Assembly: GCA_951812585.1 (NCBI GenBank)
Contig: OX638318.1
Coordinates: forward strand, 3,042,810 to 3,106,809
Length of the DNA: 64,000 nucleotides
From: Rhodothermales bacterium
Lineage (GTDB): Bacteria; Bacteroidota; Rhodothermia; Rhodothermales; Bin80
Reading direction: 5' to 3'
Positions 1 through 64,000 of this stretch are shown in pieces. The position numbers and the translations under genes are program-made. How positions within the stretch are numbered: the stretch's first letter is position 1; each line of letters begins with the position of its first letter. Under the pieces are notes generated by a model, which did not search any database, was not told the DNA's origin, and was given only the letters and a program-made list of their open reading frames with translations.

Positions 1-26
1 GCACCGCAGCACACCACATAGCGAAG

Positions 27-100
27 TACGCCCGAGAGGATTCGAACCTCTGACCTTCTGCTCCGGAGGCAGACGCTCTATCCGGCTGAGCTACGGGCGC
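27..100 (-). tRNA. tRNA-Arg (CCG)
   Basis: Read on the minus strand, the segment folds as a standard cloverleaf. The acceptor arms are GCGCCCG and CGGGCGT. The anticodon stem TCTGC/GCAGA closes the loop CTCCGGA with anticodon CCG. The T arm is AGAGG-TTCGAAT-CCTCT. The discriminator base is A and CCA is not encoded. It delivers arginine to CGG codons. It lies divergent from the protease gene that follows. Confidence 0.96.
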
Positions 101-139
101 ATAGTGTCCCTGTATACAAATCCAGGCGCATCCTGATCC

Positions 140-1033
140 ATGAGCACGGCGAGAAATGGTCTCTTGATTGATGGCCCGCTGGCCCGCTGGCATCCGCTCG
201 CGGTAGCGTTTGGCGTTCTTCTGGCGGGGCTGGCGGCCTACATGGCCATCGGCGGTATTGCGCTGATCGCGCTCCTTGTGATGCAGGGGGCGTCGGCCAT
301 GGAGCTCTCCATACGGGGCCCGGAGCTGATGGCAGAGAGCACGACGCTGTTCTTTGCGGGCAATGCTGTCGGCCTTGCGCTGGGCTTGGGCGTGCTCGCA
401 GTGCTCGTCGCGCGGCTGCAGTCTACTGATCCGTGGGGACTACTGCGGCTGCGTGTCCCCGAGCTAAGCGGCATGGGCCTGGCGCTTGTCGGATTGTTGG
501 CGCTCATTCCGGTTCTCGGTTGGCTTGGAATGCTCAACGAGCGCCTGCCGGTGCCGGAGTTTATCCGAGCCATGGAAGAAGAGCAGCTGGTGCTGCTGGA
601 GGCGGCGCTTGCTGGAGATGTCAACTTGGTTGTTACGCTGGTCCTGGTGGCCCTCACGCCCGCATTGTTTGAAGAGGTGTTCTTCCGGGGCCTGATCCAG
701 CGCAACTTTGAGCGTGCATGGGGTGGTGCCGTGGGCATTGCCATGTCAGGCGTGGTCTTTGGGCTGTTTCATTTTCGGCTTACGCAGGCCCTGCCGCTGA
801 TCGTTTTGGGCGTTTACATGGCCTATCTGGCTTGGCGCACAGGCAGCCTGTGGGTTCCGGTCCTAGTGCATTTTATCAACAATGCGCTGGCGCTCATTGT
901 GAGCGCGATGGCCAAGGAAGAGCTTGGCATGGACCTGGACACGCTTGCCTCGTCGGTGATGCCATGGTATGTTGCAGTGCTGGGCGCAGTCCTTTTTGTG
1001 GTGGTCATCGTGGTTTTGCAACGTAGGAATTAG
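140..1033 (+). CDS. CPBP-family intramembrane metalloprotease
   Basis: A 297-residue polytopic membrane protein of the CPBP (CAAX protease/bacteriocin-processing, Abi) family. The three family motifs are in order: EEVFFRG (Glu178-Glu179), FGLFHF (His211) and HFINN (His244, Asn247-248), which together form the intramembrane metal site. At least six hydrophobic segments are visible. Bacterial members cleave membrane substrates or serve in immunity to peptides; the substrate here cannot be told. The DUF2007 gene starts 4 bases after its stop, so the two are probably co-transcribed. Confidence 0.9.
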   Translation: MSTARNGLLIDGPLARWHPLAVAFGVLLAGLAAYMAIGGIALIALLVMQGASAMELSIRGPELMAESTTLFFAGNAVGLALGLGVLAVLVARLQSTDPWGLLRLRVPELSGMGLALVGLLALIPVLGWLGMLNERLPVPEFIRAMEEEQLVLLEAALAGDVNLVVTLVLVALTPALFEEVFFRGLIQRNFERAWGGAVGIAMSGVVFGLFHFRLTQALPLIVLGVYMAYLAWRTGSLWVPVLVHFINNALALIVSAMAKEELGMDLDTLASSVMPWYVAVLGAVLFVVVIVVLQRRN

Positions 1034-1037
1034 GGCA

Positions 1038-1310
1038 GTGAAGTATCCAGGGTGGAGCGTCGTGTTTATTTCCGGCACCGATTACGAGTCGGAGCTAGTG
1101 CACAGCCGCCTGATGGATGCTGGCATCCCGGCTGTGTTGCTCAGCCAAAGGGATCATGCCTTTAACCTTTCGTGCGGTTATCTGGCGAAGGTGCGCGTGC
1201 TCGTTCCGGAGACCTACGCGGCGGAGGCGGCTGCCCTTATCCGGGAGCCACCCGTCACGGAAGAGGAGCTCGATGCGCTTGCACAGAAGGAAGGCTCGGC
1301 CGACTCGTGA
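1038..1310 (+). CDS. DUF2007-type putative signal-transducing protein
   Basis: About 90 residues with the DUF2007 pattern: an opening strand VVFISGTDYESELVHSRL, then 'GIPAVLLSQ', and a C-terminal 'VRVLVPETYAAEAAALI' that ends the ferredoxin-like fold. The GTG at 1038 is chosen because it sits just before the conserved core. The longer in-frame start at 969 would bury the start in the protease gene and add a tryptophan-rich tail with no family match. The molecular role of DUF2007 proteins is not established. Confidence 0.8.
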   Translation: MKYPGWSVVFISGTDYESELVHSRLMDAGIPAVLLSQRDHAFNLSCGYLAKVRVLVPETYAAEAAALIREPPVTEEELDALAQKEGSADS

Positions 1311-1350
1311 TCTCCGCAGTACTATGCGCTCCTTGCATGTCCGCGTCCAA

Positions 1351-1370
1351 TGAGTTGGCATGAGTTGGCA
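1351..1370 (+). repeat. 10-bp tandem duplication at the cdsA start
   Basis: TGAGTTGGCA occurs twice back to back. Each copy, with the preceding A, provides an ATG (1350 and 1360). Because the unit is 10 bp, the two ATGs are in different frames. The first opens only a nine-codon reading frame that ends in TAA, and the second opens cdsA. Confidence 0.9.
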
Positions 1371-2163
1371 CATTCCTAACTGGCTCCGGCGTCTCCTGAC
1401 CAGCTTGGTGGGGGCATTCGTGCTAGTGGCAGGTGCTTGGCAGGGCGGGTGGTATTTTGCGGTGCTGGTCGCGATTGCCGCCATGCTGGGGCAGTGGGAG
1501 TGGTACGGCCTCCTGCAGCGCGCGGGGATGCGGCCTTGGCGGCTTACAGGGCTGTGCATGGGGCTCCTTCTGGCGCTGCACCCGCTCGTGCCCGGCGGCG
1601 CCCGGCTTTCCATGCTGCCACTGGCCATCCTGCTGATGTGGATGCCGTTTTCCAGGCGCGACCACCCGGTGCATTCCTTCTGCGCGACAGTCTCGGGGGC
1701 ACTGTACCCATCTCTTTTGTTGGCTTTCCTGCTGCACCTGCGACTCATGGAGCAGGGTTTCTCGCTGGTACTCACCGTATTCATACTGGTCTGGGTCAGC
1801 GATAGCTGTGCGTATGCAGTAGGCAGCCGGTGGGGTCAGCACAAGCTGGCACCGATCGTGTCTCCCAACAAGACATGGGAAGGCTATATAGCCGGGCTCT
1901 TGGGGCCATTGTTCGCCGGTGTGATGCTACACGTTGCGTTCGCCTCTCCGCTGGTGCTGATTGAGATACTGGCGTTGTCCTTGATTTGCGGTGTCGGGAG
2001 CGCTTCGGGCGACTTGGCAGCCAGCCGCTTCAAGCGCGCCGTGCAGCTAGATACAACAGGCTCTGTGCTGCCGGGTCACGGAGGCATCCTGGACCGCTTT
2101 GATGGCATGATGGTCGCGGCACCGCTGGCCTACTTCTTTGTCTGGGTCCTAGCCGCAGGGTAG
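1360..2163 (+). CDS. cdsA: phosphatidate cytidylyltransferase
   Basis: Makes CDP-diacylglycerol from phosphatidic acid and CTP for phospholipid synthesis in the inner membrane. The 267-residue protein has about seven hydrophobic segments and the C-terminal CdsA signature region (SRFKR ... LPGHGGILDRFD). It also has the upstream 'SPNKTWEG' stretch. The signature is unusual: family members have four residues between KR and a Lys-Asp pair, whereas here the sequence is KR-AVQLDTTGS-VLPGHGG. The Asp is shifted by one residue and the Lys is replaced. Start at ATG 1360. A short membrane protein gene and mutL follow on the same strand. Confidence 0.9.
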   Translation: MSWHIPNWLRRLLTSLVGAFVLVAGAWQGGWYFAVLVAIAAMLGQWEWYGLLQRAGMRPWRLTGLCMGLLLALHPLVPGGARLSMLPLAILLMWMPFSRRDHPVHSFCATVSGALYPSLLLAFLLHLRLMEQGFSLVLTVFILVWVSDSCAYAVGSRWGQHKLAPIVSPNKTWEGYIAGLLGPLFAGVMLHVAFASPLVLIEILALSLICGVGSASGDLAASRFKRAVQLDTTGSVLPGHGGILDRFDGMMVAAPLAYFFVWVLAAG

Positions 2164-2225
2164 GTGCGGCTAGGATTTGTACTGGAACGCACGGTCCTGG
2201 TCGGCGTATTCTTGTGGCGTAGGCT

Positions 2226-2432
2226 ATGGGATTATTCTTGAACAAGCGGAAGGTAAAGCCGCGCGCTTTTTCGTACGAGCCGCGCTACTATGATCCGTCC
2301 CGTGGTGAAGAATTAAAGCGGCGGATTCGGATTCGGAGTCGTGCGCGGCGTCGGCGCAGTCCGCTGGGGTTGCTGTATCTGGCCGCGCTGCTGTTTTTTG
2401 CCTTCTATATCTATAACGCGTTAGGCGGCTAG
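2226..2432 (+). CDS. small basic single-span membrane protein
   Basis: The protein has 68 residues. The N-terminal half is very basic (runs such as RIRIRSRARRRR, about residues 34-45). One hydrophobic segment follows near the C-terminus (about residues 48-64: LGLLYLAALLFFAFYIY). This layout predicts a cytoplasmic basic tail and one membrane anchor. I do not recognise a named family. It sits between cdsA and mutL on the same strand, 26 bases before the mutL ATG. Codon use matches its neighbours and the hydrophobic/basic split is unlikely by chance, so it is probably real. Confidence 0.7.
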   Translation: MGLFLNKRKVKPRAFSYEPRYYDPSRGEELKRRIRIRSRARRRRSPLGLLYLAALLFFAFYIYNALGG

Positions 2433-2458
2433 CGCAGGCCTCATTGTCGCTGCGGCCA

Positions 2459-4255
2459 ATGGTTAATGATCCAGGTGTGGGCTCTGCGCGCATCCACGTC
2501 ATGCCCGTGGGGCTGGCCAACAAGATCGCGGCAGGGGAAGTGGTGGCACGCCCTGCGTCCGTGCTCAAGGAGCTCATGGAAAACGCGATCGACGCGGGAG
2601 CTCAGAGCATTGACGTTGAAATCAAGGAGGCGGGCAGCCGTCTGATTCTGGTCCGTGATGATGGCACGGGTATGAGCCCGGACGACGCCGTGCTGTGCTT
2701 TTCGCGGCATGCTACGAGCAAGCTTCGCTCCGTAGAGGAACTCGATCAGATCTGGACGCTGGGCTTTCGGGGAGAGGCACTGGCATCCATTGCGGCGGTC
2801 TCTCAGGTTACGCTCAAGACGCGCCGGAAGGCCGATCCTAAGGGGCACCTGGTTCGGATTCACGGCGGCAAGGTCAAAACTTCGGAGCCCTGCGCTGCTG
2901 CCATCGGGACCGTTGTGTATGTGCGCAATGTGTTTTACAACGTGCCGGCGCGGCGCGCATTTCTGAAGTCACCCGCCACAGAGCTTTCCCACCTGACGGA
3001 TGTGTTTTTGGCGCAGGCGCTGGCGAACCCGCCGATGGCATTTTCTTTCATGCACGATGGCAAAGTGCTCCATCGGCTGGCCGCTTGTGCCGACGCTGAT
3101 CAGGTGCCGGCGCTTCGCGCAAGGATCGGCCAGGTTTATGGTGCTCGCTATGGAGAGGGCTTGATCCAGGTCTTGGAGGAAACGGAGTACCTGTCAGCCT
3201 ATGGGCTGGTCTGCCGCCCGGAAGCGGTGCGACGAAGCAGGCGCGAGCAGTTCCTTTACGTTAACAGCCGGTTTGTGCGCAGCGCTTCGCTGCAGCATGC
3301 AATCACCGCCTCGTATAAGGACATGATACCCCCCAACCGGTATCCATTCTATGCGCTTTTCTTGACATTGGACCCCAGGCATGTGGATGTGAACGTACAT
3401 CCCGCCAAGACCGAGGTGCGTTTCGACAATGACCGCGGCGCCTATGCCTTTTTGCGGACTGTCGTGCGCAAGGCCTTGGGCACTTCAGCGCTGATTCCCC
3501 GGTTTGACCCTTCCGCGCTGGGCAAGCCGCAGCCCAGGGACGGCAGCATGGGGGACCGATCAGCTTTCGTGCGTACAGGATCGGAGCATGCCGGTCGTGG
3601 AGATGCCATGCCAGGGCAGCTAACCCGTGCGTTGTACGCACCCGCTGCAGCGGACCGCACCCATGTCGCCAAGGGAGACTTCAGCGTGCAGCTATGGCAG
3701 CTGCATGGCACATACATATGCACGCCACTGCGGACGGGGCTCATGGTCCTTGATCAGCGCGCGGCCCACGAACGCATCCTGTATGAGCGCGCACTACGCT
3801 CGATGGAAGGTACTGCGAAGGGTTCGCAGCAGACGCTCTTTCCTGAATCGGTAGAACTGGATGCACCGGACATGGCCCTCTTTGATGAGCTGCACCCGCT
3901 CCTGCAGTCACTGGGGTTTCATGTTGACCAGTACAGTGGCCGCACGCTGGTCGTGCGCGGCATCCCCGAGGGCTTTCGCGTAGGCACGGAGAAGTACTTC
4001 TTGCGTGATATCCTTGCAGCATTCAAAGACAACGCAGCACAGTCGCCAAGATGTCCGCGTGAAAACCTGGCGCGGAGCGTAGCGCGGAGCGGTGCCATCA
4101 AGGCGGGCACCACGATGGTGCCGGAGGAGATGCGCACGCTCATTGACGAGCTGTTCCAGTGCCGGGAGCCCTACACCGCGCCCAGTGGGCGACCCACCCT
4201 GATCAAGATCTCGAAGGAAGAGCTCAAACGTCGTTTCAGCAAGGTTCCTTCGTAG
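2459..4255 (+). CDS. mutL: DNA mismatch repair protein MutL
   Basis: GHKL ATPase that links MutS mismatch recognition to strand incision. The N-terminal ATPase motifs are all present: ELMENAIDAG, DDGTGM, HATSKL, LGFRGEALASIAAVS and the 'VFYNVPARRAFLKS' region. The C-terminal dimerisation domain has DQRAAHERILYE, a variant of the endonuclease motif DQHAxxERxxxE with Arg for His. The later CPHGRP metal motif reads APSGRP, without Cys and His, so endonuclease activity is uncertain. Length is about 598 residues, normal for the family. ATG 2459 is preferred over the in-frame TTG at 2444. tilS begins 12 bases downstream. Confidence 0.97.
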   Translation: MVNDPGVGSARIHVMPVGLANKIAAGEVVARPASVLKELMENAIDAGAQSIDVEIKEAGSRLILVRDDGTGMSPDDAVLCFSRHATSKLRSVEELDQIWTLGFRGEALASIAAVSQVTLKTRRKADPKGHLVRIHGGKVKTSEPCAAAIGTVVYVRNVFYNVPARRAFLKSPATELSHLTDVFLAQALANPPMAFSFMHDGKVLHRLAACADADQVPALRARIGQVYGARYGEGLIQVLEETEYLSAYGLVCRPEAVRRSRREQFLYVNSRFVRSASLQHAITASYKDMIPPNRYPFYALFLTLDPRHVDVNVHPAKTEVRFDNDRGAYAFLRTVVRKALGTSALIPRFDPSALGKPQPRDGSMGDRSAFVRTGSEHAGRGDAMPGQLTRALYAPAAADRTHVAKGDFSVQLWQLHGTYICTPLRTGLMVLDQRAAHERILYERALRSMEGTAKGSQQTLFPESVELDAPDMALFDELHPLLQSLGFHVDQYSGRTLVVRGIPEGFRVGTEKYFLRDILAAFKDNAAQSPRCPRENLARSVARSGAIKAGTTMVPEEMRTLIDELFQCREPYTAPSGRPTLIKISKEELKRRFSKVPS

Positions 4256-4266
4256 GAGCGGCGTGC

Positions 4267-5613
4267 ATGTTGCTCGCAAGTCTCAAGGCATTCATCGCGC
4301 GCACTGCGCTTCTGTCTCCTGAGGCGCCTGTCTTGGCAGGGGCGAGCGGCGGCTTGGATTCTACCGTCCTCGTGGATGCCCTCCACCAGCTCGGGTACGC
4401 CGTGGTGGTGGCGCATGTCAACTTCGGGTTGCGCGGCGACGACGCTGCGGCGGATGAGTGTCAGGTCAGAGCGTTGGCATCAGCGCGCGATTTGCCCTGT
4501 CATGTTGCGCACCGCAGTGCAGTGGACTATGCGGAGCATTTCGGAGTGTCCATCCAGATGGCTGCGCGGGAATTGCGCTACAAGGAGTTCGCCGATCTAG
4601 CTGCGCGTCTGCAGCTGCCGTTTGTTGCGGTGGGGCATCACGCTGGCGACCAGGCCGAGACGGTGCTCTTCAACCTTGCACGCGGAAGTGGACCGGAGGG
4701 GCTGGCCGGCATGTCCCCGGCGCGTCCCCTAGGCGGGAGTGTACTGGTCCGCCCGCTATTGGGTCAGACGCGCGCGGCCATCCGCCGCTATGCTCAGGAG
4801 GTCGGCTTGTCCTGGCGGGAGGATGTCTCCAATAGCGATCCCAAGTACCGGCGCACCGGGCTGCGACATGTCGTGGTGCCCGCGCTCCAGGAGGCCGTCG
4901 GCTCGGGTGCCGTCACCAATATTGCGCACAGCGCAGCGCTGATGCGTGAGTATGTTGAGGCAACGTTTCGGCCTGCGCTCCGCGACATGTTTTGCCGCGC
5001 GGCGCAAGACAAGAAGTTGAGCCTCAAGGTCCTTGATCTGCTGCCTGCGGTTTGGCAACGCCGAGTAATTCTGGAGGCACTGCGCCGCTGGCTGCCCGGC
5101 GCACCGATCTCTATGGTGGCACAGACCATGCCGCTGCTTACGGCGCAGCCCGGACGACGCGTGGCATGTGGGGCCGGCGTTATATGGCGCGGGCGTGAGG
5201 CGATGGTATTTGACCCGGCACCCGCTTTTCGAACACCTTTGGCCATTGAAGTAGGTCCAGGCAAAAGTATAGAGGTTGACGGGAAGCGATTCTCGGTGAC
5301 GCTATCGGACACGCGCCCCGAAGTGCTGGATGCAGATGGTCCGGCGGTAGCCTATGTGGATGGGGACCGACTGGTGTTTCCGCTGCTTGTTCGGTACTGG
5401 CGTTCGGGCGATCGCATGATGCCTTTAGGCATGACGCGCCGAAAGAAGGTAAGCGATGTGCTAACGGATGCAAAGGTATGCGTAGCGGCGCGTGCCAGCA
5501 CGCTTGTTGTGTTGAGCGGTGACGAAATCGTGTGGGTTGTCGGCGTACGGCTGGCCGCCCCGTTCAGGGTGCGCCCGCAAACCCGCCGTTTCGCCCGGCT
5601 GGCACTCACATAG
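4267..5613 (+). CDS. tilS: tRNA(Ile)-lysidine synthetase
   Basis: Modifies C34 of the CAU-anticodon tRNA-Ile to lysidine so that it reads AUA. The N-type PP-loop SGGLDST is at about residues 27-33. It is followed by 'VAHVNFGLRG' and 'VGHHAGDQAETVLFNLARG', which are TilS-specific. The C-terminal part (from about residue 370) fits the TilS tRNA-binding domain. ATG 4267 gives 448 residues, which matches the family; an in-frame start at 4159 would lie inside mutL. It is the last gene of the cdsA-mutL-tilS run. Confidence 0.95.
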   Translation: MLLASLKAFIARTALLSPEAPVLAGASGGLDSTVLVDALHQLGYAVVVAHVNFGLRGDDAAADECQVRALASARDLPCHVAHRSAVDYAEHFGVSIQMAARELRYKEFADLAARLQLPFVAVGHHAGDQAETVLFNLARGSGPEGLAGMSPARPLGGSVLVRPLLGQTRAAIRRYAQEVGLSWREDVSNSDPKYRRTGLRHVVVPALQEAVGSGAVTNIAHSAALMREYVEATFRPALRDMFCRAAQDKKLSLKVLDLLPAVWQRRVILEALRRWLPGAPISMVAQTMPLLTAQPGRRVACGAGVIWRGREAMVFDPAPAFRTPLAIEVGPGKSIEVDGKRFSVTLSDTRPEVLDADGPAVAYVDGDRLVFPLLVRYWRSGDRMMPLGMTRRKKVSDVLTDAKVCVAARASTLVVLSGDEIVWVVGVRLAAPFRVRPQTRRFARLALT

Positions 5614-5930
5614 CATTACAGTGCAGCTATGCGCTGTGTAACCGCGCTGGGCATAGTGCAACGCCATTGGACAGGCATCCCATCCCACGGGAACGATTGC
5701 TTGGCAAGCGCTGTCCAGCATGCGCCGGGTTGTGCGCTACCCACAGGGTGCAGCACCAACCGCATTGATGCGCTACGCGCCTCGCTCGGGCCAGGACGCC
5801 TCTTATGGGTAAAGGGTAGGGCTAGCGTATGAAGCTCAGCCGGGAGATGTCCGCCATGGAGGAACGCCCCAGCGAACCACTCAACCTGCTGCTCTGGTCT
5901 GCGAATTTCGATGGTTCGGGACCGTCGATG
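5614..5930. other. intergenic, no gene seen
   Basis: A 317-base stretch between tilS and the end of the convergent thioredoxin-like gene. A frame at 5629-5832 could encode 67 residues, but it matches no family and has no hydrophobic or repeat pattern. I see no hairpin followed by a T run. Confidence 0.6.
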
Positions 5931-6506
5931 CTATTGCAGTGCAGGCGGTCTGAAGTCGGCTGGCAGATCAAGGACGTGCGTGATGACCTGTGACTCGGCC
6001 AACACTACCTGTGGAGTACGGATACCCATGGCGCGCGGATTGAAGTCCGGGTCTTTTGATACGAGGAAGGGAAACTTCGCCTGACTTACACGGCGCAACA
6101 GCAGCGATTCGTACGCGCCCTGCTCAATGCCCAGCATGGGATCGGCATAGATGGCCACTATAGGATGATCTTGCAGATCAGTTTCGGCATGCTGCTCGGA
6201 CCAGTAACGGAGCAGCTTCACCTGGTCGGCCGAGCAGCCCACACCCCCCAAGAGAATCACCACCGCCGAATCGGGAACCGTCAAGCCTTGCTCTGCAATC
6301 GGAGCGCGCGATTGTGCCTCGATCAGATCCGCTACCGAAAGCGTGTGTCCCACAATGGCTGAAGCGTTGTGTGCAGGGAGCGAAGAGACAACCCTCTGGG
6401 GTGCCGACTTCACGCTCACAAGCCAAGATCGCGTAGTGGCGAGTGCGGCCATAGCAAGCACAAACGGCACTGCAAACCACAAAATGAGGCGAATGCGGCT
6501 ATTCAT
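5931..6506 (-). CDS. membrane-anchored thioredoxin-fold-like protein
   Basis: 191 residues with an N-terminal signal anchor (about residues 5-25, LILWFAVPFVLAMAALA). A periplasmic redoxin-like domain follows. The strand 'VVILLGGVGCSADQVKLLRYW' resembles the thioredoxin active-site strand and helix but has one Cys, not CxxC. The later 'FPFLVSKDPDFNPRAMGIRTPQVVLAES' fits the cis-Pro side of the fold. Its start overlaps the stop of the upstream propeller lipoprotein by 8 bases, so the two are translationally coupled. Such pairs are common in Bacteroidota next to NVEALA peptides. The substrate is unknown, and a classical disulfide reductase is unlikely with a single Cys. Confidence 0.65.
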   Translation of the reverse strand: MNSRIRLILWFAVPFVLAMAALATTRSWLVSVKSAPQRVVSSLPAHNASAIVGHTLSVADLIEAQSRAPIAEQGLTVPDSAVVILLGGVGCSADQVKLLRYWSEQHAETDLQDHPIVAIYADPMLGIEQGAYESLLLRRVSQAKFPFLVSKDPDFNPRAMGIRTPQVVLAESQVITHVLDLPADFRPPALQ

Positions 6507-7605
6507 CTGTGTGCTCTGGCGGGATGAAGCGGTAGCGAACGATTACGGGGTTACCTACATCACCATTGGGCAACTGCTCATTTTCGCCGGCAGCATAAAA
6601 GTATCCATTGCCAGCTGCTCGAGGCGGTATGGGTGATATTGTGCTCCGGCCCGGAAAACGTCCTGTGTTACTGGCTATGCTCAACCCTAACGATGAAGTT
6701 GCTTCCGAACTGTCTATGTGCCAATTCTCATCCAGATAAGCGGTTACGACCATGCGCGTTGATTCATCCAGCGCAAAAATCGAAATGGTTAATGGATAGT
6801 CTCTCGACTGCATCGATCGTTCACTGACGTCTGCCTCCTTGGACAAATCGTCCGGTCGAATTTCAAAGAATTCTGGCTGGTATTGCGTAATGGAAGACCC
6901 GATACGGGCGGCAAGACCGTCCATGCTTTCAAGGTACACGTAATAGGGCCCGTCTGCAAAACAAGCGACCCCGGTGCCCCAAAGTCCCCCTCTGACCTGG
7001 TTCAGGCGAACGAGACGTGGCGGCTCTATCTCCAGGTCGTCAATCGCCTCCAGTGCCGGGGAGTAGACGCCCATAGTTGCTTTACCCTCAACGTAGACTC
7101 TATGTACATAAATGGAACCCTGGTATTCACAAAACGCCCTGGAAAAGGAGTCCAACAGCCTAGTAGCTTCAACACAGTTGCCGTTTGCGTCAAATATGAC
7201 CGTCGTGCCCCAAAATTCCATGGTCATTATGCCTCCGCTGCTAAGGAGGCGGGAACTCATTGGTATGAAATTCGCCTCGTCAGGCAAACAATCAGGCACT
7301 GAATAGGACCGCACATGGCCCCCGGACGGAGAAAAACGATGTATGCCACGCCCTACGTGATCGCTCACCAAGAACTCGCCCTGCGCGTTGACATCAAGGA
7401 AACCAACTGTTCCGATGATCACTGACGGGTCCAGGCGTACGGTGTCGGCGACTGTGAACAGTTCGTCGAAAGGCACCACCGGTGAGCGAATGATGTGGCT
7501 CTCCTGTTCTTCTGGCCTACATCCCGCAACAACGATGACAAGCAGGATGAGCAGCCTGCTCGCGGAAGCGAGTCTGTCTAAAACAGACAGTACGTGCCTA
7601 TTCAC
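6499..7605 (-). CDS. 6-bladed beta-propeller lipoprotein
   Basis: A lipoprotein with the lipobox VVAGC after a hydrophobic stretch. The repetitive beta-strand body fits the Bacteroidota 6-bladed propeller family (segments such as 'GTVGFLDVNAQGEFLVSDHVG'). The GTG at 7605 is preferred: it overlaps the stop of the decayed upstream peptide gene and puts the lipobox about 25 residues in. An ATG at 7635 is in frame and would add 10 residues. The 3' end overlaps the thioredoxin-like gene. It probably sits on the outer membrane or in the periplasm. The function is unknown. Confidence 0.75.
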   Translation of the reverse strand: MNRHVLSVLDRLASASRLLILLVIVVAGCRPEEQESHIIRSPVVPFDELFTVADTVRLDPSVIIGTVGFLDVNAQGEFLVSDHVGRGIHRFSPSGGHVRSYSVPDCLPDEANFIPMSSRLLSSGGIMTMEFWGTTVIFDANGNCVEATRLLDSFSRAFCEYQGSIYVHRVYVEGKATMGVYSPALEAIDDLEIEPPRLVRLNQVRGGLWGTGVACFADGPYYVYLESMDGLAARIGSSITQYQPEFFEIRPDDLSKEADVSERSMQSRDYPLTISIFALDESTRMVVTAYLDENWHIDSSEATSSLGLSIASNTGRFPGRSTISPIPPRAAGNGYFYAAGENEQLPNGDVGNPVIVRYRFIPPEHTDE

Positions 7606-7879
7606 AATACACGCAGGAACCACCCTCCTCAGCACCTACATTGCAGCATGACTGCCATGGAAAGCTGCCACACTCATAAATGCACCACAACATCTGATTA
7701 CAAGGGGGAGGGCAATCCGGATTGTAGTAAAGAACGTGATGGTACTGAGGCGCCGAAGTAGCGGCTTCAACATGACTAGCGTCTGGCGCAAACAGAGCCT
7801 AAGCGAGGATAGCGCAGAGGACGCCAGCGAGTGCATTCAAGAGTCGATATTTCGTCGCAATACGGTTTGTTTTAGGATG
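7598..7879 (-). pseudogene. decayed NVEALA-like cysteine-rich secreted peptide
   Basis: One minus-strand frame reads as a small exported peptide. It starts with a basic stretch (KTNRIATKYR), followed by a hydrophobic core (LLNALAGVLCAILA) and the motif SHVEAATSAP, close to the NVEALA signature. A tail with eight Cys follows (C-PPP-C, LWC, YEC, SCC, GSC, VYC), ending in TAG at 7598-7600. Two defects appear. An in-frame amber TAG at 7799-7801 interrupts the signal core, and no ATG/GTG start is found at the expected place (ATC-CTA precedes the first Lys). The stop overlaps the GTG of the propeller gene, as in an operon. Sequencing error or readthrough are alternatives. Confidence 0.6.
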
Positions 7880-8507
7880 AAGGACTTCCTTGGAGGGAAT
7901 GATACAACATCGGGATAACCGAAGTCAAGCTTTTTCGGGGAGGGGGGGGGCTCGACGTTTATTTGAGAGTGGTGCGCCCAACTTAGTTGGTAGAAGGCGT
8001 TCGCAGTAGCGTGGAGGTGGTATTGCGATGACCTCGTTTGAAAAGAAAAGCAAGTCCATATGCTCCCTTCCCGTAAGGAAATATTGTTTTGGATGCTCCG
8101 CCCTCATACCATGCACTGAGTGCAGTCGGGGTTGGGCAGCAGTCACGCAGCATGGACGCGCCGCAGCCAGTGGCCCAAGGTTTGGTAGCCTGTGTGGAAC
8201 GGGACAAGGTGCAGATGTCGCTCTTTGACGAGCAGGACCTGGCCCAAGTTTAACATTTGAGCCATCAATTCCGGGCAATTTTGGCGGTCGCACGAGGATA
8301 TTTAGGGACGAACCCCCGCTAAGACCAAACTGAGACCTGTTATTGAGCGCTTTTTGCACTTTTTATCCCTACCGAGCCCCCACTTCTGAACATTTTACGA
8401 CTCGATGCAGTAATGTAGTGCCCCAATCGTAGTTTCGTGGCTGTATACACCGAAACCAGTGGCTATATTGGCGACAGAGCCGTCCCAACCACGCCCCGTG
8501 CACTACT
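7880..8507. other. gene-poor scar with transposase debris
   Basis: Lies between the NVEALA remnant and the IS1634-type pseudogene. It holds a run of nine G residues near 7941-7950, the transposase fragment at about 8110-8300 and no intact gene. The minus-strand frame 7925-8359 is open but looks like an antisense shadow of the fragment. Confidence 0.55.
8110..8300 (+). pseudogene. fragment of an IS1634-type transposase C-terminal region
   Basis: The frame 8152-8253 encodes 33 residues ending 'VERDKVQMSLFDEQDLAQV' before a TAA. That string matches the conserved block of one IS1634/IS4-superfamily transposase type (usually LVE..LQLSLFDE.DLAEI, followed by a FPGERL block). Upstream 'GVGQQSRSMDAPQ' fits the preceding G-D-W-x-S-L-R-A-P part poorly. 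Downstream the expected FPGERL block is frameshifted. Only a remnant remains, and it differs from the second transposase remnant 250 bases downstream. Confidence 0.5.
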
Positions 8508-9427
8508 GTGTTTATACGCCGCGCTCTCACGCGAACCGGAGCGGACGGGACACGCTACTACACCTTCCGGCTGTGTCAGACCAAGCGGGAGAGAGACCGG
8601 GTGCGACAACGGACGCTACTGAACCTCGGCGCACATTTCAAGATCGAGAAGAAGCATTGACGATGTCTGTGCCAGCGTATTGAGGCGCTGCCATGGGCAG
8701 CATCATTGGGCGCTTGGCACAGCCGGGCAGTGAACGGGCCACCAAACGTTGGCTGGACCACAACAGTGGCTTGGACGCGTTCGTGGGCGGTTCCTATGAA
8801 GCGATGGGATCCATGCACCGCTATCGGGCAAGCGACCTGCTCGTGCGGCATCAGTCAGCCATAGAGCAGCACCTCTTTACGCAGGCGCTGGATCTGTTTG
8901 CTGCACGTCCAACGGTCACGCTCTTTGATCTGACCAACCCCTTTCTGGAGGGTACCGGGGCCAACATAGCCCAGGCAAAGCGTGGTCACTCGAAGGAGCG
9001 GCGCCGCGATTGTCCCTTATGGACCTAGGCCTTGGTCTTGGGCGGGAGCGGCTTTGTATGCAAGAGCACGGTCTTCGCAGGCAATGTGCGGGAGCACTGC
9101 ACGTTAGAAGAGAGGCTGGCGGTACTGCAGGCGGGTCCGGGGGCGCTCGTGGTGATGGATCGGGGCATAGCGACCGAAGATCGTATACAATGGCTGCATG
9201 CGCAGCACTACCAGTACATCGTGGTGGCGCGGGAGCGCAGGCGAGTCTTTGATCCTGAGGCAGCACAAACACTGACGACGGCCGGCGGTGAGCGTCTATC
9301 CTTATACCGGCAGGAACAGAACGACCAGGTGCAGCTGTATTGCTACGCTGCATCCCGGGCTGCGAAGGAGCAAGCCATCGTGGCACGGCAGACCGCCGCG
9401 TTTGAGCAGACCCTGAAGAAACTGTCC
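8508..9427 (+). pseudogene. degenerate IS1634-family transposase
   Basis: N-terminal match from GTG 8508 (FIRRALTRTGADGTRYYTFRL, then RTLLNLGAHF), interrupted by a TGA at 8658-8660 where family members have Trp. After a frameshift and internal loss comes the core (from 8693: RLAQPGSERATKRWL, MHRYRASDLL, TLFDLTNPFLEG, KRGHSKERRRDCPL). A TAG at 9026-9028 interrupts it. It resumes in the same frame with GSGFVCKSTVFAGN, ALVVMDRGIATED and ARERRRVFDPEAA. It ends near 9427 without the family's last part. The element therefore carries at least two nonsense codons, one frameshift and a 3' truncation, and cannot make transposase. Confidence 0.85.
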
Positions 9428-10779
9428 GACGGGCACGGCAACGCGGGGCTTGCATCGAATTTCATGGACCTGGCGCACCGCAAAGCTTCGCGAGGGCGGC
9501 ATTCTTGCGCTGGTCCTGCCCTTCACCTTTACGCAGGGCGCTTCGTGGGCCAACGCCCGTGCGCTAATCAAAAAGTACTATGACGATATCCTGCTGGTGA
9601 GTATCGCGTCGGATGGCGGTGATGACCGGGCTTTCTCGGCGGATACGGGAATGGCGGAGGTGCTGCTATTGGCAAAGCGCAAGGAGTCTGAAGACAAAGG
9701 TACAGGCGACATCGTGGTCGTCAATCTTTTGCGCAGGCCGAGGACCCAGGTGGAAGCTGTTGCTATGGCCCGCACCGTGAAACGGTGCCGGTTGAGCAAA
9801 AAGGACGCTGCGGGGGCCTTTCGGGTGACCGCGACACAAGAAGCCGGCAACTTTTTTCGTTCCGGCGGATGGGTCGGCGTTGGGGTGACGCGGGTCGCTT
9901 TGGCGATCTTCATGCAGTCGCTCGCGCAAGGCACCCTGCTGTTGCCGCGGATGCGAGATGCGGTGCCAATACCGGTATGCAGACTGGAGAAGCTGGGCCG
10001 TAGAGGGTACTTGTCTAGAGACATAAACGGAGTGGCGAGTAGCGGCCAGGCCAGGGGGCCGCTCGACATCGCGCCGCTTACTCCACCGCCGGAATACCCT
10101 GTATTATGGACGCATGAGGCTAAGCGCGAACGTGAGATGATCGTTCTGCCTGACGCGCAAGGCAGAAGCCGGGCGGGTTGTCGGAAGCGAGCTGCACAGC
10201 TTTGGCATAGTGGAACCTCCCGCCTGCACTTTACTGTTGAGTTTCAATTGAACTCGCAGCCGCTCGCCGCATGTCTGACAGAGAACCCAACACTCGGCGG
10301 CAGAGCCTGGCCGAACTTCCTCACCAGGAAAAGGTGGGAGATCCCAATCCTGCTATGGGCCAACACGACCTTGGGCGTGATGGCCTTCTGGTGGGCCGGG
10401 ACGCGTCAACAGCTCGGGCGATCCGTGTTATCGCTTTCCCGTATGTCGGAACTCCTATCCATGGATGCGGCCAAGCTCACGGAGGGGCAGCTGTCCGCGA
10501 GTGAGAAGATCTTTGACGACTTTCGTGGACAGCAATGCTTGCCGGCCAATGAAGCGTACCGGGACGATGTCCGTAAGGCGTTGGATCGGGCCGTGCTGCT
10601 TGACCTTTTGGGACTGGACCGGGACATCCTGGACAGCCTTGCCGTCCTGCGTGACCAGTGGGTATGCAGAACCCAGTGTGCACGGAGGCAAATCTACCAG
10701 GCCGGGGGCCCTAGAATGGCCAGACGCACATCGGGTCGGCAAGAGAGCCGCTTTACCGTCGCCCCTGCGTGATGCGTGA
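9428..10779 (+). pseudogene. C-terminal remnant of a SAM-dependent DNA methylase
   Basis: Begins in the transposase frame with 'GNAGLASNFMDLAH', then continues one base later with 'AKLREGGILALVLPFTFTQG' and 'DRAFSADTGMAEVLLLAKR'. These match the rear of the methylase domain of large adenine-specific methylase/Eco57I-like proteins. The C-terminal part keeps 'LPANEAYRDDVRKALDRAVL'. Near 10660 a second extra base (TGGGTATG) shifts it out of the tail YAEPSVHGGKSTRP, which is readable in the next frame up to a TGA at 10777-10779. The N-terminal half with its SAM-binding motifs is missing. The frame open at 9450-10772 is therefore not a functional gene. It probably derives from a lost restriction-modification or defence locus. 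Confidence 0.75.
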
Positions 10780-11173
10780 TGAAGTGTCGTGGGGGTACAG
10801 TGAATCCAATGGGAGCACAGGAGGCTTGGCTTTGTCCGCTGGAGCAATGGGGGAGCGCAGCTTCGGGCGCACTTGCCACCAGGAAGGCACCTCTGGGGTG
10901 CAACCCCCAGAGACAGTGTCGCTTGGCAGTGCCGCTGCACGTCGAATTCTACGCTACTGGCGGCAAAAGCCGCGTAAACCGTACCTTGGCCTTAGGATCG
11001 CCTTACCAAGTTTCGCCATGCTTAGGAATCGGCATAAGATGGAAGGTACAGTGACCGCCCGATGCACTGGGAAAGCAGCATAGCCATGCAGGGTGCACGA
11101 CCCGTTGGTAATGGATGCAGGCGCGAAAGGCCGGTGCGCGTGCAGATCACGTGACAACTCCAGGAACGTGACT
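10780..11173. other. intergenic upstream of hpt, one hairpin
   Basis: A 394-base stretch between the methylase remnant and hpt. It holds the inverted repeat at 10891-10912. Two overlapping open frames (10769-11083, 10776-11054) match nothing recognisable and are probably chance. Confidence 0.55.
10891..10912. repeat. inverted repeat, 8-bp stem
   Basis: CTCTGGGG and CCCCAGAG are perfect complements separated by TGCAAC. No T run follows, so it is not a typical intrinsic terminator. It lies about 110 bases after the methylase remnant. Confidence 0.6.
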
Positions 11174-11686
11174 ATGGGAGCAAAGCTGCGCCTGTTCAAA
11201 GATGCCGCAACCATCCAGGCGCGCGTGCGGGATCTCGGGTTGGCCGTGGCAGCGACACATCGCGATCGTAATCCCATAGTCATCGGACTCCTCAACGGTG
11301 GCTTTGTCTTTCTGGCGGACTTGGTACGCGCCATGGATATGCCGTGCGAAGTGGAATTCTGGCGTGTGGCTTCGTACGGAAGCGGAACCACAAGCTCAGG
11401 GGAGGTGGAGGAACCTTGGCCGCCCCTGGTGAATGTAGCGGGTCGGCATGTGGTTGTCGTGGAGGATATTGTGACGAGCGGGCGCACCATAAGGTATATT
11501 CGCGCTGAACTTGCGCGCCGCCAAGCAGCTTCGGTCACCATCGTCGCACTGCTGAAGACGATGTCTTGCACAGAGCCGCTGGACTACATAGGCTTTGTCT
11601 GTGGACCGCACTTTCTGGTCGGGTACGGACTGGACCTCGATGGCCAGTTGCGCAACCTTCCCGATCTGCACTACCTTGTAGCGTAG
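11174..11686 (+). CDS. hpt: hypoxanthine phosphoribosyltransferase
   Basis: Salvages hypoxanthine/guanine to IMP/GMP with PRPP. The PRPP-binding motif VVVVEDIVTSGRT is at about residues 94-106. It is preceded by the 'IGLLNGGFVFLADLVRAM' strand and the 'EFWRVASYGSGTTSSGEV' flexible loop. The C-terminal 'YIGFVCGPHFLVGYGLDLDG' covers the purine-binding hood. ATG 11174 gives 170 residues, close to the family norm. A longer in-frame start at 11093 adds a tail without similarity. A Tat-exported protein gene starts 18 bases after the stop. Confidence 0.92.
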   Translation: MGAKLRLFKDAATIQARVRDLGLAVAATHRDRNPIVIGLLNGGFVFLADLVRAMDMPCEVEFWRVASYGSGTTSSGEVEEPWPPLVNVAGRHVVVVEDIVTSGRTIRYIRAELARRQAASVTIVALLKTMSCTEPLDYIGFVCGPHFLVGYGLDLDGQLRNLPDLHYLVA

Positions 11687-11704
11687 ACCAGCCATACCAC
11701 TGCC

Positions 11705-12667
11705 ATGCGAATGCCTACAATGGCGAACATGAACCGCCGCCGATTTTTGCAGGTTACCGGCGCTGCAGCCGCCATGCTGCCTCTGCGGAGTGCTGCAGCC
11801 ATCACAAAGCCGCGATCGGTAAAGATCGGAGCGATCTCCTACAGCTTTCGGCAGATCCCCGGAAGCGCAGAGGAGATTCTTGCCTACATGCAGGAGCTGG
11901 AGCTGCCAACGATAGAGCTGATGGGCACGCCAGCCGAAGCGTTTGCCGGTGCGCCTAAAGGACCTGCCATGGGCCGGAGATTCCGTGATATGAGCCCCGA
12001 AGAACGGCAACAGGCGGCAGATGCCCGCAGAGTACATCAGGAAAAAATGAAAGCCTGGCGCATGGGCGCTTCAATGGACCGCTTCACAGAGCTCGGCCAG
12101 ATGTACCGTGCAGGTGGCGTAGATATCGATATACTCAAGCTGGGACAACCAGCATGGTCTGATGCTGAGATAGATTACGCGTTCAATGCGGCTCGGGCCG
12201 TGGGGGCGCGTGGCATCTCCTTCGAGATTTCCAATGAGGCCGGCGAGCGTATGGGGCCGTTCGCCGACAAGCATGGGCTGCTTACCTCCATGCACAACCA
12301 TACGCAAGTGGCCAACGAGGACTTCAGCTGGGACATTCCGCTGTCGTTTTCGTCCAGAAACATGCTGAACCTGGACATCGGACATTACGTCGCAGGTCTC
12401 GGCACGTCCCCGGTGCCTGTCCTCCGGAAGTACCACGACCGTATCACGCACCTGCACATCAAAGACCGCCGAACGCCCGGGAACGGTCAGGCCAACATGC
12501 CCTTCGGTGAAGGAGATACGCCGATAGGGGAGGTGCTTCGGCTCTTGCGTGATGAAGGATATCCCATCACCGCCATGATAGAGCTGGAGTACCCGATTCC
12601 TGAAGGCTCGTCAGTGATGGAGGAGATGAAGAAGTGCGTAGCGTACTGCCGGAACGCCCTCGCCTAA
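11705..12667 (+). CDS. Tat-exported sugar phosphate isomerase/epimerase-like TIM barrel
   Basis: About 315 residues. The N-terminus has a twin-arginine signal (MNRRRFLQVTGAAAA, then a cleavage region LRSAAA), so the protein is exported folded. The body fits the xylose-isomerase-like TIM barrel: 'GISFEIS', 'LTSMHNHTQ', 'LNLDIGHYV', 'RITHLHIKDRR' and 'AMIELEYP' supply the usual Glu, Asp and His metal ligands. Several in-frame ATGs (11705, 11720, 11729) could be the start; 11729 is the closest to the RR motif. The sugar substrate is unknown. Exported members of this family are common in Bacteroidota and Planctomycetota. Confidence 0.85.
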   Translation: MRMPTMANMNRRRFLQVTGAAAAMLPLRSAAAITKPRSVKIGAISYSFRQIPGSAEEILAYMQELELPTIELMGTPAEAFAGAPKGPAMGRRFRDMSPEERQQAADARRVHQEKMKAWRMGASMDRFTELGQMYRAGGVDIDILKLGQPAWSDAEIDYAFNAARAVGARGISFEISNEAGERMGPFADKHGLLTSMHNHTQVANEDFSWDIPLSFSSRNMLNLDIGHYVAGLGTSPVPVLRKYHDRITHLHIKDRRTPGNGQANMPFGEGDTPIGEVLRLLRDEGYPITAMIELEYPIPEGSSVMEEMKKCVAYCRNALA

Positions 12668-12724
12668 GCGCTGTGTACGCGGCGCGTCGTACACGCCGCC
12701 TTGCACGTTCAACACTCGCACGTT

Positions 12725-14014
12725 CTACAGTGGCAAGTCCGCATCCTTCGGGTAGCAGACATAGGGCTTCTCCACAAAGTTCGTGAGCGCCTCGATAAAG
12801 GGAGCGTCCCCGAGTGCCATCATGTCACGCAGCACACCCTGCCGGTCAATGACGCGAATAACATCTTCGGACTTCCGGTAGGGCGCATGCTCCGCATAGC
12901 CTACGTTCAGGTATAGGGCCGCATCCTCCCACGCGCACTGCGGCGTAGAGAGGCCATCACCAAGCAGCCAATCAGCGACACGTTCCCGCCACATGTTTAT
13001 CAAGGCCTCTGGTGGCATAGCGTCCAGAAAGGTGCAACGAAAGAGGTCGCGCCACATGAAGCGGCGAGACAAGTCCGCAAGAATCTTGTCCGTGCTGCCA
13101 CACCATGCCTTAAAGCTGGCAAGGATATCCGTATCGTCAATGCAAAGAAATGCCTCCAGCACCGCAGCATTCTCCAGGTGTGCACGCGACCAGCGATGCG
13201 CCAGGAAGAAGCGAAGCGCCGGGGTGATGCCCGCTACGGCCTCCAGATTGCCCTCCGCAAAACAGCTGCGCGCACGCTGAAGTGTTGACCACAGCATCTG
13301 ATCCCCTGCGACCACGGTCTTGTGCAGGTAAACCTGCCAGTACATCAGACGACGCGCATTCAGCATCTTCTCCACGGCGTAGACGCCCTTGCTTACCACG
13401 GCAATGTGCGAACCTGCTTGCCCCGCCACAGGGTGCACGCGCATGCTGTACAAGATGCGCTCTACGCCAATGCGGCCTTCAATGACACCCGTGAAGTGCG
13501 AATCGCGCCGGAGATAGTCCATCCGGTCCATGTCCAGCTGGCTCGCAATAAGCTCGTAGAAAAACGATCGCTCGTATTCGTTGTTGAACATCTTAAGCGC
13601 CAAGTCTACCGGTGGACCCAGCTCCGAAGCCAACGACTTTATCAGAGCACCGCTGATGTCTTCATGGGGCGTTTCAAGGATGAGCCTTTTTTCGCAGGAA
13701 TGCGAAAACGGCGCATGGCCGATGTCGTGCAGCAGCACTGCAGCAAGGGCCGCGGCATGCTCTTCGTGCGAAATCGGCGTACCGTGTCGAGCCAGGATTT
13801 TTAGCGTATCCTGCATCAATGCCATGGCTCCTACCGCGTGCGTAAAGCGCGTATGCTCCGCGCCCGGAAAAGCCAGATATGCTACACCAATCTGGCGTAT
13901 CCTCCGTAACCGCTGCACATGGCGCGTCTCCAGAATCGGCAGAATGGTCTCCCGCGGCACATCAACAAAACCGTGTACGGGATCAGACAAATAGATGCTA
14001 CCCCGGGACGGCAT
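12725..14014 (-). CDS. HD-domain phosphohydrolase
   Basis: 429 residues. It has the HD signature set: HTRFTHAVG (His59 region), LLHDIGHAPFSHSCE (His96-Asp97) and a later 'DLDRMDYLRRDS'-like stretch (written SQLDMDRMDYLRRDSHFTG). This is the pattern of the dNTPase-related family that includes SAMHD1-like and YwfO-like proteins. The N-terminal 'DPVHGFVDVP' is also typical. It probably hydrolyses a phosphorylated nucleotide. It is transcribed away from the deacetylase gene across only 35 bases, so their promoters must overlap. Confidence 0.88.
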   Translation of the reverse strand: MPSRGSIYLSDPVHGFVDVPRETILPILETRHVQRLRRIRQIGVAYLAFPGAEHTRFTHAVGAMALMQDTLKILARHGTPISHEEHAAALAAVLLHDIGHAPFSHSCEKRLILETPHEDISGALIKSLASELGPPVDLALKMFNNEYERSFFYELIASQLDMDRMDYLRRDSHFTGVIEGRIGVERILYSMRVHPVAGQAGSHIAVVSKGVYAVEKMLNARRLMYWQVYLHKTVVAGDQMLWSTLQRARSCFAEGNLEAVAGITPALRFFLAHRWSRAHLENAAVLEAFLCIDDTDILASFKAWCGSTDKILADLSRRFMWRDLFRCTFLDAMPPEALINMWRERVADWLLGDGLSTPQCAWEDAALYLNVGYAEHAPYRKSEDVIRVIDRQGVLRDMMALGDAPFIEALTNFVEKPYVCYPKDADLPL

Positions 14015-14049
14015 AATGTCCCCACTCCAAATGCTGCTTTTCCATCTCT

Positions 14050-15507
14050 ATGAGAATCCGCGCTTGTATCGCTGCTGAACCTGAATATACTCCTAAGGTC
14101 AGGTACGCTTTGCGCATGCTTCTGTTGCCACTGGGCATCGATGTGGACTGGACCAGTGCAGCAAAACTCCAGCGCGGAGACCTGTACTACGGTCCTCGCA
14201 ATAGAGTACTCCCAAAAGGAGTGTTATCACTTCCTTTTTCAAGGTACGCACAATCTTATTTTGAAACAGCGGCACCGTACGACCTGCGACGCGTCCGCAT
14301 GCGAACCTGGGAGAAGGAATCTTGGCCTGTGCTCTTTCCGGGCGATGCCCCAAAGGACGATGACCTGGTGGCCTCGGCCTTCTTCTGGCTTGCTGCGTGG
14401 CAGGAACATGTGGTGCGGCGCAGGGATGTGCACGCACGCTTCGTGCATGAAGACTCGCTGCAGTGTGCACTTGGCACGACCGGTCGGCCCGTGGTGGATG
14501 CGTACCGAACGCAGATCGCCTCAGCGCTTCGAATCCAAGGAATCACACCGCAGCCGCGCCGCTGGGGCGATGCGTCCTGGGCGCTTTGTCCGACCGTGGA
14601 CGTTGACTACCTAACCAAGTGGCGAAAGGGGATGATTTACCGTGAAACCGTCGAGCACCTCGTGTGCAACTTGCACGGGCAATCCGCAGGGCCGCGCATT
14701 CGGCGGTTCGGGCAGTTCCTAAGGGATGCGCTGCGGCCAGGTGACGTATACCAGAAGGCGCTAGAGCGCATCCATACCGAGATCCGGCAACACGGCACGG
14801 GCACATTCTTCGTCAAGGCCGCCTCGCACGGCCCGAAAGATGTTCACTACGCGTTGCACCACCCATTCCTGGCCCGGTTTGCAGCGGCGCTCCGGTCGGA
14901 TGGCTTTGAGATCGGCGTGCATCCAAGCTACCATGCACACACGCATATCGGATACATGGCAAGCGAGCGGCAGGCGGTGGCTGCGATGAGCGGACAGCAT
15001 CCGCTAAGCGTGCGGCAGCATTACCTGCGGTATGAGGCCCCCATAACGCCGCGTATTCAGGAGCGCGTGGGCTTTGGGATCGACGCTACGCTGGGCTTTG
15101 CTGAAATCGAGGGCTTTCGCAACGGTACCTGTATGCCCTTTCTGCGGTACGACTGCGCGGCCAACGCCGTGGGCAGCGTGTGGCAAATGCCGCTGGCCAT
15201 CATGGAGTCCGCGCTGTTCAATCGGCGCGGACTGAGCCTGGCTGCAGCCAGCGAGGCTACGCGTGGCATCCTTGCGGAGTGCGAGCGCTTTGGTGGTGTG
15301 GCGGTGCTTTTGTGGCATGGCGTGCTATGGGATGAGATGGATTATCCCGGATGGGGCGCGCACTTCCTGGAAACGTTGACGCACGCAGTGAAGCGACAGG
15401 CCACTGTGGCCTCCCTGAAGGACGCGCTGTCTGCCTGGCTGGGCCACCCCGCTGAGATTGTTGCGCAGGCAGCGAACGAATCTGCGGCGAACCGTTTGGC
15501 CGGTTAG
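14050..15507 (+). CDS. polysaccharide deacetylase-like protein (DUF7033 type)
   Basis: 485 residues. The N-terminal ~130 residues fit a DUF7033-like region. They are followed by a divergent NodB-like deacetylase domain: 'CPTVDVDYLTK' (Asp pair), 'GTGTFFVKAAS', 'GFEIGVHPSYHAH' (His motif), 'VRQHYLRYE' and 'GFGIDATLGFAEIEGFRNGT'. In Bacteroidota such proteins often lie near polysaccharide genes, but none is adjacent here. The GxHP and DxD elements suggest activity on an N-acetylated glycan; the substrate is unknown. mutS follows 53 bases later on the same strand. Confidence 0.78.
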   Translation: MRIRACIAAEPEYTPKVRYALRMLLLPLGIDVDWTSAAKLQRGDLYYGPRNRVLPKGVLSLPFSRYAQSYFETAAPYDLRRVRMRTWEKESWPVLFPGDAPKDDDLVASAFFWLAAWQEHVVRRRDVHARFVHEDSLQCALGTTGRPVVDAYRTQIASALRIQGITPQPRRWGDASWALCPTVDVDYLTKWRKGMIYRETVEHLVCNLHGQSAGPRIRRFGQFLRDALRPGDVYQKALERIHTEIRQHGTGTFFVKAASHGPKDVHYALHHPFLARFAAALRSDGFEIGVHPSYHAHTHIGYMASERQAVAAMSGQHPLSVRQHYLRYEAPITPRIQERVGFGIDATLGFAEIEGFRNGTCMPFLRYDCAANAVGSVWQMPLAIMESALFNRRGLSLAAASEATRGILAECERFGGVAVLLWHGVLWDEMDYPGWGAHFLETLTHAVKRQATVASLKDALSAWLGHPAEIVAQAANESAANRLAG

Positions 15508-15560
15508 TATTTTGGGGTAGTCGCCGACAAAAACCAACAGCAGTACGACGACGCGCTGGC

Positions 15561-18191
15561 ATGGCATCTGCGAAACAGCAGCGGGGCCAGACCCCGCTGA
15601 TGCGACAATACTACAAGATCAAGTCGCAACATCCGAACCAGTTGCTGCTGTTCAGGATGGGCGACTTCTATGAGACCTTCGCTGAGGATGCCTTGACGGC
15701 GAGCAGCGTCCTCGGCATCGTGCTCTCGAAGCGTGCCAACGGCCGGGCCAGCACGGTCCCGCTGGCGGGATTTCCCTATCACGCGCTGGACAATCATCTG
15801 CCCAAGCTGATTCAGGCGGGCTTGCGCGTGGCGATCTGCGAACAACTGGAAGACCCCCGGACCACCCGCACACTGGTCAAGCGGGGCGTGGTAGAAGTGG
15901 TGTCTCCAGGCGTTTCGCTGCACGACAACCTGCTGAGCCCGAAGCAGGTCAACTATCTGGCAGCAGTGCATTGGGCGCAGCATCGGCGAAGGCCTGACAA
16001 TGTCGGCGTAGCATACGTAGATGTATCCACGGGGGAATTCATGGTCGCAGAAGCCGGCACTGAGCAGCTGGATGATCTTCTGCAATCCCTGTCACCCAGC
16101 GAAGTCCTGGTGGACAAGAGACAAAAGAATCGGCTGGAGGCCATGCGTTTCCAGAACTACGTAATCACGCCGCAGGAAGACTGGGTCTTCACGCACGATT
16201 ACAGCTACGAGGTGCTGCTGCGCCACTTTGGCACGCACTCGCTCAAGGGCTTCGAGGTTGAATCGCTGCAGGACGGTCTGGTGGCCGCGGGCGTGGTGTT
16301 GCACTACCTGGGCGAAGCACAGCAGGGCCACCTTTCGCATATCAAGCGCATCGCTGCACGCGCCGATGCCGGGCATATGCGGCTGGATGCGCAGACCAAA
16401 GTCAACCTCTCATTGCTGTCGTCGCATCGGGAGGGACGGCAGGATGGCCCGCTGATCACGCTGCTGGATCAGACGCATACGGCGATGGGCGCGCGCCTCT
16501 TGCGTCGCTGGCTGGGCGCACCCCTGTGCGATATCCAAGCCATCCAGGTTCGCCACAACGCAACCGAAGCGCTCTTTCGAGATGCTCAGCTCCTTGCAGC
16601 GGTGCAAGAACGCCTTGAAGGTATCTGCGACATGGAACGGGTCGTGGCGCGTATCTGCACCGCACGGGCCACGCCGCGCGACCTGGCAGCGCTCCGCGAC
16701 TCCTTGGAACGACTGCCGAGTATTAAAGAATTACTTGAGATGCAGGGGTCTGATACTCTGCAAGAAATTGGAAACGAACTGGATGTATGCAGTGACACTT
16801 TCAGTATCATCAAACAGGCCATAGTCGACAAGCCGCCCGCATCAGTGCGGGATGGCAATATCTTCCTAGATGGCTACCTGGACGAGCTGGATGCGCTGCG
16901 GGACATTGCACGCTCGGGCAAGGACTATGTGGCCCAGATGCAGCAGGCCGAGATTGAACGGACCGGCATCCCTTCACTGAAGGTCGGCTACAACAAGGTT
17001 TTCGGCTACTACCTCGAGGTCACCCACGTCCACCGCGAGAAAGTGCCGCCGCACTATATTCGCAAGCAGACTCTGGTCAACGCCGAGCGTTATGTCACGC
17101 CGGAGCTTAAGGAGTACGAAGAGAAGATTCTGACCGCAGAAGACAAGCTGATCGACTTGGAGCGGTCGCTCTTCGTCGAGCTGCGCACGCGGGTTGCGGA
17201 AGATGCCTCTACGTTGCAGCAGTCGGCAGGCATGCTAGCCATTCTGGATTGCTACTGTTCCTACGCGAGCATAGCCAGAGCGCACGATTATCGCCGTCCG
17301 GTTGTGGACGACTCGCTGCGGCTGTTCATCAAGGAGGGGCGACATCCTGTCGTCGAGCAATTGGTGGATCCATTTATTCCTAACACGGTGAATCTGGATG
17401 CGGAGCGAGACCAGATTCACGTGATCACTGGCCCCAACATGGCGGGTAAAAGCGTGGTACTCCGCCAGTCGGGGCTTATTGTGCTCTTGGCCCAGGCCGG
17501 CTCCTTTGTGCCAGCCGCGCATGCGCATATCGGTCTGGTGGACCGCATATTTACCAGAGTTGGTGCGTCTGACAACATCGTAGCGGGGGAGAGCACCTTC
17601 CTTGTGGAGATGAATGAAACGGCTAGCATTCTCAACAACGCCACGCGCCGGTCGCTCATCTTGCTGGACGAGGTGGGGCGTGGCACAAGCACTTTCGACG
17701 GCATGTCCATTGCGTGGTCGCTGGTGGAGCACTTGCACGAGAACGCACGCGTAGCGGCACGCACGCTGTTTGCTACACACTTCCATGAGCTCAACGAGCT
17801 CGCCGAGCGTTTTGAGCGTGTCCGCAACTTTCGCATCCAGGTGCAGGAGCACGATGGCAAGGTGGTGTTCCTGCGCACGCTGGAGCCTGGCAGTGCGGAC
17901 CATTCGTACGGAATCGAGGTTGCACGCATGGCAGGTTTGCCCGCGTCCGTCCTTGATCGGGCCCGCCAGATACTGGCAAAGCTCGAGGCGCAGCCTATAG
18001 AGGTAGGCACCATGCGTGCGCCCGAATCTACTAATGAAGCGTCGGCAGCGGCCGTGCAGCTGTCTCTCTTTGCAATGGAGGAGGCGCATCCAGTCGTTGA
18101 ACGTGTGCGAACGCTGGATTGCGAGAACATGACGCCGTTACAAGCGCTGATTACGTTGGCAGAGCTGAAGCAGCTGACAATGGAAACGTAA
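15561..18191 (+). CDS. mutS: DNA mismatch repair protein MutS
   Basis: 876 residues, typical MutS1. The N-terminal mismatch-wedge motif is in 'LLLFRMGDFYETFAEDA' (Phe-x-Glu), followed by connector and lever domains. The ATPase has Walker A GPNMAGKS (about residue 625), a GASDNIVAGESTFLVEM region and Walker B LILLDEVGRGTSTFDG. 'ATHFHEL' follows. It binds mismatches and hands over to MutL. A C-terminal beta-clamp motif is plausible in 'VQLSLFAM'. purD lies 93 bases downstream. Confidence 0.98.
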   Translation: MASAKQQRGQTPLMRQYYKIKSQHPNQLLLFRMGDFYETFAEDALTASSVLGIVLSKRANGRASTVPLAGFPYHALDNHLPKLIQAGLRVAICEQLEDPRTTRTLVKRGVVEVVSPGVSLHDNLLSPKQVNYLAAVHWAQHRRRPDNVGVAYVDVSTGEFMVAEAGTEQLDDLLQSLSPSEVLVDKRQKNRLEAMRFQNYVITPQEDWVFTHDYSYEVLLRHFGTHSLKGFEVESLQDGLVAAGVVLHYLGEAQQGHLSHIKRIAARADAGHMRLDAQTKVNLSLLSSHREGRQDGPLITLLDQTHTAMGARLLRRWLGAPLCDIQAIQVRHNATEALFRDAQLLAAVQERLEGICDMERVVARICTARATPRDLAALRDSLERLPSIKELLEMQGSDTLQEIGNELDVCSDTFSIIKQAIVDKPPASVRDGNIFLDGYLDELDALRDIARSGKDYVAQMQQAEIERTGIPSLKVGYNKVFGYYLEVTHVHREKVPPHYIRKQTLVNAERYVTPELKEYEEKILTAEDKLIDLERSLFVELRTRVAEDASTLQQSAGMLAILDCYCSYASIARAHDYRRPVVDDSLRLFIKEGRHPVVEQLVDPFIPNTVNLDAERDQIHVITGPNMAGKSVVLRQSGLIVLLAQAGSFVPAAHAHIGLVDRIFTRVGASDNIVAGESTFLVEMNETASILNNATRRSLILLDEVGRGTSTFDGMSIAWSLVEHLHENARVAARTLFATHFHELNELAERFERVRNFRIQVQEHDGKVVFLRTLEPGSADHSYGIEVARMAGLPASVLDRARQILAKLEAQPIEVGTMRAPESTNEASAAAVQLSLFAMEEAHPVVERVRTLDCENMTPLQALITLAELKQLTMET

Positions 18192-18284
18192 AGCCGCACG
18201 GCTCGGACATTCTGACGCAGCACGCCATACCGCTTCGCAGCATGAAGGGGCGCGTTACCAGAGACACACCGTTAACGGGCAGCT

Positions 18285-19562
18285 ATGCGTATTCTCGTTG
18301 TAGGCAGCGGCGGTCGTGAGCACGCGCTGGGGTGGGCGCTCGCCCAGAGCGACACCGCGCTGTGCTTCGCGCCGGGCAATGCGGGCACCGCTGCGCTGGG
18401 ACGCAACGTCGCCATCGGTGCCACGGACATTCCGGCTCTGGCGGCATTTGTGCGCCAGGAGTCCATGGACCTCACGGTCGTAGGACCCGAGATACCGCTG
18501 GTGGCGGGGATTGCCGACGCTTTTGCGGCCGCGCGGCTGCCCGTGATGGGTCCGACCGCCGCCGCATCGGAGATTGAAGGAAGCAAGGCGTTTGCCAAGA
18601 GCTTCATGGCGCGCAGGGGAATCCCGACGGCGGACTTCCGGGTGTTTACCGCTGACACCTATGATGCAGCCCGCCAGTACGTCCAGGATCAGGGGGCGCC
18701 TATCGTCATCAAGGCTAGCGGGCTGGCTGCAGGCAAGGGGGCAATCGTTTGCACGACAGAGGAAGAGGCACTCGCTGCGCTCGAGCGTACCCTGCAGGCG
18801 CGCGACTTCGGGGATGCCGGTGCAGAAGTCGTGGTGGAGGCGTACATGGAGGGCGAAGAAGCCAGCGTATTTGCCTTTACCGACGGGGATGATTACGTGT
18901 GCCTCTCACCGGCACAGGACCACAAGCGGATTGGGGAGCATGACACCGGCCCGAATACAGGCGGGATGGGTGCCTACGCCCCTGCGCCAGTAGTGGATGC
19001 GGCGCTGCTGCAGCGCGTGCGCGCGGATATCATCGAGCCGACGCTGGAAGGCCTGGCCAGCGAGGGGCGTCTCTACCGCGGCTGCCTCTACGTCGGCCTG
19101 ATGGTGACAGGCGATGGACCGAAGGTTGTCGAATTCAACTGTCGCTTGGGAGATCCTGAGGCGCAAGTCGTGCTGCCGCTGCTGGATGTCGATGCCGCAG
19201 AGCTAATGCTGGCGGTCACCGACGGCCGCCTCGGCCGCTTGCGGGTGGATTTGGCCTCGGACGCAGCACTTTGCGTGGTGTTGGCTTCGCGCGGATACCC
19301 CGGGCCATACACCAGGGGCTACGCCATCAGCGGCCTGGAAGCGGCGTCCGAGGAGGCACTGGTGTTTCACGCTGGCACGGCGCATAACGACAAAGGCGAG
19401 GCGGTAACGGCAGGCGGCCGCGTCCTGGGCGTAACCGGACGCGGCCCCACGCTGGAGGCCGCGTTGGCGAAGGCATACGCTGCAGCGAACTGTATCACCT
19501 TTGAAGGTGCTGTCATGCGGCGAGACATTGGACAGAAGGGCTTGGAGCGCATGAAGTTATGA
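18285..19562 (+). CDS. purD: phosphoribosylamine-glycine ligase
   Basis: ATP-grasp enzyme making GAR in purine synthesis. The N-terminus MRILVVGSGGREHALGWAL is diagnostic. It is followed by 'VVGPEIPLVAGIADAF', 'SKAFAKSFMARRGIPTA', 'VIKASGLAAGKGAIV', and the metal/ATP region 'FNCRLGDPEAQVVLPLL'. 425 residues, normal length. The stop overlaps the ATG of the NHL gene (ATGA at 19559-19562), so the two are coupled even though the partner has no known purine role. Confidence 0.97.
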   Translation: MRILVVGSGGREHALGWALAQSDTALCFAPGNAGTAALGRNVAIGATDIPALAAFVRQESMDLTVVGPEIPLVAGIADAFAAARLPVMGPTAAASEIEGSKAFAKSFMARRGIPTADFRVFTADTYDAARQYVQDQGAPIVIKASGLAAGKGAIVCTTEEEALAALERTLQARDFGDAGAEVVVEAYMEGEEASVFAFTDGDDYVCLSPAQDHKRIGEHDTGPNTGGMGAYAPAPVVDAALLQRVRADIIEPTLEGLASEGRLYRGCLYVGLMVTGDGPKVVEFNCRLGDPEAQVVLPLLDVDAAELMLAVTDGRLGRLRVDLASDAALCVVLASRGYPGPYTRGYAISGLEAASEEALVFHAGTAHNDKGEAVTAGGRVLGVTGRGPTLEAALAKAYAAANCITFEGAVMRRDIGQKGLERMKL

Positions 19563-20449
19563 AGCCGCTGCTGATGCTTATGGGTCTGGCGTGGGCCCTG
19601 GCGGCTCATGCGCAGGAGGATGTGGAGCAATTCGAGGTGCTTGCAACCTTCGACGAAGCGCACCGGCTGGCCATTGATGCAAGGGATCGGCTCTTTGTTG
19701 TGGACCGGGGACGCGCGGTCGTCGTGCAGCTGAACCTGGATGGTACGGAGCAGACGCGTCTGGGCGGCCCGGGAAGCCAAGATGGCGAGTTTGACGAACC
19801 CGTAGACATTGATCCGGGCGTTGGACTGACATGGCTGGTGGCCGATGCGGGGAATGGGCGTGTGCAGCGCTTTTCGCAGACGTTCATGCACATAGAGACG
19901 CTGGTTGTGCCGCGCGATGCGCAGTTTGAGCCAGGCATCCCGAACCGGCTAGAGCCCAAGGACGAGCAGCTGCATGGCGGGAGGCCCCGGGCCGTAGCGC
20001 AAAGTCCTACCGGTGAGCTGTTTGTGATAGAGGAGTCGCAGGGCATCGTGCTGAAATGGGACAAGAGTCGACGCCTGGAACGGGCTATCGGCGGTTTTGG
20101 CCATGGCGAAGGGGCGCTGCAGAAACCCGTGGCGCTGGCAGTGGACACCAAGCAGCTCTATGTGGCTGATTACGGCCTGCAGGCCGTGGCGGTGTACGAT
20201 CTCTACGGAGGCTTCGTCCGCCTGATTGCGCGCGGCAGGGCCACGGATGTGCGCGCCGTAACACTGGCGCAAGCGCGCTTGTGGATCGTCATGCCCAGGC
20301 ACATTCTCGTGGCGGAAACCACCGGCCGCATTCTTCATGTGCTGCCCGTGCCCGAAGGGCAGGTCCTGGTGGATGCAGTCCCGCACGGCGCGTACCTCTA
20401 CATGCTCAGTGCGGAGGCGCTTTTGCGAACCCGCATCGAGCGTTTCTAA
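19559..20449 (+). CDS. secreted NHL-type beta-propeller protein
   Basis: 296 residues with a signal peptide (MKPLLMLMGLAWALAAHA). Repeats of the form 'LAIDARDRLFVVDRGRAVVVQLNLDG', 'GLTWLVADAGNGRVQRF' and 'ALAVDTKQLYVADYGLQAVAVYDLYG' are NHL blades. It is predicted to be periplasmic or cell-surface. It is translationally coupled to purD through an ATGA overlap. The ligand is unknown. Confidence 0.78.
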   Translation: MKPLLMLMGLAWALAAHAQEDVEQFEVLATFDEAHRLAIDARDRLFVVDRGRAVVVQLNLDGTEQTRLGGPGSQDGEFDEPVDIDPGVGLTWLVADAGNGRVQRFSQTFMHIETLVVPRDAQFEPGIPNRLEPKDEQLHGGRPRAVAQSPTGELFVIEESQGIVLKWDKSRRLERAIGGFGHGEGALQKPVALAVDTKQLYVADYGLQAVAVYDLYGGFVRLIARGRATDVRAVTLAQARLWIVMPRHILVAETTGRILHVLPVPEGQVLVDAVPHGAYLYMLSAEALLRTRIERF

Positions 20450-20983
20450 CCGTGCGTGCACTGCACGCGACCTTGGCACCATACAAACAGCGGAGCGGAG
20501 CGTGCATGCACCGGGCAGACTGTGCGGCTCCGGCATGGATTCCGTTGCGGCGCTTGATGCACGCAACGGGCCCGCGGCGGGCATATGAACATCTGGCGAG
20601 CGACTTTGTTATAGTCGCGGCTCGTAACGGATAACGGGTGTGCGGAGTTTGGAACGTCCGCCAGAATTCGTTTCTTTACGGGCCATATTGCAGGTTTGCC
20701 ATGAAGCAGTACAAGACTTGCGAACGATGCGTACGACCCTGTGCGCTGGCCACGGCTGGCTGTCATCGCGAACCTCACAGGCTCTCACGGATTTACGGGT
20801 GCCAGCCGCCGGTCAATCCCGACGCATGTCACATACGCTAAGTGTCGCATGGGGCTCTTGACGCCTCATGCCAATGCAGTGTCCTCTCCAGCGTTGCACC
20901 CGCCTCGGCAAAGATTTGCGCATCAGCATACCCACGTCCGAAGCGCTGCGCTCATGCGTCACCAGTCATAACGACGATCCACC
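20450..20983. other. 534-base leader region before ilvB
   Basis: No convincing gene. It contains a short perfect palindrome at 20454-20468 (GCGTGCA-C-TGCACGC) directly after the NHL stop, a hairpin at 20600-20618 and a 46-codon Cys-rich frame at 20701-20841. I see no run of Leu, Ile or Val codons that would mark an attenuation peptide, and no recognisable T-box. The length is notable before such a compact operon. Confidence 0.55.
20600..20618. repeat. inverted repeat in the ilvB leader
   Basis: GCGACT and AGTCGC are perfect complements with loop TTGTTAT. No T run follows. It could be part of a regulatory leader or a protein site; nothing else supports a role. Confidence 0.45.
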
Positions 20984-22786
20984 ATGCAATACGATTCCCA
21001 TACCAAGGTAACACCGGTTGGAACAGCCGGGGATGCGCTTCCCGAGCCAAACCCGGAACTGGTGGTGGAAGGGCAGCCCATCTCCGGCGCAGAGATACTG
21101 TTACGCGCGCTGCAAGCGGAGGGCGTCAACGTGATCTTCGGGCATCCGGGCGGCGCGGTCATCAAAATCTACGACGAGATGGCCCGCACCAACCCGGACT
21201 TCAAGCACATCCTGGTGCGGCATGAGCAGGGCGGGACACACGCCGCAGAAGGCTATGCCAAAGCCACCGGCAAGGTGGGCACGGTGCTGGTGACCAGCGG
21301 TCCTGGCGCAACCAACACGGTGACTGGGATCGCCGATGCATACATGGATTCGGTGCCCATCGTGGTCTTCACCGGCCAAGTGCCCACAGGCCTTATAGGC
21401 AATGACGCTTTTCAGGAATGTGATGCCATCGGCGTAACGCGATCCATCACAAAGCACAGCTATCTGGTTCGGGACGTAAAAGATCTGGCCCGCACCGTCA
21501 GGGAAGCATACCATGTGGCGCGAACGGGGCGCCCGGGTCCGGTGCTGGTAGATTTGCCCAAAGATGTGCTCCTGTCGACTGCGCCCTTTAGCTACCCAGA
21601 AACGGTCAACATTCGCGGCTATGTTGTGCCCGGGGCCGGGCGCCCGGAAAAGATCGAGCGTGCCGCGCGCATGATTGCCGAATCAAAGCGGCCCATCTTT
21701 TATGTGGGCGGCGGCGCGATAAACGCCGGTGCGTCGGCGAAGCTGTGTGAACTCGCGCGGCGCGCCCGCATTCCCGTTACGACCACGCTGCACGGGCTGG
21801 GGGCGTTTCCAGAGGATGATCCGCTGTCGCTACGCATGCTGGGGATGCACGGGACCTGGTGGGCCAACCAGGCTATTCAGCACTGCGACCTTATCATCGC
21901 CGTGGGTGCGCGTTTTGATGACCGCGTTACGGGCAAGCTGGACTCCTGGGCACCGCATGCCAGCGTGATACATATCGAGATCGACCAGTCCTGTATCTCC
22001 AAGAACGTCTTTGCGGATTGCGCCATCCTGGGCGATGTGGGGCTCGTGCTGGATCAGTTGGATCCATTCATCCGGCGCAAGGATACCGACCAGTGGCTGG
22101 CGGAGATTGACGTCTGGCGGCAGGAATGCCCGCTGGAATACGAGCAGGGCGGAAAGCTGCGCGCCCAATACGTCATTGAGCGGCTCAGGGACAAGACGGG
22201 CGGAGACGCTGTGGTGCTGACCGATGTTGGGCAGCACCAGATGTGGACGGCGCAGTACTTCCGCTTTCTGTATCCGCGCACGCACATCACCTCCGGCGGA
22301 CTGGGCACGATGGGTTTCGGTATGCCCGCGGCTATGGGGGCGGCCTTTGGCCTGAGAGAGATGGGGAGCGACCGCCCCGTGGTATGCATCAGCGGCGATG
22401 GTGGCTTTGTGATGAACGCGCAGGAGCTCAGCGTCGCTGCTGCACACAACCTGCCGATCAAGCTGGCGGTCATCAACAACCGCTTTCTCGGTATGGTGCG
22501 CCAGTGGCAGGAGCTGTTTCATGCGGAGCGCTACAGCCACACGGACCTGTCAGATACGAATCCCGACTTTGTGAAGCTGGCCGAGGCCTACCACTGCGTC
22601 GGTCTGCGCGCCACGAACAACGAGGAAGCCATTGGCATCATCGATGAGGCCTGGACTATCAACGACCGGCCGGTGCTGATGGATTTTCAGGTAGCCAAGG
22701 AAGAGATGGTGTTTCCCATGGTTCCAGCCGGTGCGGCCACCGGCGACATGATTACCAAGCGTATCGTCCCCAACTCATTTGTCTAG
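20984..22786 (+). CDS. ilvB: acetolactate synthase large subunit
   Basis: ThDP enzyme for the first common step of valine and leucine synthesis, also making acetohydroxybutyrate for isoleucine. The N-terminal ThDP region 'VIFGHPGGAVIKIYDEM' contains proline and glycine where the catalytic Glu segment 'ILVRHEQGGTHAAEGYAKATG' follows. The C-terminal ThDP motif is 'ISGDGGFVMNAQELSVAA...NN'. 600 residues. The first ~30 residues are an extension before 'ISGAEILLRALQAEGV'. It heads the eight-gene branched-chain cluster; ilvN follows 7 bases after its stop. Confidence 0.97.
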   Translation: MQYDSHTKVTPVGTAGDALPEPNPELVVEGQPISGAEILLRALQAEGVNVIFGHPGGAVIKIYDEMARTNPDFKHILVRHEQGGTHAAEGYAKATGKVGTVLVTSGPGATNTVTGIADAYMDSVPIVVFTGQVPTGLIGNDAFQECDAIGVTRSITKHSYLVRDVKDLARTVREAYHVARTGRPGPVLVDLPKDVLLSTAPFSYPETVNIRGYVVPGAGRPEKIERAARMIAESKRPIFYVGGGAINAGASAKLCELARRARIPVTTTLHGLGAFPEDDPLSLRMLGMHGTWWANQAIQHCDLIIAVGARFDDRVTGKLDSWAPHASVIHIEIDQSCISKNVFADCAILGDVGLVLDQLDPFIRRKDTDQWLAEIDVWRQECPLEYEQGGKLRAQYVIERLRDKTGGDAVVLTDVGQHQMWTAQYFRFLYPRTHITSGGLGTMGFGMPAAMGAAFGLREMGSDRPVVCISGDGGFVMNAQELSVAAAHNLPIKLAVINNRFLGMVRQWQELFHAERYSHTDLSDTNPDFVKLAEAYHCVGLRATNNEEAIGIIDEAWTINDRPVLMDFQVAKEEMVFPMVPAGAATGDMITKRIVPNSFV

Positions 22787-22793
22787 GCAGGCC

Positions 22794-23369
22794 ATGGCGG
22801 AATCACTGGTCCTTACGCCCCAGCAGATCAAGCGCAAGAAGGCGGCTGGAGAACCCCTCGAGCCCGATGAAGACGAGCTGATCCATCGACACACCATCAC
22901 GGTCCTGGTGGAGAACTCGATCGGGTCGCTGATTCGCGTGGTAAATCTTTTTGCTGCCCGCGGCTTCAACATCGACAGCATTACGGTCGGCCCAACCGAC
23001 GACGCATCCACCAGCCGCATGCACATCGTCACCACGGGCAATGACCGTATCATTGCGCAGATTCTGCGCCAGCTGAGCCGCCTCCTGGATACGATCGAGG
23101 TCTGCGACCTTACGGGTTCCAATTATGTGGAGCGGGAGCTGTGTTTGCTCAAGGTGCACTACACGCCCCAATCTCGTGCAGAGATCATGGATGTCAACAC
23201 GGTGTTTCGCGGCAAGGTGGTGGATATCACGCCGAACGCGTTCACCTTCGAGCTCACCGGACCCACGCCCAAGATAGACGCCTTTATCAATATGATGCGC
23301 CCGCACCAGATCCTGGAGGTGGCGCGCAGCGGACGCGTGGCGATGCAGCGCAATCAGATCGACTACTAA
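22794..23369 (+). CDS. ilvN: acetolactate synthase small (regulatory) subunit
   Basis: Regulatory subunit for valine feedback. An ACT domain begins at '[31 protein letters not shown]' (about residues 30-60). A second C-terminal ACT-like half follows ('[21 protein letters not shown]'). About 191 residues with ATG 22794. An in-frame TTG at 22779 would overlap ilvB. An AGGCAGG just before the ATG is a plausible ribosome site, rare in this window. The N-terminal 25 residues are an extension beyond the usual IlvH start. Confidence 0.95.
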
Positions 23370-23370
23370 T

Positions 23371-24360
23371 ATGCAGGTACACTACGAAGCGGACACTCGT
23401 GCGATACGTAGCAAGAATGTGGCCATCATCGGCTATGGAAGCCAGGGACATGCCCATGCGCTGAACCTGGCGGACAGCGGCGTCACCGTCGCTGTGGGCC
23501 TTCGGGATGGCTCCGCTTCTAGTGACGCGGCTGCAGCCAAAGGGCTGCGCGTGATGAGCATCGGAGAAGCCGCACGATGGGGCGACGTAATCATGATCCT
23601 GATCCCGGACCAGCACCAGAAGGCCGTGTATGAGGCCGACATCGCGCCGTACATGGCGGGTGGCAAAGCGCTGGGGTTCGGGCACGGCTTCAACATCCAC
23701 TATGGCCAGATCAAGCCGCCCCCCGGCGTAGACGTGTTCATGGTCGCCCCCAAGTCGCCTGGACACCTGGTGCGCCGCACCTTTGAGGAGGGCAAGGGCA
23801 CGCCGTGCCTGGTTGCGGTGGCACAGGATGCCAGTGGCAGCACACTGGCGCTGGCCATCAGTTATGCGGACGCCATCGGCGGGACGCGGGCAGGCGTCAT
23901 AGAGACCAGTTTCAAAGACGAAACGGAGACCGACCTCTTTGGAGAGCAGGCTGTGCTGTGCGGCGGCTCCCAAGCGCTCATACAGGCGGGCTTTGAAACC
24001 CTCGTGGCCGCCGGGTATCCCGAGGAGCTGGCATATTTTGAAGTACTGCATGAGTTGAAGCTGATCGTGGATCTGTACTACGAGGGCGGCCTTTCGTACA
24101 TGAATCATTCCATCAGCGATACTGCAGAATACGGCAATTACACGCGCGGGCCGCGGGTGATCGATGCCGGTGTCAAGCAGCGAATGCAAGCAGTTCTGGA
24201 TGAAATTCAGTCAGGAGCATTTGCCAGGGAATGGATCAAAGAGTGCGAAGCCGGGGGTCGCGCTTTCAAGGCGCAACGGCAGGCGGTAGGATCGCACCCA
24301 ATCGAAGCCGTGGGCAAGCGCCTGCGCAAGATGATGAGCTGGCTCAGGCCTACAGGATAG
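23371..24360 (+). CDS. ilvC: ketol-acid reductoisomerase (NAD(P)+), class I
   Basis: Converts acetolactate to dihydroxyisovalerate. The Rossmann motif [17 protein letters not shown] is at about residues 24-40. The catalytic knotted domain has '[16 protein letters not shown]', '[17 protein letters not shown]' and 'SISDTAEYG'. 329 residues, the short class I form. The ATG follows the ilvN stop by one base, so it is coupled. The phosphate-binding loop after 'VGLRDGS' is short and Ser-rich; cofactor preference cannot be fixed by eye. Confidence 0.97.
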
Positions 24361-24365
24361 ATAGC

Positions 24366-25469
24366 ATGCTGCCCGCAGCAGTTCGCAAGGAGTACACCAT
24401 AGCAGTCTTGCCTGGGGATGGCATCGGGCCCGAGGTGACAGCCGTCGCCCTGCGGGTGCTGCGCGCGGTTGCCAAGGCGCATAACTTTGGCTTGGTGCTG
24501 ATTGAATACGCGGTGGGTGGCGAGGCGCTGGATCGTTATGACGAGCCCCTGCCAAAAGAAACGCTCCGCGCATGCAAAGCCGCCGATGCGGTGCTTTTAG
24601 GCGCTATCGGCGGCCCTCGATGGGACCACGAAACAGGTGCCCGGCGCTGCGAAACGGCGCTTCTGGGTTTAAGGAAAAGCCTAGACGTCTACGCCAACTT
24701 GCGTCCCGTACAGGTCTTTGAAGGGCTCGCTGATCGATCCCCGCTGGGAATGGACCGGGTCTCCGGCGCCGACATCCTTCTCGTGCGCGAGTTGACTGGC
24801 GGTATCTACTTTGGCACACCCCGCGGGCAGAAAGCTGTAGGCGGGCTGCGCACGGGTACCAACACGATGACCTACCGGGAAGATGAGGTTGCACGCATTG
24901 CGCGCACGGCCTTCACATGGGCGCGGCGGCGCCGGTCCCGCGTAACGAGCGTGGACAAGGCCAATGTGCTGGAAGTGTCCCAGCTCTGGCGCACCGTGGT
25001 GGCTGAGGTGCACGCTGCTGAATTCCCCGAGTTAGCACTCGATCACCTCTATGTGGATAATGCCGCCATGCAGCTGATTCTGCGCCCGCGTGCGTTTGAT
25101 GTGATCCTGACCGGAAACCTCTTCGGCGATATTCTTTCTGACCTTGCCGCTACGCTGCCAGGGTCTCTAGGACTGCTCCCGTCGGCAAGCGTGGGTGCGT
25201 CAGTAGGCCTGTTTGAGCCCGTGCATGGCAGTGCCCCGGACCTCGCTGGTCAGGGTCGCGCCAATCCCATGGGGGCGGTGCTGAGTGCGGCCATGATGCT
25301 GGAGTCGCTGGGCGAAGGTGTGGCTGCCCAGCGGATACGGAACGGGGTAGCCGCGTGTCTGCAGGAGGGTGTAGCGACGGCAGACCTGGGCGGTACTGCG
25401 TCCACGAGCACGGTTGGCGAGGCCATCATCGCCTTTACGGCAGGGCTGACAACGGCGAAATCTCAATAG
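24366..25469 (+). CDS. leuB: 3-isopropylmalate dehydrogenase
   Basis: Oxidises 3-isopropylmalate with NAD+. Opens 'KEYTIAVLPGDGIGPEVTAVALRVL'. Carries 'LLGAIGGPRWDHE', 'ESGGIYFG'-type 'LTGGIYFGTPRG', the substrate region 'VTSVDKANVLEVSQLWR' and 'LFEPVHGSAPDLAGQGRANPMG'. 367 residues with ATG 24366; an in-frame start at 24231 would overlap ilvC. One cluster member between ilvC and leuA. Confidence 0.96.
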   Translation: MLPAAVRKEYTIAVLPGDGIGPEVTAVALRVLRAVAKAHNFGLVLIEYAVGGEALDRYDEPLPKETLRACKAADAVLLGAIGGPRWDHETGARRCETALLGLRKSLDVYANLRPVQVFEGLADRSPLGMDRVSGADILLVRELTGGIYFGTPRGQKAVGGLRTGTNTMTYREDEVARIARTAFTWARRRRSRVTSVDKANVLEVSQLWRTVVAEVHAAEFPELALDHLYVDNAAMQLILRPRAFDVILTGNLFGDILSDLAATLPGSLGLLPSASVGASVGLFEPVHGSAPDLAGQGRANPMGAVLSAAMMLESLGEGVAAQRIRNGVAACLQEGVATADLGGTASTSTVGEAIIAFTAGLTTAKSQ

Positions 25470-25476
25470 TCAGGTC

Positions 25477-27096
25477 ATGTCTTTTGATCACGTAAGAATA
25501 TTCGATACCACGCTGCGCGATGGTGAGCAAGCGCCTGGCGCTGCCATGACCATCAGCGAGAAGCTCCGCATAGCGCACCAGCTGGCCAAGCTTAATGTGG
25601 ATGTCATTGAGGCGGGCTTTCCGATCTCGTCGCCCGCGCAGTTTGAGGCTGTACAGCGTATTGCCGGCGAGGTCAAAGGCCCGGTGATATGTGCACTGGC
25701 GCGTACGATACCGGCGGATATCCGGGCAGCCGGCGAAGCGCTGGTCACCGGTGCCGCGAGCCGCATTCACACTTTTATTGCGACGAGCGACATTCATCTT
25801 AAGGCCAAGTTCGCCGCAGATCGGTATGGCCGTTCTCTTGCCGACAAGCGCAAGACAATCCTGCGCATGGCGCAGGAGGCTGTAACACAGGCGTGCGAGG
25901 TCACCAGCGATGTGGAGTTCAGCGCTGAGGATGCAGGACGCACCGACCCAGGGTACCTGGTGGAGGTGATCAACGCCGCCATCGAGGCGGGAGCCACCAC
26001 GATCAACATTCCAGATACCACGGGCTATTGCGTGCCGCACGAGTACGCCGCCCTGTTTCATACGGTCGGGGAGCGATGTGATCTGAATGGCCAGGTCACG
26101 TTGTCTACACATTGCCACGACGATCTTGGACTTGCGGTGGCCAATTCACTGGCGGGCGTGCTGGCAGGCGCGCGCCAGGTGGAATGCACAATCAACGGTA
26201 TTGGGGAGCGTGCGGGCAATGCTTCGCTGGAAGAGGTCGTGATGGCGCTCAACGTCAGGCGTAGCAACTTCGGTGCGCAGACGGCGATCGAGACGCAGCT
26301 GCTCACACCCACCAGCCGCTTGGTGTCGATCGCCACAGGCTTTGCGGTGCCACCGAACAAGGCGGTGGTCGGGGGCAATGCGTTCAGCCATGAGGCGGGC
26401 ATCCACCAGCATGGTGTGCTCAAAAGCCGTGAAACCTACGAAATCATGCGCGCCGAAGATGTGGGCCAGAACGCCGAAGCAATCAGGCTGGGACGGCACT
26501 CGGGGCGGCATGGCCTCTTCAGCCGCTTGAAGAGCCTCGGCGTGCATGTGGACGCGGAGCGACAGGAAGCACTGTATCAGCAGTTTGTGGAGCTGGCGGA
26601 CAAGAAGAAGGAGATCTTTGACGAAGATCTGCGCGAATTGGCGCAGCGCGCGGCCACGGGAAAATCGGAAACCAGTCATTACAGACTCGACTACCTGCGC
26701 GTATCGACGAGCACGGGCCGGGAGCCCCGGGCGGAAGTGCTGGTGCACCACGCCCGGTCCGGTACCCTGCGCCGGGAAATCGCCGACGGCGATGGCCCGG
26801 TGGCCGCGATCTACAAGGCTATTGACCAGGCCTCGGGCAGCCACCACGACCTGGTGAGCTATGCGATACGCTCGGTCGGCGAAGGAGCTGATGCGATGGG
26901 CGAAGCCACCGTGCTGATTGGAGGCAGCGGTGTCTTCTTTCGCGGCGTTTCCCGCCATACGGATGTACTGCGTGCTTCAGCCGACAGTTACATCAAGGCC
27001 CTGAACCAGTTGGAAACGTTTCGCACCGAGGAGAAAAATGTGGAGTTCGTCGGCGATGGTATCATGCAGTCTTTTGACAGCGGCGCACCGCAGTAG
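25477..27096 (+). CDS. leuA: 2-isopropylmalate synthase
   Basis: Condenses 2-ketoisovalerate and acetyl-CoA. The DRE-TIM metallolyase core has 'IFDTTLRDGEQAPGAAM' at residues 8-24, 'HCHDDLGLAVANSLAGV' and 'GIGERAGNASLEEVVMAL'. The C-terminal LeuA allosteric domain (about residues 390-530) includes 'ETSHYRLDYLRVST'. 539 residues, type 1 size. The start lies 7 bases after leuB. Confidence 0.96.
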   Translation: MSFDHVRIFDTTLRDGEQAPGAAMTISEKLRIAHQLAKLNVDVIEAGFPISSPAQFEAVQRIAGEVKGPVICALARTIPADIRAAGEALVTGAASRIHTFIATSDIHLKAKFAADRYGRSLADKRKTILRMAQEAVTQACEVTSDVEFSAEDAGRTDPGYLVEVINAAIEAGATTINIPDTTGYCVPHEYAALFHTVGERCDLNGQVTLSTHCHDDLGLAVANSLAGVLAGARQVECTINGIGERAGNASLEEVVMALNVRRSNFGAQTAIETQLLTPTSRLVSIATGFAVPPNKAVVGGNAFSHEAGIHQHGVLKSRETYEIMRAEDVGQNAEAIRLGRHSGRHGLFSRLKSLGVHVDAERQEALYQQFVELADKKKEIFDEDLRELAQRAATGKSETSHYRLDYLRVSTSTGREPRAEVLVHHARSGTLRREIADGDGPVAAIYKAIDQASGSHHDLVSYAIRSVGEGADAMGEATVLIGGSGVFFRGVSRHTDVLRASADSYIKALNQLETFRTEEKNVEFVGDGIMQSFDSGAPQ

Positions 27097-27099
27097 GGG

Positions 27100-28395
27100 A
27101 TGATGACCATAACAGAAAAGATCCTGGCGGCCCACGCAGCGCGCCCTCGTGTCACGCCCGGCGAAAGCATCTGGGTGGACGTCGACATACTGATGACACA
27201 CGATGTGTGTGGACCGCCTACGATTGACATCTTCAAGCGTGAGTTTGGGGAAGACGCGCGCGTCTGGGACCCCAACAAGCTGGTGGTCATGCCGGACCAC
27301 TACATCTTCACTGCGAACCACCATGCCAATCGCAACGTCAGACTCCTGCGCACATTCGCGACCGAGCAGGCGCTGCCGCATTTCTACGATGTGGGCACGC
27401 CGCGCTACAAGGGCGTGTGCCATGTGGCGTTGGCGGAAGAGGGTTTCAACAGGCCGGGGTCTCTGCTTATCGGAACCGACAGCCACACATGCACATCCGG
27501 TGCCTTCGGGATGTTTTCCACGGGCGTGGGCAACACCGATGCTGCACTGATCATGGGGACTGGCAAGATCTGGCTCCGCGTCCCGCAGACCATGCGCTTC
27601 ATCTTTGACGGGGCGCTGCCGCCATACCTGATGGCGAAGGATCTGATCCTAGCTGTTATCGGCGACATTGGCTGTGACGGTGCGACATACCGTGCGATGG
27701 AGTTTGATGGGGACGCCGTCTATGCGCTCTCTATGCAGGAGCGGATGACGCTTACCAACATGGCTATCGAAGCGGGCGGCAAGAACGGAGTCATTGCCCC
27801 GGATGCAGTAACCTTGGACTACCTGCGCACGCGAACCGACGCGCCTTTCGAGGTGGTTTACAGCGATGCAGACGCGCGGTACTATTCCGAGCACCGCTAC
27901 GACGTAAGCACCATGGAGCCTGTCGTGGCCAAGCCGCACCGCCCGGACAACAGGGCCTCCGTAGTTGAAGTGGCAGGAACGCGGCTTGACCGCGCCTATG
28001 TCGGCAGCTGTACAGGGGGCAAGCTGGAGGACTTTATAGCAGCGGCGTCCGTGCTCAAGGGGCAGGAGGTCGTGATCGACACGTATATCGTGCCCGCGAC
28101 CACCGAGATCGGGCAGGCGCTCCACACCACTGATCTCGATGGGATGTCGCTGCACGATATCTTTGAGAATGCGGGCTGTCTCATGGGGCAGGCGAGCTGC
28201 GGGGCTTGCCTGGGCGGTCCCAAGGATACCTTTGGACGCAACATGGCTCAAGAGGTGGTGATTTCAACGACCAATCGCAATTTCCCGGGCCGGATGGGCT
28301 CTAAGCAGGCTTCTGTGTTCCTGGCGTCACCGCTGACCGTGGCAGCTTCTGCGTTGGCCGGCGTCATTGCCGATCCCCGAACGGTGCTAGTCTAA
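27100..28395 (+). CDS. leuC: 3-isopropylmalate dehydratase large subunit
   Basis: [4Fe-4S] isomerase of leucine synthesis, working with leuD. Cluster ligands lie in 'YVGSCTGGKLEDF' and 'GQASCGACLGG'. Substrate motifs 'TDSHTCTSGAFGMFSTGVGNTD' and 'PGRMGSK' are present. 431 residues is the shorter homoaconitase/archaeal-like size, below the ~466 of the E. coli type. It starts 3 bases after leuA, and leuD follows 6 bases on. Confidence 0.95.
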   Translation: MMTITEKILAAHAARPRVTPGESIWVDVDILMTHDVCGPPTIDIFKREFGEDARVWDPNKLVVMPDHYIFTANHHANRNVRLLRTFATEQALPHFYDVGTPRYKGVCHVALAEEGFNRPGSLLIGTDSHTCTSGAFGMFSTGVGNTDAALIMGTGKIWLRVPQTMRFIFDGALPPYLMAKDLILAVIGDIGCDGATYRAMEFDGDAVYALSMQERMTLTNMAIEAGGKNGVIAPDAVTLDYLRTRTDAPFEVVYSDADARYYSEHRYDVSTMEPVVAKPHRPDNRASVVEVAGTRLDRAYVGSCTGGKLEDFIAAASVLKGQEVVIDTYIVPATTEIGQALHTTDLDGMSLHDIFENAGCLMGQASCGACLGGPKDTFGRNMAQEVVISTTNRNFPGRMGSKQASVFLASPLTVAASALAGVIADPRTVLV

Positions 28396-28401
28396 CAATT
28401 C

Positions 28402-28971
28402 ATGGAGCAGTACATCCAAGGCTTGGCCTACGTAGTGGGCGACGCCGTTGATACGGACCAGATCATTCCGGCTGAACACTTGGTCTACAGCCTCAAGCGT
28501 CCCGACGAGCGCCGCATGTACGGGCGTTTTGCGATGAGCGGCGTGCCGAAAGCTGAACAGGGGCTTCCATTCGGCAACATTCCCTTCACCGCGCCGGAGG
28601 CGTATCACAGCAGGTTCACATTTATTGTCGGGGGCACCAACTTCGGCTGCGGCTCTTCGCGAGAGCACGCACCCTTCGCGCTGACCGAGGCTGGGGCGCG
28701 TGTCGTCATAGCGGAGAGCTATGCGCGCATATTTTTCCGGAATACCGTTGATGGCGGCTTTGTGATTCCGTTTGAGTCGGAAGTACGCCTGATCACGCGT
28801 ATTCGAACAGGTGATTCGCTCGCGCTTGATACAACGCGCGCGCACCTGACCAATCATACGACCAGCGAAGTATTTCTTTTGCGCCCACTGGGAGACGTAG
28901 CCGACATTCTGAAAGCCGGCAACGTGTTCAACTATGCCCGCCAGGCTGGGCTGATTCCTGCAAGGCCATGA
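28402..28971 (+). CDS. leuD: 3-isopropylmalate dehydratase small subunit
   Basis: Swivel-domain partner of leuC. Shows 'GDAVDTDQIIPAEHL' at the N-terminus and 'GGTNFGCGSSREHAPFAL' (about residues 76-92), the small-subunit signature. 189 residues. Its stop overlaps the ATG of cimA (ATGA at 28968-28971). Confidence 0.95.
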   Translation: MEQYIQGLAYVVGDAVDTDQIIPAEHLVYSLKRPDERRMYGRFAMSGVPKAEQGLPFGNIPFTAPEAYHSRFTFIVGGTNFGCGSSREHAPFALTEAGARVVIAESYARIFFRNTVDGGFVIPFESEVRLITRIRTGDSLALDTTRAHLTNHTTSEVFLLRPLGDVADILKAGNVFNYARQAGLIPARP

Positions 28972-30584
28972 CCAAGGAACGCATTGAGCTGTTTGACACG
29001 ACCCTAAGGGACGGGTCTCAGGCTGAGCATGTCACACTGTCGGTATCCGACAAGATGCGCATCGCGCATCGCCTGGACATCTTCGGCATCCATGTTATTG
29101 AAGGCGGCTGGCCTGGCTCGAACCCCAAGGATCAGGAATTCTTTGAGGAGGCGGCTGTTTCCACCTGGAAGCAGGCGCAGATATGCGCGTTCGGCTCCAC
29201 GCGCCGCGCTGAAAACGTGCCGGCTCAGGACCCCAACCTCCAGGCGCTGTTGACGTCAGGTACCCGCGTGGTGTCGATCTTTGGTAAGAGCTGGACGCTG
29301 CATGTGGAGCGGGCTCTGGGCGTCAGTCATGCGGAAAATCTGGATATGATCGCCTCCAGCGTGGCGTTCCTTACGCGCCAAGACAAGCGCGTGATCTACG
29401 ACGCTGAGCACTTCTTTGACGGATACAAGGACAATCCGACGTATGCCTTGCGGACGCTGGAGGCCGCAGCCGGTGCGGGTGCCGATGTGCTGGTGCTCTG
29501 CGACACCAACGGCGGGACCTTGCCCAGCGACGTCTATCGCATTGCCCGCGCTGTATGCGAACGATTCGACAGCGTGGGCATCCACGCGCACAACGACATC
29601 GGATGTGGCGTAGCCAATGCTCTGGCCGCCGTAGAGGCAGGCGCACGCCATGTGCAGGGGACCATCAATGGCATTGGCGAGCGGGTCGGCAACGCCGACC
29701 TGTGCACAATCGTCGCATGCCTTCAAACCAAGATGGGGTTTGATTGCGTACCTGAGGCATGTTTGGCATCGCTCTCCGACCTGTCGCACTTTGTAGACGA
29801 GGTCGCCAATCTGTTGCCCCTGGACCGGGCACCTTTTGTTGGCAGGAGCGCGTTTGCACACAAAGGCGGCATCCACGTATCGGCCGTGTTGAAGGAGCCA
29901 TGTGCTTATGAGCATCTGGATCCTGCGGTTGTTGGCAACAAACGGCGGGTGCTGGTGTCAGATCTTTCTGGACAGTCCAATGTGCGCTACAAAGCGCGTG
30001 AGCTGGGAATTCAGCTCCGCGGGCACCGTGAAACCCGCGAAGCAGTCAAGCGCATCAAGGCGCTTGAGCACCTGGGATACGAGTACCAGGGTGCTGAGGC
30101 ATCGTTCGAGCTGCTATTGCGCAGTCTTCGCGGGGAGGAGACTGAGGCATTCAAGTTGGATCGGTTCAGGGTGCACACGGCGCAAGGCCAGCGTGGTGTG
30201 CAGTGGTCTGAGGCAACGGTAGCCGTTTTTGTGCGCGGCAAGCGGGAGCTAGCCGTAGCCGAAGGCGTGGGACCCGTTGATGCACTCTCGAATGCGCTGC
30301 ACAAAGCCCTGTGTCTGTCGTATCCTCGGCTAGATGCTGTTCGCCTGGCCGACTACAAGGTGCGCGTGCTGAGTTCCGCAAGCGCTACCGAAGCCACGGT
30401 GCGCGTGCTGATCGAGCATCACGAGGTGGGCGGCGAGCGCCGCTGGCACACCGTAGGCGTGTCGAAGAATATCTTGGATGCGAGCTGGCAGGCACTGACC
30501 GACGGCATACGCTACTACCTGTTCCACACCGATCCGCAGCGGCTCAAGTCCGATGCGGATGCGCTTCAGGCAGCAGCTGCATAG
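28968..30584 (+). CDS. cimA: (R)-citramalate synthase
   Basis: Makes citramalate from pyruvate and acetyl-CoA, feeding 2-oxobutanoate for isoleucine without threonine. It resembles LeuA but has the CimA form: 'ELFDTTLRDGSQAEHVTLSVSDK' and 'VIEGGWPGSNPKDQEFF' near the N-terminus, then 'THAHNDIGCGVANALA'-like 'IHAHNDIGCGVANALAAV'. A C-terminal regulatory domain follows from about residue 390. 538 residues. It ends the ilv-leu cluster and converges on the arg cluster. The last codons and stop are duplicated in the adjacent direct repeat. Confidence 0.94.
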   Translation: MTKERIELFDTTLRDGSQAEHVTLSVSDKMRIAHRLDIFGIHVIEGGWPGSNPKDQEFFEEAAVSTWKQAQICAFGSTRRAENVPAQDPNLQALLTSGTRVVSIFGKSWTLHVERALGVSHAENLDMIASSVAFLTRQDKRVIYDAEHFFDGYKDNPTYALRTLEAAAGAGADVLVLCDTNGGTLPSDVYRIARAVCERFDSVGIHAHNDIGCGVANALAAVEAGARHVQGTINGIGERVGNADLCTIVACLQTKMGFDCVPEACLASLSDLSHFVDEVANLLPLDRAPFVGRSAFAHKGGIHVSAVLKEPCAYEHLDPAVVGNKRRVLVSDLSGQSNVRYKARELGIQLRGHRETREAVKRIKALEHLGYEYQGAEASFELLLRSLRGEETEAFKLDRFRVHTAQGQRGVQWSEATVAVFVRGKRELAVAEGVGPVDALSNALHKALCLSYPRLDAVRLADYKVRVLSSASATEATVRVLIEHHEVGGERRWHTVGVSKNILDASWQALTDGIRYYLFHTDPQRLKSDADALQAAAA

Positions 30585-30625
30585 CGCAGCGCCTGCATTT
30601 CAGGCAGCGGTTGCATAGCGCAGCG
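30565..30625. repeat. 27-bp direct repeat spanning the cimA stop
   Basis: A segment beginning TTCAGGCAGC and ending GCATAGCGCAGCG occurs at 30565-30591 and 30599-30625, offset 34 bases and identical at 25 of 27 positions. Copy one holds the last codons and TAG of cimA. Copy two lies in the intergenic gap before the convergent argE end. Confidence 0.9.
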
Positions 30626-30640
30626 AAAGGTGCTTCGCCA

Positions 30641-31714
30641 TCAACGACCATCGGGGCTTGCGCTGAAGTAATCCTTGATGATCCGCATATAGGCCGACTG
30701 GGCTTGGAGCACCTCCGTTATGGCCACATGCTCATCTGCCGTGTGCGAAAGTGCACTGCTGCCCGGGCCAATCTTGACGACGGGGAGGTCGTGCAGGTGG
30801 ATCCAGTCACTCGCGGTGGGGGAGCCCATGGGCGCTGTGCTCGGCAAGGCGCGCAGGCAGCTCTGCACAATACGGGCGTCGGTTGGCGTGGATACTGGAA
30901 TAATCCGCCCACTGTGGATCGTCACTTCGGAGCGCAGCAGGGCATTCAGGTGCTGGGCGATGGCTTCATGCGACTGGCCTGGGACGGTTCGGATATCAAC
31001 ATAGAAGACGCAGCGCTCAGGGACCATGTTACGTGCTGAACCACCTTCAATAGTGGTGACGGACATCGTGGGTGGTCCCAGCACAGGATCCGCATCGCCA
31101 AGCGAATGCGTTTGCAGCAAGGCGATATCCGCCGCTGCAATAGTGATCGCGTTGACACCCAGGGCGGCCCGCGCTGCATGTGCGCTCTTGCCGCGCGCGA
31201 GGGCCTTCAGTATGAGCAGTCCTTTCTGTGCGACCACGGGCTGCAGCGACGTAGGCTCACCTACCAGCGCGGCGTCGAGCGGCGGCAGGTGCGGCCGCAG
31301 CATCTTAAGGCCGTTATCCTCCCCGCCGGTTTCTTCGCATGCGGTAAAGGCCGCGATAACCTGGCCTCGGGCAGGCGCCCATCCTTGACGTGCCAATGCC
31401 AAAAGGGCCGCGGTCATGGCGGCGACGCTGGATTTAGCATCAACAGCACCGCGCCCATACAGGCAGCCCTGGATCTCTTCAGGGTCAAACTGCTGCCTGC
31501 CCTCAGCAGGCGGTACCACATCCAGATGCGAGTTGAGGAGCAGGCGGGGCGCGCCGCGCCCAAGGGAGAAGTAGACGTTGTTGTCGAGGCGATAGCGTTG
31601 GAGGCCGGTGTCCTGCACGTATGACTCCAAGTACGTCGCGATCTCGTTCTCCTGATGGCTCAGCGAACGGTGCCGTATCAGTTCCTTAAGCAGCTGTATC
31701 GTTGGATGTGGCAT
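30641..31714 (-). CDS. argE: M20 deacylase, N-acylcitrulline/ornithine type
   Basis: Zinc aminoacylase of the M20 family. Metal motifs: 'LLLNSHLDVVPP' (His), 'GRGAVDAKSSVAAM' (bridging Asp), 'ACEETGGED' (catalytic Glu pair) and a C-terminal 'SHTADEHV' His. 357 residues. Its start abuts the argB stop with no gap. In an argF'-type pathway the substrate would be N-acylcitrulline, not N-acetylornithine; that is inferred from its neighbours. The symbol follows the context; lysine-type M20 enzymes are similar. Confidence 0.85.
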   Translation of the reverse strand: MPHPTIQLLKELIRHRSLSHQENEIATYLESYVQDTGLQRYRLDNNVYFSLGRGAPRLLLNSHLDVVPPAEGRQQFDPEEIQGCLYGRGAVDAKSSVAAMTAALLALARQGWAPARGQVIAAFTACEETGGEDNGLKMLRPHLPPLDAALVGEPTSLQPVVAQKGLLILKALARGKSAHAARAALGVNAITIAAADIALLQTHSLGDADPVLGPPTMSVTTIEGGSARNMVPERCVFYVDIRTVPGQSHEAIAQHLNALLRSEVTIHSGRIIPVSTPTDARIVQSCLRALPSTAPMGSPTASDWIHLHDLPVVKIGPGSSALSHTADEHVAITEVLQAQSAYMRIIKDYFSASPDGR

Positions 31715-32545
31715 CTACAAGACGATTTGCGTGGCCCGGGTTCGGGCTGCGATGTCGGAAGGTCCTGCGATATAGGCTTCGTGCACGCCGCTGCGCAGGG
31801 CCGCTAATGCGACTTGACCTTTGACGCGCATGCCGCCGGTGATCCAGCCTTCCTCTTCCCCTTGGCGCAGCAGATTGGTGTCCATGCGTGGCACCCGCGT
31901 GGCGGGCGCATCGGCGCGCCGCCGGATACCGCCGGTTTCCGTCACCAGGATCAGCGTGTGCGCGCACAGCCCGGCAGCGAGGGCGCTGGCCACGGTGTCC
32001 GCGTTGACGTTATATCGCCGGCCCTTCGTGTCCACCCCGATCGGGGCGACGACCGGAAGGTACCCCGCATCCAGCAGCGTTGTAAGGATGCTGGTACGAA
32101 CGGCTTGTATTTCGCCCACCCATCCGAAGTCGATGGCTTCGCCATCGATGATCCAGGGAGTCCGTCGGGTCACGGTCAGGAGGCTGCCATCGGCACCACT
32201 CAGTCCTACGCTCCGAATCCCTGTCGCCTGCGCCTGGCCCACAAGGTCCAGGTTGACGCCGCCGCGCAGAGTCCATTCTACAATCTGAAGGTCCAGCGCT
32301 GTTGTTACACGCCTACCCTGAACGATGCGCGGCTTATGTCCCAGCCTTCGCGCAAGCGAGCTCGCCGCGCCGCCGCCGCCATGCACGATCACGACCGGTG
32401 CAGCGGCCTGGAGCGTGCGAACCTGCGGCCAAAAGCTGCCTAGGTTGCCCACAACCGTGCCGCCGATTTTGATCACCGTAGGCGCGTGCGCGCCGTGTAT
32501 GCGGCCATCAGCCAAGGATCCTTGCCAGTATCGCGACTTGGGCAT
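31715..32545 (-). CDS. argB: N-acylglutamate kinase
   Basis: Phosphorylates N-acylglutamate. The amino acid kinase motif 'TVIKIGGTVVGNLGSFW' and the Gly-rich 'VVIVHGGGGAASSLARRLG' are present, followed by 'NLDLVGQAQATGI' and 'YNVNADTVASALAAGL'. The start is uncertain. ATG 32545 gives about 275 residues and overlaps argF' by 38 bases; a TTG at 32515 would overlap by 8. A still longer frame begins at 32605. No N-terminal NAGS-like part is seen. Confidence 0.88.
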   Translation of the reverse strand: MPKSRYWQGSLADGRIHGAHAPTVIKIGGTVVGNLGSFWPQVRTLQAAAPVVIVHGGGGAASSLARRLGHKPRIVQGRRVTTALDLQIVEWTLRGGVNLDLVGQAQATGIRSVGLSGADGSLLTVTRRTPWIIDGEAIDFGWVGEIQAVRTSILTTLLDAGYLPVVAPIGVDTKGRRYNVNADTVASALAAGLCAHTLILVTETGGIRRRADAPATRVPRMDTNLLRQGEEEGWITGGMRVKGQVALAALRSGVHEAYIAGPSDIAARTRATQIVL

Positions 32546-33533
32546 GCAGGCGAAATTCCGCCTGCAGGAGATGGATTGCGTTCGGGCTGTCAATGACGGC
32601 GTCATCCACTACCACATTGCGCCGAACGGGGAGGCAGTGCATGAAGGCTGCCGCGTTGGTGCGCGCCATGAGCACCGCTGTGACACGCCACTGCCGCAAC
32701 CTTTGCCGCAGCATCGTCTCCTGTTCGCGGCTTTCGTAGGCCAAAGCGGACCCCCATGCCTTGGTGTAGATTACATCAGCGTCGGCTGCGGCAGCGGACA
32801 GGTCGGTCGTTTCGGTGACCGACTGGCCACGCGCAGCCGCGTACTGGCGGGCACGCGCCATGACGCCGGCATCCAGTTCGAAGCCCTCAGGCCGCGCTAT
32901 GGTGACCTGCATTCCCATGCGCGCGGCCATGAGCAGCGCGGAGTTCGGGACCGCCATCGGGAGCGCTTTGGGATGAAATGCCCAAGCCAGGACAAACCGC
33001 TTGCCCTGCTGCGCGCCGCTGAAGTGTTCGTGCAATGTTGCAGCATCGGCCAAGGCCTGGCATGGGTGGTAAAACGCCGATTCAAGATTGATCACAGGCA
33101 CTGTGGCGGCAGCCAGGATGGCCTTGAAGCGTGTTTCGTCGCGGTCACTGGCATAGTCAGTCCCGGATGCGAAGGCGCGCACGCCCAGTGCATCGTAGTA
33201 CCGTGACAAAACGCCGATAGCTTCGTGGATGTGTTCAGCCCGGTCGCCATCCATCACCACGCCTTGCCGCCACTCAAAATCCCATGTGCCCCGGCCTGGA
33301 ATGATCGTGGACGATGAAGCCCCCAATCGGTTTGCCGCGACCTCCATGGAGGTCAGTGTACGGAGCGACGGGTTGAAGAAGACCAAGCCAATGTGACGCC
33401 GGTGCAGCCTCGGTGCGCGGAGCCTGCCGTGGTATTCGTCAACGGCATCGTGCACCATCCGCTCCCATTCCGTGTCGCTGCACTCATGCCAGGCCAACAG
33501 ATGCCTGGCCCCCAGCATGGCCTTCTCTTTCAT
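32508..33533 (-). CDS. argF': N-acylornithine carbamoyltransferase (argF' type)
   Basis: Transfers the carbamoyl group to N-acylornithine. It has the carbamoyl-phosphate loop 'FFNPSLRTLTSMEVAANRLG' (about residues 52-71), 'FYHPCQALADAATL', the Pro-rich loop 'HPKALPMAVPNSALLMAA' and 'MHCLPVRRNVVVDDAVID'. The APNS-type loop marks the acylornithine branch, not classical ornithine transcarbamylase. At the specificity position the sequence is DGDRAEH (Ala99), where acetyl-type enzymes have Glu and succinyl-type Pro. ATG 33533 lies 5 bases after argD; 341 residues. Confidence 0.88.
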   Translation of the reverse strand: MKEKAMLGARHLLAWHECSDTEWERMVHDAVDEYHGRLRAPRLHRRHIGLVFFNPSLRTLTSMEVAANRLGASSSTIIPGRGTWDFEWRQGVVMDGDRAEHIHEAIGVLSRYYDALGVRAFASGTDYASDRDETRFKAILAAATVPVINLESAFYHPCQALADAATLHEHFSGAQQGKRFVLAWAFHPKALPMAVPNSALLMAARMGMQVTIARPEGFELDAGVMARARQYAAARGQSVTETTDLSAAAADADVIYTKAWGSALAYESREQETMLRQRLRQWRVTAVLMARTNAAAFMHCLPVRRNVVVDDAVIDSPNAIHLLQAEFRLHAQVAILARILG

Positions 33534-33537
33534 TGTT

Positions 33538-34707
33538 CTATGGCTTTTGAGCAGCTTCATGCAGCGCCTCGGCAAACGCATCCAGCGCCGCGTCTGTGGT
33601 GATCAGAGGCGGCATCAGACGCATGACATGAGGATCGCCCGAGCCGCCGGCCAAAACGCCCTTTTCGCGCAGGGCGCTCAGTACAGGTACACACGGGCGC
33701 CCAAAGTCAAGTCCGATAAGGCACCCGCGTCCGCGAACGGCCTGGACATGCGGCGCCGCGATGGCGGCCACGGCGCGGTGGATAACTGCCGCCCTGGACA
33801 TCAGGTTCTCATCGAGGATGGTCTGCAGCGTCGCTTCCACCGCGGCCATCGCGAGCATGCCTCCGCCGAACGTGGAGCCCTGGTCTCCGTACTGTACGCC
33901 TGAAGCCAGCGCGTCGCTTACCAGCGTGGCACCAACAGGGATGCCTGACCCCAAGCTTTTGGCCAGCGTAATGATATCCGGAACGACATCGTACTGCTCG
34001 GCTACGGAGAACGTGCCCGTGCGGCCAATACCCGTCTGTACTTCGTCAAAGATCAGCAGCGCACCTGCTTGATCGCAGCGTGCGCGCAGACCCTGATAGT
34101 AGGCTGCTGGCGCCTGCACCATACCGCTAATGCTCTGTATGGGCTCAACGATGACCGCTGCAGCGCCTTCGTGAGCTTCCAATGCCCGTCCTGTTGCATC
34201 GAGGTCGCCAAAGGGCACAAAGTGCGTATCGGGCAGCACCGCCTGGTAGGGCGCACGATAGGCTGGATTCCATGTTGTGGCCAGGCTGCCCAGCGTTCGG
34301 CCGTGGAAGTCCCCCTCCATCGCAATGATTCTTTGGCGCCCGGTCGCCTTGCGTGCGATCTTCAGTGCCGTTTCTACGGCTTCAGTACCCGAATTGCAGA
34401 AAAAAATATTGCCGAGGCCTTCCGGCGCTACGTCTGCCAGAAGCGCCGCGGCACGGGCCCGCACATCGCTGTAGACGACATTGGAATAGAAGAGCAGCCG
34501 GGCAGCCTGTCGCTGGATTGCGGCGACCACCTTCGGTGGGCAGTGCCCCAGCAGCGTTACCGCATGGCCGCCATACAGATCGAGATAGCGCTTGCCGTTC
34601 GCATCCCATACGTAGGATCCCTCGCCACGGACGAGCGCGATGGGAAACTTCCGATAGGTATGGATGAGGAACGCGTCCTCGGCCCGCGTGATTTGGGCAG
34701 TGGTCAT
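33538..34707 (-). CDS. argD: N-acylornithine aminotransferase
   Basis: PLP enzyme. It has 'GKRYLDLYGGHAVTLLGHCPP', 'FFCNSGTEAVETALKIARKATG', 'DEVQTGIGRTG' and the Schiff-base lysine in 'TLAKSLGSGIPVGA'. The first Met of the family-like sequence (TTAQITRAEDAFLI) is at 34707 and overlaps the argC stop as ATGA. The frame stays open upstream to 34905, but that part lies inside argC. About 389 residues. It probably takes N-acetyl- or N-succinylornithine. Confidence 0.93.
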   Translation of the reverse strand: MTTAQITRAEDAFLIHTYRKFPIALVRGEGSYVWDANGKRYLDLYGGHAVTLLGHCPPKVVAAIQRQAARLLFYSNVVYSDVRARAAALLADVAPEGLGNIFFCNSGTEAVETALKIARKATGRQRIIAMEGDFHGRTLGSLATTWNPAYRAPYQAVLPDTHFVPFGDLDATGRALEAHEGAAAVIVEPIQSISGMVQAPAAYYQGLRARCDQAGALLIFDEVQTGIGRTGTFSVAEQYDVVPDIITLAKSLGSGIPVGATLVSDALASGVQYGDQGSTFGGGMLAMAAVEATLQTILDENLMSRAAVIHRAVAAIAAPHVQAVRGRGCLIGLDFGRPCVPVLSALREKGVLAGGSGDPHVMRLMPPLITTDAALDAFAEALHEAAQKP

Positions 34708-35714
34708 TGCGGATTGACAAGCAGTCCCGCCAAGGGTGGCAGGCCGCAGATCTCGTTGAGATTTTGGATCGCCTGGGAGGCAGCGCCTTTCATCAGGTTG
34801 TCGAGGGCAAAGCCAATGACCACGCTCTTGCCGCGTGTCACCCATCCGATGTCGCAAAAGGGGGTGCCGACCACGTACCGGAGCTCGGGCAGCTGATCGG
34901 GCCACAGCCGAACCAGCGGTTTCGCACCATAGAAGGCGTGGTACAGCTCCGAAAGGTTGGCGCCATCAACCGGCGATGGTGCCGTGACATGGATCGTGCC
35001 CCAGATGCCGTACGTCCAGGGACCAGACACGGGTACCAGCGACACCGAGGCTCCCGGGCTGAGCAGTTGCAGCACCTCGGGCAGATGCTGGTGCTGCAGA
35101 ACCTTGTAGGCGCGCACATTGCCATCTCTCATGGGAAAGTGCGTGGTAATCTTAGGCTGCGTGCCTGACCCGGATGCTCCCGTCAGCGCAGTGATGGCCG
35201 CGTGGTACGAAGGCCATCGCTCCTGCAGCGGGCGCAGAGCCAGGGCCATGCCCGTGGCGAAGCATCCGGGATTTGCAATCCTGTGGGCTCGATAGGGCGC
35301 AGCAAGTTCCGGGAGCCCATACTCAAAGGTGTTCAACAGGTCTGGAGCCGGGTGCGTGAATCCATACCATTGCACATAGTGCTCAGGGTCCTTCAGCCGC
35401 AGGTCTGCGCTGAGGTCCACAACGGCGCCATCAAAGTCTTGCGACAACAGGTGCTGAACGGCTGCGACGCCGCGGCCGTGCTCCGCCGTGATGAGCACGG
35501 CATCCAGGTCGGCTGCAGACAATTCGTGCGGATCAAGAAACATCAGCTTCGTGGTGCCCTTAAGAATCGGATGCGCGGCATGCAGCGGCCGGCCCGCGAA
35601 TGTCCGGCTGGTCACCGCGGCCAGCGTCACCTGCGGATGGCGCAGAAGGATGCGGATCAATTCTCGGCCCACATAACCGGCGCCGTGGAGCAGTGCTGTG
35701 GACTTCGTTGCCAT
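34704..35714 (-). CDS. argC: N-acyl-gamma-glutamyl-phosphate reductase
   Basis: NADPH reductase. The N-terminus 'LLHGAGYVGRELIRILLRHP' is the Rossmann motif; the active-site Cys lies in 'IANPGCFATGMALAL'. 'VDLSADLRLKDPEHY' and 'SGTQPKITTHFPMRDGNVRAYKVLQHQHLPE' are also characteristic. 336 residues. It is placed second in the cluster, between argG and argD, with a 38-base gap from argG. Confidence 0.94.
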   Translation of the reverse strand: MATKSTALLHGAGYVGRELIRILLRHPQVTLAAVTSRTFAGRPLHAAHPILKGTTKLMFLDPHELSAADLDAVLITAEHGRGVAAVQHLLSQDFDGAVVDLSADLRLKDPEHYVQWYGFTHPAPDLLNTFEYGLPELAAPYRAHRIANPGCFATGMALALRPLQERWPSYHAAITALTGASGSGTQPKITTHFPMRDGNVRAYKVLQHQHLPEVLQLLSPGASVSLVPVSGPWTYGIWGTIHVTAPSPVDGANLSELYHAFYGAKPLVRLWPDQLPELRYVVGTPFCDIGWVTRGKSVVIGFALDNLMKGAASQAIQNLNEICGLPPLAGLLVNPQ

Positions 35715-35752
35715 ATTGCGATCGCTTCAGCGGGGAGTGGCCATCGGCAGTA

Positions 35753-36943
35753 TCACTGCCGAATCTTGTGCGCCAGATAGGCTTGCAATCCGGCAATCCG
35801 GCAAAAGCCGCGCGCGTCCCGGCCATCCCAGAAAGCGGATTCTTCCCCGTAGGTGGCGACATCTGCATCAAACATTGAATGGGGACTCTCGCATCCTTCG
35901 ACCGTGGCGCGCCCGTCTTGCAGCTGCATGTAGACGTTGCCCGTAACCACTTCCTGTGAGCTAAGCAGAAAGGCTTCAATATCTCGCATCACCGGATCAA
36001 AGTGCTGCCCTTCGTGCAGCAGCATGCCGTAGAAATCGGCGAGGCGATCTTTCTGATAACGCTGCCATTTGGTCAGGGTCAGCTTTTCGAGTTCTCTGTG
36101 GGCATCTATCAGAATGATGGGTGCGGGCGCCTCGAACGCTACGCGTCCCTTCAGTCCCAGTATTGTATCGCCCACATGGTTGCCGCGACCGATGCCGAAG
36201 TGCATTCCGATGTCGTTGAGCGCCTCGATGAGCGGCACAGGGTCCATCGGCTTGTCGCCAATCGCAACAGGGATGCCGTGGGCGAACGACAGCTTGACGT
36301 GCTGGTTCGGTGCCGGGTTTGCTGCCGACTGCGCCGCGCCCGGATAAGCTGCTTCGGGAAGCGGGCGGCGGGTGGAAAGTGTTTCTGCGCCACCGATGGT
36401 GGTGCCCCACAGTCCGGTGTTGATCGAATATTTCGTCGTCGCAGTCGGAACGTCATAGCCTCGCTTCTTCAGGAAGGCGGTCGTGTCTGCGCGCGTAAGG
36501 CGGTGTTCCCTAATGGGTGTGATCAGGTCGAGGTCGTTCGCCAAGAACTGCAGGGCCACATCAAATCGCACCTGATCGTTGCCCGCACCAGTTGATCCAT
36601 GCGCCACAGCCCGCGCGTCCAGGTCTCTTGCCACCGCCACGGTCATCCGCGCCTGCACCACACGTTCTGATCCCACGCAGAGCGGATACACGCCGCCCCG
36701 CAGCACGTTGCCCATGATGAGGTACCGCAGGTGTTCCTCAAACAGCAGGCTCCGCCCGTCAACGAGGTAATGTCCGGCGGCTCCTAGTTCAGCTGACCGT
36801 GCCTGCAGCCTTGCCGCATCTGCCGCAGTGACGCCGCCGGTGTTGACCGTAACCGTGTAGACCGCTTCCTGGTAGGTTTCGCGCAGGTAGGGTACGCAGA
36901 AGGAGGTATCAAGGCCGCCGCTAAAGGCAAGAACGATCGACAT
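35753..36943 (-). CDS. argG: argininosuccinate synthase
   Basis: Joins citrulline and aspartate with ATP. The PP-loop SGGLDTSF at residues 9-16 is diagnostic, with 'SINTGLWGTTIGG' and 'HFGIGRGNHVGDTILGLKGR' following. 396 residues. First gene of the minus-strand argGCDF'BE run. argH is not in the window. Confidence 0.96.
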   Translation of the reverse strand: MSIVLAFSGGLDTSFCVPYLRETYQEAVYTVTVNTGGVTAADAARLQARSAELGAAGHYLVDGRSLLFEEHLRYLIMGNVLRGGVYPLCVGSERVVQARMTVAVARDLDARAVAHGSTGAGNDQVRFDVALQFLANDLDLITPIREHRLTRADTTAFLKKRGYDVPTATTKYSINTGLWGTTIGGAETLSTRRPLPEAAYPGAAQSAANPAPNQHVKLSFAHGIPVAIGDKPMDPVPLIEALNDIGMHFGIGRGNHVGDTILGLKGRVAFEAPAPIILIDAHRELEKLTLTKWQRYQKDRLADFYGMLLHEGQHFDPVMRDIEAFLLSSQEVVTGNVYMQLQDGRATVEGCESPHSMFDADVATYGEESAFWDGRDARGFCRIAGLQAYLAHKIRQ

Positions 36944-37153
36944 TATGGCCTATGCTGCGCTTCATAAGACGCTGATTTGTGGCAATAAGCGCCATAGCGT
37001 ATCGGGAACACCCTGGAGACACCTTTGCGAGGCTGGTTGAACGCATGACAGCACCGATGGATCGCCCGACGTACCTTATCGGCAGGGGATACACTGGCGG
37101 GCGTCCGAGTTACATGAAGTGCGGCTTGATGAGAGGCCAATGCATGGTGCACC

Positions 37154-38251
37154 ATGATCTATGAGCTCAAGCTCTTGTCGGAATCCGATGGGCCGCGTGC
37201 GGGACGCAGTCCTGTGCGCGCAGTGCCGGCGGGGTTTGGCCTGTCGTACAGCCGCGACCACTCCAAGGCGCAGGTGCTGGCGGACGGATTCGGCCGTTTG
37301 CACACCTACTTGCGCATTTCGCTGGTGGAGCACTGCAACTTGCGATGCCGGTACTGCATGCCGGAAGAGGGCTTGGACTGGACACCTGCACCTAGGCTAC
37401 TGACGCAGGAGGAGATCATCCGCCTGGCGCGTCTTTTTGTTCAGCAGGGCGTCAGCAAGGTTCGTTTGACAGGCGGCGAGCCGCTCTTGCGAGAGGGGAT
37501 TGTAGAGATCGCAGCAGCCGTCGGGAGGCTGCCCGGACTGCGTACATTGGCCATCACAACCAATGGGCTCCTGCTGCCCAAGAAGTTGTCCCGCCTTAAA
37601 GCTGCAGGCGTCAACCTGCTCAACATCAGCCTGGACACGCTGCGGCCGGATCGGTTTGAGGCCATAACGCGCCGCCGCGGATTGCCCCTGGTGCTGCGCG
37701 CAGTGACCCAGGCTTTGGACGCGGGGTACACGCCGCTCAAGGTGAATTGCGTCGTGATGCGCGGTGTCAACGAGGATGAGCTGGCGGACTTTGCGCAGTG
37801 GACCCAAGATTTGCCGATAGCGGTGCGCTTCATAGAGTTCATGCCGTTTGATGGCAACCAGTGGGACGAGAGTCGGCTCTATCCATACCAGGAGATGCTG
37901 GATGCGCTGTCCAGGCAGTTTGCACTGGAGAGGGTTGCCGACGGGCCGAGCGAGACTGCCAAGACGTACCGCATACCCGGCTTCAAAGGCACAGTGGGTT
38001 TCATCACATCGATGACCGAGAATTTCTGTGAGGGTTGCAACCGGCTGCGGATCACCGCCGATGGCAGCCTGAAGGTATGCCTCTTTGGGCGCGCCGAAGT
38101 AAGCCTGCGCGACGCCATGCGCGGTGGCGCTTCCGATGCCGCGTTGCTGGAGATCATCAGCACGGCCATTGGCCGCAAGCGGGCCCGTCACGCGGGCATG
38201 CAGAACCTGGCGACGCAGGTCAACCGCCCGATGATCACCATCGGGGGTTAA
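37154..38251 (+). CDS. moaA: GTP 3',8-cyclase
   Basis: Radical SAM enzyme of molybdopterin synthesis. The N-terminal cluster motif is CNLRCRYC (about residues 61-68). The second C-terminal cluster is CEGCNRLRITADGSLKVC. The protein ends in the typical Gly-Gly (TIGG). 365 residues from ATG 37154. A GTG at 37274 would give 325 residues and fit the family N-terminus (FGRLHTYLRIS) better, so the first 40 residues may not be translated. No other moa/moe genes are adjacent; modAB lie 12 kb downstream. Confidence 0.94.
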   Translation: MIYELKLLSESDGPRAGRSPVRAVPAGFGLSYSRDHSKAQVLADGFGRLHTYLRISLVEHCNLRCRYCMPEEGLDWTPAPRLLTQEEIIRLARLFVQQGVSKVRLTGGEPLLREGIVEIAAAVGRLPGLRTLAITTNGLLLPKKLSRLKAAGVNLLNISLDTLRPDRFEAITRRRGLPLVLRAVTQALDAGYTPLKVNCVVMRGVNEDELADFAQWTQDLPIAVRFIEFMPFDGNQWDESRLYPYQEMLDALSRQFALERVADGPSETAKTYRIPGFKGTVGFITSMTENFCEGCNRLRITADGSLKVCLFGRAEVSLRDAMRGGASDAALLEIISTAIGRKRARHAGMQNLATQVNRPMITIGG

Positions 38252-38302
38252 CGGATCGCATCGGCTTCAGCAGCCGATGCGCGGCGCGGGCTCTGGCGTC
38301 GG

Positions 38303-39478
38303 TCAGTTGCGAGCCACGAACAGTTCGATCCACGCCGCGAAGAAGGGGTCTTCCAGCCGATGCCGAATCGATCCCATGGTTTCCTCCGGCCTCGCAATAC
38401 CGCTGTTGGTCAACTTCTGCACCGCGCTCCGCAGGCTGCTCAGGGGCAGTTCGTGTCTTTTGAGCGTGGCATGGGAAAACAGGCCGACTCCCTTGGTCTT
38501 CACCAGTGCCAGCAGTGCACGTTGCTGCACCGCCGTTAGCCGGTTCCACACCTGTGTGTAGAAAGGATCATCACGCCGGACCAGGCGATCCAGCACCTGA
38601 TTTACGTCGGTCGTGCTGAGAGTGCCTGACTGCTCCCTGGCGCGCGCGTGGTTCCAGCAGGAATGGGCCAGTCGTTGGACGTTATAGGGGACATCCTCGG
38701 CCAGGTCCAGAATGGCTGTGATGGCGTCTTCCTCCACATTGGTGCGCGCCGATTCGAATCCCGTGCGAATAAAGGTTCTGAAGTCATTGCGTGGCACGGG
38801 ACCGACAAAGAGTCGCGATCCGAGTCGATAAAAGGGACGCGCAGGGTCGCTGGTCATCTGGGACAACAGGCCGATCTTTGATCCTGAAAGCACGTAAGCG
38901 ACATGCCTGTGGCGCTGAATGGCTGCGCGCAGTTGTCGTTCAGCCGCCAATCCGTCGCCTGGACCTTGCAGCTTGAGCACATGCTGAAACTCGTCAATGA
39001 CTACCGCCACCTTGCGACCGCTGTCTGCCGCCATGCGATCTAGTCCATCTAGCAGCGTCGTAAGCATCATGGCTTCCTGCTTCCGGGGCTGCCTCGTGAT
39101 CGTTGCGCTGAACGATTGGTCCAGCGGATTGTAGTTGATCTCGGGACGGAGCGCGCCAAAGAACGTGCGCAGCTTTGCACCTGCGCGGCTGATCTTGCCG
39201 GCCAGGCGATCTGCAGCACCGGCCACCACGGATTCAGCCAATTGCCTGAGCGTAGGGAAGGCTTCGGCATCGCGCCTCAGAACTACGATTCCGCGTTCTT
39301 CTGCTTGTTCGGAAGCTGCGTGCAGGATTGAGGTCTTTCCGTGCCTGCGCGGTCCTATCATGAACAGTCGGCCCGCCTGTTCCATCGTGTCAAGGACGAC
39401 CCTTAACTCGTCCTCTCGGTCCACCAGTTCGGCGCCGGCGAGCTCCCTGCCATACTGAAACGGATTTCTTGAAGTCAT
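38303..39478 (-). CDS. P-loop ATPase, archaeal-type/STAND-like
   Basis: 391 residues. Walker A GPRRHGKTS is at about residues 42-50, Walker B VAVVIDEFQ ends at Glu163, and 'YVLSGSKIGLL' is a sensor-like strand. A C-terminal winged-helix part follows (about residues 300-380, 'VQQRALLALVKTKGVGLF', 'LRSAVQKLTNSGIAR'). This matches the archaeal ATPase/MalT-like STAND layout of an ATP-dependent switch. No partner gene is adjacent. A perfect 10-bp palindrome lies 20 bases upstream of the start. The role is unknown. Confidence 0.78.
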   Translation of the reverse strand: MTSRNPFQYGRELAGAELVDREDELRVVLDTMEQAGRLFMIGPRRHGKTSILHAASEQAEERGIVVLRRDAEAFPTLRQLAESVVAGAADRLAGKISRAGAKLRTFFGALRPEINYNPLDQSFSATITRQPRKQEAMMLTTLLDGLDRMAADSGRKVAVVIDEFQHVLKLQGPGDGLAAERQLRAAIQRHRHVAYVLSGSKIGLLSQMTSDPARPFYRLGSRLFVGPVPRNDFRTFIRTGFESARTNVEEDAITAILDLAEDVPYNVQRLAHSCWNHARAREQSGTLSTTDVNQVLDRLVRRDDPFYTQVWNRLTAVQQRALLALVKTKGVGLFSHATLKRHELPLSSLRSAVQKLTNSGIARPEETMGSIRHRLEDPFFAAWIELFVARN

Positions 39479-39497
39479 GCTGCGCTGTGCAAAATTA

Positions 39498-39519
39498 CGC
39501 TGCGTAAAATTACGCAGCG
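39498..39519. promoter_or_regulatory. perfect palindrome upstream of the ATPase gene
   Basis: CGCTGCGTAA and TTACGCAGCG are exact complements with AA between. Copies of AAATTACGC (39492-39500, 39507-39515) also repeat directly. The site is 20 bases from the ATPase ATG, a place where a repressor would act. The protein is unknown. Confidence 0.6.
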
Positions 39520-40346
39520 CTAACTTGGATGTTCCGATTCCGATTCCGATTGCGATTGCGTACGCGTGAAATCACCCTACTGTATCGGATCGGTGAGCCG
39601 ACAAGGCGGCAAAAGCAGGCATTCGATCTCTGGGGCGCCAAGATCAAGTAAGGGCTGTACCCATGCGCCGTACTGTGGCCGATGACTTGGCGCACAGGGT
39701 GAACAAAGATCCCGGCGGTGCCCAGGTGCTTCCAGCGCTGTGCGTGAAGGGCCGCAAGCAGCCGCAAGTCTGAAACGCATCACACCGACTGGGGCATGTC
39801 GAGCAGCAAAAACCCTCCAGTTTGGCCCATAATTGCTACGCCTAACGGCGTTCAGGCGAAAAAAGCGGGGGCCACCGCCCTCCGTCCAGCGCGCAGACCG
39901 GGCTGCTGAGCAATCAGCCCAATAACGAATCTGGAAGAACTTTCCTGGTCAAAACCCCCGAAATATGATTCAGTTTGGGAATAACTTCAGTCAAATGAAG
40001 CGGTAGTGTATACCATGTACCATGGCCACACATGCGCTGGAGCGTACCGGTGCGCATCTTGCATATATTGCCAGCGTAATGACATCACCATTCGATCAAA
40101 TACGGAGCGGAGCGAGCGGCCCAAGCAATGGCAGCACACAAGGCTGATGAATGCACGGCTGTTTCTGGTTGCCGACTAACACGGTCGCGCCGGTTTCTGC
40201 CCCGACCTGATGCCCGTCCAATTATGGTAGCTGCTATTCATGTGTCATCTGCGCCACTTGCATATTCTGATCGAAAGTGCCAGGGTAGTCAGAATACACA
40301 CCACTCGTAAAACCGCATTACAAGAATGGATTTTCACCCTCAGTCG

Positions 40347-40367
40347 TACGCCAGGTAGCCTGGCGTA
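40347..40367. repeat. 9-bp hairpin in the gene-poor stretch
   Basis: TACGCCAGG and CCTGGCGTA are perfect complements with a three-base loop TAG. No T run follows and there is no adjacent gene end, so its role is unclear. Confidence 0.55.
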
Positions 40368-40648
40368 TGAACATCAGATTGCCGAGCAGGCGCTGGACCC
40401 GATGGGTAGCACAAGGTCAAGCCTGTCATAGAGGCACAATTCACTAAGGCTCTGGCGCTAGATTCCTAGCCAGTACGCCCACTGATGGGCACATTTTGGT
40501 GCCGTTGTCCGAAGGCGCAGATTCCTGGCGAGCCCATCCAGCGCGGGTCGAGATAGTATGACCATTCCAGCAGGCATTCGAATACTGGCCAGCTTCCGCC
40601 TGAATAGCTGGCCGAATTGCACCGGAAAGCGCAGTAGGTCAAATAAAC

Positions 40649-40664
40649 TGCTAAAAAATTAGCA
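40649..40664. promoter_or_regulatory. upstream BlaI-type operator
   Basis: TGCTAA-AAAA-TTAGCA, a perfect dyad. Its ends match the second dyad at 40710 (TGCTA-N6-TAGCA) in sequence and length. It sits just upstream of the predicted -35 box. Assignment to BlaI is inferred from position and duplication. Confidence 0.65.
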
Positions 40665-40671
40665 TTTGGCC

Positions 40672-40700
40672 TTGACCATAGGGAAACCTCGTCATATATT
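40672..40700 (+). promoter_or_regulatory. predicted blaI promoter
   Basis: TTGACC and TATATT are separated by exactly 17 bases; each differs from the sigma-70 consensus by one base. TATATTGG also resembles the Bacteroidota -7 element. It lies between the two matched dyads, 72 bases before the blaI ATG. Confidence 0.65.
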
Positions 40701-40709
40701 GGCCGTAAG

Positions 40710-40725
40710 TGCTAGTATGATAGCA
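40710..40725. promoter_or_regulatory. downstream BlaI-type operator
   Basis: TGCTA-GTATGA-TAGCA, a 16-base dyad with the same ends as the one at 40649, 61 bases centre to centre. It covers the predicted transcription start. Confidence 0.65.
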
Positions 40726-40771
40726 TTTATGCTGCGCATCGTTGAACCTTCTCCCGGTAAGGGTGGACGTA

Positions 40772-41164
40772 ATGAAGAAGAAGAAGTCTCCGATGGACCT
40801 GGGGCGTCGTGAGCGTCAGATAATGGCGTTTGTCTACCAGCACGGTCAGGCCACAGCCGCCGAAGTGATGGAGGGCATCGACAGCCCACCGAGTTATTCG
40901 GGGGTGCGGGCGATGCTGCGCATTTTGGAAGAGAAGGGCCATCTGCGGCACCGGCGGGAGGGACCGCGCTACATCTACACTCCGACGCTTTCTCCGGAAG
41001 AAGCAGGGCGTTCGGCCATGAACTACATGGTGCAAATGTTCTTCAACGGCTCGGTCGAGCAAGCGGTGGCGACGCTGCTCGAGCTGAAGAGGACAGATCT
41101 GACCGAGAGCGACCTCGACCACCTTTCCGGCTTGATTGAGCAGGCCAAACAACAAGGGCGATAG
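40772..41164 (+). CDS. BlaI/MecI/CopY-family repressor
   Basis: 130 residues. The winged-helix DNA-binding domain has 'DLGRRERQIMAFVYQHGQATAAEVMEGI' and 'YSGVRAMLRILEEKGHLRHRREGPRYIYTP', both diagnostic. The C-terminal half carries the dimer helix. ATG 40772 is chosen over an in-frame TTG at 40742 because the family sequence begins near here. The M56 gene starts 3 bases after its stop. Two matched dyads flank its promoter, so autorepression is likely. In BlaI/BlaR systems the partner protease relieves repression. Confidence 0.9.
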   Translation: MKKKKSPMDLGRRERQIMAFVYQHGQATAAEVMEGIDSPPSYSGVRAMLRILEEKGHLRHRREGPRYIYTPTLSPEEAGRSAMNYMVQMFFNGSVEQAVATLLELKRTDLTESDLDHLSGLIEQAKQQGR

Positions 41165-41167
41165 ACT

Positions 41168-43111
41168 ATGGATACGTTGATGGAATTCACTCATTTTCCC
41201 GCCAGCATGAGCTCCTGGCTGGTGCTGATGCTGACGTTGTTTGTCAAAGGCGCGTTGGTGCTTGCAGCTGCCGGCCTTCTGGTTTGCGCCTTGCGGCGCA
41301 GTTCGGCGGCCGTCCGCTATGTGGTGTGGTGCGCGGGGCTGTTGAGCCTGTTGGTGTTGCCGGTGCTTTCGGTGCTGTTGCCGCAGTGGCAGACGGGTCT
41401 TCTGCCGCAAGCGACCGTTCTGGTTCAGGAAGCTCCCCACGCGGCGCCACATGTGGCTCCGGCCTCTGTGCCGTTCCTGGATGTCCCGACGGCTGAGCCA
41501 GCCGTAGCTGCGCCGGTCGCTGTGGCGCCGCCGCAGGTCGGCCGGGCTGAGGTTCCTGCTGTGGGGGCCGCCTCAGGGCCCCTGTTTGCCGCGCTCGACT
41601 TTCACTGGTCGACATGGGTGTTTCTGGCATGGCTGGCCGGTCTGCTGTTCGTGCTGGTTCGGATGGCTATTGCGCACGCCGGGGTGCACCTGCTTGTCAT
41701 CCGTGGCACGATGGTGCAGGACGACGATTGGCGTCAGCTGGCCGGCGATGTGGCCAGCCGGCTGGGTATCCGACGGCCGGTGCGACTGCGCTGGAGCACG
41801 TGGACGGCGGTCCCGTTGAGCGTTGGCGTGTGGCGGCCTGCCGTCATCTTGCCAGAGGTGGCGAAGATGTGGGACGCGCAGCATCGCCGGACGGTGTTGC
41901 TCCATGAGCTGGCGCACGTCCGACGCCGCGATTGCCTGATGCAGCTGTTGACGCAAGTCGCCTGCGCTATCCACTGGTTCAACCCGCTGGCGTGGGTAGC
42001 TGCTCGCCAGTCGCGCATCGAGCGAGAGCGCGCTGCCGACGACATGGTGCTGTTGGCCGGCACGCAGGCCTCCACGTATGCCGAGATTTTGCTGGATACC
42101 GCCCGTTCGCTGCACTCGGCAAGATGGCCGCAGGTGGCGTCGCTGGCCATGGCGCGGCCTTCCCAGCTGGAGAGCCGCCTGATGGCCATTCTCGATCCCT
42201 CGTTGCGCCATCGGAGCCTGAACCGGGTCGCCGCTACCATGGCTGTCGTAGTAGCGGCATGCATAGTGCTACCGCTGGCCGTGCTCAATCCCGCCCAAGC
42301 CCAGCGTGATACCATCGTGGGGGCAGGCGACGTTGCTGTTGACACCGTGCCGCCACTCAACGATGCGCGCTTCACAGTTACCGAGGACATCAGGAGTGCT
42401 TCCGAAGTTGCCGTCGACATCGAGTCGAACTTCGTCCTCGATCCAGATGTCGTTACTGACGACAACATCGATACTAGCTACGACAGCACCCCAGTTACTG
42501 GCTCAATTTGGGAGAGTGCATCCATGGACACCCTTACCGCTGAGCAGCGCAAGATGCTGCGCAGCAAGTATGACATCGATAGCACGTTTATCCATGAGAT
42601 AGAAATGCTAGGCTTCACTGATCTGGGTGTAGACGAGTTCGTCGCCTTGGGCGAAAATGACATCGATCCAGACTATATTCGCGCTATACACGCTGCGGGC
42701 TTCACGGATTTGACCTTGAACGACCTCATCAACCTGGCCAGGTTTGAGATCGACCCGAGCTATATCCGGGGATTGCAGGCTGCCGGCTTCACGGACTTGA
42801 CCTTGAACGACCTCGCCAACCTGGCCAGGTTTGAGATCGACCCGAGCTATATCCGGGAATTGCAGGCTGCCGGCTTCACGGACTTGACCTTGAACGACCT
42901 CACCAACCTGGCCAGGTTTGAGATCGACCCGAGCTATATCCGGGAATTGCAGGCTGCCGGCTTCACGGACTTGACCTTGAACGACCTCACCAACCTGGCC
43001 AGGTTTGAGATCGACCCGAGCTATATCCGGGGATTGCAGGCTGCCGGCTTCACGGACTTGACCGTGAACGACCTCATCAACCTGGCCAGGAAAACTATGC
43101 GCCAAAAATAA
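41168..43111 (+). CDS. M56 membrane metallopeptidase with tandem C-terminal repeats
   Basis: 647 residues. Two N-terminal membrane segments (about residues 15-45 and 50-75), another near 150-170, then the zinc motif HELAH (residues 246-250) with 'RRRDCLMQLL' and 'ERERAADDMVL'. This is the BlaR1/MecR1 M56 domain. There is no penicillin-binding sensor. A hydrophobic segment near residue 355-375 leads into an acidic linker and about six 29-residue repeats of the form FTDLTLNDL.NLARFEIDPSYIR.LQAAG. It probably inactivates the neighbouring BlaI after sensing a signal through the repeats; that signal is unknown. Confidence 0.85.
   Translation: MDTLMEFTHFPASMSSWLVLMLTLFVKGALVLAAAGLLVCALRRSSAAVRYVVWCAGLLSLLVLPVLSVLLPQWQTGLLPQATVLVQEAPHAAPHVAPASVPFLDVPTAEPAVAAPVAVAPPQVGRAEVPAVGAASGPLFAALDFHWSTWVFLAWLAGLLFVLVRMAIAHAGVHLLVIRGTMVQDDDWRQLAGDVASRLGIRRPVRLRWSTWTAVPLSVGVWRPAVILPEVAKMWDAQHRRTVLLHELAHVRRRDCLMQLLTQVACAIHWFNPLAWVAARQSRIERERAADDMVLLAGTQASTYAEILLDTARSLHSARWPQVASLAMARPSQLESRLMAILDPSLRHRSLNRVAATMAVVVAACIVLPLAVLNPAQAQRDTIVGAGDVAVDTVPPLNDARFTVTEDIRSASEVAVDIESNFVLDPDVVTDDNIDTSYDSTPVTGSIWESASMDTLTAEQRKMLRSKYDIDSTFIHEIEMLGFTDLGVDEFVALGENDIDPDYIRAIHAAGFTDLTLNDLINLARFEIDPSYIRGLQAAGFTDLTLNDLANLARFEIDPSYIRELQAAGFTDLTLNDLTNLARFEIDPSYIRELQAAGFTDLTLNDLTNLARFEIDPSYIRGLQAAGFTDLTVNDLINLARKTMRQK
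42698..43045 (+). repeat. four near-identical 87-bp coding repeats
   Basis: Units begin at 42698, 42785, 42872 and 42959, with a partial fifth from 43046. They differ at only a few positions (mainly the residue after 'NDL' and the residue after 'YIR'). Older, diverged units lie just upstream. The length is a multiple of three, so copy changes keep the frame. Confidence 0.95.
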
Positions 43112-43350
43112 TTTGGGCTACTCCTGTCAATACGGCCAAAACTCAGCAGGCAAGCCGCGCTAGTGTTGTAGGTTGGTCTGCGTCCGTACGCTTGGCGTTT
43201 TCGCCCAGGATCAAACACCGATTCTCCGTAGTCCTCTGCTTGCTTAACTCTATTAGGATAACGCCTACCAACCGGATCTCTGGTGCTATCCTGGGGAAGA
43301 TTTAGATTACGCGCCCGCGACACCGAACTCCCATTTCCACACGCTTTGCC

Positions 43351-43515
43351 ATGTTGGTGGTCCGTCCGGGCCTCTATAGGATTCCTTACTTGGAGAGCAT
43401 TCGGGAGCACTATCGCACCATTCTGGAGTACCACCAATCGCCGAGTCATCAGGAATTCATGCGCGGCCTCAAGATTCCGGAACACTTGTTCGATTCTCCA
43501 AGGTACAGCTATTGA
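43351..43515 (+). CDS. 54-residue hypothetical ORF
   Basis: Starts at ATG 43351. The sequence reads like a normal protein (RPGLYRIPYLESIREHYRTI, then 'SHQEFMRGLKIPEHLF') with amphipathic helices and no membrane segment. I recognise no family. It may be a small gene or the end of a longer lost one; the region upstream in this frame is not conserved-looking. No Shine-Dalgarno site is evident. Confidence 0.35.
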   Translation: MLVVRPGLYRIPYLESIREHYRTILEYHQSPSHQEFMRGLKIPEHLFDSPRYSY

Positions 43516-43690
43516 CTCCGCTGCTTGGAAATCCATAGCCACACGGAGTTTGCGCCCAAGCATGAAGAGAGGATACCGCTGGACATACACTGCCACAGAA
43601 CCCCAATCCGTCGGCGGAGAAGGGACAGCGCTTGGCTCGAAATTGAGAAAGCTGCAGGAGCCCTAAGTGCCACAAAAAGGTGGAACAGGC

Positions 43691-43713
43691 TTGCACCCTA
43701 ATTTAGGGTGCAA
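43691..43713. repeat. 11-bp perfect inverted repeat upstream of IS3
   Basis: TTGCACCCTAA and TTAGGGTGCAA are exact complements with one T between. It lies 61 bases before orfA. No T run follows. It may be an IS target hairpin or a transcription stop; no matching copy is seen beyond orfB. Confidence 0.55.
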
Positions 43714-43774
43714 TGGCAGTCTTCTGGTCGTTATTGTTGTGGGCGGTCTTTAGTCACGTAGATCGGCAAACGCC

Positions 43775-44179
43775 ATGGATTCAACGCTTCATGAGGGCCG
43801 TGCGGCACCATCGCAGGTTCCATCCACGGAGGTCGTACCGCGGGCAAAGCGCTGCAGATTCACCTTGGCCTATAAGCAGCGCATCGTCCGCGAAGCGGAC
43901 GCTTGTCAGGTACTCGGAGAGGTCGGCGCGCTGTTGCGCCGGGAAGGCCTTTACTCGTCTCAGCTGTCCAAGTGGCGCCAACAGCTCGACAGACCGGAGG
44001 CTGGAACGCAGTCCACCGACAAGGTGCACGCGCTCAGAAAGGAGCTGCGTGTGGTGCGCAAGACGCTTGCGCGTACGCGTCATGAGCTCAAGCAGGCCCG
44101 GACGGTCATCGAGATTCAAAAAAAAGTCTCTGGACTGCTTGGTCTCGAGATCCCCGACGAGCCCGGGCAACCAGGTTGA
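43775..44179 (+). CDS. IS3-family transposase OrfA (HTH)
   Basis: 134 residues. An HTH of the IS3/IS911 OrfA type is visible: 'RFTLAYKQRIVREADACQ', 'VGALLRREGLYSSQLSKWRQQ'. A Lys/Arg-rich leucine-zipper-like helix follows ('VHALRKELRVVRKTLARTRHELKQAR'), the usual OrfA oligomerisation part. The stop is followed two bases later by the orfB ATG, so they are not fused by a frameshift here. Confidence 0.85.
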   Translation: MDSTLHEGRAAPSQVPSTEVVPRAKRCRFTLAYKQRIVREADACQVLGEVGALLRREGLYSSQLSKWRQQLDRPEAGTQSTDKVHALRKELRVVRKTLARTRHELKQARTVIEIQKKVSGLLGLEIPDEPGQPG

Positions 44180-44181
44180 TT

Positions 44182-45162
44182 ATGCTGGAGGAACTCACCA
44201 AGGCCATGGACATGACGGCCGCGTGCCGCTACATGGAGATCTCCCGTAGTACCGGGCACCGATGATTGCATCCAGGGCCACGGAAGCCAAGGAAGCGGCA
44301 AAAGGGCCGGCTCGCCATCGGTGACGCGTGGCGCGCACAGATGCTGGCCCGGTTGTGTTCGGAGCGGTTCATGGATCTTCCGCCCCGGCAGATAGGGGCT
44401 ACGCTGCTGGATGAAGACCCCTATGGGTGTCACTGGCGCACGCTGTATCGTATCCTGAAAGAAAGCCGCGCGGTACGAGAGCGCCGTAACCAGCGGGTAC
44501 ACCCGCCCTACACCAGGCCGGAGCGGGTGGCCACGGCCCCCAACCAGTTCTGGTCCATGGACATCACCACGCTGCGCGGTCCCCGAAAAGGGACCTCCTA
44601 CAAGTGCTACGTGATCGTAGATATCTTCAGTCGGTACGTGGTGGGCTGGATGGTGTCCCCGTACGAGACGGCTGATCTGGCGGCCGATCTGGTCGTGACC
44701 ACCTGCGAGCGCCAAGGGGCCACAGCCGATCCACCCACGGTCCACACGGACCGGGGCGCGCCCATGACCGCCCGGACCTACATCCAGTTGTTGGGGCAGC
44801 TGGGCGTCACGCGCTCCTATGCGCGACCGTACCAGTCGAACGATAACCCGTACTCGGAGGCCCTATTCCGTACCGCCCAGTATCCTCACCTGTACCCGAG
44901 GCGGTTCGGATCTCTGGAGGATGCCCAGCAATGGGCCCGATGGTTCTTCGCATGGTACAACGAGATGTTCTACCACTCTGGCCTTGGGCTCATGCATCCC
45001 CGGACTGTGCCCTACGGCCATACCGAAGCCGTCAGAGTTGCCCGTCAGCAAGTCATGAACTCGGCCTACGCACAGCACCCGGAACGCTTCTTGGGTGGCA
45101 GACCACGCATACCGATGCCGCCAAGAGCCGTATGGATCAACAAGCCCAAACACACTACCTAA
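44182..45162 (+). pseudogene. IS3-family transposase OrfB, interrupted by TGA
   Basis: The DDE core is intact from 44266: 'NQFWSMDITTLRG' (Asp), 'VHTDRGAPM' (Asp) and 'NDNPYSEALFRTAQY' (Glu), then the C-terminal 'WYNEMFYHSGLGLMHPRTV'. The frame opens at ATG 44182 with 'LEELTKAMDMTAACRYMEISRSTGHR' and then hits TGA at 44263-44265, where relatives have Trp before 'LHPGPRKP'. The part from TTG 44266 is 298 residues and could in principle be made alone, but it would lack the N-terminal HTH-like stretch. Confidence 0.75.
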
Positions 45163-45200
45163 CACGCTCAGCCGCAAAACATCCCTCTGTGCACAAACGT

Positions 45201-45216
45201 TAATTATGTAATTATG
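45201..45216 (+). repeat. AT-rich 8-bp tandem repeat
   Basis: TAATTATG twice in tandem, inside a short AT-rich patch flanked by GTTAA and TTAAC, between the IS3 element and the EEP hydrolase gene. Confidence 0.6.
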
Positions 45217-45263
45217 GTTAACGCATAAACTGGCGTAACGTCCCCAAATCAAACTCCAAAGCG

Positions 45264-46100
45264 GTGGGCCACCTGTTGTTTTACCTTGCGGTTGGCGCTC
45301 TGTGCCTGAGCCCTTCGCATGCCGCGCAGATTGATGTGATGACCTTCAATGTGCGCTACGACAACCCCGGCGACGGCGCACATGCGTGGGAACATCGCAA
45401 GGAGCGCGTAGCCTCGATCATGGCCCGTGCCGACATCGTCGGGGTTCAGGAGGCACTGATTGGGCAGATACGAGACCTCGAGTCCATGCTGCCAACGTAC
45501 GCTTGGATCGGCGTGGGACGGGACGACGGATTGCGGGGCGGAGAGTTTGCGCCCATCTTCTATCAGCGCGAGCAGTTTGCCCTCATCAGCGAAGGCACGT
45601 TCTGGCTGTCCGAAGAGCCGCACTTGCCTGGCAGCATAGGATGGGACGCCGCCATCACGCGCATTGTCACCTGGGGGCGACTGCGACATATTGCATCGGG
45701 CACGGTCTTTTGGGTGTTCAACACGCATTTTGATCACCGCGGGCAGGAGGCCAGGCGGCAGAGCGCGCAGCTCTTGACTGCACGTCTGGATGAGATGGCC
45801 TACACGGAACCGGTCATAGTAACGGGCGACTTCAATGCGCCGCACAATTCAGTGGTATACCGAACGATGACGGCAGGGCGACTTGCCGACGCACGGCACC
45901 ATGCACAAACCGCGCCGCTCGGGCCCGAAAGCACTTTCAGCAGCTTCGAGGAGGGTACGGGGCTACCCGATGCACGTATCGACTATGTGTTTGCTGACTC
46001 TACGATTGCTGTGCTCGCATTTGAAGTGATAGATGAGGTTGTAGCGGGCCATTATCCTTCTGACCATCGGCCAGTCGTAGCACGCCTGGAAATCAGATGA
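45264..46100 (+). CDS. secreted endonuclease/exonuclease/phosphatase-family hydrolase
   Basis: 278 residues from GTG 45264, with a signal peptide (LLFYLAVGALCLSPSHA). The EEP catalytic motifs are present: 'VMTFNVRYDNPGDG' (Asn), 'DIVGVQEA' (Glu), 'FNTHFDHRGQEARR' (His), 'IVTGDFNAPHNS' (Asp-Asn) and 'YPSDHRPVVA' (terminal Asp-His). It is an exported phosphodiesterase or phosphatase of unknown substrate. The 3' end converges with ppc across 186 bases. Confidence 0.88.
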   Translation: MGHLLFYLAVGALCLSPSHAAQIDVMTFNVRYDNPGDGAHAWEHRKERVASIMARADIVGVQEALIGQIRDLESMLPTYAWIGVGRDDGLRGGEFAPIFYQREQFALISEGTFWLSEEPHLPGSIGWDAAITRIVTWGRLRHIASGTVFWVFNTHFDHRGQEARRQSAQLLTARLDEMAYTEPVIVTGDFNAPHNSVVYRTMTAGRLADARHHAQTAPLGPESTFSSFEEGTGLPDARIDYVFADSTIAVLAFEVIDEVVAGHYPSDHRPVVARLEIR

Positions 46101-46286
46101 GCACCCATGGCCGGCCTTGGCTCCGGGCCGGCGCCGCTGGATCGTGCCCCAAGCCACCAGGCGTGTGGGGCAGGAGCAATGGAATGATGCGGCTGATCCT
46201 GTGCCGATGAGTCCAGAAGCTGTGGCGGCAGTACCCGGCGAAACGCTTGGCTTGCGCGATGCCACAGGATGCAAGCACTGCGGAGG

Positions 46287-49064
46287 CTACCCCGTGCTCT
46301 GCATCGCGGCAGCGATTCCGTAGACGCTTAAAAGCAGCGCCTGCTCTAATGCATCGCCAGCCTCCTGACCGGACTCCCGGTGCCGTTTCAAAAGCTCAAT
46401 CTGTAGCAGGTTGAGCACATCCGTATAAGGATTGCGAAGCGCGATGGACTTGCGTATCACAGGGTTATTGCCGAGCAGCGTCGACTGCCCCGTAATGGCA
46501 AGGATGGCCTTTTTTGCGGCGGAAAAGTCGGCAGCAATGGTATCGTGCAAGCCTGTGCGGCTCGGCCCATAAAGCTGTGCATACGCCGCGGCAATGTCCA
46601 GCCTGGCACGCGCCATGGCCTGCTGCGCGTTATTGATGACGGTGCGAAAAAACGGCCACTGCTGGTACAAGCGCTGCAGTCGGGCATGATCTTGCTGCAC
46701 GGCGGCTTCAAGCGCCTTGCCCGTGCCGAACCAGCCGGGCACGATGTAGCGCGTCTGGGTCCACGCAAACACCCACGGTATGGCGCGCAAGTCTTCAAAG
46801 GCAACCTCCCCCGTGGTGCTGCGGGACACGGGGCGGGATGCAATAGGAAGGCGACTGATTTGCTCTATCGGGGTGATGGCGGCGTACCAGGGCCAAAGCG
46901 CAGGGCTGGTCACCAAGTCCCGATAGGCAGCCATGGATGACTGCGCAATAGACGACATCACCGTGACAGCCTCCGCTTCCACAGGCTGGGCCGTAGGCCG
47001 GCACGACGACAGCAGGACCGCACGCGTAATCTGCTCCAGATGCCTGTGTGCGATGGCAGAAAGCGCGTATCGGAAGCTGATGACCTCGCCTTGCTCTGTG
47101 AAGCGGATACGCCCGTTGTGGGTGATCGCCGGCATTGCCATGATGGCTTCTCCTGCGCGACCGCCACCGCGGCCCACCGTTCCGCCGCGCCCGTGAAACA
47201 GCCGCAACTTGATGCCTTGCTCCTGGCAGACCTGCCCAATTCTGCCTTGAGCCATATAGAGCGACCAGTTAGCCATCCAATAGCCGCCATCCTTGTTGCT
47301 GTCGGAGTAACCCAGCATGATTTCCTGCAGATTGCTGCGACCAGCAAGATGCGTCTGGTATACCCCGTTGCTGAACAGTGCATGCAGGAGTCGATCCGCT
47401 TGCTGCAGGTCGTTGATCGTTTCAAAAAGCGGCACGACATCCAGCGGACATGCGAAGGCACCATCTACCAGGCACCCAAGCCCTACCTCTTTGGCCAAAA
47501 GCAGCACCTCGAGCAGATGGCTGACCGCATGCGTCATGCTGACGACATAGCTGCCAAGTGCTTGAGGCTCATTCGCAGCAAGCTGTTGCACGACAACAAG
47601 CGTGTCCAGCACTTCCTGCGCCGCCGCGGGAAGCGCCGCACCGCGCGGCAGGAGGGGACGTGGATTCGCCAGTTCTTCCGCGAGCAGCGCGAGACGCTCG
47701 GGCTCCGCAAGCGAATCGTACTGCGGATGCACGCCCGCCAGCGCAAAAAGGGCGGCCACCGCTTCCGTGTGGCGCCGGCTGTGCTGTCGGATGTCCAAGG
47801 CTGCCATATGAAAGCCAAAAATCTTCGCGCAGTTGATCAGGCGCCCAAGGCGGCCTTTGTCAGCCAGTGACGGGCTGCCCACCTCGCGCAGCACCGCTTG
47901 CACAAGCGTCAAATCCTGCATGAACTGCGCAATGCCGTAGCATTCGCTTCGGCCTGCGCGGCGCTCCTCCAGGTGTAGCATCATGTAGCTGAGCTTGCGG
48001 CGCAGCGGCTCGCGCTGGTACTGGCGCGCCTGATGCGGCGGCAACGCCTGGATTTCTTCGTCGCGGGCTATGGAGTCGTAAAGGGCTTTGGGCATCGGCA
48101 CCAGCCGCTCGGAGAAGCTCAGGTCCCGCCGCAACACGCGCAAATCCTCCAGGTAGCGCGTAAGCACGGTGCGCCGATGCATGGCAAGCGTCTGGAGCGT
48201 GACCGCAGCGGTTACATTCGGGTTGCCATCCCGATCACCGCCGATCCAGGACCTAAACCGCAGAAAGATCGGCACCTCCGCTGCCTGGCCGTAATGCCGT
48301 TGCAGTGCACTCCGCATATCCTGGTGAATTTGCGGTGCAGTCTCCCAAATCGAATTGCGCAAGAAGTAGAGACCGTTTTCGACCTCGTCCCGCACCGTGG
48401 GTCGGCTGGCACGGATCTGATCGGTGGCAACCAGCAGGGCGACATGATTGTGGATCTGCCGCAGTACCGCGCGTGTCTCTTCAGGCGTGTTCCGGTGCTC
48501 ACGAAGCGTATCTAGGAGTGCTGCAAGGTCTTGCTGCTTGTACAGAATCGCACGCCTTCGCGCGTCGGTGGGGTGGGCGGTAAGCGTAGGCTGTATATCC
48601 AGCTGCCCGATGGCTTCAACCACTTGCGCATATGTGCATCCTTCGGCCTTAAGCGTGTGTATCGCTTCGTCAATGGACTCGGCGCGCGGCATTTCCGGCT
48701 GCCGCATGGCGCGTAGTCGATTGATGCGCACGATCTCCTGCTGCTCGCTCTGATTCACCAAGGTGAAGAAGGCTGTATAGGCGCGCAGGATCCAGGCGAT
48801 CTGCTCCAGGCCGAGTGCAGAGATGCGTTGGGCGGCTTTGCTTCGCAGCCCGGGCCGCTGCTCTTGGATTGCCCGCTTCGTCAGCGAGCGCAAGGCTTCC
48901 ACCAGTGCATAGATTTCTTCACCGGCCTGGTCGCGAGTGACTTTGCCCAGCAGACTGCCCAAAAGGTTGATCTGCTCGCTTAGCGGCTTGGAGATCCCCG
49001 TCCCCTCCGCCCTGATATCCAGTTCTTTCCAGTCTTCGTCCATTCCTCCGTCGCGTGCAGTCAT
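46287..49064 (-). CDS. ppc: phosphoenolpyruvate carboxylase
   Basis: Makes oxaloacetate from PEP and bicarbonate. 925 residues, the full bacterial length. Catalytic motifs: 'LTAHPTDARRR' (His), 'WIGGDRDGNPNVT', 'LGYSDSNKDGGYWMANW' and the mobile loop 'LRLFHGRGGTVGRGGG'. It ends AAAMQSTG, where most enzymes end in NTG. It supplies C4 acids for amino acid synthesis, fitting the arg and cim genes nearby. It is divergent from HU. Confidence 0.97.
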   Translation of the reverse strand: MTARDGGMDEDWKELDIRAEGTGISKPLSEQINLLGSLLGKVTRDQAGEEIYALVEALRSLTKRAIQEQRPGLRSKAAQRISALGLEQIAWILRAYTAFFTLVNQSEQQEIVRINRLRAMRQPEMPRAESIDEAIHTLKAEGCTYAQVVEAIGQLDIQPTLTAHPTDARRRAILYKQQDLAALLDTLREHRNTPEETRAVLRQIHNHVALLVATDQIRASRPTVRDEVENGLYFLRNSIWETAPQIHQDMRSALQRHYGQAAEVPIFLRFRSWIGGDRDGNPNVTAAVTLQTLAMHRRTVLTRYLEDLRVLRRDLSFSERLVPMPKALYDSIARDEEIQALPPHQARQYQREPLRRKLSYMMLHLEERRAGRSECYGIAQFMQDLTLVQAVLREVGSPSLADKGRLGRLINCAKIFGFHMAALDIRQHSRRHTEAVAALFALAGVHPQYDSLAEPERLALLAEELANPRPLLPRGAALPAAAQEVLDTLVVVQQLAANEPQALGSYVVSMTHAVSHLLEVLLLAKEVGLGCLVDGAFACPLDVVPLFETINDLQQADRLLHALFSNGVYQTHLAGRSNLQEIMLGYSDSNKDGGYWMANWSLYMAQGRIGQVCQEQGIKLRLFHGRGGTVGRGGGRAGEAIMAMPAITHNGRIRFTEQGEVISFRYALSAIAHRHLEQITRAVLLSSCRPTAQPVEAEAVTVMSSIAQSSMAAYRDLVTSPALWPWYAAITPIEQISRLPIASRPVSRSTTGEVAFEDLRAIPWVFAWTQTRYIVPGWFGTGKALEAAVQQDHARLQRLYQQWPFFRTVINNAQQAMARARLDIAAAYAQLYGPSRTGLHDTIAADFSAAKKAILAITGQSTLLGNNPVIRKSIALRNPYTDVLNLLQIELLKRHRESGQEAGDALEQALLLSVYGIAAAMQSTG

Positions 49065-49351
49065 CAGCTTGCCGAGGAGTGTTGTTCAGCCAAGGCAACT
49101 AGCATACGCATGTGTATGTTCGGAGCGCGCATATACGCGGCGGCGCACAGTGCAATCTACCTGTGAATAGCGTATCCGAAGTGAACGGGACCGGCATGGG
49201 GATTGCTCCGGTCATGCCTCATCCGGCGATCTGCACGGATACTACGGCAATTGGGCGATCTTTCGTATTTTGCACCTTACACAACTGCAGCGCATGAATG
49301 CGCGCAGGTATTCGCGGGATTTACCGAAAACAACTAGCCGTAATCGATTCA

Positions 49352-49636
49352 ATGGTAACCATTACGAAACATGATGTCGTGAAGGCGGTGGCCCAGGCTA
49401 CCGGACTGGATCGCGCAGAAGTTGATGCAACAGTGGACGGGCTCCTGACGGTGGTGACCGACCATCTGGCCTCGGGCAACAAGGTGGAGTTTCGGGGCTT
49501 TGGCTCCTTTCTGTCACGGGCGCGCCCGGCCCACACCGCCCGCAATCCCGCCACAGGGGAGGCCATCCAGGTTCCGGAAAAGATTGCACCGGTGTTCAGG
49601 GCCTCGCCCATCCTTAAGCGTGCCATCAACCGCTAG
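49352..49636 (+). CDS. HU/IHF-family DNA-binding protein
   Basis: 94 residues from ATG 49352 (MVTITKHDVVKAVAQATG). The core 'LASGNKVEFRGFGSFLSR' and the arm region 'RPAHTARNPATGEAIQVPEK' are typical of HU/IHF. 'TARNPATGE' carries the conserved Arg-Asn-Pro of the DNA-wrapping arm. A longer frame from 49298 has no family match. It bends DNA as a dimer. The zinc-ribbon gene follows 14 bases after the stop. Confidence 0.93.
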   Translation: MVTITKHDVVKAVAQATGLDRAEVDATVDGLLTVVTDHLASGNKVEFRGFGSFLSRARPAHTARNPATGEAIQVPEKIAPVFRASPILKRAINR

Positions 49637-49650
49637 CCGCCGGATGTGTC

Positions 49651-50679
49651 ATGGGCAATAAGGGCGCAACATGTATCGAGTGTGGCGCCCGGCTGGAGGC
49701 TGAAGGCACGCAATGCACGCTGTGTGGATGGCGTGCAGGGATAGCGGACATAAGCGCGCTTTCTGGATCCGCTGCCGACGAAGCGGCATTCGGGTCGAGG
49801 CCCGTGTTTTGCAATGCATGCAGGTGGGAGAACCCTGCGGGCTCGCGCTTCTGCGCCCAGTGCGGGGCGCGCCTCCAGGAGATGGTACCGAAGGCGCAAC
49901 CACCCGTTCAGCCGCCCGTTCACCAGTCAGATCCTGCCTCTGTACCGGCTGCTGTAACAGGCATGCCCGCTGGCCAAGTGGCCGTTGTGGTCGTCGCGGC
50001 CTTGGTGCTGGTGGTGGCGCTGTACCTGGTCACCGTCGAAAGCAAGCGCACGCATCCCCGGGCCGCGGCAGAGGCATCCCCGCCGACTGCGTTCGAAGCG
50101 GCTCCTGTTTCAGGCCCGCTGGCCGAGCAGTTGGCCGCGTTAGACGCTGAGATCCAAAGCGACACGGGACTGGCGCGCCTCACGCGTCAGCGTGAGAAGG
50201 CTTACGTGCTCATGCAGTCGGATCGCCTGGACCTGGCAGCAATGGAATATCAGCGCATTGCCGAGTCTACAGGCAGCGTGGAGGATTGGCGCATTGCCGG
50301 CGACCTCTTCTACGACTGGATGTCGGAGGAAGAGGATGTCAATAGTCGCGCCCAGATAGCAGCCAGCGCCATCGCGGCATATGAGTTCGTACTCCAGATA
50401 CAGCCGGACAATCTCGGAGTACGCACGGACCTTGCTACAGCATACCTCAATACGGGCAATCCGATGCGGGGCGTAGCAGAAATCAAACGAGTCCTTGAAG
50501 CCGACTCCACACATCTGGACGCCAACTTCAACTACGGGCTCATGCTCTGGAGAATAGGACGCACCGACCAAGCTGCCACACAGTTCGAAAAGGTCATGGC
50601 GCTGGCTGACAATCCCTCTGCGCATTACAGCCGCGCCAGCGAAGCACTGCGCACACTCCAGCAGCAAGGTCCATTGTGA
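49651..50679 (+). CDS. zinc-ribbon, single-span TPR protein
   Basis: 342 residues. Two N-terminal Cys pairs (CIEC/CTLC at about residues 8-24) and a second set (CNAC/CAQC, about residues 54-71) form two zinc ribbons. A Pro-rich linker and one membrane span (about residues 109-128) follow. The C-terminal half is TPR-like ('AAYEFVLQIQPDNLGVRTDLATAYLNTG', 'DANFNYGLMLWRIGR'). It is predicted to be anchored with ribbons in the cytoplasm. Its TGA overlaps the modA ATG by one base. No specific partner is known. Confidence 0.75.
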   Translation: MGNKGATCIECGARLEAEGTQCTLCGWRAGIADISALSGSAADEAAFGSRPVFCNACRWENPAGSRFCAQCGARLQEMVPKAQPPVQPPVHQSDPASVPAAVTGMPAGQVAVVVVAALVLVVALYLVTVESKRTHPRAAAEASPPTAFEAAPVSGPLAEQLAALDAEIQSDTGLARLTRQREKAYVLMQSDRLDLAAMEYQRIAESTGSVEDWRIAGDLFYDWMSEEEDVNSRAQIAASAIAAYEFVLQIQPDNLGVRTDLATAYLNTGNPMRGVAEIKRVLEADSTHLDANFNYGLMLWRIGRTDQAATQFEKVMALADNPSAHYSRASEALRTLQQQGPL

Positions 50680-51425
50680 TGCGATGGGTTGCGGCCTGCG
50701 CGGTGCTCCTGGGTGGCTGCACCCAACAGGCCGCGGAGCCTACCGAGGTGGTCGTCTTCGCTGCGGCGTCCCTCAGCGATGTGTTGGAGACGTTTGCAGC
50801 GGATTTCGAACGCATGCATCCTGCGCATCGCGTGGTGTTGAATGTGGCCGCAACCTCGCTCTTGGCCCGCCAAATTGCGCAAGGCGCGCCGGCTGACATC
50901 TTCCTTTCGGCCAACCAGGAGTGGGTGGACTACCTGGTTCAGCGCGGGCGCGTACAGGGTGCTGCGCACGTACTGGCAGGCAACCGCCTGGTGGTGGCCG
51001 GTGCACACGATCAAGCCCCCTTGGCACACTTCGACTTCATCCTTCACTTCAAGTCCATAGCTGTTGCCGATCCCAGTCATGTACCTGCGGGAATGTATGC
51101 TAAAGAAGCGCTGGAATGTTCGGGGCTTTGGGATGTGGCAGCCCCCAGGCTGGTCCCGACGCTGGATGTGCGCACAGCGCTCTTGTCTGCAACGTCGGGT
51201 GCAGCGGAGGTGGCCATTGTTTATGCGTCCGATGTGCCCGTCGATCAAAGGGCGCAAGTGCTCCTGGAATGGCCTGCAGGCTGTGCGCCAGCCATTCATT
51301 ACGTGGGGGCCCGCATTGCAGCCGCCCGCAATCCTGTGGGGGCTGCGGATTTTTTGACACTCTTGGCCGACTCCGCGAATGTGCAAATCTGGGAGCAGCA
51401 TGGCTTTGCCAAGGCTAATCCATAG
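50679..51425 (+). CDS. modA: molybdate ABC transporter substrate-binding lipoprotein
   Basis: About 249 residues with a lipobox (LLGGC). The body fits ModA: 'VVVFAAASLSDVLETFAADFE', 'VLNVAATSLLARQIAQGAPADIFLSAN', 'NRLVVAG' and a C-terminal 'VGAADFLTLLADSAN'. ATG 50679 overlaps the stop of the upstream gene. modB lies 207 bases downstream. Confidence 0.9.
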   Translation: MRWVAACAVLLGGCTQQAAEPTEVVVFAAASLSDVLETFAADFERMHPAHRVVLNVAATSLLARQIAQGAPADIFLSANQEWVDYLVQRGRVQGAAHVLAGNRLVVAGAHDQAPLAHFDFILHFKSIAVADPSHVPAGMYAKEALECSGLWDVAAPRLVPTLDVRTALLSATSGAAEVAIVYASDVPVDQRAQVLLEWPAGCAPAIHYVGARIAAARNPVGAADFLTLLADSANVQIWEQHGFAKANP

Positions 51426-51632
51426 GGTAGGGCATGCTGTCTTTGAGCACGCCGCCTTTATCTGACATGCTCGCACATTCGATCATCAGGACACTGAGCC
51501 ATGGCCTGTGCAGTATGCGAGCGAAGCCCGGGCAGGCTTGCATTGCGCTGATTGGCGCATCGCGAGTACAAGCCGTGATAGTACCTTGCACGAGGCTGCA
51601 GTGGCCACTTCAATCCACCGCTTGATCTCGCG

Positions 51633-52310
51633 ATGTTTTCTGTGGCAGAATGGGAGGTGATCGCGCTGTCTGCGCAGGTTGCGCTGTCGGCTGTCGGCAT
51701 CAGCCTGATTCCGGGCATTATGATCGCATTCTGGCTTGCACGGAGTCGGTCACCTGCGCGCTTTCTCGTGGAAAACCTGGTGCAGCTGCCCCTCGTGCTG
51801 CCGCCCGTCGTCACGGGTTTGCTCCTCCTTGTCGTGCTGGGTCCCGAGGGCATGGTCGGCGCATGGCTGCATCGGGCACTTGGCCTGCAGATAGCGTTCA
51901 CCAGCCTGGGTGCCGCGGTTGCCGCGGGCGTGTTGGCATTTCCGCTGCTCGTTCAGACCTTGCGCGTGACTTTCGCACAGATTGATCCTGCATGGGAGGA
52001 AGCAACGTTTGTGTACGGCGGTGGCCGGTGGTCGGCCTTTCGGCACGTCACGCTGCCGCTGGCAGCCCGCGGGGTTGTCGCCGGCGTGGTCCTGGCCTTT
52101 GCACGCGCATTAGGTGAATTCGGAGCCACGATTGTCTTTGCGGGCAACTTGCCCGGCCGTACGCGTACCATTCCCTTGGCTATTTTTACGCAAATTAATC
52201 GGATTGGCGGCGAGGCGGCGGCTCTTCGACTCGTGCTGGTGGCCGTTACGCTGTCCGTGCTGAGCCTGGTCGTGCATGCAGCGCTGACTCGTCGCCTACA
52301 CCGGATGTAA
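51633..52310 (+). CDS. modB: molybdate ABC transporter permease
   Basis: 225 residues with about five membrane spans. Carries the ABC permease EAA loop 'AWEEATFVYGGGRWSAFRHVTLPLAARG' and the ModB-type 'RALGEFGATIVFAGNLPGRTRTIPLAIF'. It forms the channel for ModA-delivered molybdate. The ATPase modC is not within the remaining 11 kb downstream. The TPM gene follows 8 bases after the stop. Confidence 0.92.
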   Translation: MFSVAEWEVIALSAQVALSAVGISLIPGIMIAFWLARSRSPARFLVENLVQLPLVLPPVVTGLLLLVVLGPEGMVGAWLHRALGLQIAFTSLGAAVAAGVLAFPLLVQTLRVTFAQIDPAWEEATFVYGGGRWSAFRHVTLPLAARGVVAGVVLAFARALGEFGATIVFAGNLPGRTRTIPLAIFTQINRIGGEAAALRLVLVAVTLSVLSLVVHAALTRRLHRM

Positions 52311-52318
52311 GTCTAAAA

Positions 52319-52975
52319 ATGAAGCGTATGCTTTCAGCGGGTGATCTGAATCGGATTCGCGAGGCTGTAGCTGCCGCAGAGCGGAAGACGTCCGGTGAGA
52401 TCGTGCCGTATGTTGTACGCAAATGCGAAGAGTACAGCGTCGCTGTCTGGCGGGCCGCAGGGCTAGGCGCATTGGCAGCTTTTGCTGTGCTCACACTGCT
52501 TACGGTCTTCCATAGTGGCTGGGGTGAGGGCTGGTGGCGTGATGCGCGCTTTCAGACGCTTGCGATGGCCGTAGTGGGAACAGCGATGGGGGTGCTGGCT
52601 GCATTCGTGCCCGCCGTGAAGCGGTTGTTTGCTGGAAAGCAGCACCTGACCCGCGCGGCGCACAGGCGGGCCATGGCAGCCTTTGTGGAAAAGGAAGTAT
52701 TCAGTACGCGCGAACGCACCGGCATCCTGCTTTTTGTTGCGCTCTTTGAGCATCGCATCGAAGTGGTGGGCGATACGGGCATCAACGCAAAAGTATCGCA
52801 GGACGAATGGGACTCGGTAGTGGCGAAGATGCGCGCAGGCATCAAGTCCGGGAAGCTGGCCGACGGCATGGTCGAAGGCATCCATCAGTGCGGCGAACTG
52901 CTGCACCACAGCGGCGTGGAAATCCGGCCTGACGACATCAACGAGCTCTCTGACGATGTCACCTTTGGTGAGTAA
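52319..52975 (+). CDS. TPM-domain membrane protein
   Basis: 218 residues. The N-terminal 'LNRIREAVAAAERKTSGEIVPYVVRK' is the TPM-fold opening. Two membrane spans (about residues 45-65 and 82-102) follow. The soluble C-terminal part has 'RTGILLFVALFEHRIEVVGDTGINAKVSQDEWD', the TPM strand set. The family includes envelope and photosystem-repair proteins. The function here is unknown. Confidence 0.8.
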   Translation: MKRMLSAGDLNRIREAVAAAERKTSGEIVPYVVRKCEEYSVAVWRAAGLGALAAFAVLTLLTVFHSGWGEGWWRDARFQTLAMAVVGTAMGVLAAFVPAVKRLFAGKQHLTRAAHRRAMAAFVEKEVFSTRERTGILLFVALFEHRIEVVGDTGINAKVSQDEWDSVVAKMRAGIKSGKLADGMVEGIHQCGELLHHSGVEIRPDDINELSDDVTFGE

Positions 52976-53043
52976 TCAACCCACAAAGCCACAGTGATTA
53001 TCGATAGCTACTCCGATTTCCTTGTGGTTTTGCATTGCGTGAC

Positions 53044-56000
53044 ATGCACCTCGGGCGCTGGGCGTGCTGGTTCTGTTTCATCCTGGCCGTGCTGCCGGCG
53101 GGTGCACAGGACCTAGGAGTCTTTGTCGATACGTTGTCGGGCACACAGCCCTTTGTGCTGCGCCCGTTCATTCGACCCGGGTCCGAGCGCATTTTCCAGC
53201 GCGGTGCGCCGCTTGACTCTACGCAGTTTGCGCTGGATTATCGCTTTGGGCGTCTTTGGGTACCGTCGCTCACTTCACAGGACACCGTATTCGCGCATTA
53301 TCGCACCTGGGGCGTGGTGCTTCAGGATGCGTATGCGCCGCCCTTGGCGCGGGCCGAAGGTCCTGGGCAGGCCGACTCTGCGAAGCAGCATATAGCACCT
53401 GCGACGCGGTCCAGTGTTTCGCTTTCGCGCACGGGTTCCATCACGCGCGGTGTCCTCGCGGGCAACCGGCGCGATGCGATCATCGAGTCAGGCCTTCGGC
53501 TTCAACTCGCGGGGACCGTTGCAGAAAATGTACGCGTGAAGGCTGTTCTGACAGACGAAAGCACACCCATTCTGCCAGAAGGCACGACGCAGCGACTGAG
53601 CGAGCTGGACCGCGTATACATCGAAATCATTTCGGGCCCAGGCCAGGTGCAGCTGGGGGATTTTGAGGTTGCCTACGACGGCAGCAGCTTTGCACAGCTC
53701 AAGCGGAAGGTGCAGGGAATGGGCCTGGGCGCAGCGTCTTCAGTCAGCGGGCTCGCCGGCTCCGTGCAGGCGATGGGTGCTGCTGCCCGCGGAGTTTTTC
53801 GGCGGCAGTCGCTCACGGTATCTGACGGCGTGCAAGGACCCTACCGCCTGACCGGAGAACAGCATGAGCAGTTCATTTTCATCGTCCCGGGGTCTGAAGA
53901 GGTGTATCTGGACGGACAGCGCCTGAGCCGCGGCCAGACGCAGGACTATGTCATCGACTATGCCACCGGAGAGCTTACCTTTACCACTAACAGGCTGATT
54001 CGCTTCCACGACCGTGTCGTGGTGGAATTTCAGTATCGGACCACGGAGTATACGCGTACGTTGCTTGGCGCAGAAACCGACGTAGCCTTCGGGCATCGAG
54101 CGACCGGTCCGGCGCGGGCTTCGCTCGGCGCAACCTTTCTGCGAGAGTCTGACGGACGCGTGCTCAGCGAGGCCTTTGGGCTTACGGCCGAGGACGAGGC
54201 CCTGTTGGCCGCAGTCGGTGATTCTATGGCCCTGCGAACGGGCGCGATCCCCGTGCCCTACGACGCCGAGGCCCCATATGTCCAGTACGTACAGCAGGAC
54301 ACGCTCCTTGACGCTGGCAGAGTAGTCTACTATGCTCCGGTCGCGGAGCGGCCGACGAGGCCCGTTTTTCGTGTGACCTTTACGCGCGTGGGCCCAGGCA
54401 ATGGAAGCTACGTTCGCCAAGGGCAGGCAACCAACGGGATAGCTTATCAGTGGCGGGGCCCCGGGCGCGGCGACTATGAGCCCGTTCGCATTTTGCCCAA
54501 GCCGCGGCAGCAGCGCATGCTGGACCTCCGAGGCACGGTGTCCCCCGTGCGGTTTCTGGAGCTGTTTGGTGAATGGGCTACATCGCTTTATGACCGGAAC
54601 AGGCTGTCACCGCTGCACAAGGCCGACGACACGGGTCGTGCATACCTGGGCGGCTTACGCTTGACACCACGGCCTGTCGGCTTGGGGACTGTGGCGCTTA
54701 GCGCTCAGCGCCGCGATATCGGACGCGGCTTTGCTTCGTTCAGTCGCATCAGGCCGGTGGAGTTTGAACGCCTCTGGAATCTGAGCGCGCAGCAGACCGC
54801 ATCCATGCGGCAGAGCCTTTCCGCGGCGAGCGAAACCATCGATGAGGGCACGGTGACATGGCAAGCCTCGCCGCATTCAAGCCTGACCGCTACGGCAGGC
54901 CGTCTGGCATTGGGCCATCAGTTTGAGGCGCAGCGCGCCGAAATATCACTGGCGCTGGAAGAACCGAAATGGCCGCAAGTACGCTATCACCTTATCTCCA
55001 TTACCAGCAGCGATGCTTCGCTGCTGCAGGATGGTACTTGGCAGCGCCACAACGGGAGTGCTGCTGTATCGCTATTGAACAAGCAGCTGATACCGGCCGT
55101 ACAGTACCAAAAAAATCGGCGCATCGTTCGCGCCGTCGCCGCCGACAGTTTGATTGCGCCATCGAACGCATTCGTGCATGTAACGCCTGGTCTGACGTGG
55201 CGCGCGCCCATGGGGAAGGTAGGTGCTTCCTACGACCTGCGCATAGATGACCGTGTGCATCGAGGGGCAATTGCGCGCGCCACGCAGGCCGCAACCTGGG
55301 ACGTACACTTCGACATGCGGCCTTCGCGCATCTTCCGCACAGAGGGACGGATCGGTCTTCGCAGTTTGACCTACAACAGGGAGCCTGGCAGCGGCCAGAC
55401 AGCCAGTGACAAGCGATCAGCTGTGATGCGCTGGTCCGGGCGGCTGCAGCCATGGCAGCGGGCCCTGCAGCTGCACTGGTTCTACGAGGCTTTGTCCGAA
55501 CGCACGCCGACGCTGCAGGAGATCTACATCCGCACCGGGCCTGAGCTCGGTGAATACGTCTGGGTTGACGCCAATGGTAATGGCGTGCTTGAGCTGGATG
55601 AGTTTCTCCCGGAAACCACGCAGGACGAAGGCAACTATGTGCGCACGCTGATTCCGTCGGACTCGCTGCAGTCGGTGATCGGATTGCAAATGCGCCTGTC
55701 GCTGCAGCTGGATCTGTCACGCAAGTGGAGAGATGCGCCCGCGCGCTGGCAGCGCGCGCTGCGCCACGTATCCATGCGGACGGCCATCAACGTTCAAGAA
55801 AAGAGCCGCACGCCCAGGCTGACAGATGTGTATTTCCTTCGAATGGGTACTTTCCGCAGTCCCGAGCACACGCTCAAGGGGCTTTTGTCTTTGCAGCAGG
55901 ATGTGTATCTGTGGAAGGATTCGCCGCGGCATGGCTGGCATTTTTCCTACCGGCATATACGTGGACGCAATGAGCTGGCCGCGGGCGCGGAATCGCGAGC

Positions 56001-56520
56001 CACGGACGAATTCCGCACCGATGCCCGTCTCAGGGTCAGCCAGGCCTGGAGCGCTTCCTTGGCCTTGGCGCGCGGCAACCGCCGTACTGCGAGCGCGTTG
56101 TTCGCCTCCCGCAGCTATGACATCGGTACAGTTTCCATTGCGCCGTCGCTGACTTACAGCACGGCCACAGCTTTCCAGGTAGTCGTGTCAGCGGTTCATG
56201 CCAGAAAGAACGCCGTGGCAGCACGTGCGTCGCTATGGAGGGTGCCTGTCGAGGCGCGCTATGCACGTGCGCAGCGATTCAACATTGCCGGTCGCCTGGA
56301 GGCTGCGTCTGTGGCCGTACGAGGGACCGCCCATGCCCATGGGCTTGCCCATTTTGAACTCACGGACGGGCGCGGCACAGGAACGTCGCTGATGTGGGCA
56401 CTATCATCCTGGTATCAGCTCAGCAGCGTGCTGCGCGCGACGGTGACTTACAACGGTCGCAGCCCGCAGGGCGCGCCGACCATCCACACGGTACGCATGC
56501 AGCTAAGCGCAGCCTTTTGA
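53044..56520 (+). CDS. large exported envelope protein, predicted outer-membrane barrel
   Basis: About 1158 residues with a signal peptide (MHLGRWACWFCFILAVLPAGA). The N-terminal third has a globular beta-rich part, including 'GPGQVQLGDFEVAYDGSSFAQLKRKVQGM' and 'DYVIDYATGELTFTTNRLI'. The last two thirds alternate polar and hydrophobic residues with many aromatic ends and finish in Phe (MQLSAAF), typical of an outer-membrane beta barrel. I cannot name the family. ATG 53044 fits the signal; the frame opens at 53035 with TTG. It is not in an evident operon with the TPM gene. Confidence 0.7.
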   Translation: MHLGRWACWFCFILAVLPAGAQDLGVFVDTLSGTQPFVLRPFIRPGSERIFQRGAPLDSTQFALDYRFGRLWVPSLTSQDTVFAHYRTWGVVLQDAYAPPLARAEGPGQADSAKQHIAPATRSSVSLSRTGSITRGVLAGNRRDAIIESGLRLQLAGTVAENVRVKAVLTDESTPILPEGTTQRLSELDRVYIEIISGPGQVQLGDFEVAYDGSSFAQLKRKVQGMGLGAASSVSGLAGSVQAMGAAARGVFRRQSLTVSDGVQGPYRLTGEQHEQFIFIVPGSEEVYLDGQRLSRGQTQDYVIDYATGELTFTTNRLIRFHDRVVVEFQYRTTEYTRTLLGAETDVAFGHRATGPARASLGATFLRESDGRVLSEAFGLTAEDEALLAAVGDSMALRTGAIPVPYDAEAPYVQYVQQDTLLDAGRVVYYAPVAERPTRPVFRVTFTRVGPGNGSYVRQGQATNGIAYQWRGPGRGDYEPVRILPKPRQQRMLDLRGTVSPVRFLELFGEWATSLYDRNRLSPLHKADDTGRAYLGGLRLTPRPVGLGTVALSAQRRDIGRGFASFSRIRPVEFERLWNLSAQQTASMRQSLSAASETIDEGTVTWQASPHSSLTATAGRLALGHQFEAQRAEISLALEEPKWPQVRYHLISITSSDASLLQDGTWQRHNGSAAVSLLNKQLIPAVQYQKNRRIVRAVAADSLIAPSNAFVHVTPGLTWRAPMGKVGASYDLRIDDRVHRGAIARATQAATWDVHFDMRPSRIFRTEGRIGLRSLTYNREPGSGQTASDKRSAVMRWSGRLQPWQRALQLHWFYEALSERTPTLQEIYIRTGPELGEYVWVDANGNGVLELDEFLPETTQDEGNYVRTLIPSDSLQSVIGLQMRLSLQLDLSRKWRDAPARWQRALRHVSMRTAINVQEKSRTPRLTDVYFLRMGTFRSPEHTLKGLLSLQQDVYLWKDSPRHGWHFSYRHIRGRNELAAGAESRATDEFRTDARLRVSQAWSASLALARGNRRTASALFASRSYDIGTVSIAPSLTYSTATAFQVVVSAVHARKNAVAARASLWRVPVEARYARAQRFNIAGRLEAASVAVRGTAHAHGLAHFELTDGRGTGTSLMWALSSWYQLSSVLRATVTYNGRSPQGAPTIHTVRMQLSAAF

Positions 56521-56592
56521 GACCGTGCCAAGCGCTACAATTGCCAAGTCCCAAATACCTATCTTCTTACATGCCACTGACCACCTGTGCAC

Positions 56593-57228
56593 ATGCAAGT
56601 CTCTCGGATACTTCTTTGCGCGGCACTGATCCTTATCGCTGCGCCAGGGTCGCTATTGGCCCAGAATGACAAGGAAGCGCTTGAGGCGCTATATTGGGCC
56701 CGCCAAAAGGAGGCAATGTCGCGCTTCACCCAAGCCGATGTAGACTTCATGACAGGCATGATCGGGCATCATGCCCAAGCGCTCATCATGTCACGTTTGG
56801 CCCCGACGAACGATGCCAGTGCATCGGTTCAGGTGCTGGCGGCGCGCATTATCAATGCGCAGAATGACGAGATTGCGCTTATGCAGAGTTGGCTGCGTGA
56901 TCGCGAGCAAGTAGTGCCGCAGGTTCTTATCGAGGGGCTGCAGCTGACTATTGAAGGAGGCGGCCATCATGCGCACCATATGCCGGGCATGCTCACCCAG
57001 GTGCAGTTGGAGGAGCTGGCAGCGGCCCGTGGCCAAGTGTTCGACCGCCTGTTCTTGACCTACATGATCCAGCATCACGCGGGGGCTGTAACCATGGTGG
57101 AAGACCTTTTTGCGGTGGATGGTGCAGCCCAGGACGAAGCGGCATACAAGCTTGCCTCCAGCATTCATGTAGATCAGATCACAGAGATCGCACGGATGCA
57201 GGAGATGCTGGACAGCCTTGCCCAATAA
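56593..57228 (+). CDS. secreted DUF305 protein
   Basis: About 211 residues with a signal peptide (MQVSRILLCAALILIAAPGSLLA). Two DUF305 metal-binding-type repeats: 'DVDFMTGMIGHHAQALIMSRLA' and 'FLTYMIQHHAGAVTMVEDLF'. Met/His-rich motifs (MxxMIxHH, HHAHHM) suggest a ferritin-like helical bundle with metal ligands. The family is often linked with copper; that is known for the family, not seen here. It precedes the two LVIVD genes. Confidence 0.85.
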   Translation: MQVSRILLCAALILIAAPGSLLAQNDKEALEALYWARQKEAMSRFTQADVDFMTGMIGHHAQALIMSRLAPTNDASASVQVLAARIINAQNDEIALMQSWLRDREQVVPQVLIEGLQLTIEGGGHHAHHMPGMLTQVQLEELAAARGQVFDRLFLTYMIQHHAGAVTMVEDLFAVDGAAQDEAAYKLASSIHVDQITEIARMQEMLDSLAQ

Positions 57229-57259
57229 ACTCGACTTACTAACCAACAGGCTTAAACAC

Positions 57260-59191
57260 ATGCGCAATTTTTATGCACGCATAGCACTGCTCGGTGCACT
57301 GGCTCTCTCGATCTGCGCGCTGCCTGCGCTGGCGCAGCAGATGGACGACCCACGGGTTGGACTCGGTGCTGGGCTTTTTGACGCTGAAGAAGCGATCTGG
57401 AATCTGTCGATGCTTTCCACAACCGTGCCGCCGGAGGCTTTCGTTGGCGTCACCAATTCGGACTTGGCCTTCAAAGACCACTACGCCATACAGGGCAACT
57501 ATAACGGCGTGCTGATCTGGGACATCAGTGACCCGGCGGCACCGGTACTGGTCAAGGACTATCTGTGTCCTGCCTCGCAGAGCGATGTTTCGGTCTACGA
57601 GCACTTGCTATTCGTATCTGGCGAAGGCTTTGGGGGCCGCCTGGACTGCGGTACGCAAGGTGTAGACGAACAGGTCAGCCATGACCGACTGCGCGGTATT
57701 CGCATCTTCGATATTTCTGACATTGTCAATCCGGAGTATGTTGCCAACGTGCAGACGTGTCGCGGCTCGCATACGCACTCGGTGCTCAAGGATCCGGATG
57801 ACGATGAGAACGTGTATGTCTACGTGTCGGGATCTGCGCCGGTGCGTCCTGCGGAGGAGCTGCCAGGTTGCTCCGGTTTGTCTCCAGATGAAGACCCTGA
57901 ATCTGCGCTGTTCCGGATTGAAGTGGTCAAGGTGCCGCTTGCGGACCCCGCCCAGGCGGCTATTGTGAGCTCACCCCGGATTTTTGAGGACCTCGTGGCC
58001 CCGCCCAGACATGGGCCGTCTCCTGCTGACATTGCGGCTATGGAAGAAGCCAGGGCTGCAGGCAAGTTCGTCGTAACGTATGCGGGTCAGTCCATCGTAC
58101 TGCCTGACCGGTATGTTGAAATGATAATGGGCCAGTGGATGGCAGAATCCGGAAAAGAGGGGGAACCCACGGCTGCCGACAGCACGGAGTTTCGCGAAGC
58201 CCTAGATGGCATCTTTGAAGCGATGGTGGGAGCCCCGGATGCCGAAGGCGAAGATGATGGACCGGCGCCCGGCCCTACGCAGTGCCACGACATCACACTC
58301 TATCCCGAAATTGGGCTTGCGGGCGGCGCATGTGAAGGTTATGGGCTGCTGCTGGATATTTCCGACCCGGCGAATCCGACGCGTATCGACGCTGTCGCTG
58401 ACTCCAACTTTTCCTACTGGCATTCGGCTACCTTCAGCAACGATGGCAGCAAAATCCTCTTTACGGACGAGTGGGGCGGCGGTGGCGGGCCGAAGTGCCG
58501 CGCAACTGATCCGATGGAGTGGGGGGCCAACGCACTGTTCACGCTGTCCGAGGATGGCAAGATGGAGTTCCAGAGCTACTTTAAGCTGCCTGCCGTCCAG
58601 TCCAGCCTGGAAAACTGTGTAGCCCACAACGGTTCGCTCATCCCGGTACCGGGGCGCGACCTTTTCATCCAGTCGTGGTACCAGGGCGGCATTTCGCTGA
58701 TGGATTGGACCGACATCAAGAATCCAATTGAGATCGCGTACCATGATCGCGGCCCGGTCAATGCGGATCAGATGAGCAGTGGCGGCAGCTGGTCGGTTTA
58801 CTGGTACAACGGTGTTATTGTCAGCAGTGAGATCGCACGCGGCTTGGACATCTTCCAGCTGGAGCCGAGCGAGTACCTGTCGGCCAACGAGATCCTGGCT
58901 TCCAAGACCGTAAAGTTGGACTATCTCAACGCCCAGGGACAGCCGACGTATGTCTGGCCTGTCAGCTTCACGCTGGCGAATGCCTATCTGGATCAGCTCG
59001 AGCGCGCCGCAGCCTTCTCCGCTGAGGGTATCGCCAGGGTCCGGGCCGGCTTGCACCGCGCGGAGGCTGCGGAGGGAGACGCGCGGTCGGACATCCTTAT
59101 GCGCCTCGCACAGATGATGTCACGCAGCCGCGACACAGAAAAGGCGTCTTTGCTCAAGGAGACACTTGAAGCACTTGCACAGCAAAACTAA
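57260..59191 (+). CDS. secreted LVIVD-repeat beta-propeller protein, copy 1
   Basis: 643 residues from ATG 57260 with a signal peptide ending ALPALAQ. LVIVD-like blades are seen ('GNYNGVLIWDISDPAAPVLVKDYL', 'LRGIRIFDISDIVNPEYVANV', 'GYGLLLDISDPANPTRI'). Conserved Cys and His lie in 'LDCGTQ', 'CRGSHTHS', 'TQCHDI', 'GACEGYG' and 'ENCVAHNGSL'. Highly similar to the next gene, from which it is separated by 5 bases. Predicted periplasmic or surface; no enzyme activity can be assigned. Confidence 0.82.
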   Translation: MRNFYARIALLGALALSICALPALAQQMDDPRVGLGAGLFDAEEAIWNLSMLSTTVPPEAFVGVTNSDLAFKDHYAIQGNYNGVLIWDISDPAAPVLVKDYLCPASQSDVSVYEHLLFVSGEGFGGRLDCGTQGVDEQVSHDRLRGIRIFDISDIVNPEYVANVQTCRGSHTHSVLKDPDDDENVYVYVSGSAPVRPAEELPGCSGLSPDEDPESALFRIEVVKVPLADPAQAAIVSSPRIFEDLVAPPRHGPSPADIAAMEEARAAGKFVVTYAGQSIVLPDRYVEMIMGQWMAESGKEGEPTAADSTEFREALDGIFEAMVGAPDAEGEDDGPAPGPTQCHDITLYPEIGLAGGACEGYGLLLDISDPANPTRIDAVADSNFSYWHSATFSNDGSKILFTDEWGGGGGPKCRATDPMEWGANALFTLSEDGKMEFQSYFKLPAVQSSLENCVAHNGSLIPVPGRDLFIQSWYQGGISLMDWTDIKNPIEIAYHDRGPVNADQMSSGGSWSVYWYNGVIVSSEIARGLDIFQLEPSEYLSANEILASKTVKLDYLNAQGQPTYVWPVSFTLANAYLDQLERAAAFSAEGIARVRAGLHRAEAAEGDARSDILMRLAQMMSRSRDTEKASLLKETLEALAQQN

Positions 59192-59196
59192 AGGCC

Positions 59197-61098
59197 ATGC
59201 GCTTATTCGTTCTTTTATTTCTGATTGCCGCATTGGCAACCCCCGGGGCGTGGGCCCAGGACTCACCGGACCCCCGCGAATCTTTGCGCGCGGGACTCTT
59301 TGACGCCGAAGAGGCCATCTGGAATCTCAACAAGCTGTCCACTACGCAACCACCTGAGGCGTTTGTGGGGGTGACCAATTCGGACTTGGCCTTCAAGGAC
59401 CAATATGTCTTTCAGGGCAACTATAACGGCGTCATCGTGTGGGACATATCCGATCCAACCGCTCCAGTGCTGGTGAAGGATTACTTGTGTCCGGCGTCGC
59501 AGAGCGACGTATCGGTCTACGGCAACCTCATGTTTGTTAGCGGCGAAGGTATGGGCGGACGGTTGGATTGTGGCACAGACGGGGTACGCGAGCGTGTCAG
59601 CCACGAACGGCTGCGCGGCATACGCATCTTCGACATCACGGATGTAGCCGATCCGCAGTATGTCGCGAATGTACAAACGTGTCGCGGCTCCCATACACAT
59701 TCGGTGCTTAAGGATCCGGGTGACGACGAGAACATCTATGTCTACGTGTCGGGCTCGGCCCCCGTCCGCCCAAATGAAGAGTTGGAGGGGTGCTCCGGCC
59801 TTATGCCTGAGGAAGACCCCAACACGGCACTTTTCCGCATTGAGGTCATCAAGGTGCCGCTGGCCAACCCGTCGGCGGCAGCGGTCGTCAGTTCGCCCCG
59901 CATCTTCAACGATCTGGAAGCGCCTCCGCGCCACGGCCCGTCCCCGGCCGATATTGAAGCAGCAGAGCAGGCCCGTGCTGAGGGCGCGTTTGTTGTCACT
60001 GTCAGGGGGCAGCCGCGCGTCCTTCGTGACCGGCAGGTGCGTGCATACATGCGGCAGTGGATGGAAGATGAGGACAGGGAAGGCGACATGACGGCCCAGG
60101 ACAGTGCGGACTTTCGCGCGGCACTGCCTGCCTTCATGGCGGCACGCAACCGGGCGCGCGGCATCACGCCGCAGGCGCGCCGCGGTCCTACGCAGTGCCA
60201 CGACATCACGCTATACCCAGAGATTGGATTGGCGGGCGGTGCGTGTGGAGGATACGGCTTGCTGCTGGACATCACCGATCCGGCTAATCCGGTTCGTATT
60301 CAGGCGGTAGCGGACTCCAACTTTTCCTATTGGCATTCTGCCACCTTCAGCAATGATGGTTCCAAGGTTCTGTTCACGGACGAGTGGGGCGGTGGTGGCG
60401 GGCCCAAGTGTCGGGCGTCGGATCCGATGGAGTGGGGTGCCAATGCCCTCTTTGAAATCGATGCCGACTCGCGCATGCACTTCAAGAGTTACTTTAAGCT
60501 GCCTGCCGCCCAGTCCAGCCTGGAAAACTGTGTAGCCCACAACGGTTCGCTCATCCCGGTGCCGGGCCGCGACCTGTTCGTGCAGTCCTGGTACCAGGGC
60601 GGTGTGTCGCTGATGGATTGGACCGATGTGAGCAATCCTGTAGAGATCGCGTACCATGATCGCGGACCCGTTAATCCTGAGCGCATGCAGAGCGCGGGGA
60701 GCTGGTCGGTTTACTGGTACAATGGCGTCATCGTCAGCAGCGAGATAGCCCGTGGGCTGGATATCTTTGAGCTGACGCCCAGCGAGTATCTGACGGCGAA
60801 CGAGATCGCGGCGTCCAATACTGTGCAGTACGACTATTTCAATGCGCAGGGGCAGCCGATGTACTCATGGCCTGCGTCCTTTGTGTTGGCTCGGGCGTAT
60901 CTGGACCAGCTTGTGCGCGGCGATGGTCTGAGTGCCGAAGCGATTGCCCAGGTCCGTCAGGGACTCGATGCGGCCGAAGCCGCTGCGCCCGAAGCCCGCA
61001 GTGCCCTGATCATGAATCTGATGCCGTACCTGTCTGGCGGTGCGGATGAAGCCAAGCTGGCGTTGCTGCGTGACGTTTTGAATCAGCTGGCCGGGTAG
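59197..61098 (+). CDS. secreted LVIVD-repeat beta-propeller protein, copy 2
   Basis: 633 residues with a signal peptide (LFVLLFLIAALATPGAWA). It matches copy 1 over nearly its whole length (for example 'EAFVGVTNSDLAFKDQYVFQ', 'SFSYWHSATFSNDGSK'-like 'NFSYWHSATFSNDGSK', 'EWGGGGGPKCRA'). The main difference is an acidic or variable loop around residues 285-335. One 71-base patch is 70/71 identical in DNA to copy 1, more than the surrounding sequence. The MFS gene follows 33 bases later. Confidence 0.82.
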   Translation: MRLFVLLFLIAALATPGAWAQDSPDPRESLRAGLFDAEEAIWNLNKLSTTQPPEAFVGVTNSDLAFKDQYVFQGNYNGVIVWDISDPTAPVLVKDYLCPASQSDVSVYGNLMFVSGEGMGGRLDCGTDGVRERVSHERLRGIRIFDITDVADPQYVANVQTCRGSHTHSVLKDPGDDENIYVYVSGSAPVRPNEELEGCSGLMPEEDPNTALFRIEVIKVPLANPSAAAVVSSPRIFNDLEAPPRHGPSPADIEAAEQARAEGAFVVTVRGQPRVLRDRQVRAYMRQWMEDEDREGDMTAQDSADFRAALPAFMAARNRARGITPQARRGPTQCHDITLYPEIGLAGGACGGYGLLLDITDPANPVRIQAVADSNFSYWHSATFSNDGSKVLFTDEWGGGGGPKCRASDPMEWGANALFEIDADSRMHFKSYFKLPAAQSSLENCVAHNGSLIPVPGRDLFVQSWYQGGVSLMDWTDVSNPVEIAYHDRGPVNPERMQSAGSWSVYWYNGVIVSSEIARGLDIFELTPSEYLTANEIAASNTVQYDYFNAQGQPMYSWPASFVLARAYLDQLVRGDGLSAEAIAQVRQGLDAAEAAAPEARSALIMNLMPYLSGGADEAKLALLRDVLNQLAG

Positions 61099-61131
61099 AA
61101 TTATTTCGTGTCTTAAAGTATTACATCAACA

Positions 61132-62355
61132 ATGAACGTGAACCGCATCGCTCGTCTGAGCCTCATGATGTTTGTCCAGTACCTGATCTGGGGGGCGTGG
61201 GCGCCTACGCTGGGTAACTACATGCAGACTATTGAGATGGGCGAATACATCCAGGTTGCGTACGCCTTGGGTCCGCTCAGCGCCATTATTGCGCCGTTTT
61301 TTCTGGGCATGGTGGCTGACCGCTTCTTTGACTCGGAGAAGGTGTTGGGGGTGCTGTTTCTGGTTTCGGGCGTATCCATGGGGTTGATGCCGCAATTTGC
61401 GGGCTCTCCGTTGTTCTTGACGCTGCTCGGGCTGCACGCGCTGTGCTATTTCCCTACGCTGGGTCTTACGGCGTCATTAGCGTTCCACCACCTGCACAAT
61501 CAGGAAAAGGAGTTTCCTGTTGTGCGGGTTTTCGGCACGCTGGGTTGGGCGGCCATAGGCACGTTCATGGGGTATATCCTGCAGCAAGACTCGTCGCCCA
61601 TGGGCCTGTATATCGGCGCGGGCGCGGCCATTTTCATGGGGCTTTACAGTTTCACGCTGCCGCATACGCCGCCGCCGGCTGCCGGTCAGCCCACCTCCTG
61701 GAAGCAGATTGCGGGCATTGAGGCGTTTCGCGCGCTCAAGAGCCGTTCGTTTGTGGTCTTCTTGGCGGCGGCGATGCTGATTTTCATTGCGTTCGGGACC
61801 TACTTCCCGTACGCTCCCGTCTACTTCCAGGATCTGAACGAGACGCTATCACTGTCGCACTTCAGCAATCCTAGTTTTGAGATGAGTTTTGGCCAGTGGT
61901 CGGAGATCATCTTCATGCTGCTCATTCCGTTCTTTTTCGCGCGCCTCGGTGTCAAGTGGATGCTATTGCTCGGCATGTTGGCTTGGGTGGCGCGGTTCAC
62001 CATCTTTGCGGGTGCGGCGATGACCGGCACGTTTTGGCTGATCATGATCGGCATCGCGGTGCATGGCATCTGTTACGACTTCTTCTTCGTAACCGGTCAG
62101 ATTTACTTGGACAAGAAGACGGCACCCAACATCAGGGGCCAGGTTCAGGGCCTTTTGGTGCTTCTGACGCAAGGCGTTGGCTTTTTTCTGGGCACGATGA
62201 TATCCGGCTTCATGGTCAACTCTATTGGCACCAATGCTGAGCTGGAGCTCGGCCAGTGGCGAACATTCTGGCTGGTATTCGCAGGCCTTACCGTGGCTTT
62301 CACGCTATTCTTCGCCTTGCTGTTCAAGGATGATGCTGAAGAGGCGCCTGCATGA
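61132..62355 (+). CDS. MFS nucleoside-permease-like transporter
   Basis: 407 residues, about twelve membrane spans. The opening 'LMMFVQYLIWGAWAPTLGNYM' and later 'GQWSEIIFMLLIPFFFARLGVKWMLLLG' fit the NupG/XapB-like nucleoside:H+ symporter family. 'FPVVRVFGTLGWAAIG' is also typical. It follows the LVIVD genes closely, so a joint role in uptake is possible but unproved. Confidence 0.82.
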   Translation: MNVNRIARLSLMMFVQYLIWGAWAPTLGNYMQTIEMGEYIQVAYALGPLSAIIAPFFLGMVADRFFDSEKVLGVLFLVSGVSMGLMPQFAGSPLFLTLLGLHALCYFPTLGLTASLAFHHLHNQEKEFPVVRVFGTLGWAAIGTFMGYILQQDSSPMGLYIGAGAAIFMGLYSFTLPHTPPPAAGQPTSWKQIAGIEAFRALKSRSFVVFLAAAMLIFIAFGTYFPYAPVYFQDLNETLSLSHFSNPSFEMSFGQWSEIIFMLLIPFFFARLGVKWMLLLGMLAWVARFTIFAGAAMTGTFWLIMIGIAVHGICYDFFFVTGQIYLDKKTAPNIRGQVQGLLVLLTQGVGFFLGTMISGFMVNSIGTNAELELGQWRTFWLVFAGLTVAFTLFFALLFKDDAEEAPA

Positions 62356-62621
62356 TGCAGGTCTGGCGGGACGCGCCCGAACCCTTGACACCGTTATTGC
62401 TTGGCCAGGGAGCCAGTGATTCGATTCCAGCCTGTTGCCACCAGTCTGCGGGATCATTGCGCCTGTTCGTTCGACCCGCCTGAGCGACGATGGCGACTTT
62501 TAAAGCGACCTGTTTCGCCGGTGCAGCGAGGAACGCAAGGGACCACATGCACACGCTGAATCGGCCACGCAAGGACGACGGTTCCGATTCCGCTATCAGG
62601 AGCTTGGCCACACTGCCAAGA

Positions 62622-63065
62622 CTATCGGACGAAATCGTACACGAGATGCTCTTCGGGCACGCCCTCGATTTTTAGAATAACTCTGCCCGGACCGGGTCCG
62701 TAGAACTGCTGGTAGCGCGTTCTGATCAAGTCGAGCTCGAAGACGCGGGAATCGGTCAGCCAGGCCTCGCAGATATCGTCGTTGGCATTGTGGGCGAGTT
62801 CCGCCGAGAGTTGCACCGGATCCGACTCTCTGAACGACGACGAAATCACGAGCGTGAAGGCGTGGTCCCGGCAACCGCCGGAATACGAAACTTCGAGTAC
62901 CAACTGATTTCCTTCGATGGCGGCCGAATTAACGACAAAGGGATCGTTTCCCCAGTTGCGGTCATCGACTACCACGACGTTGGCTTCCCGGACATTCGGC
63001 TCCAGCGCAGACTCGTTGCAGCCCAAACCGGCTAGGAATCCGAGAACGAGTACAACCGAGGGCAT
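62622..63065 (-). CDS. small lipoprotein
   Basis: About 147 residues with a lipobox (LAGLGC). The body has 'LEVSYSGGCRDHAFTLVIS' and a C-terminal 'YGPGPGRVILKIEG' strand pattern. I recognise the GGCRDH type of lipoprotein in related bacteria but no function. ATG 63065 fits the signal; a longer frame reaches 63110. It converges with the MFS gene across 266 bases. Confidence 0.6.
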   Translation of the reverse strand: MPSVVLVLGFLAGLGCNESALEPNVREANVVVVDDRNWGNDPFVVNSAAIEGNQLVLEVSYSGGCRDHAFTLVISSSFRESDPVQLSAELAHNANDDICEAWLTDSRVFELDLIRTRYQQFYGPGPGRVILKIEGVPEEHLVYDFVR

Positions 63066-63579
63066 GCCCCTCGTGGCCGATAGCCAAGCAATCGTTGATA
63101 AGGGCGCCATTGATTGCTCTAACGTCTAATCGACCCATTGCGGATTTTGGGTATGCCCACGAGAATAATATACCACCTATTGCCGCGTTACCGAACCTTG
63201 CCCGGCGAGTGGCACGTTTCGATGCCTTGTTCGGTGTCCAGCAAGGCACCTACCGTAGCCCGCACTTCCGCGTAGTGACTTGCTGTCCGGTGGCGCTGGT
63301 TACTTGCTTACCACAATGGGCTTTGGCAATTGCTGCCGCGAGCACGCAGTACAGCCAAATCTTGCCGCGTTCTACCCCTCCAGGGACCTTCCGGTGCGTA
63401 GTCGGCACCACCGGAGGCACCGGTCTGGAGCCACCAGAGGTTGAGCTTGGACAGACAGGTTACGCAGGGCATGCTGAATCAGTCCCACGAAGCGCTGGGC
63501 TGAGCCCCGCAGCACAATGCAAATGCTGCCTATGATCAGGGCATTACGTATACTCCGCACCGAACCAATTCCTAGTCCT
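63066..63579. other. 514-base stretch before the DUF1080 gene
   Basis: No convincing gene. A 146-codon frame at 63095-63535 has no recognisable family or signal, and the opposite strand has a frame with 'LIQHALRNLSVQAQPL' that could be a decayed fragment. I see no clear promoter. Confidence 0.5.
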
Positions 63580-64000
63580 ATGCAAACGGTAACGGTATTC
63601 ACTATGGTCCTTGTAGTAGCTTTGGCTGCTTGCCAGCGCACGGAAAACATGGATGCCCCAGCGGCTGAGGACGCACAGCCAGATCAGGAAGCGACCGACA
63701 GATGGATTAACCTGACCGCCGACCATTGGCGCGGATATCGGAGCGAAGTTCGACCCTCTGCATGGATGGCCATGGAGGATGGCACGCTGCACTTCTCCCC
63801 TGAGGGTGAGCGCGGGGATATCGTCACGCGCGACGAGTATGACAACTTCGAGCTGGAGCTGGAGTGGAAGATTTCAGAAGGCGGCAATAGCGGGATCATG
63901 TTTCGCGTCAGTGAAGATCACGATTACCCGTGGCGCACGGGCCCTGAGTTTCAGGTGCTGGACGATGACAGCCACCCGGATGCTCTGGAAGGGGAGGACC
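63580..64000 (+). CDS. DUF1080 (3-keto-disaccharide hydrolase-like) lipoprotein, partial
   Basis: Starts at ATG 63580 and runs off the window; about 140 codons are present. A lipobox (VVALAAC) follows a hydrophobic stretch. The body matches the DUF1080/concanavalin-like domain: 'WINLTADHWRGYRSE', 'DEYDNFELELEWKISEGGNSGIMFR' and 'YPWRTGPEFQVLDDDSHPDA'. It is predicted to bind or cleave a carbohydrate at the cell surface. The C-terminal part is missing here. Confidence 0.9.
   Translation, partial: MQTVTVFTMVLVVALAACQRTENMDAPAAEDAQPDQEATDRWINLTADHWRGYRSEVRPSAWMAMEDGTLHFSPEGERGDIVTRDEYDNFELELEWKISEGGNSGIMFRVSEDHDYPWRTGPEFQVLDDDSHPDALEGED

Follow-up and report, generated by a model that had tools for sequence, protein, structure and literature searches.

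A predicted TGCTA-type operator class at a BlaI–M56 operon of Rhodothermales and at BlaI loci of at least six phyla

Introduction

The operators described for MecI and BlaI of staphylococci and Bacillus licheniformis follow the consensus RNATTACAWNTGTARKNT, written out as [A/G]NATTACA[A/T]NTGTA[A/G][T/G]NT (quoted in PMC5341023), and B. licheniformis has more than one of them (PMC3305447). CopY/CopR operators follow the consensus RNYKACANNYGTMRNY, and for CopY it has been proposed that a distal operator lies at the −35 box while a proximal one blocks the polymerase (PMC7253601); the same distal/proximal layout has been proposed for BlaI, in a passage of PMC7253601 that cites earlier work. For Clostridium thermocellum, DAP-seq and EMSA yielded the half-sites GTCTAT and GACTAT for BlaI_0696 and BlaI_1845 (PMC8457756). 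Here, we analyse a 64-kb stretch of a Rhodothermales genome (the window), in which a blaI-type gene and an M56 metallopeptidase gene follow a promoter bracketed by two dyads, and compare it with BlaI loci of related and distant bacteria.

Results

A promoter between two matched dyads

The predicted operators, the promoter and the operon comprise the following features, in window coordinates:

40649..40664, no strand: operator dyad 1 (distal, predicted), TGCTAAAAAATTAGCA, 7 nt between its end and the −35 box
40672..40677, plus strand: −35 box TTGACC, from the promoter scan
40695..40700, plus strand: −10 box TATATT after a 17-bp spacer, from the promoter scan; TAnnTT in relatives
40710..40725, no strand: operator dyad 2 (proximal, predicted), TGCTAGTATGATAGCA, covering the expected transcription start
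40772..41164, plus strand: blaI-type repressor gene (Penicillinase_R, PF03965, 3.3e-27)
41168..43111, plus strand: BlaR1-type M56 metallopeptidase gene with HELAH motif and C-terminal repeats (PF05569, 3.2e-32)
42692..43090, plus strand: 87-bp tandem repeat, 4.6 copies, 97% matches, encoding the 29-residue repeats of the M56 C-terminus

The first-pass annotation had described two 16-base dyads with shared TGCTA...TAGCA ends 61 bases apart, one above the −35 box and the other at the start site, with near-consensus promoter boxes at 17-base spacing between them. This description is confirmed throughout: both dyads have perfect TGCTA/TAGCA ends, their starts are 61 bp apart, dyad 1 precedes the −35 box, and dyad 2 begins 9 nt after the −10 box and lies over the expected start. 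The single promoter site that the scan returns in 40500–40800 is TTGACC-17-TATATT, with 10 of 12 matches. Across the full 16 bases each dyad has six of eight matched pairs, so that the symmetry consists of the outer five bases plus one inner pair. No terminator-like site was found. The exact form TGCTA-N6-TAGCA occurs twice in the window, as dyads 1 and 2, and at four places across the 3.2-Mb genome, where the two dyads are the sole exact pair; the pattern TGYTAN6TARCA-N35-60-TGYTAN6TARCA has a single match there. On the minus strand, a STAND/AAA-type ATPase gene (38303–39478) lies upstream of the region that holds the blaI promoter.

The repressor and its M56 partner

The repressor scores 95.6 bits against PF03965 (cut-off 22.6), the domain covering its whole length, and its recognition helix is SYSGVRAMLRIL. 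Judged by its closest orthologues, the gene most likely starts at the ATG at 40772; an in-frame TTG lies upstream at 40742. The proximal dyad is perfect in two same-family relatives, and its position relative to the start codon is kept (−60 and −61). Orthologues within the family reach 80% identity, a search of its own genome with this BlaI matched no gene but blaI itself, and the nearest same-genus genome has zero BlaI matches.

Peptidase_M56 is the only Pfam domain found in the window's M56 protein, with no transpeptidase or penicillin-binding domain, and the protein reaches 93 bits against NCBIfam blaR1_generic, whose cut-off is 400. The absence of a penicillin-binding domain leaves beta-lactam sensing without support. 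In nearly all homologue loci, blaI is followed by a gene for an HExxH M56-like protein; all ten partner proteins tested have M56 and no transpeptidase domain, and the partners of some relatives end in HEAT, TPR or coiled-coil C-termini. The 29-residue repeats of the window's M56 protein are near-identical and those of a second genomic copy more diverged, so the array looks recently expanded. Directly downstream of the M56 gene lies an insertion element (43713–45162) with an rve integrase (298 aa ORF), which may have cut the blaI–M56 operon off from its former downstream genes.

Few sites elsewhere in the window's genome

A genome search for TGCTA-N6-TAGCA at other genes, as the first-pass annotation had proposed, turned up a truncated M56 copy at genome position 1885597 and no further target; the operator thus occurs only at blaI and at this truncated second copy. 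There (L157, C1:1880000–1889000), a perfect dyad 1 lies within a partial duplicate of the blaI promoter, 96% identical over 123 bp and joined straight to a 92%-identical M56 gene. The duplicate lacks the stretch matching window 40708–41403, which holds dyad 2, the entire blaI and the beginning of the M56 gene. Through the retained dyad, BlaI may control the truncated M56 gene in trans, or the copy may be decaying. TonB-receptor-like, beta-propeller-like and transposase-like genes lie near the duplicate. A site at 239002 (TGCTAGCCCGGTAGCA), with a G/C-rich centre, was rejected as an operator and treated as chance. A one-mismatch search gave no sign of a hidden regulon in this genome, with 28 sites versus 135 in the control.

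Conservation across BlaI loci

We examined the regions upstream of 129 BlaI homologues from related genomes and a bacterial genome collection. In the unbiased form TxyTA-N6-TAy'x'A, in which x and y are free and complementarity is required, these regions hold 105 dyads, and the reversed control holds 0. The form TGYTA-N6-TARCA gives 92 sites at 61 of the 129 loci (reversed control 0, inside genes 0, Markov-resampled 0.12 per set); about half of the loci are without a perfect TGYTA dyad, some of them bearing other site classes or imperfect sites. Going by the titles of their records, the genomes with TGCTA sites belong to Bacteroidota, Acidobacteriota, Gemmatimonadota, Planctomycetota, Verrucomicrobiota and Poribacteria. 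Conservation upstream of orthologous blaI genes, on which the first-pass annotation had staked its reading, is borne out.

The paired pattern occurs at 8 places in 296 genomes of the phylum, each immediately upstream of a BlaI homologue, against 3 places in 3 genomes for its reversed control. Perfect pairs of Rhodothermales are spaced 54–62 bp apart and imperfect ones 52–61 bp. The TTG of a −35 box follows the first dyad within a few nt in 16 of 16 far-spaced pairs, two of which come from groups other than Rhodothermales; it is extended to TTGAC in 12 of the 16, and a TAnnTT-like element follows. Even the nearest relatives do not all keep the pair: the distal dyad is missing in one same-family relative (L006) and degraded in another (L007; 8 of 10 bases, 60 bp away), the proximal dyad being perfect in both. 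Outside Rhodothermales, dyads are mostly 18–21 or 43–45 bp apart, or single. At L037, L039, L041, L054, L058, L077, L120 and L121, the dyads are 18–21 bp apart, about two helical turns, and do not flank a promoter.

Site class follows repressor clade

The BlaI clade of the window's protein has TGCTA sites, with TGTTA in some members, and another clade has TACTA. The recognition helices differ accordingly: PPSYSxVRAxLRIL goes with TGCTA, AYTTVMTVM with TACTA and AYSTVLTML with TATTA, while at TGTTA sites the helix is mostly VRTLLRIL. A tree built without the recognition-helix columns places one change at base 2, and on it the G2 proteins group in a single supported clade that excludes MecI and B. 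licheniformis BlaI. Site class tracks repressor clade, which ties the site to BlaI itself without naming the residue that reads it.

Within Rhodothermales, a second BlaI clade (paralogues, L127–L150) has the helix AYTTVMTVM and TACTA-N6-TAGTA 30–90 bp upstream of its genes. At L029, a single TGGTAAAAAATTACCA dyad at −55 lies upstream of a BlaI with the helix SNSAVRATIRI and is possibly a further site class. A one-residue code in which Arg46 reads G2 was rejected: it fits the sampled set perfectly, yet it is confounded with ancestry, given the one change at base 2, and MecI also has Arg at the aligned position, though the published MecI/BlaI consensus has A. We likewise set aside a link between Thr47 and T3, as all 6 of the 6 TGTTA proteins have Thr47 but two TGCTA proteins have it too, and 2–3 independent pairs give no power.

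A predicted envelope regulon in related genomes

The stricter pattern TGCTARNWWNYTAGCA was searched over 114 genomes of Rhodothermales, and genes were called beside the sites away from blaI. With three same-family genomes lacking a detected BlaI left out, 36 strict sites were counted, 24 of them in front of genes from recurrent or efflux families. DUF5916 outer-membrane-type genes account for 11 of the 36, in 10 genomes and 7 genera; as a genome holds only roughly 5–15 DUF5916 matches (10 in the window's), this share is far above chance (rough binomial P 1e-10, collapsed by genus). Secreted proteins, their signal peptides judged by eye, follow at three sites for HEAT-repeat genes, three for proteins with repeats like the window's M56 C-terminus (E down to 9e-27; repeats of 29–33 residues) and two for a small secreted family. 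Erythromycin-esterase-like genes have two sites, MacB/FtsX permeases two and an HlyD gene one, and one more MacB/FtsX site was found in an acidobacterium. The two groups with located sites are:

L183:806–1984, L191:1033–1980, L244:950–1996: secreted proteins with M56-like repeats, operator 4–20 bp before the called start
L185, L186, L188, L193, L194, L196, L222, L229, L235, L236, L237: 5' ends of DUF5916/CBM9 genes with TGCTA-N6-TAGCA, in ten Rhodothermales genomes

The sites at exported-protein genes predict an envelope regulon in these related genomes. In twelve genomes of other phyla, the majority of sites are at blaI genes.

Discussion

With a probability of about 0.9, we read the two dyads as operators of the adjacent BlaI-type repressor, through which the blaI–M56 operon would repress itself, and TGCTA-N6-TAGCA as the general operator of this repressor clade. 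The autoregulation layout that had been claimed from the window is supported by the Penicillinase_R match of the adjacent gene and by the two putative operators around its promoter. How might such a locus work? Each 16-bp dyad would be occupied by one BlaI dimer, which would make contact through its winged helix-turn-helix. The dimer on the distal dyad would border the −35 box on its upstream side and that on the proximal dyad would cover the transcription start, so that RNA polymerase would be excluded. We infer the release step as well: an envelope signal would be received through the C-terminal repeats of the membrane M56 protease, which would then proteolyse BlaI and so derepress the operon.

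Could the dyads be something other than BlaI operators? That they are chance palindromes, an RNA hairpin or a terminator is hardly credible and already contradicted, since their conservation far exceeds every control; the A/T-rich dyad 1 could fold, yet it lies upstream of the promoter and outside the transcript, and nothing terminator-like was found. It is very improbable that they belong to another regulator that happens to control blaI, as the sites recur at blaI in six phyla and their class changes with the BlaI clade. The two protein families are paired in one operon as in staphylococcal blaI–blaR1, but a beta-lactam resistance system of that kind is very improbable here, because the M56 partner lacks the transpeptidase sensor domain and reaches 93 of the 400 bits of the NCBIfam BlaR1/MecR1 cut-off, no beta-lactamase gene was seen adjoining the operon, and the M56 C-termini of relatives are in some cases HEAT, TPR or coiled-coil instead.

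Of a different order is the view that the predicted BlaI sites mainly serve a wider envelope regulon, with autoregulation as mere feedback and the regulon of the window's genome shrunk to the blaI operon. We consider this rather probable, as the 24 of 36 strict Rhodothermales sites at recurrent or efflux families, 11 of them at DUF5916 genes, speak for it, although the window's genome has its operator only at blaI and the truncated copy despite ten DUF5916 matches, and most sites in the twelve genomes of other phyla are at blaI. Alongside the proposed self-repression by BlaI at the window locus, we tentatively suggest a separate and widespread branch of BlaI–M56 signalling, made up of the TGCTA-type BlaI proteins, which would control the cell envelope rather than beta-lactam resistance. 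Its targets in Rhodothermales would be outer-membrane DUF5916 proteins, MacB/HlyD efflux, esterases and secreted repeat proteins. Some of these repeat proteins share the repeats of the sensor's own C-terminus, and a secreted protein of the regulon might therefore aid the sensor or compete with it.

The family names, penicillinase repressor and BlaR1, suggest beta-lactam resistance, and the label "BlaI" in these phyla should not be taken to imply it. The predicted operator can be read at a large set of BlaI–M56 systems of environmental bacteria and yields candidate target genes through which their function can be put to the test; the spread of the site across phyla and the predicted envelope regulon add to its interest.

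In conclusion, how does the locus compare with the systems described so far? With MecI/BlaI it shares the Penicillinase_R repressor, operators at the promoter, the M56 protease partner, predicted autoregulation, and a 16-base frame with T4-A5 in each half-dyad. The first-pass annotation was right that the TGCTA half-site is not of the TACA type: although T4-A5 is common to it and the ATTACA/TACA consensus, the window dyads do not contain the classical TACA/TGTA core (ATTACA half-site), and the TGCTA class has G2 for A2, a pyrimidine (C or T) at base 3, and no C6-A7, with A or G prevailing at base 6 and A or T at base 7. The window locus also differs in having no divergent beta-lactamase or mecA and a sensor without a penicillin-binding domain. 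CopY/CopR belongs to a related repressor family and likewise has two operators, one at the −35 box (as proposed) and one proximal; in contrast, the window dyads have no TACA core, the BlaI C-terminus has no CxC metal motif, the protein scores 48.3 bits against NCBIfam CopY_TcrY (cut-off 121.95), and the partner is a protease and not a copper exporter. The C. thermocellum BlaI proteins resemble the window's in their BlaR1 partners, non-TACA half-sites containing CTA and autoregulation (predicted here), and also in regularly spaced sites for four protomers and very small regulons, whereas their GTCTAT inverted repeats lie 5 nt apart, with another base 2 and a 17-base frame, and are not TGCTA. 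We found no description of a TGCTA operator class with BlaI in the literature searched. The layout and its principle are already known, and TGCTA-N6-TAGCA is a distinct operator type within a known regulator family.
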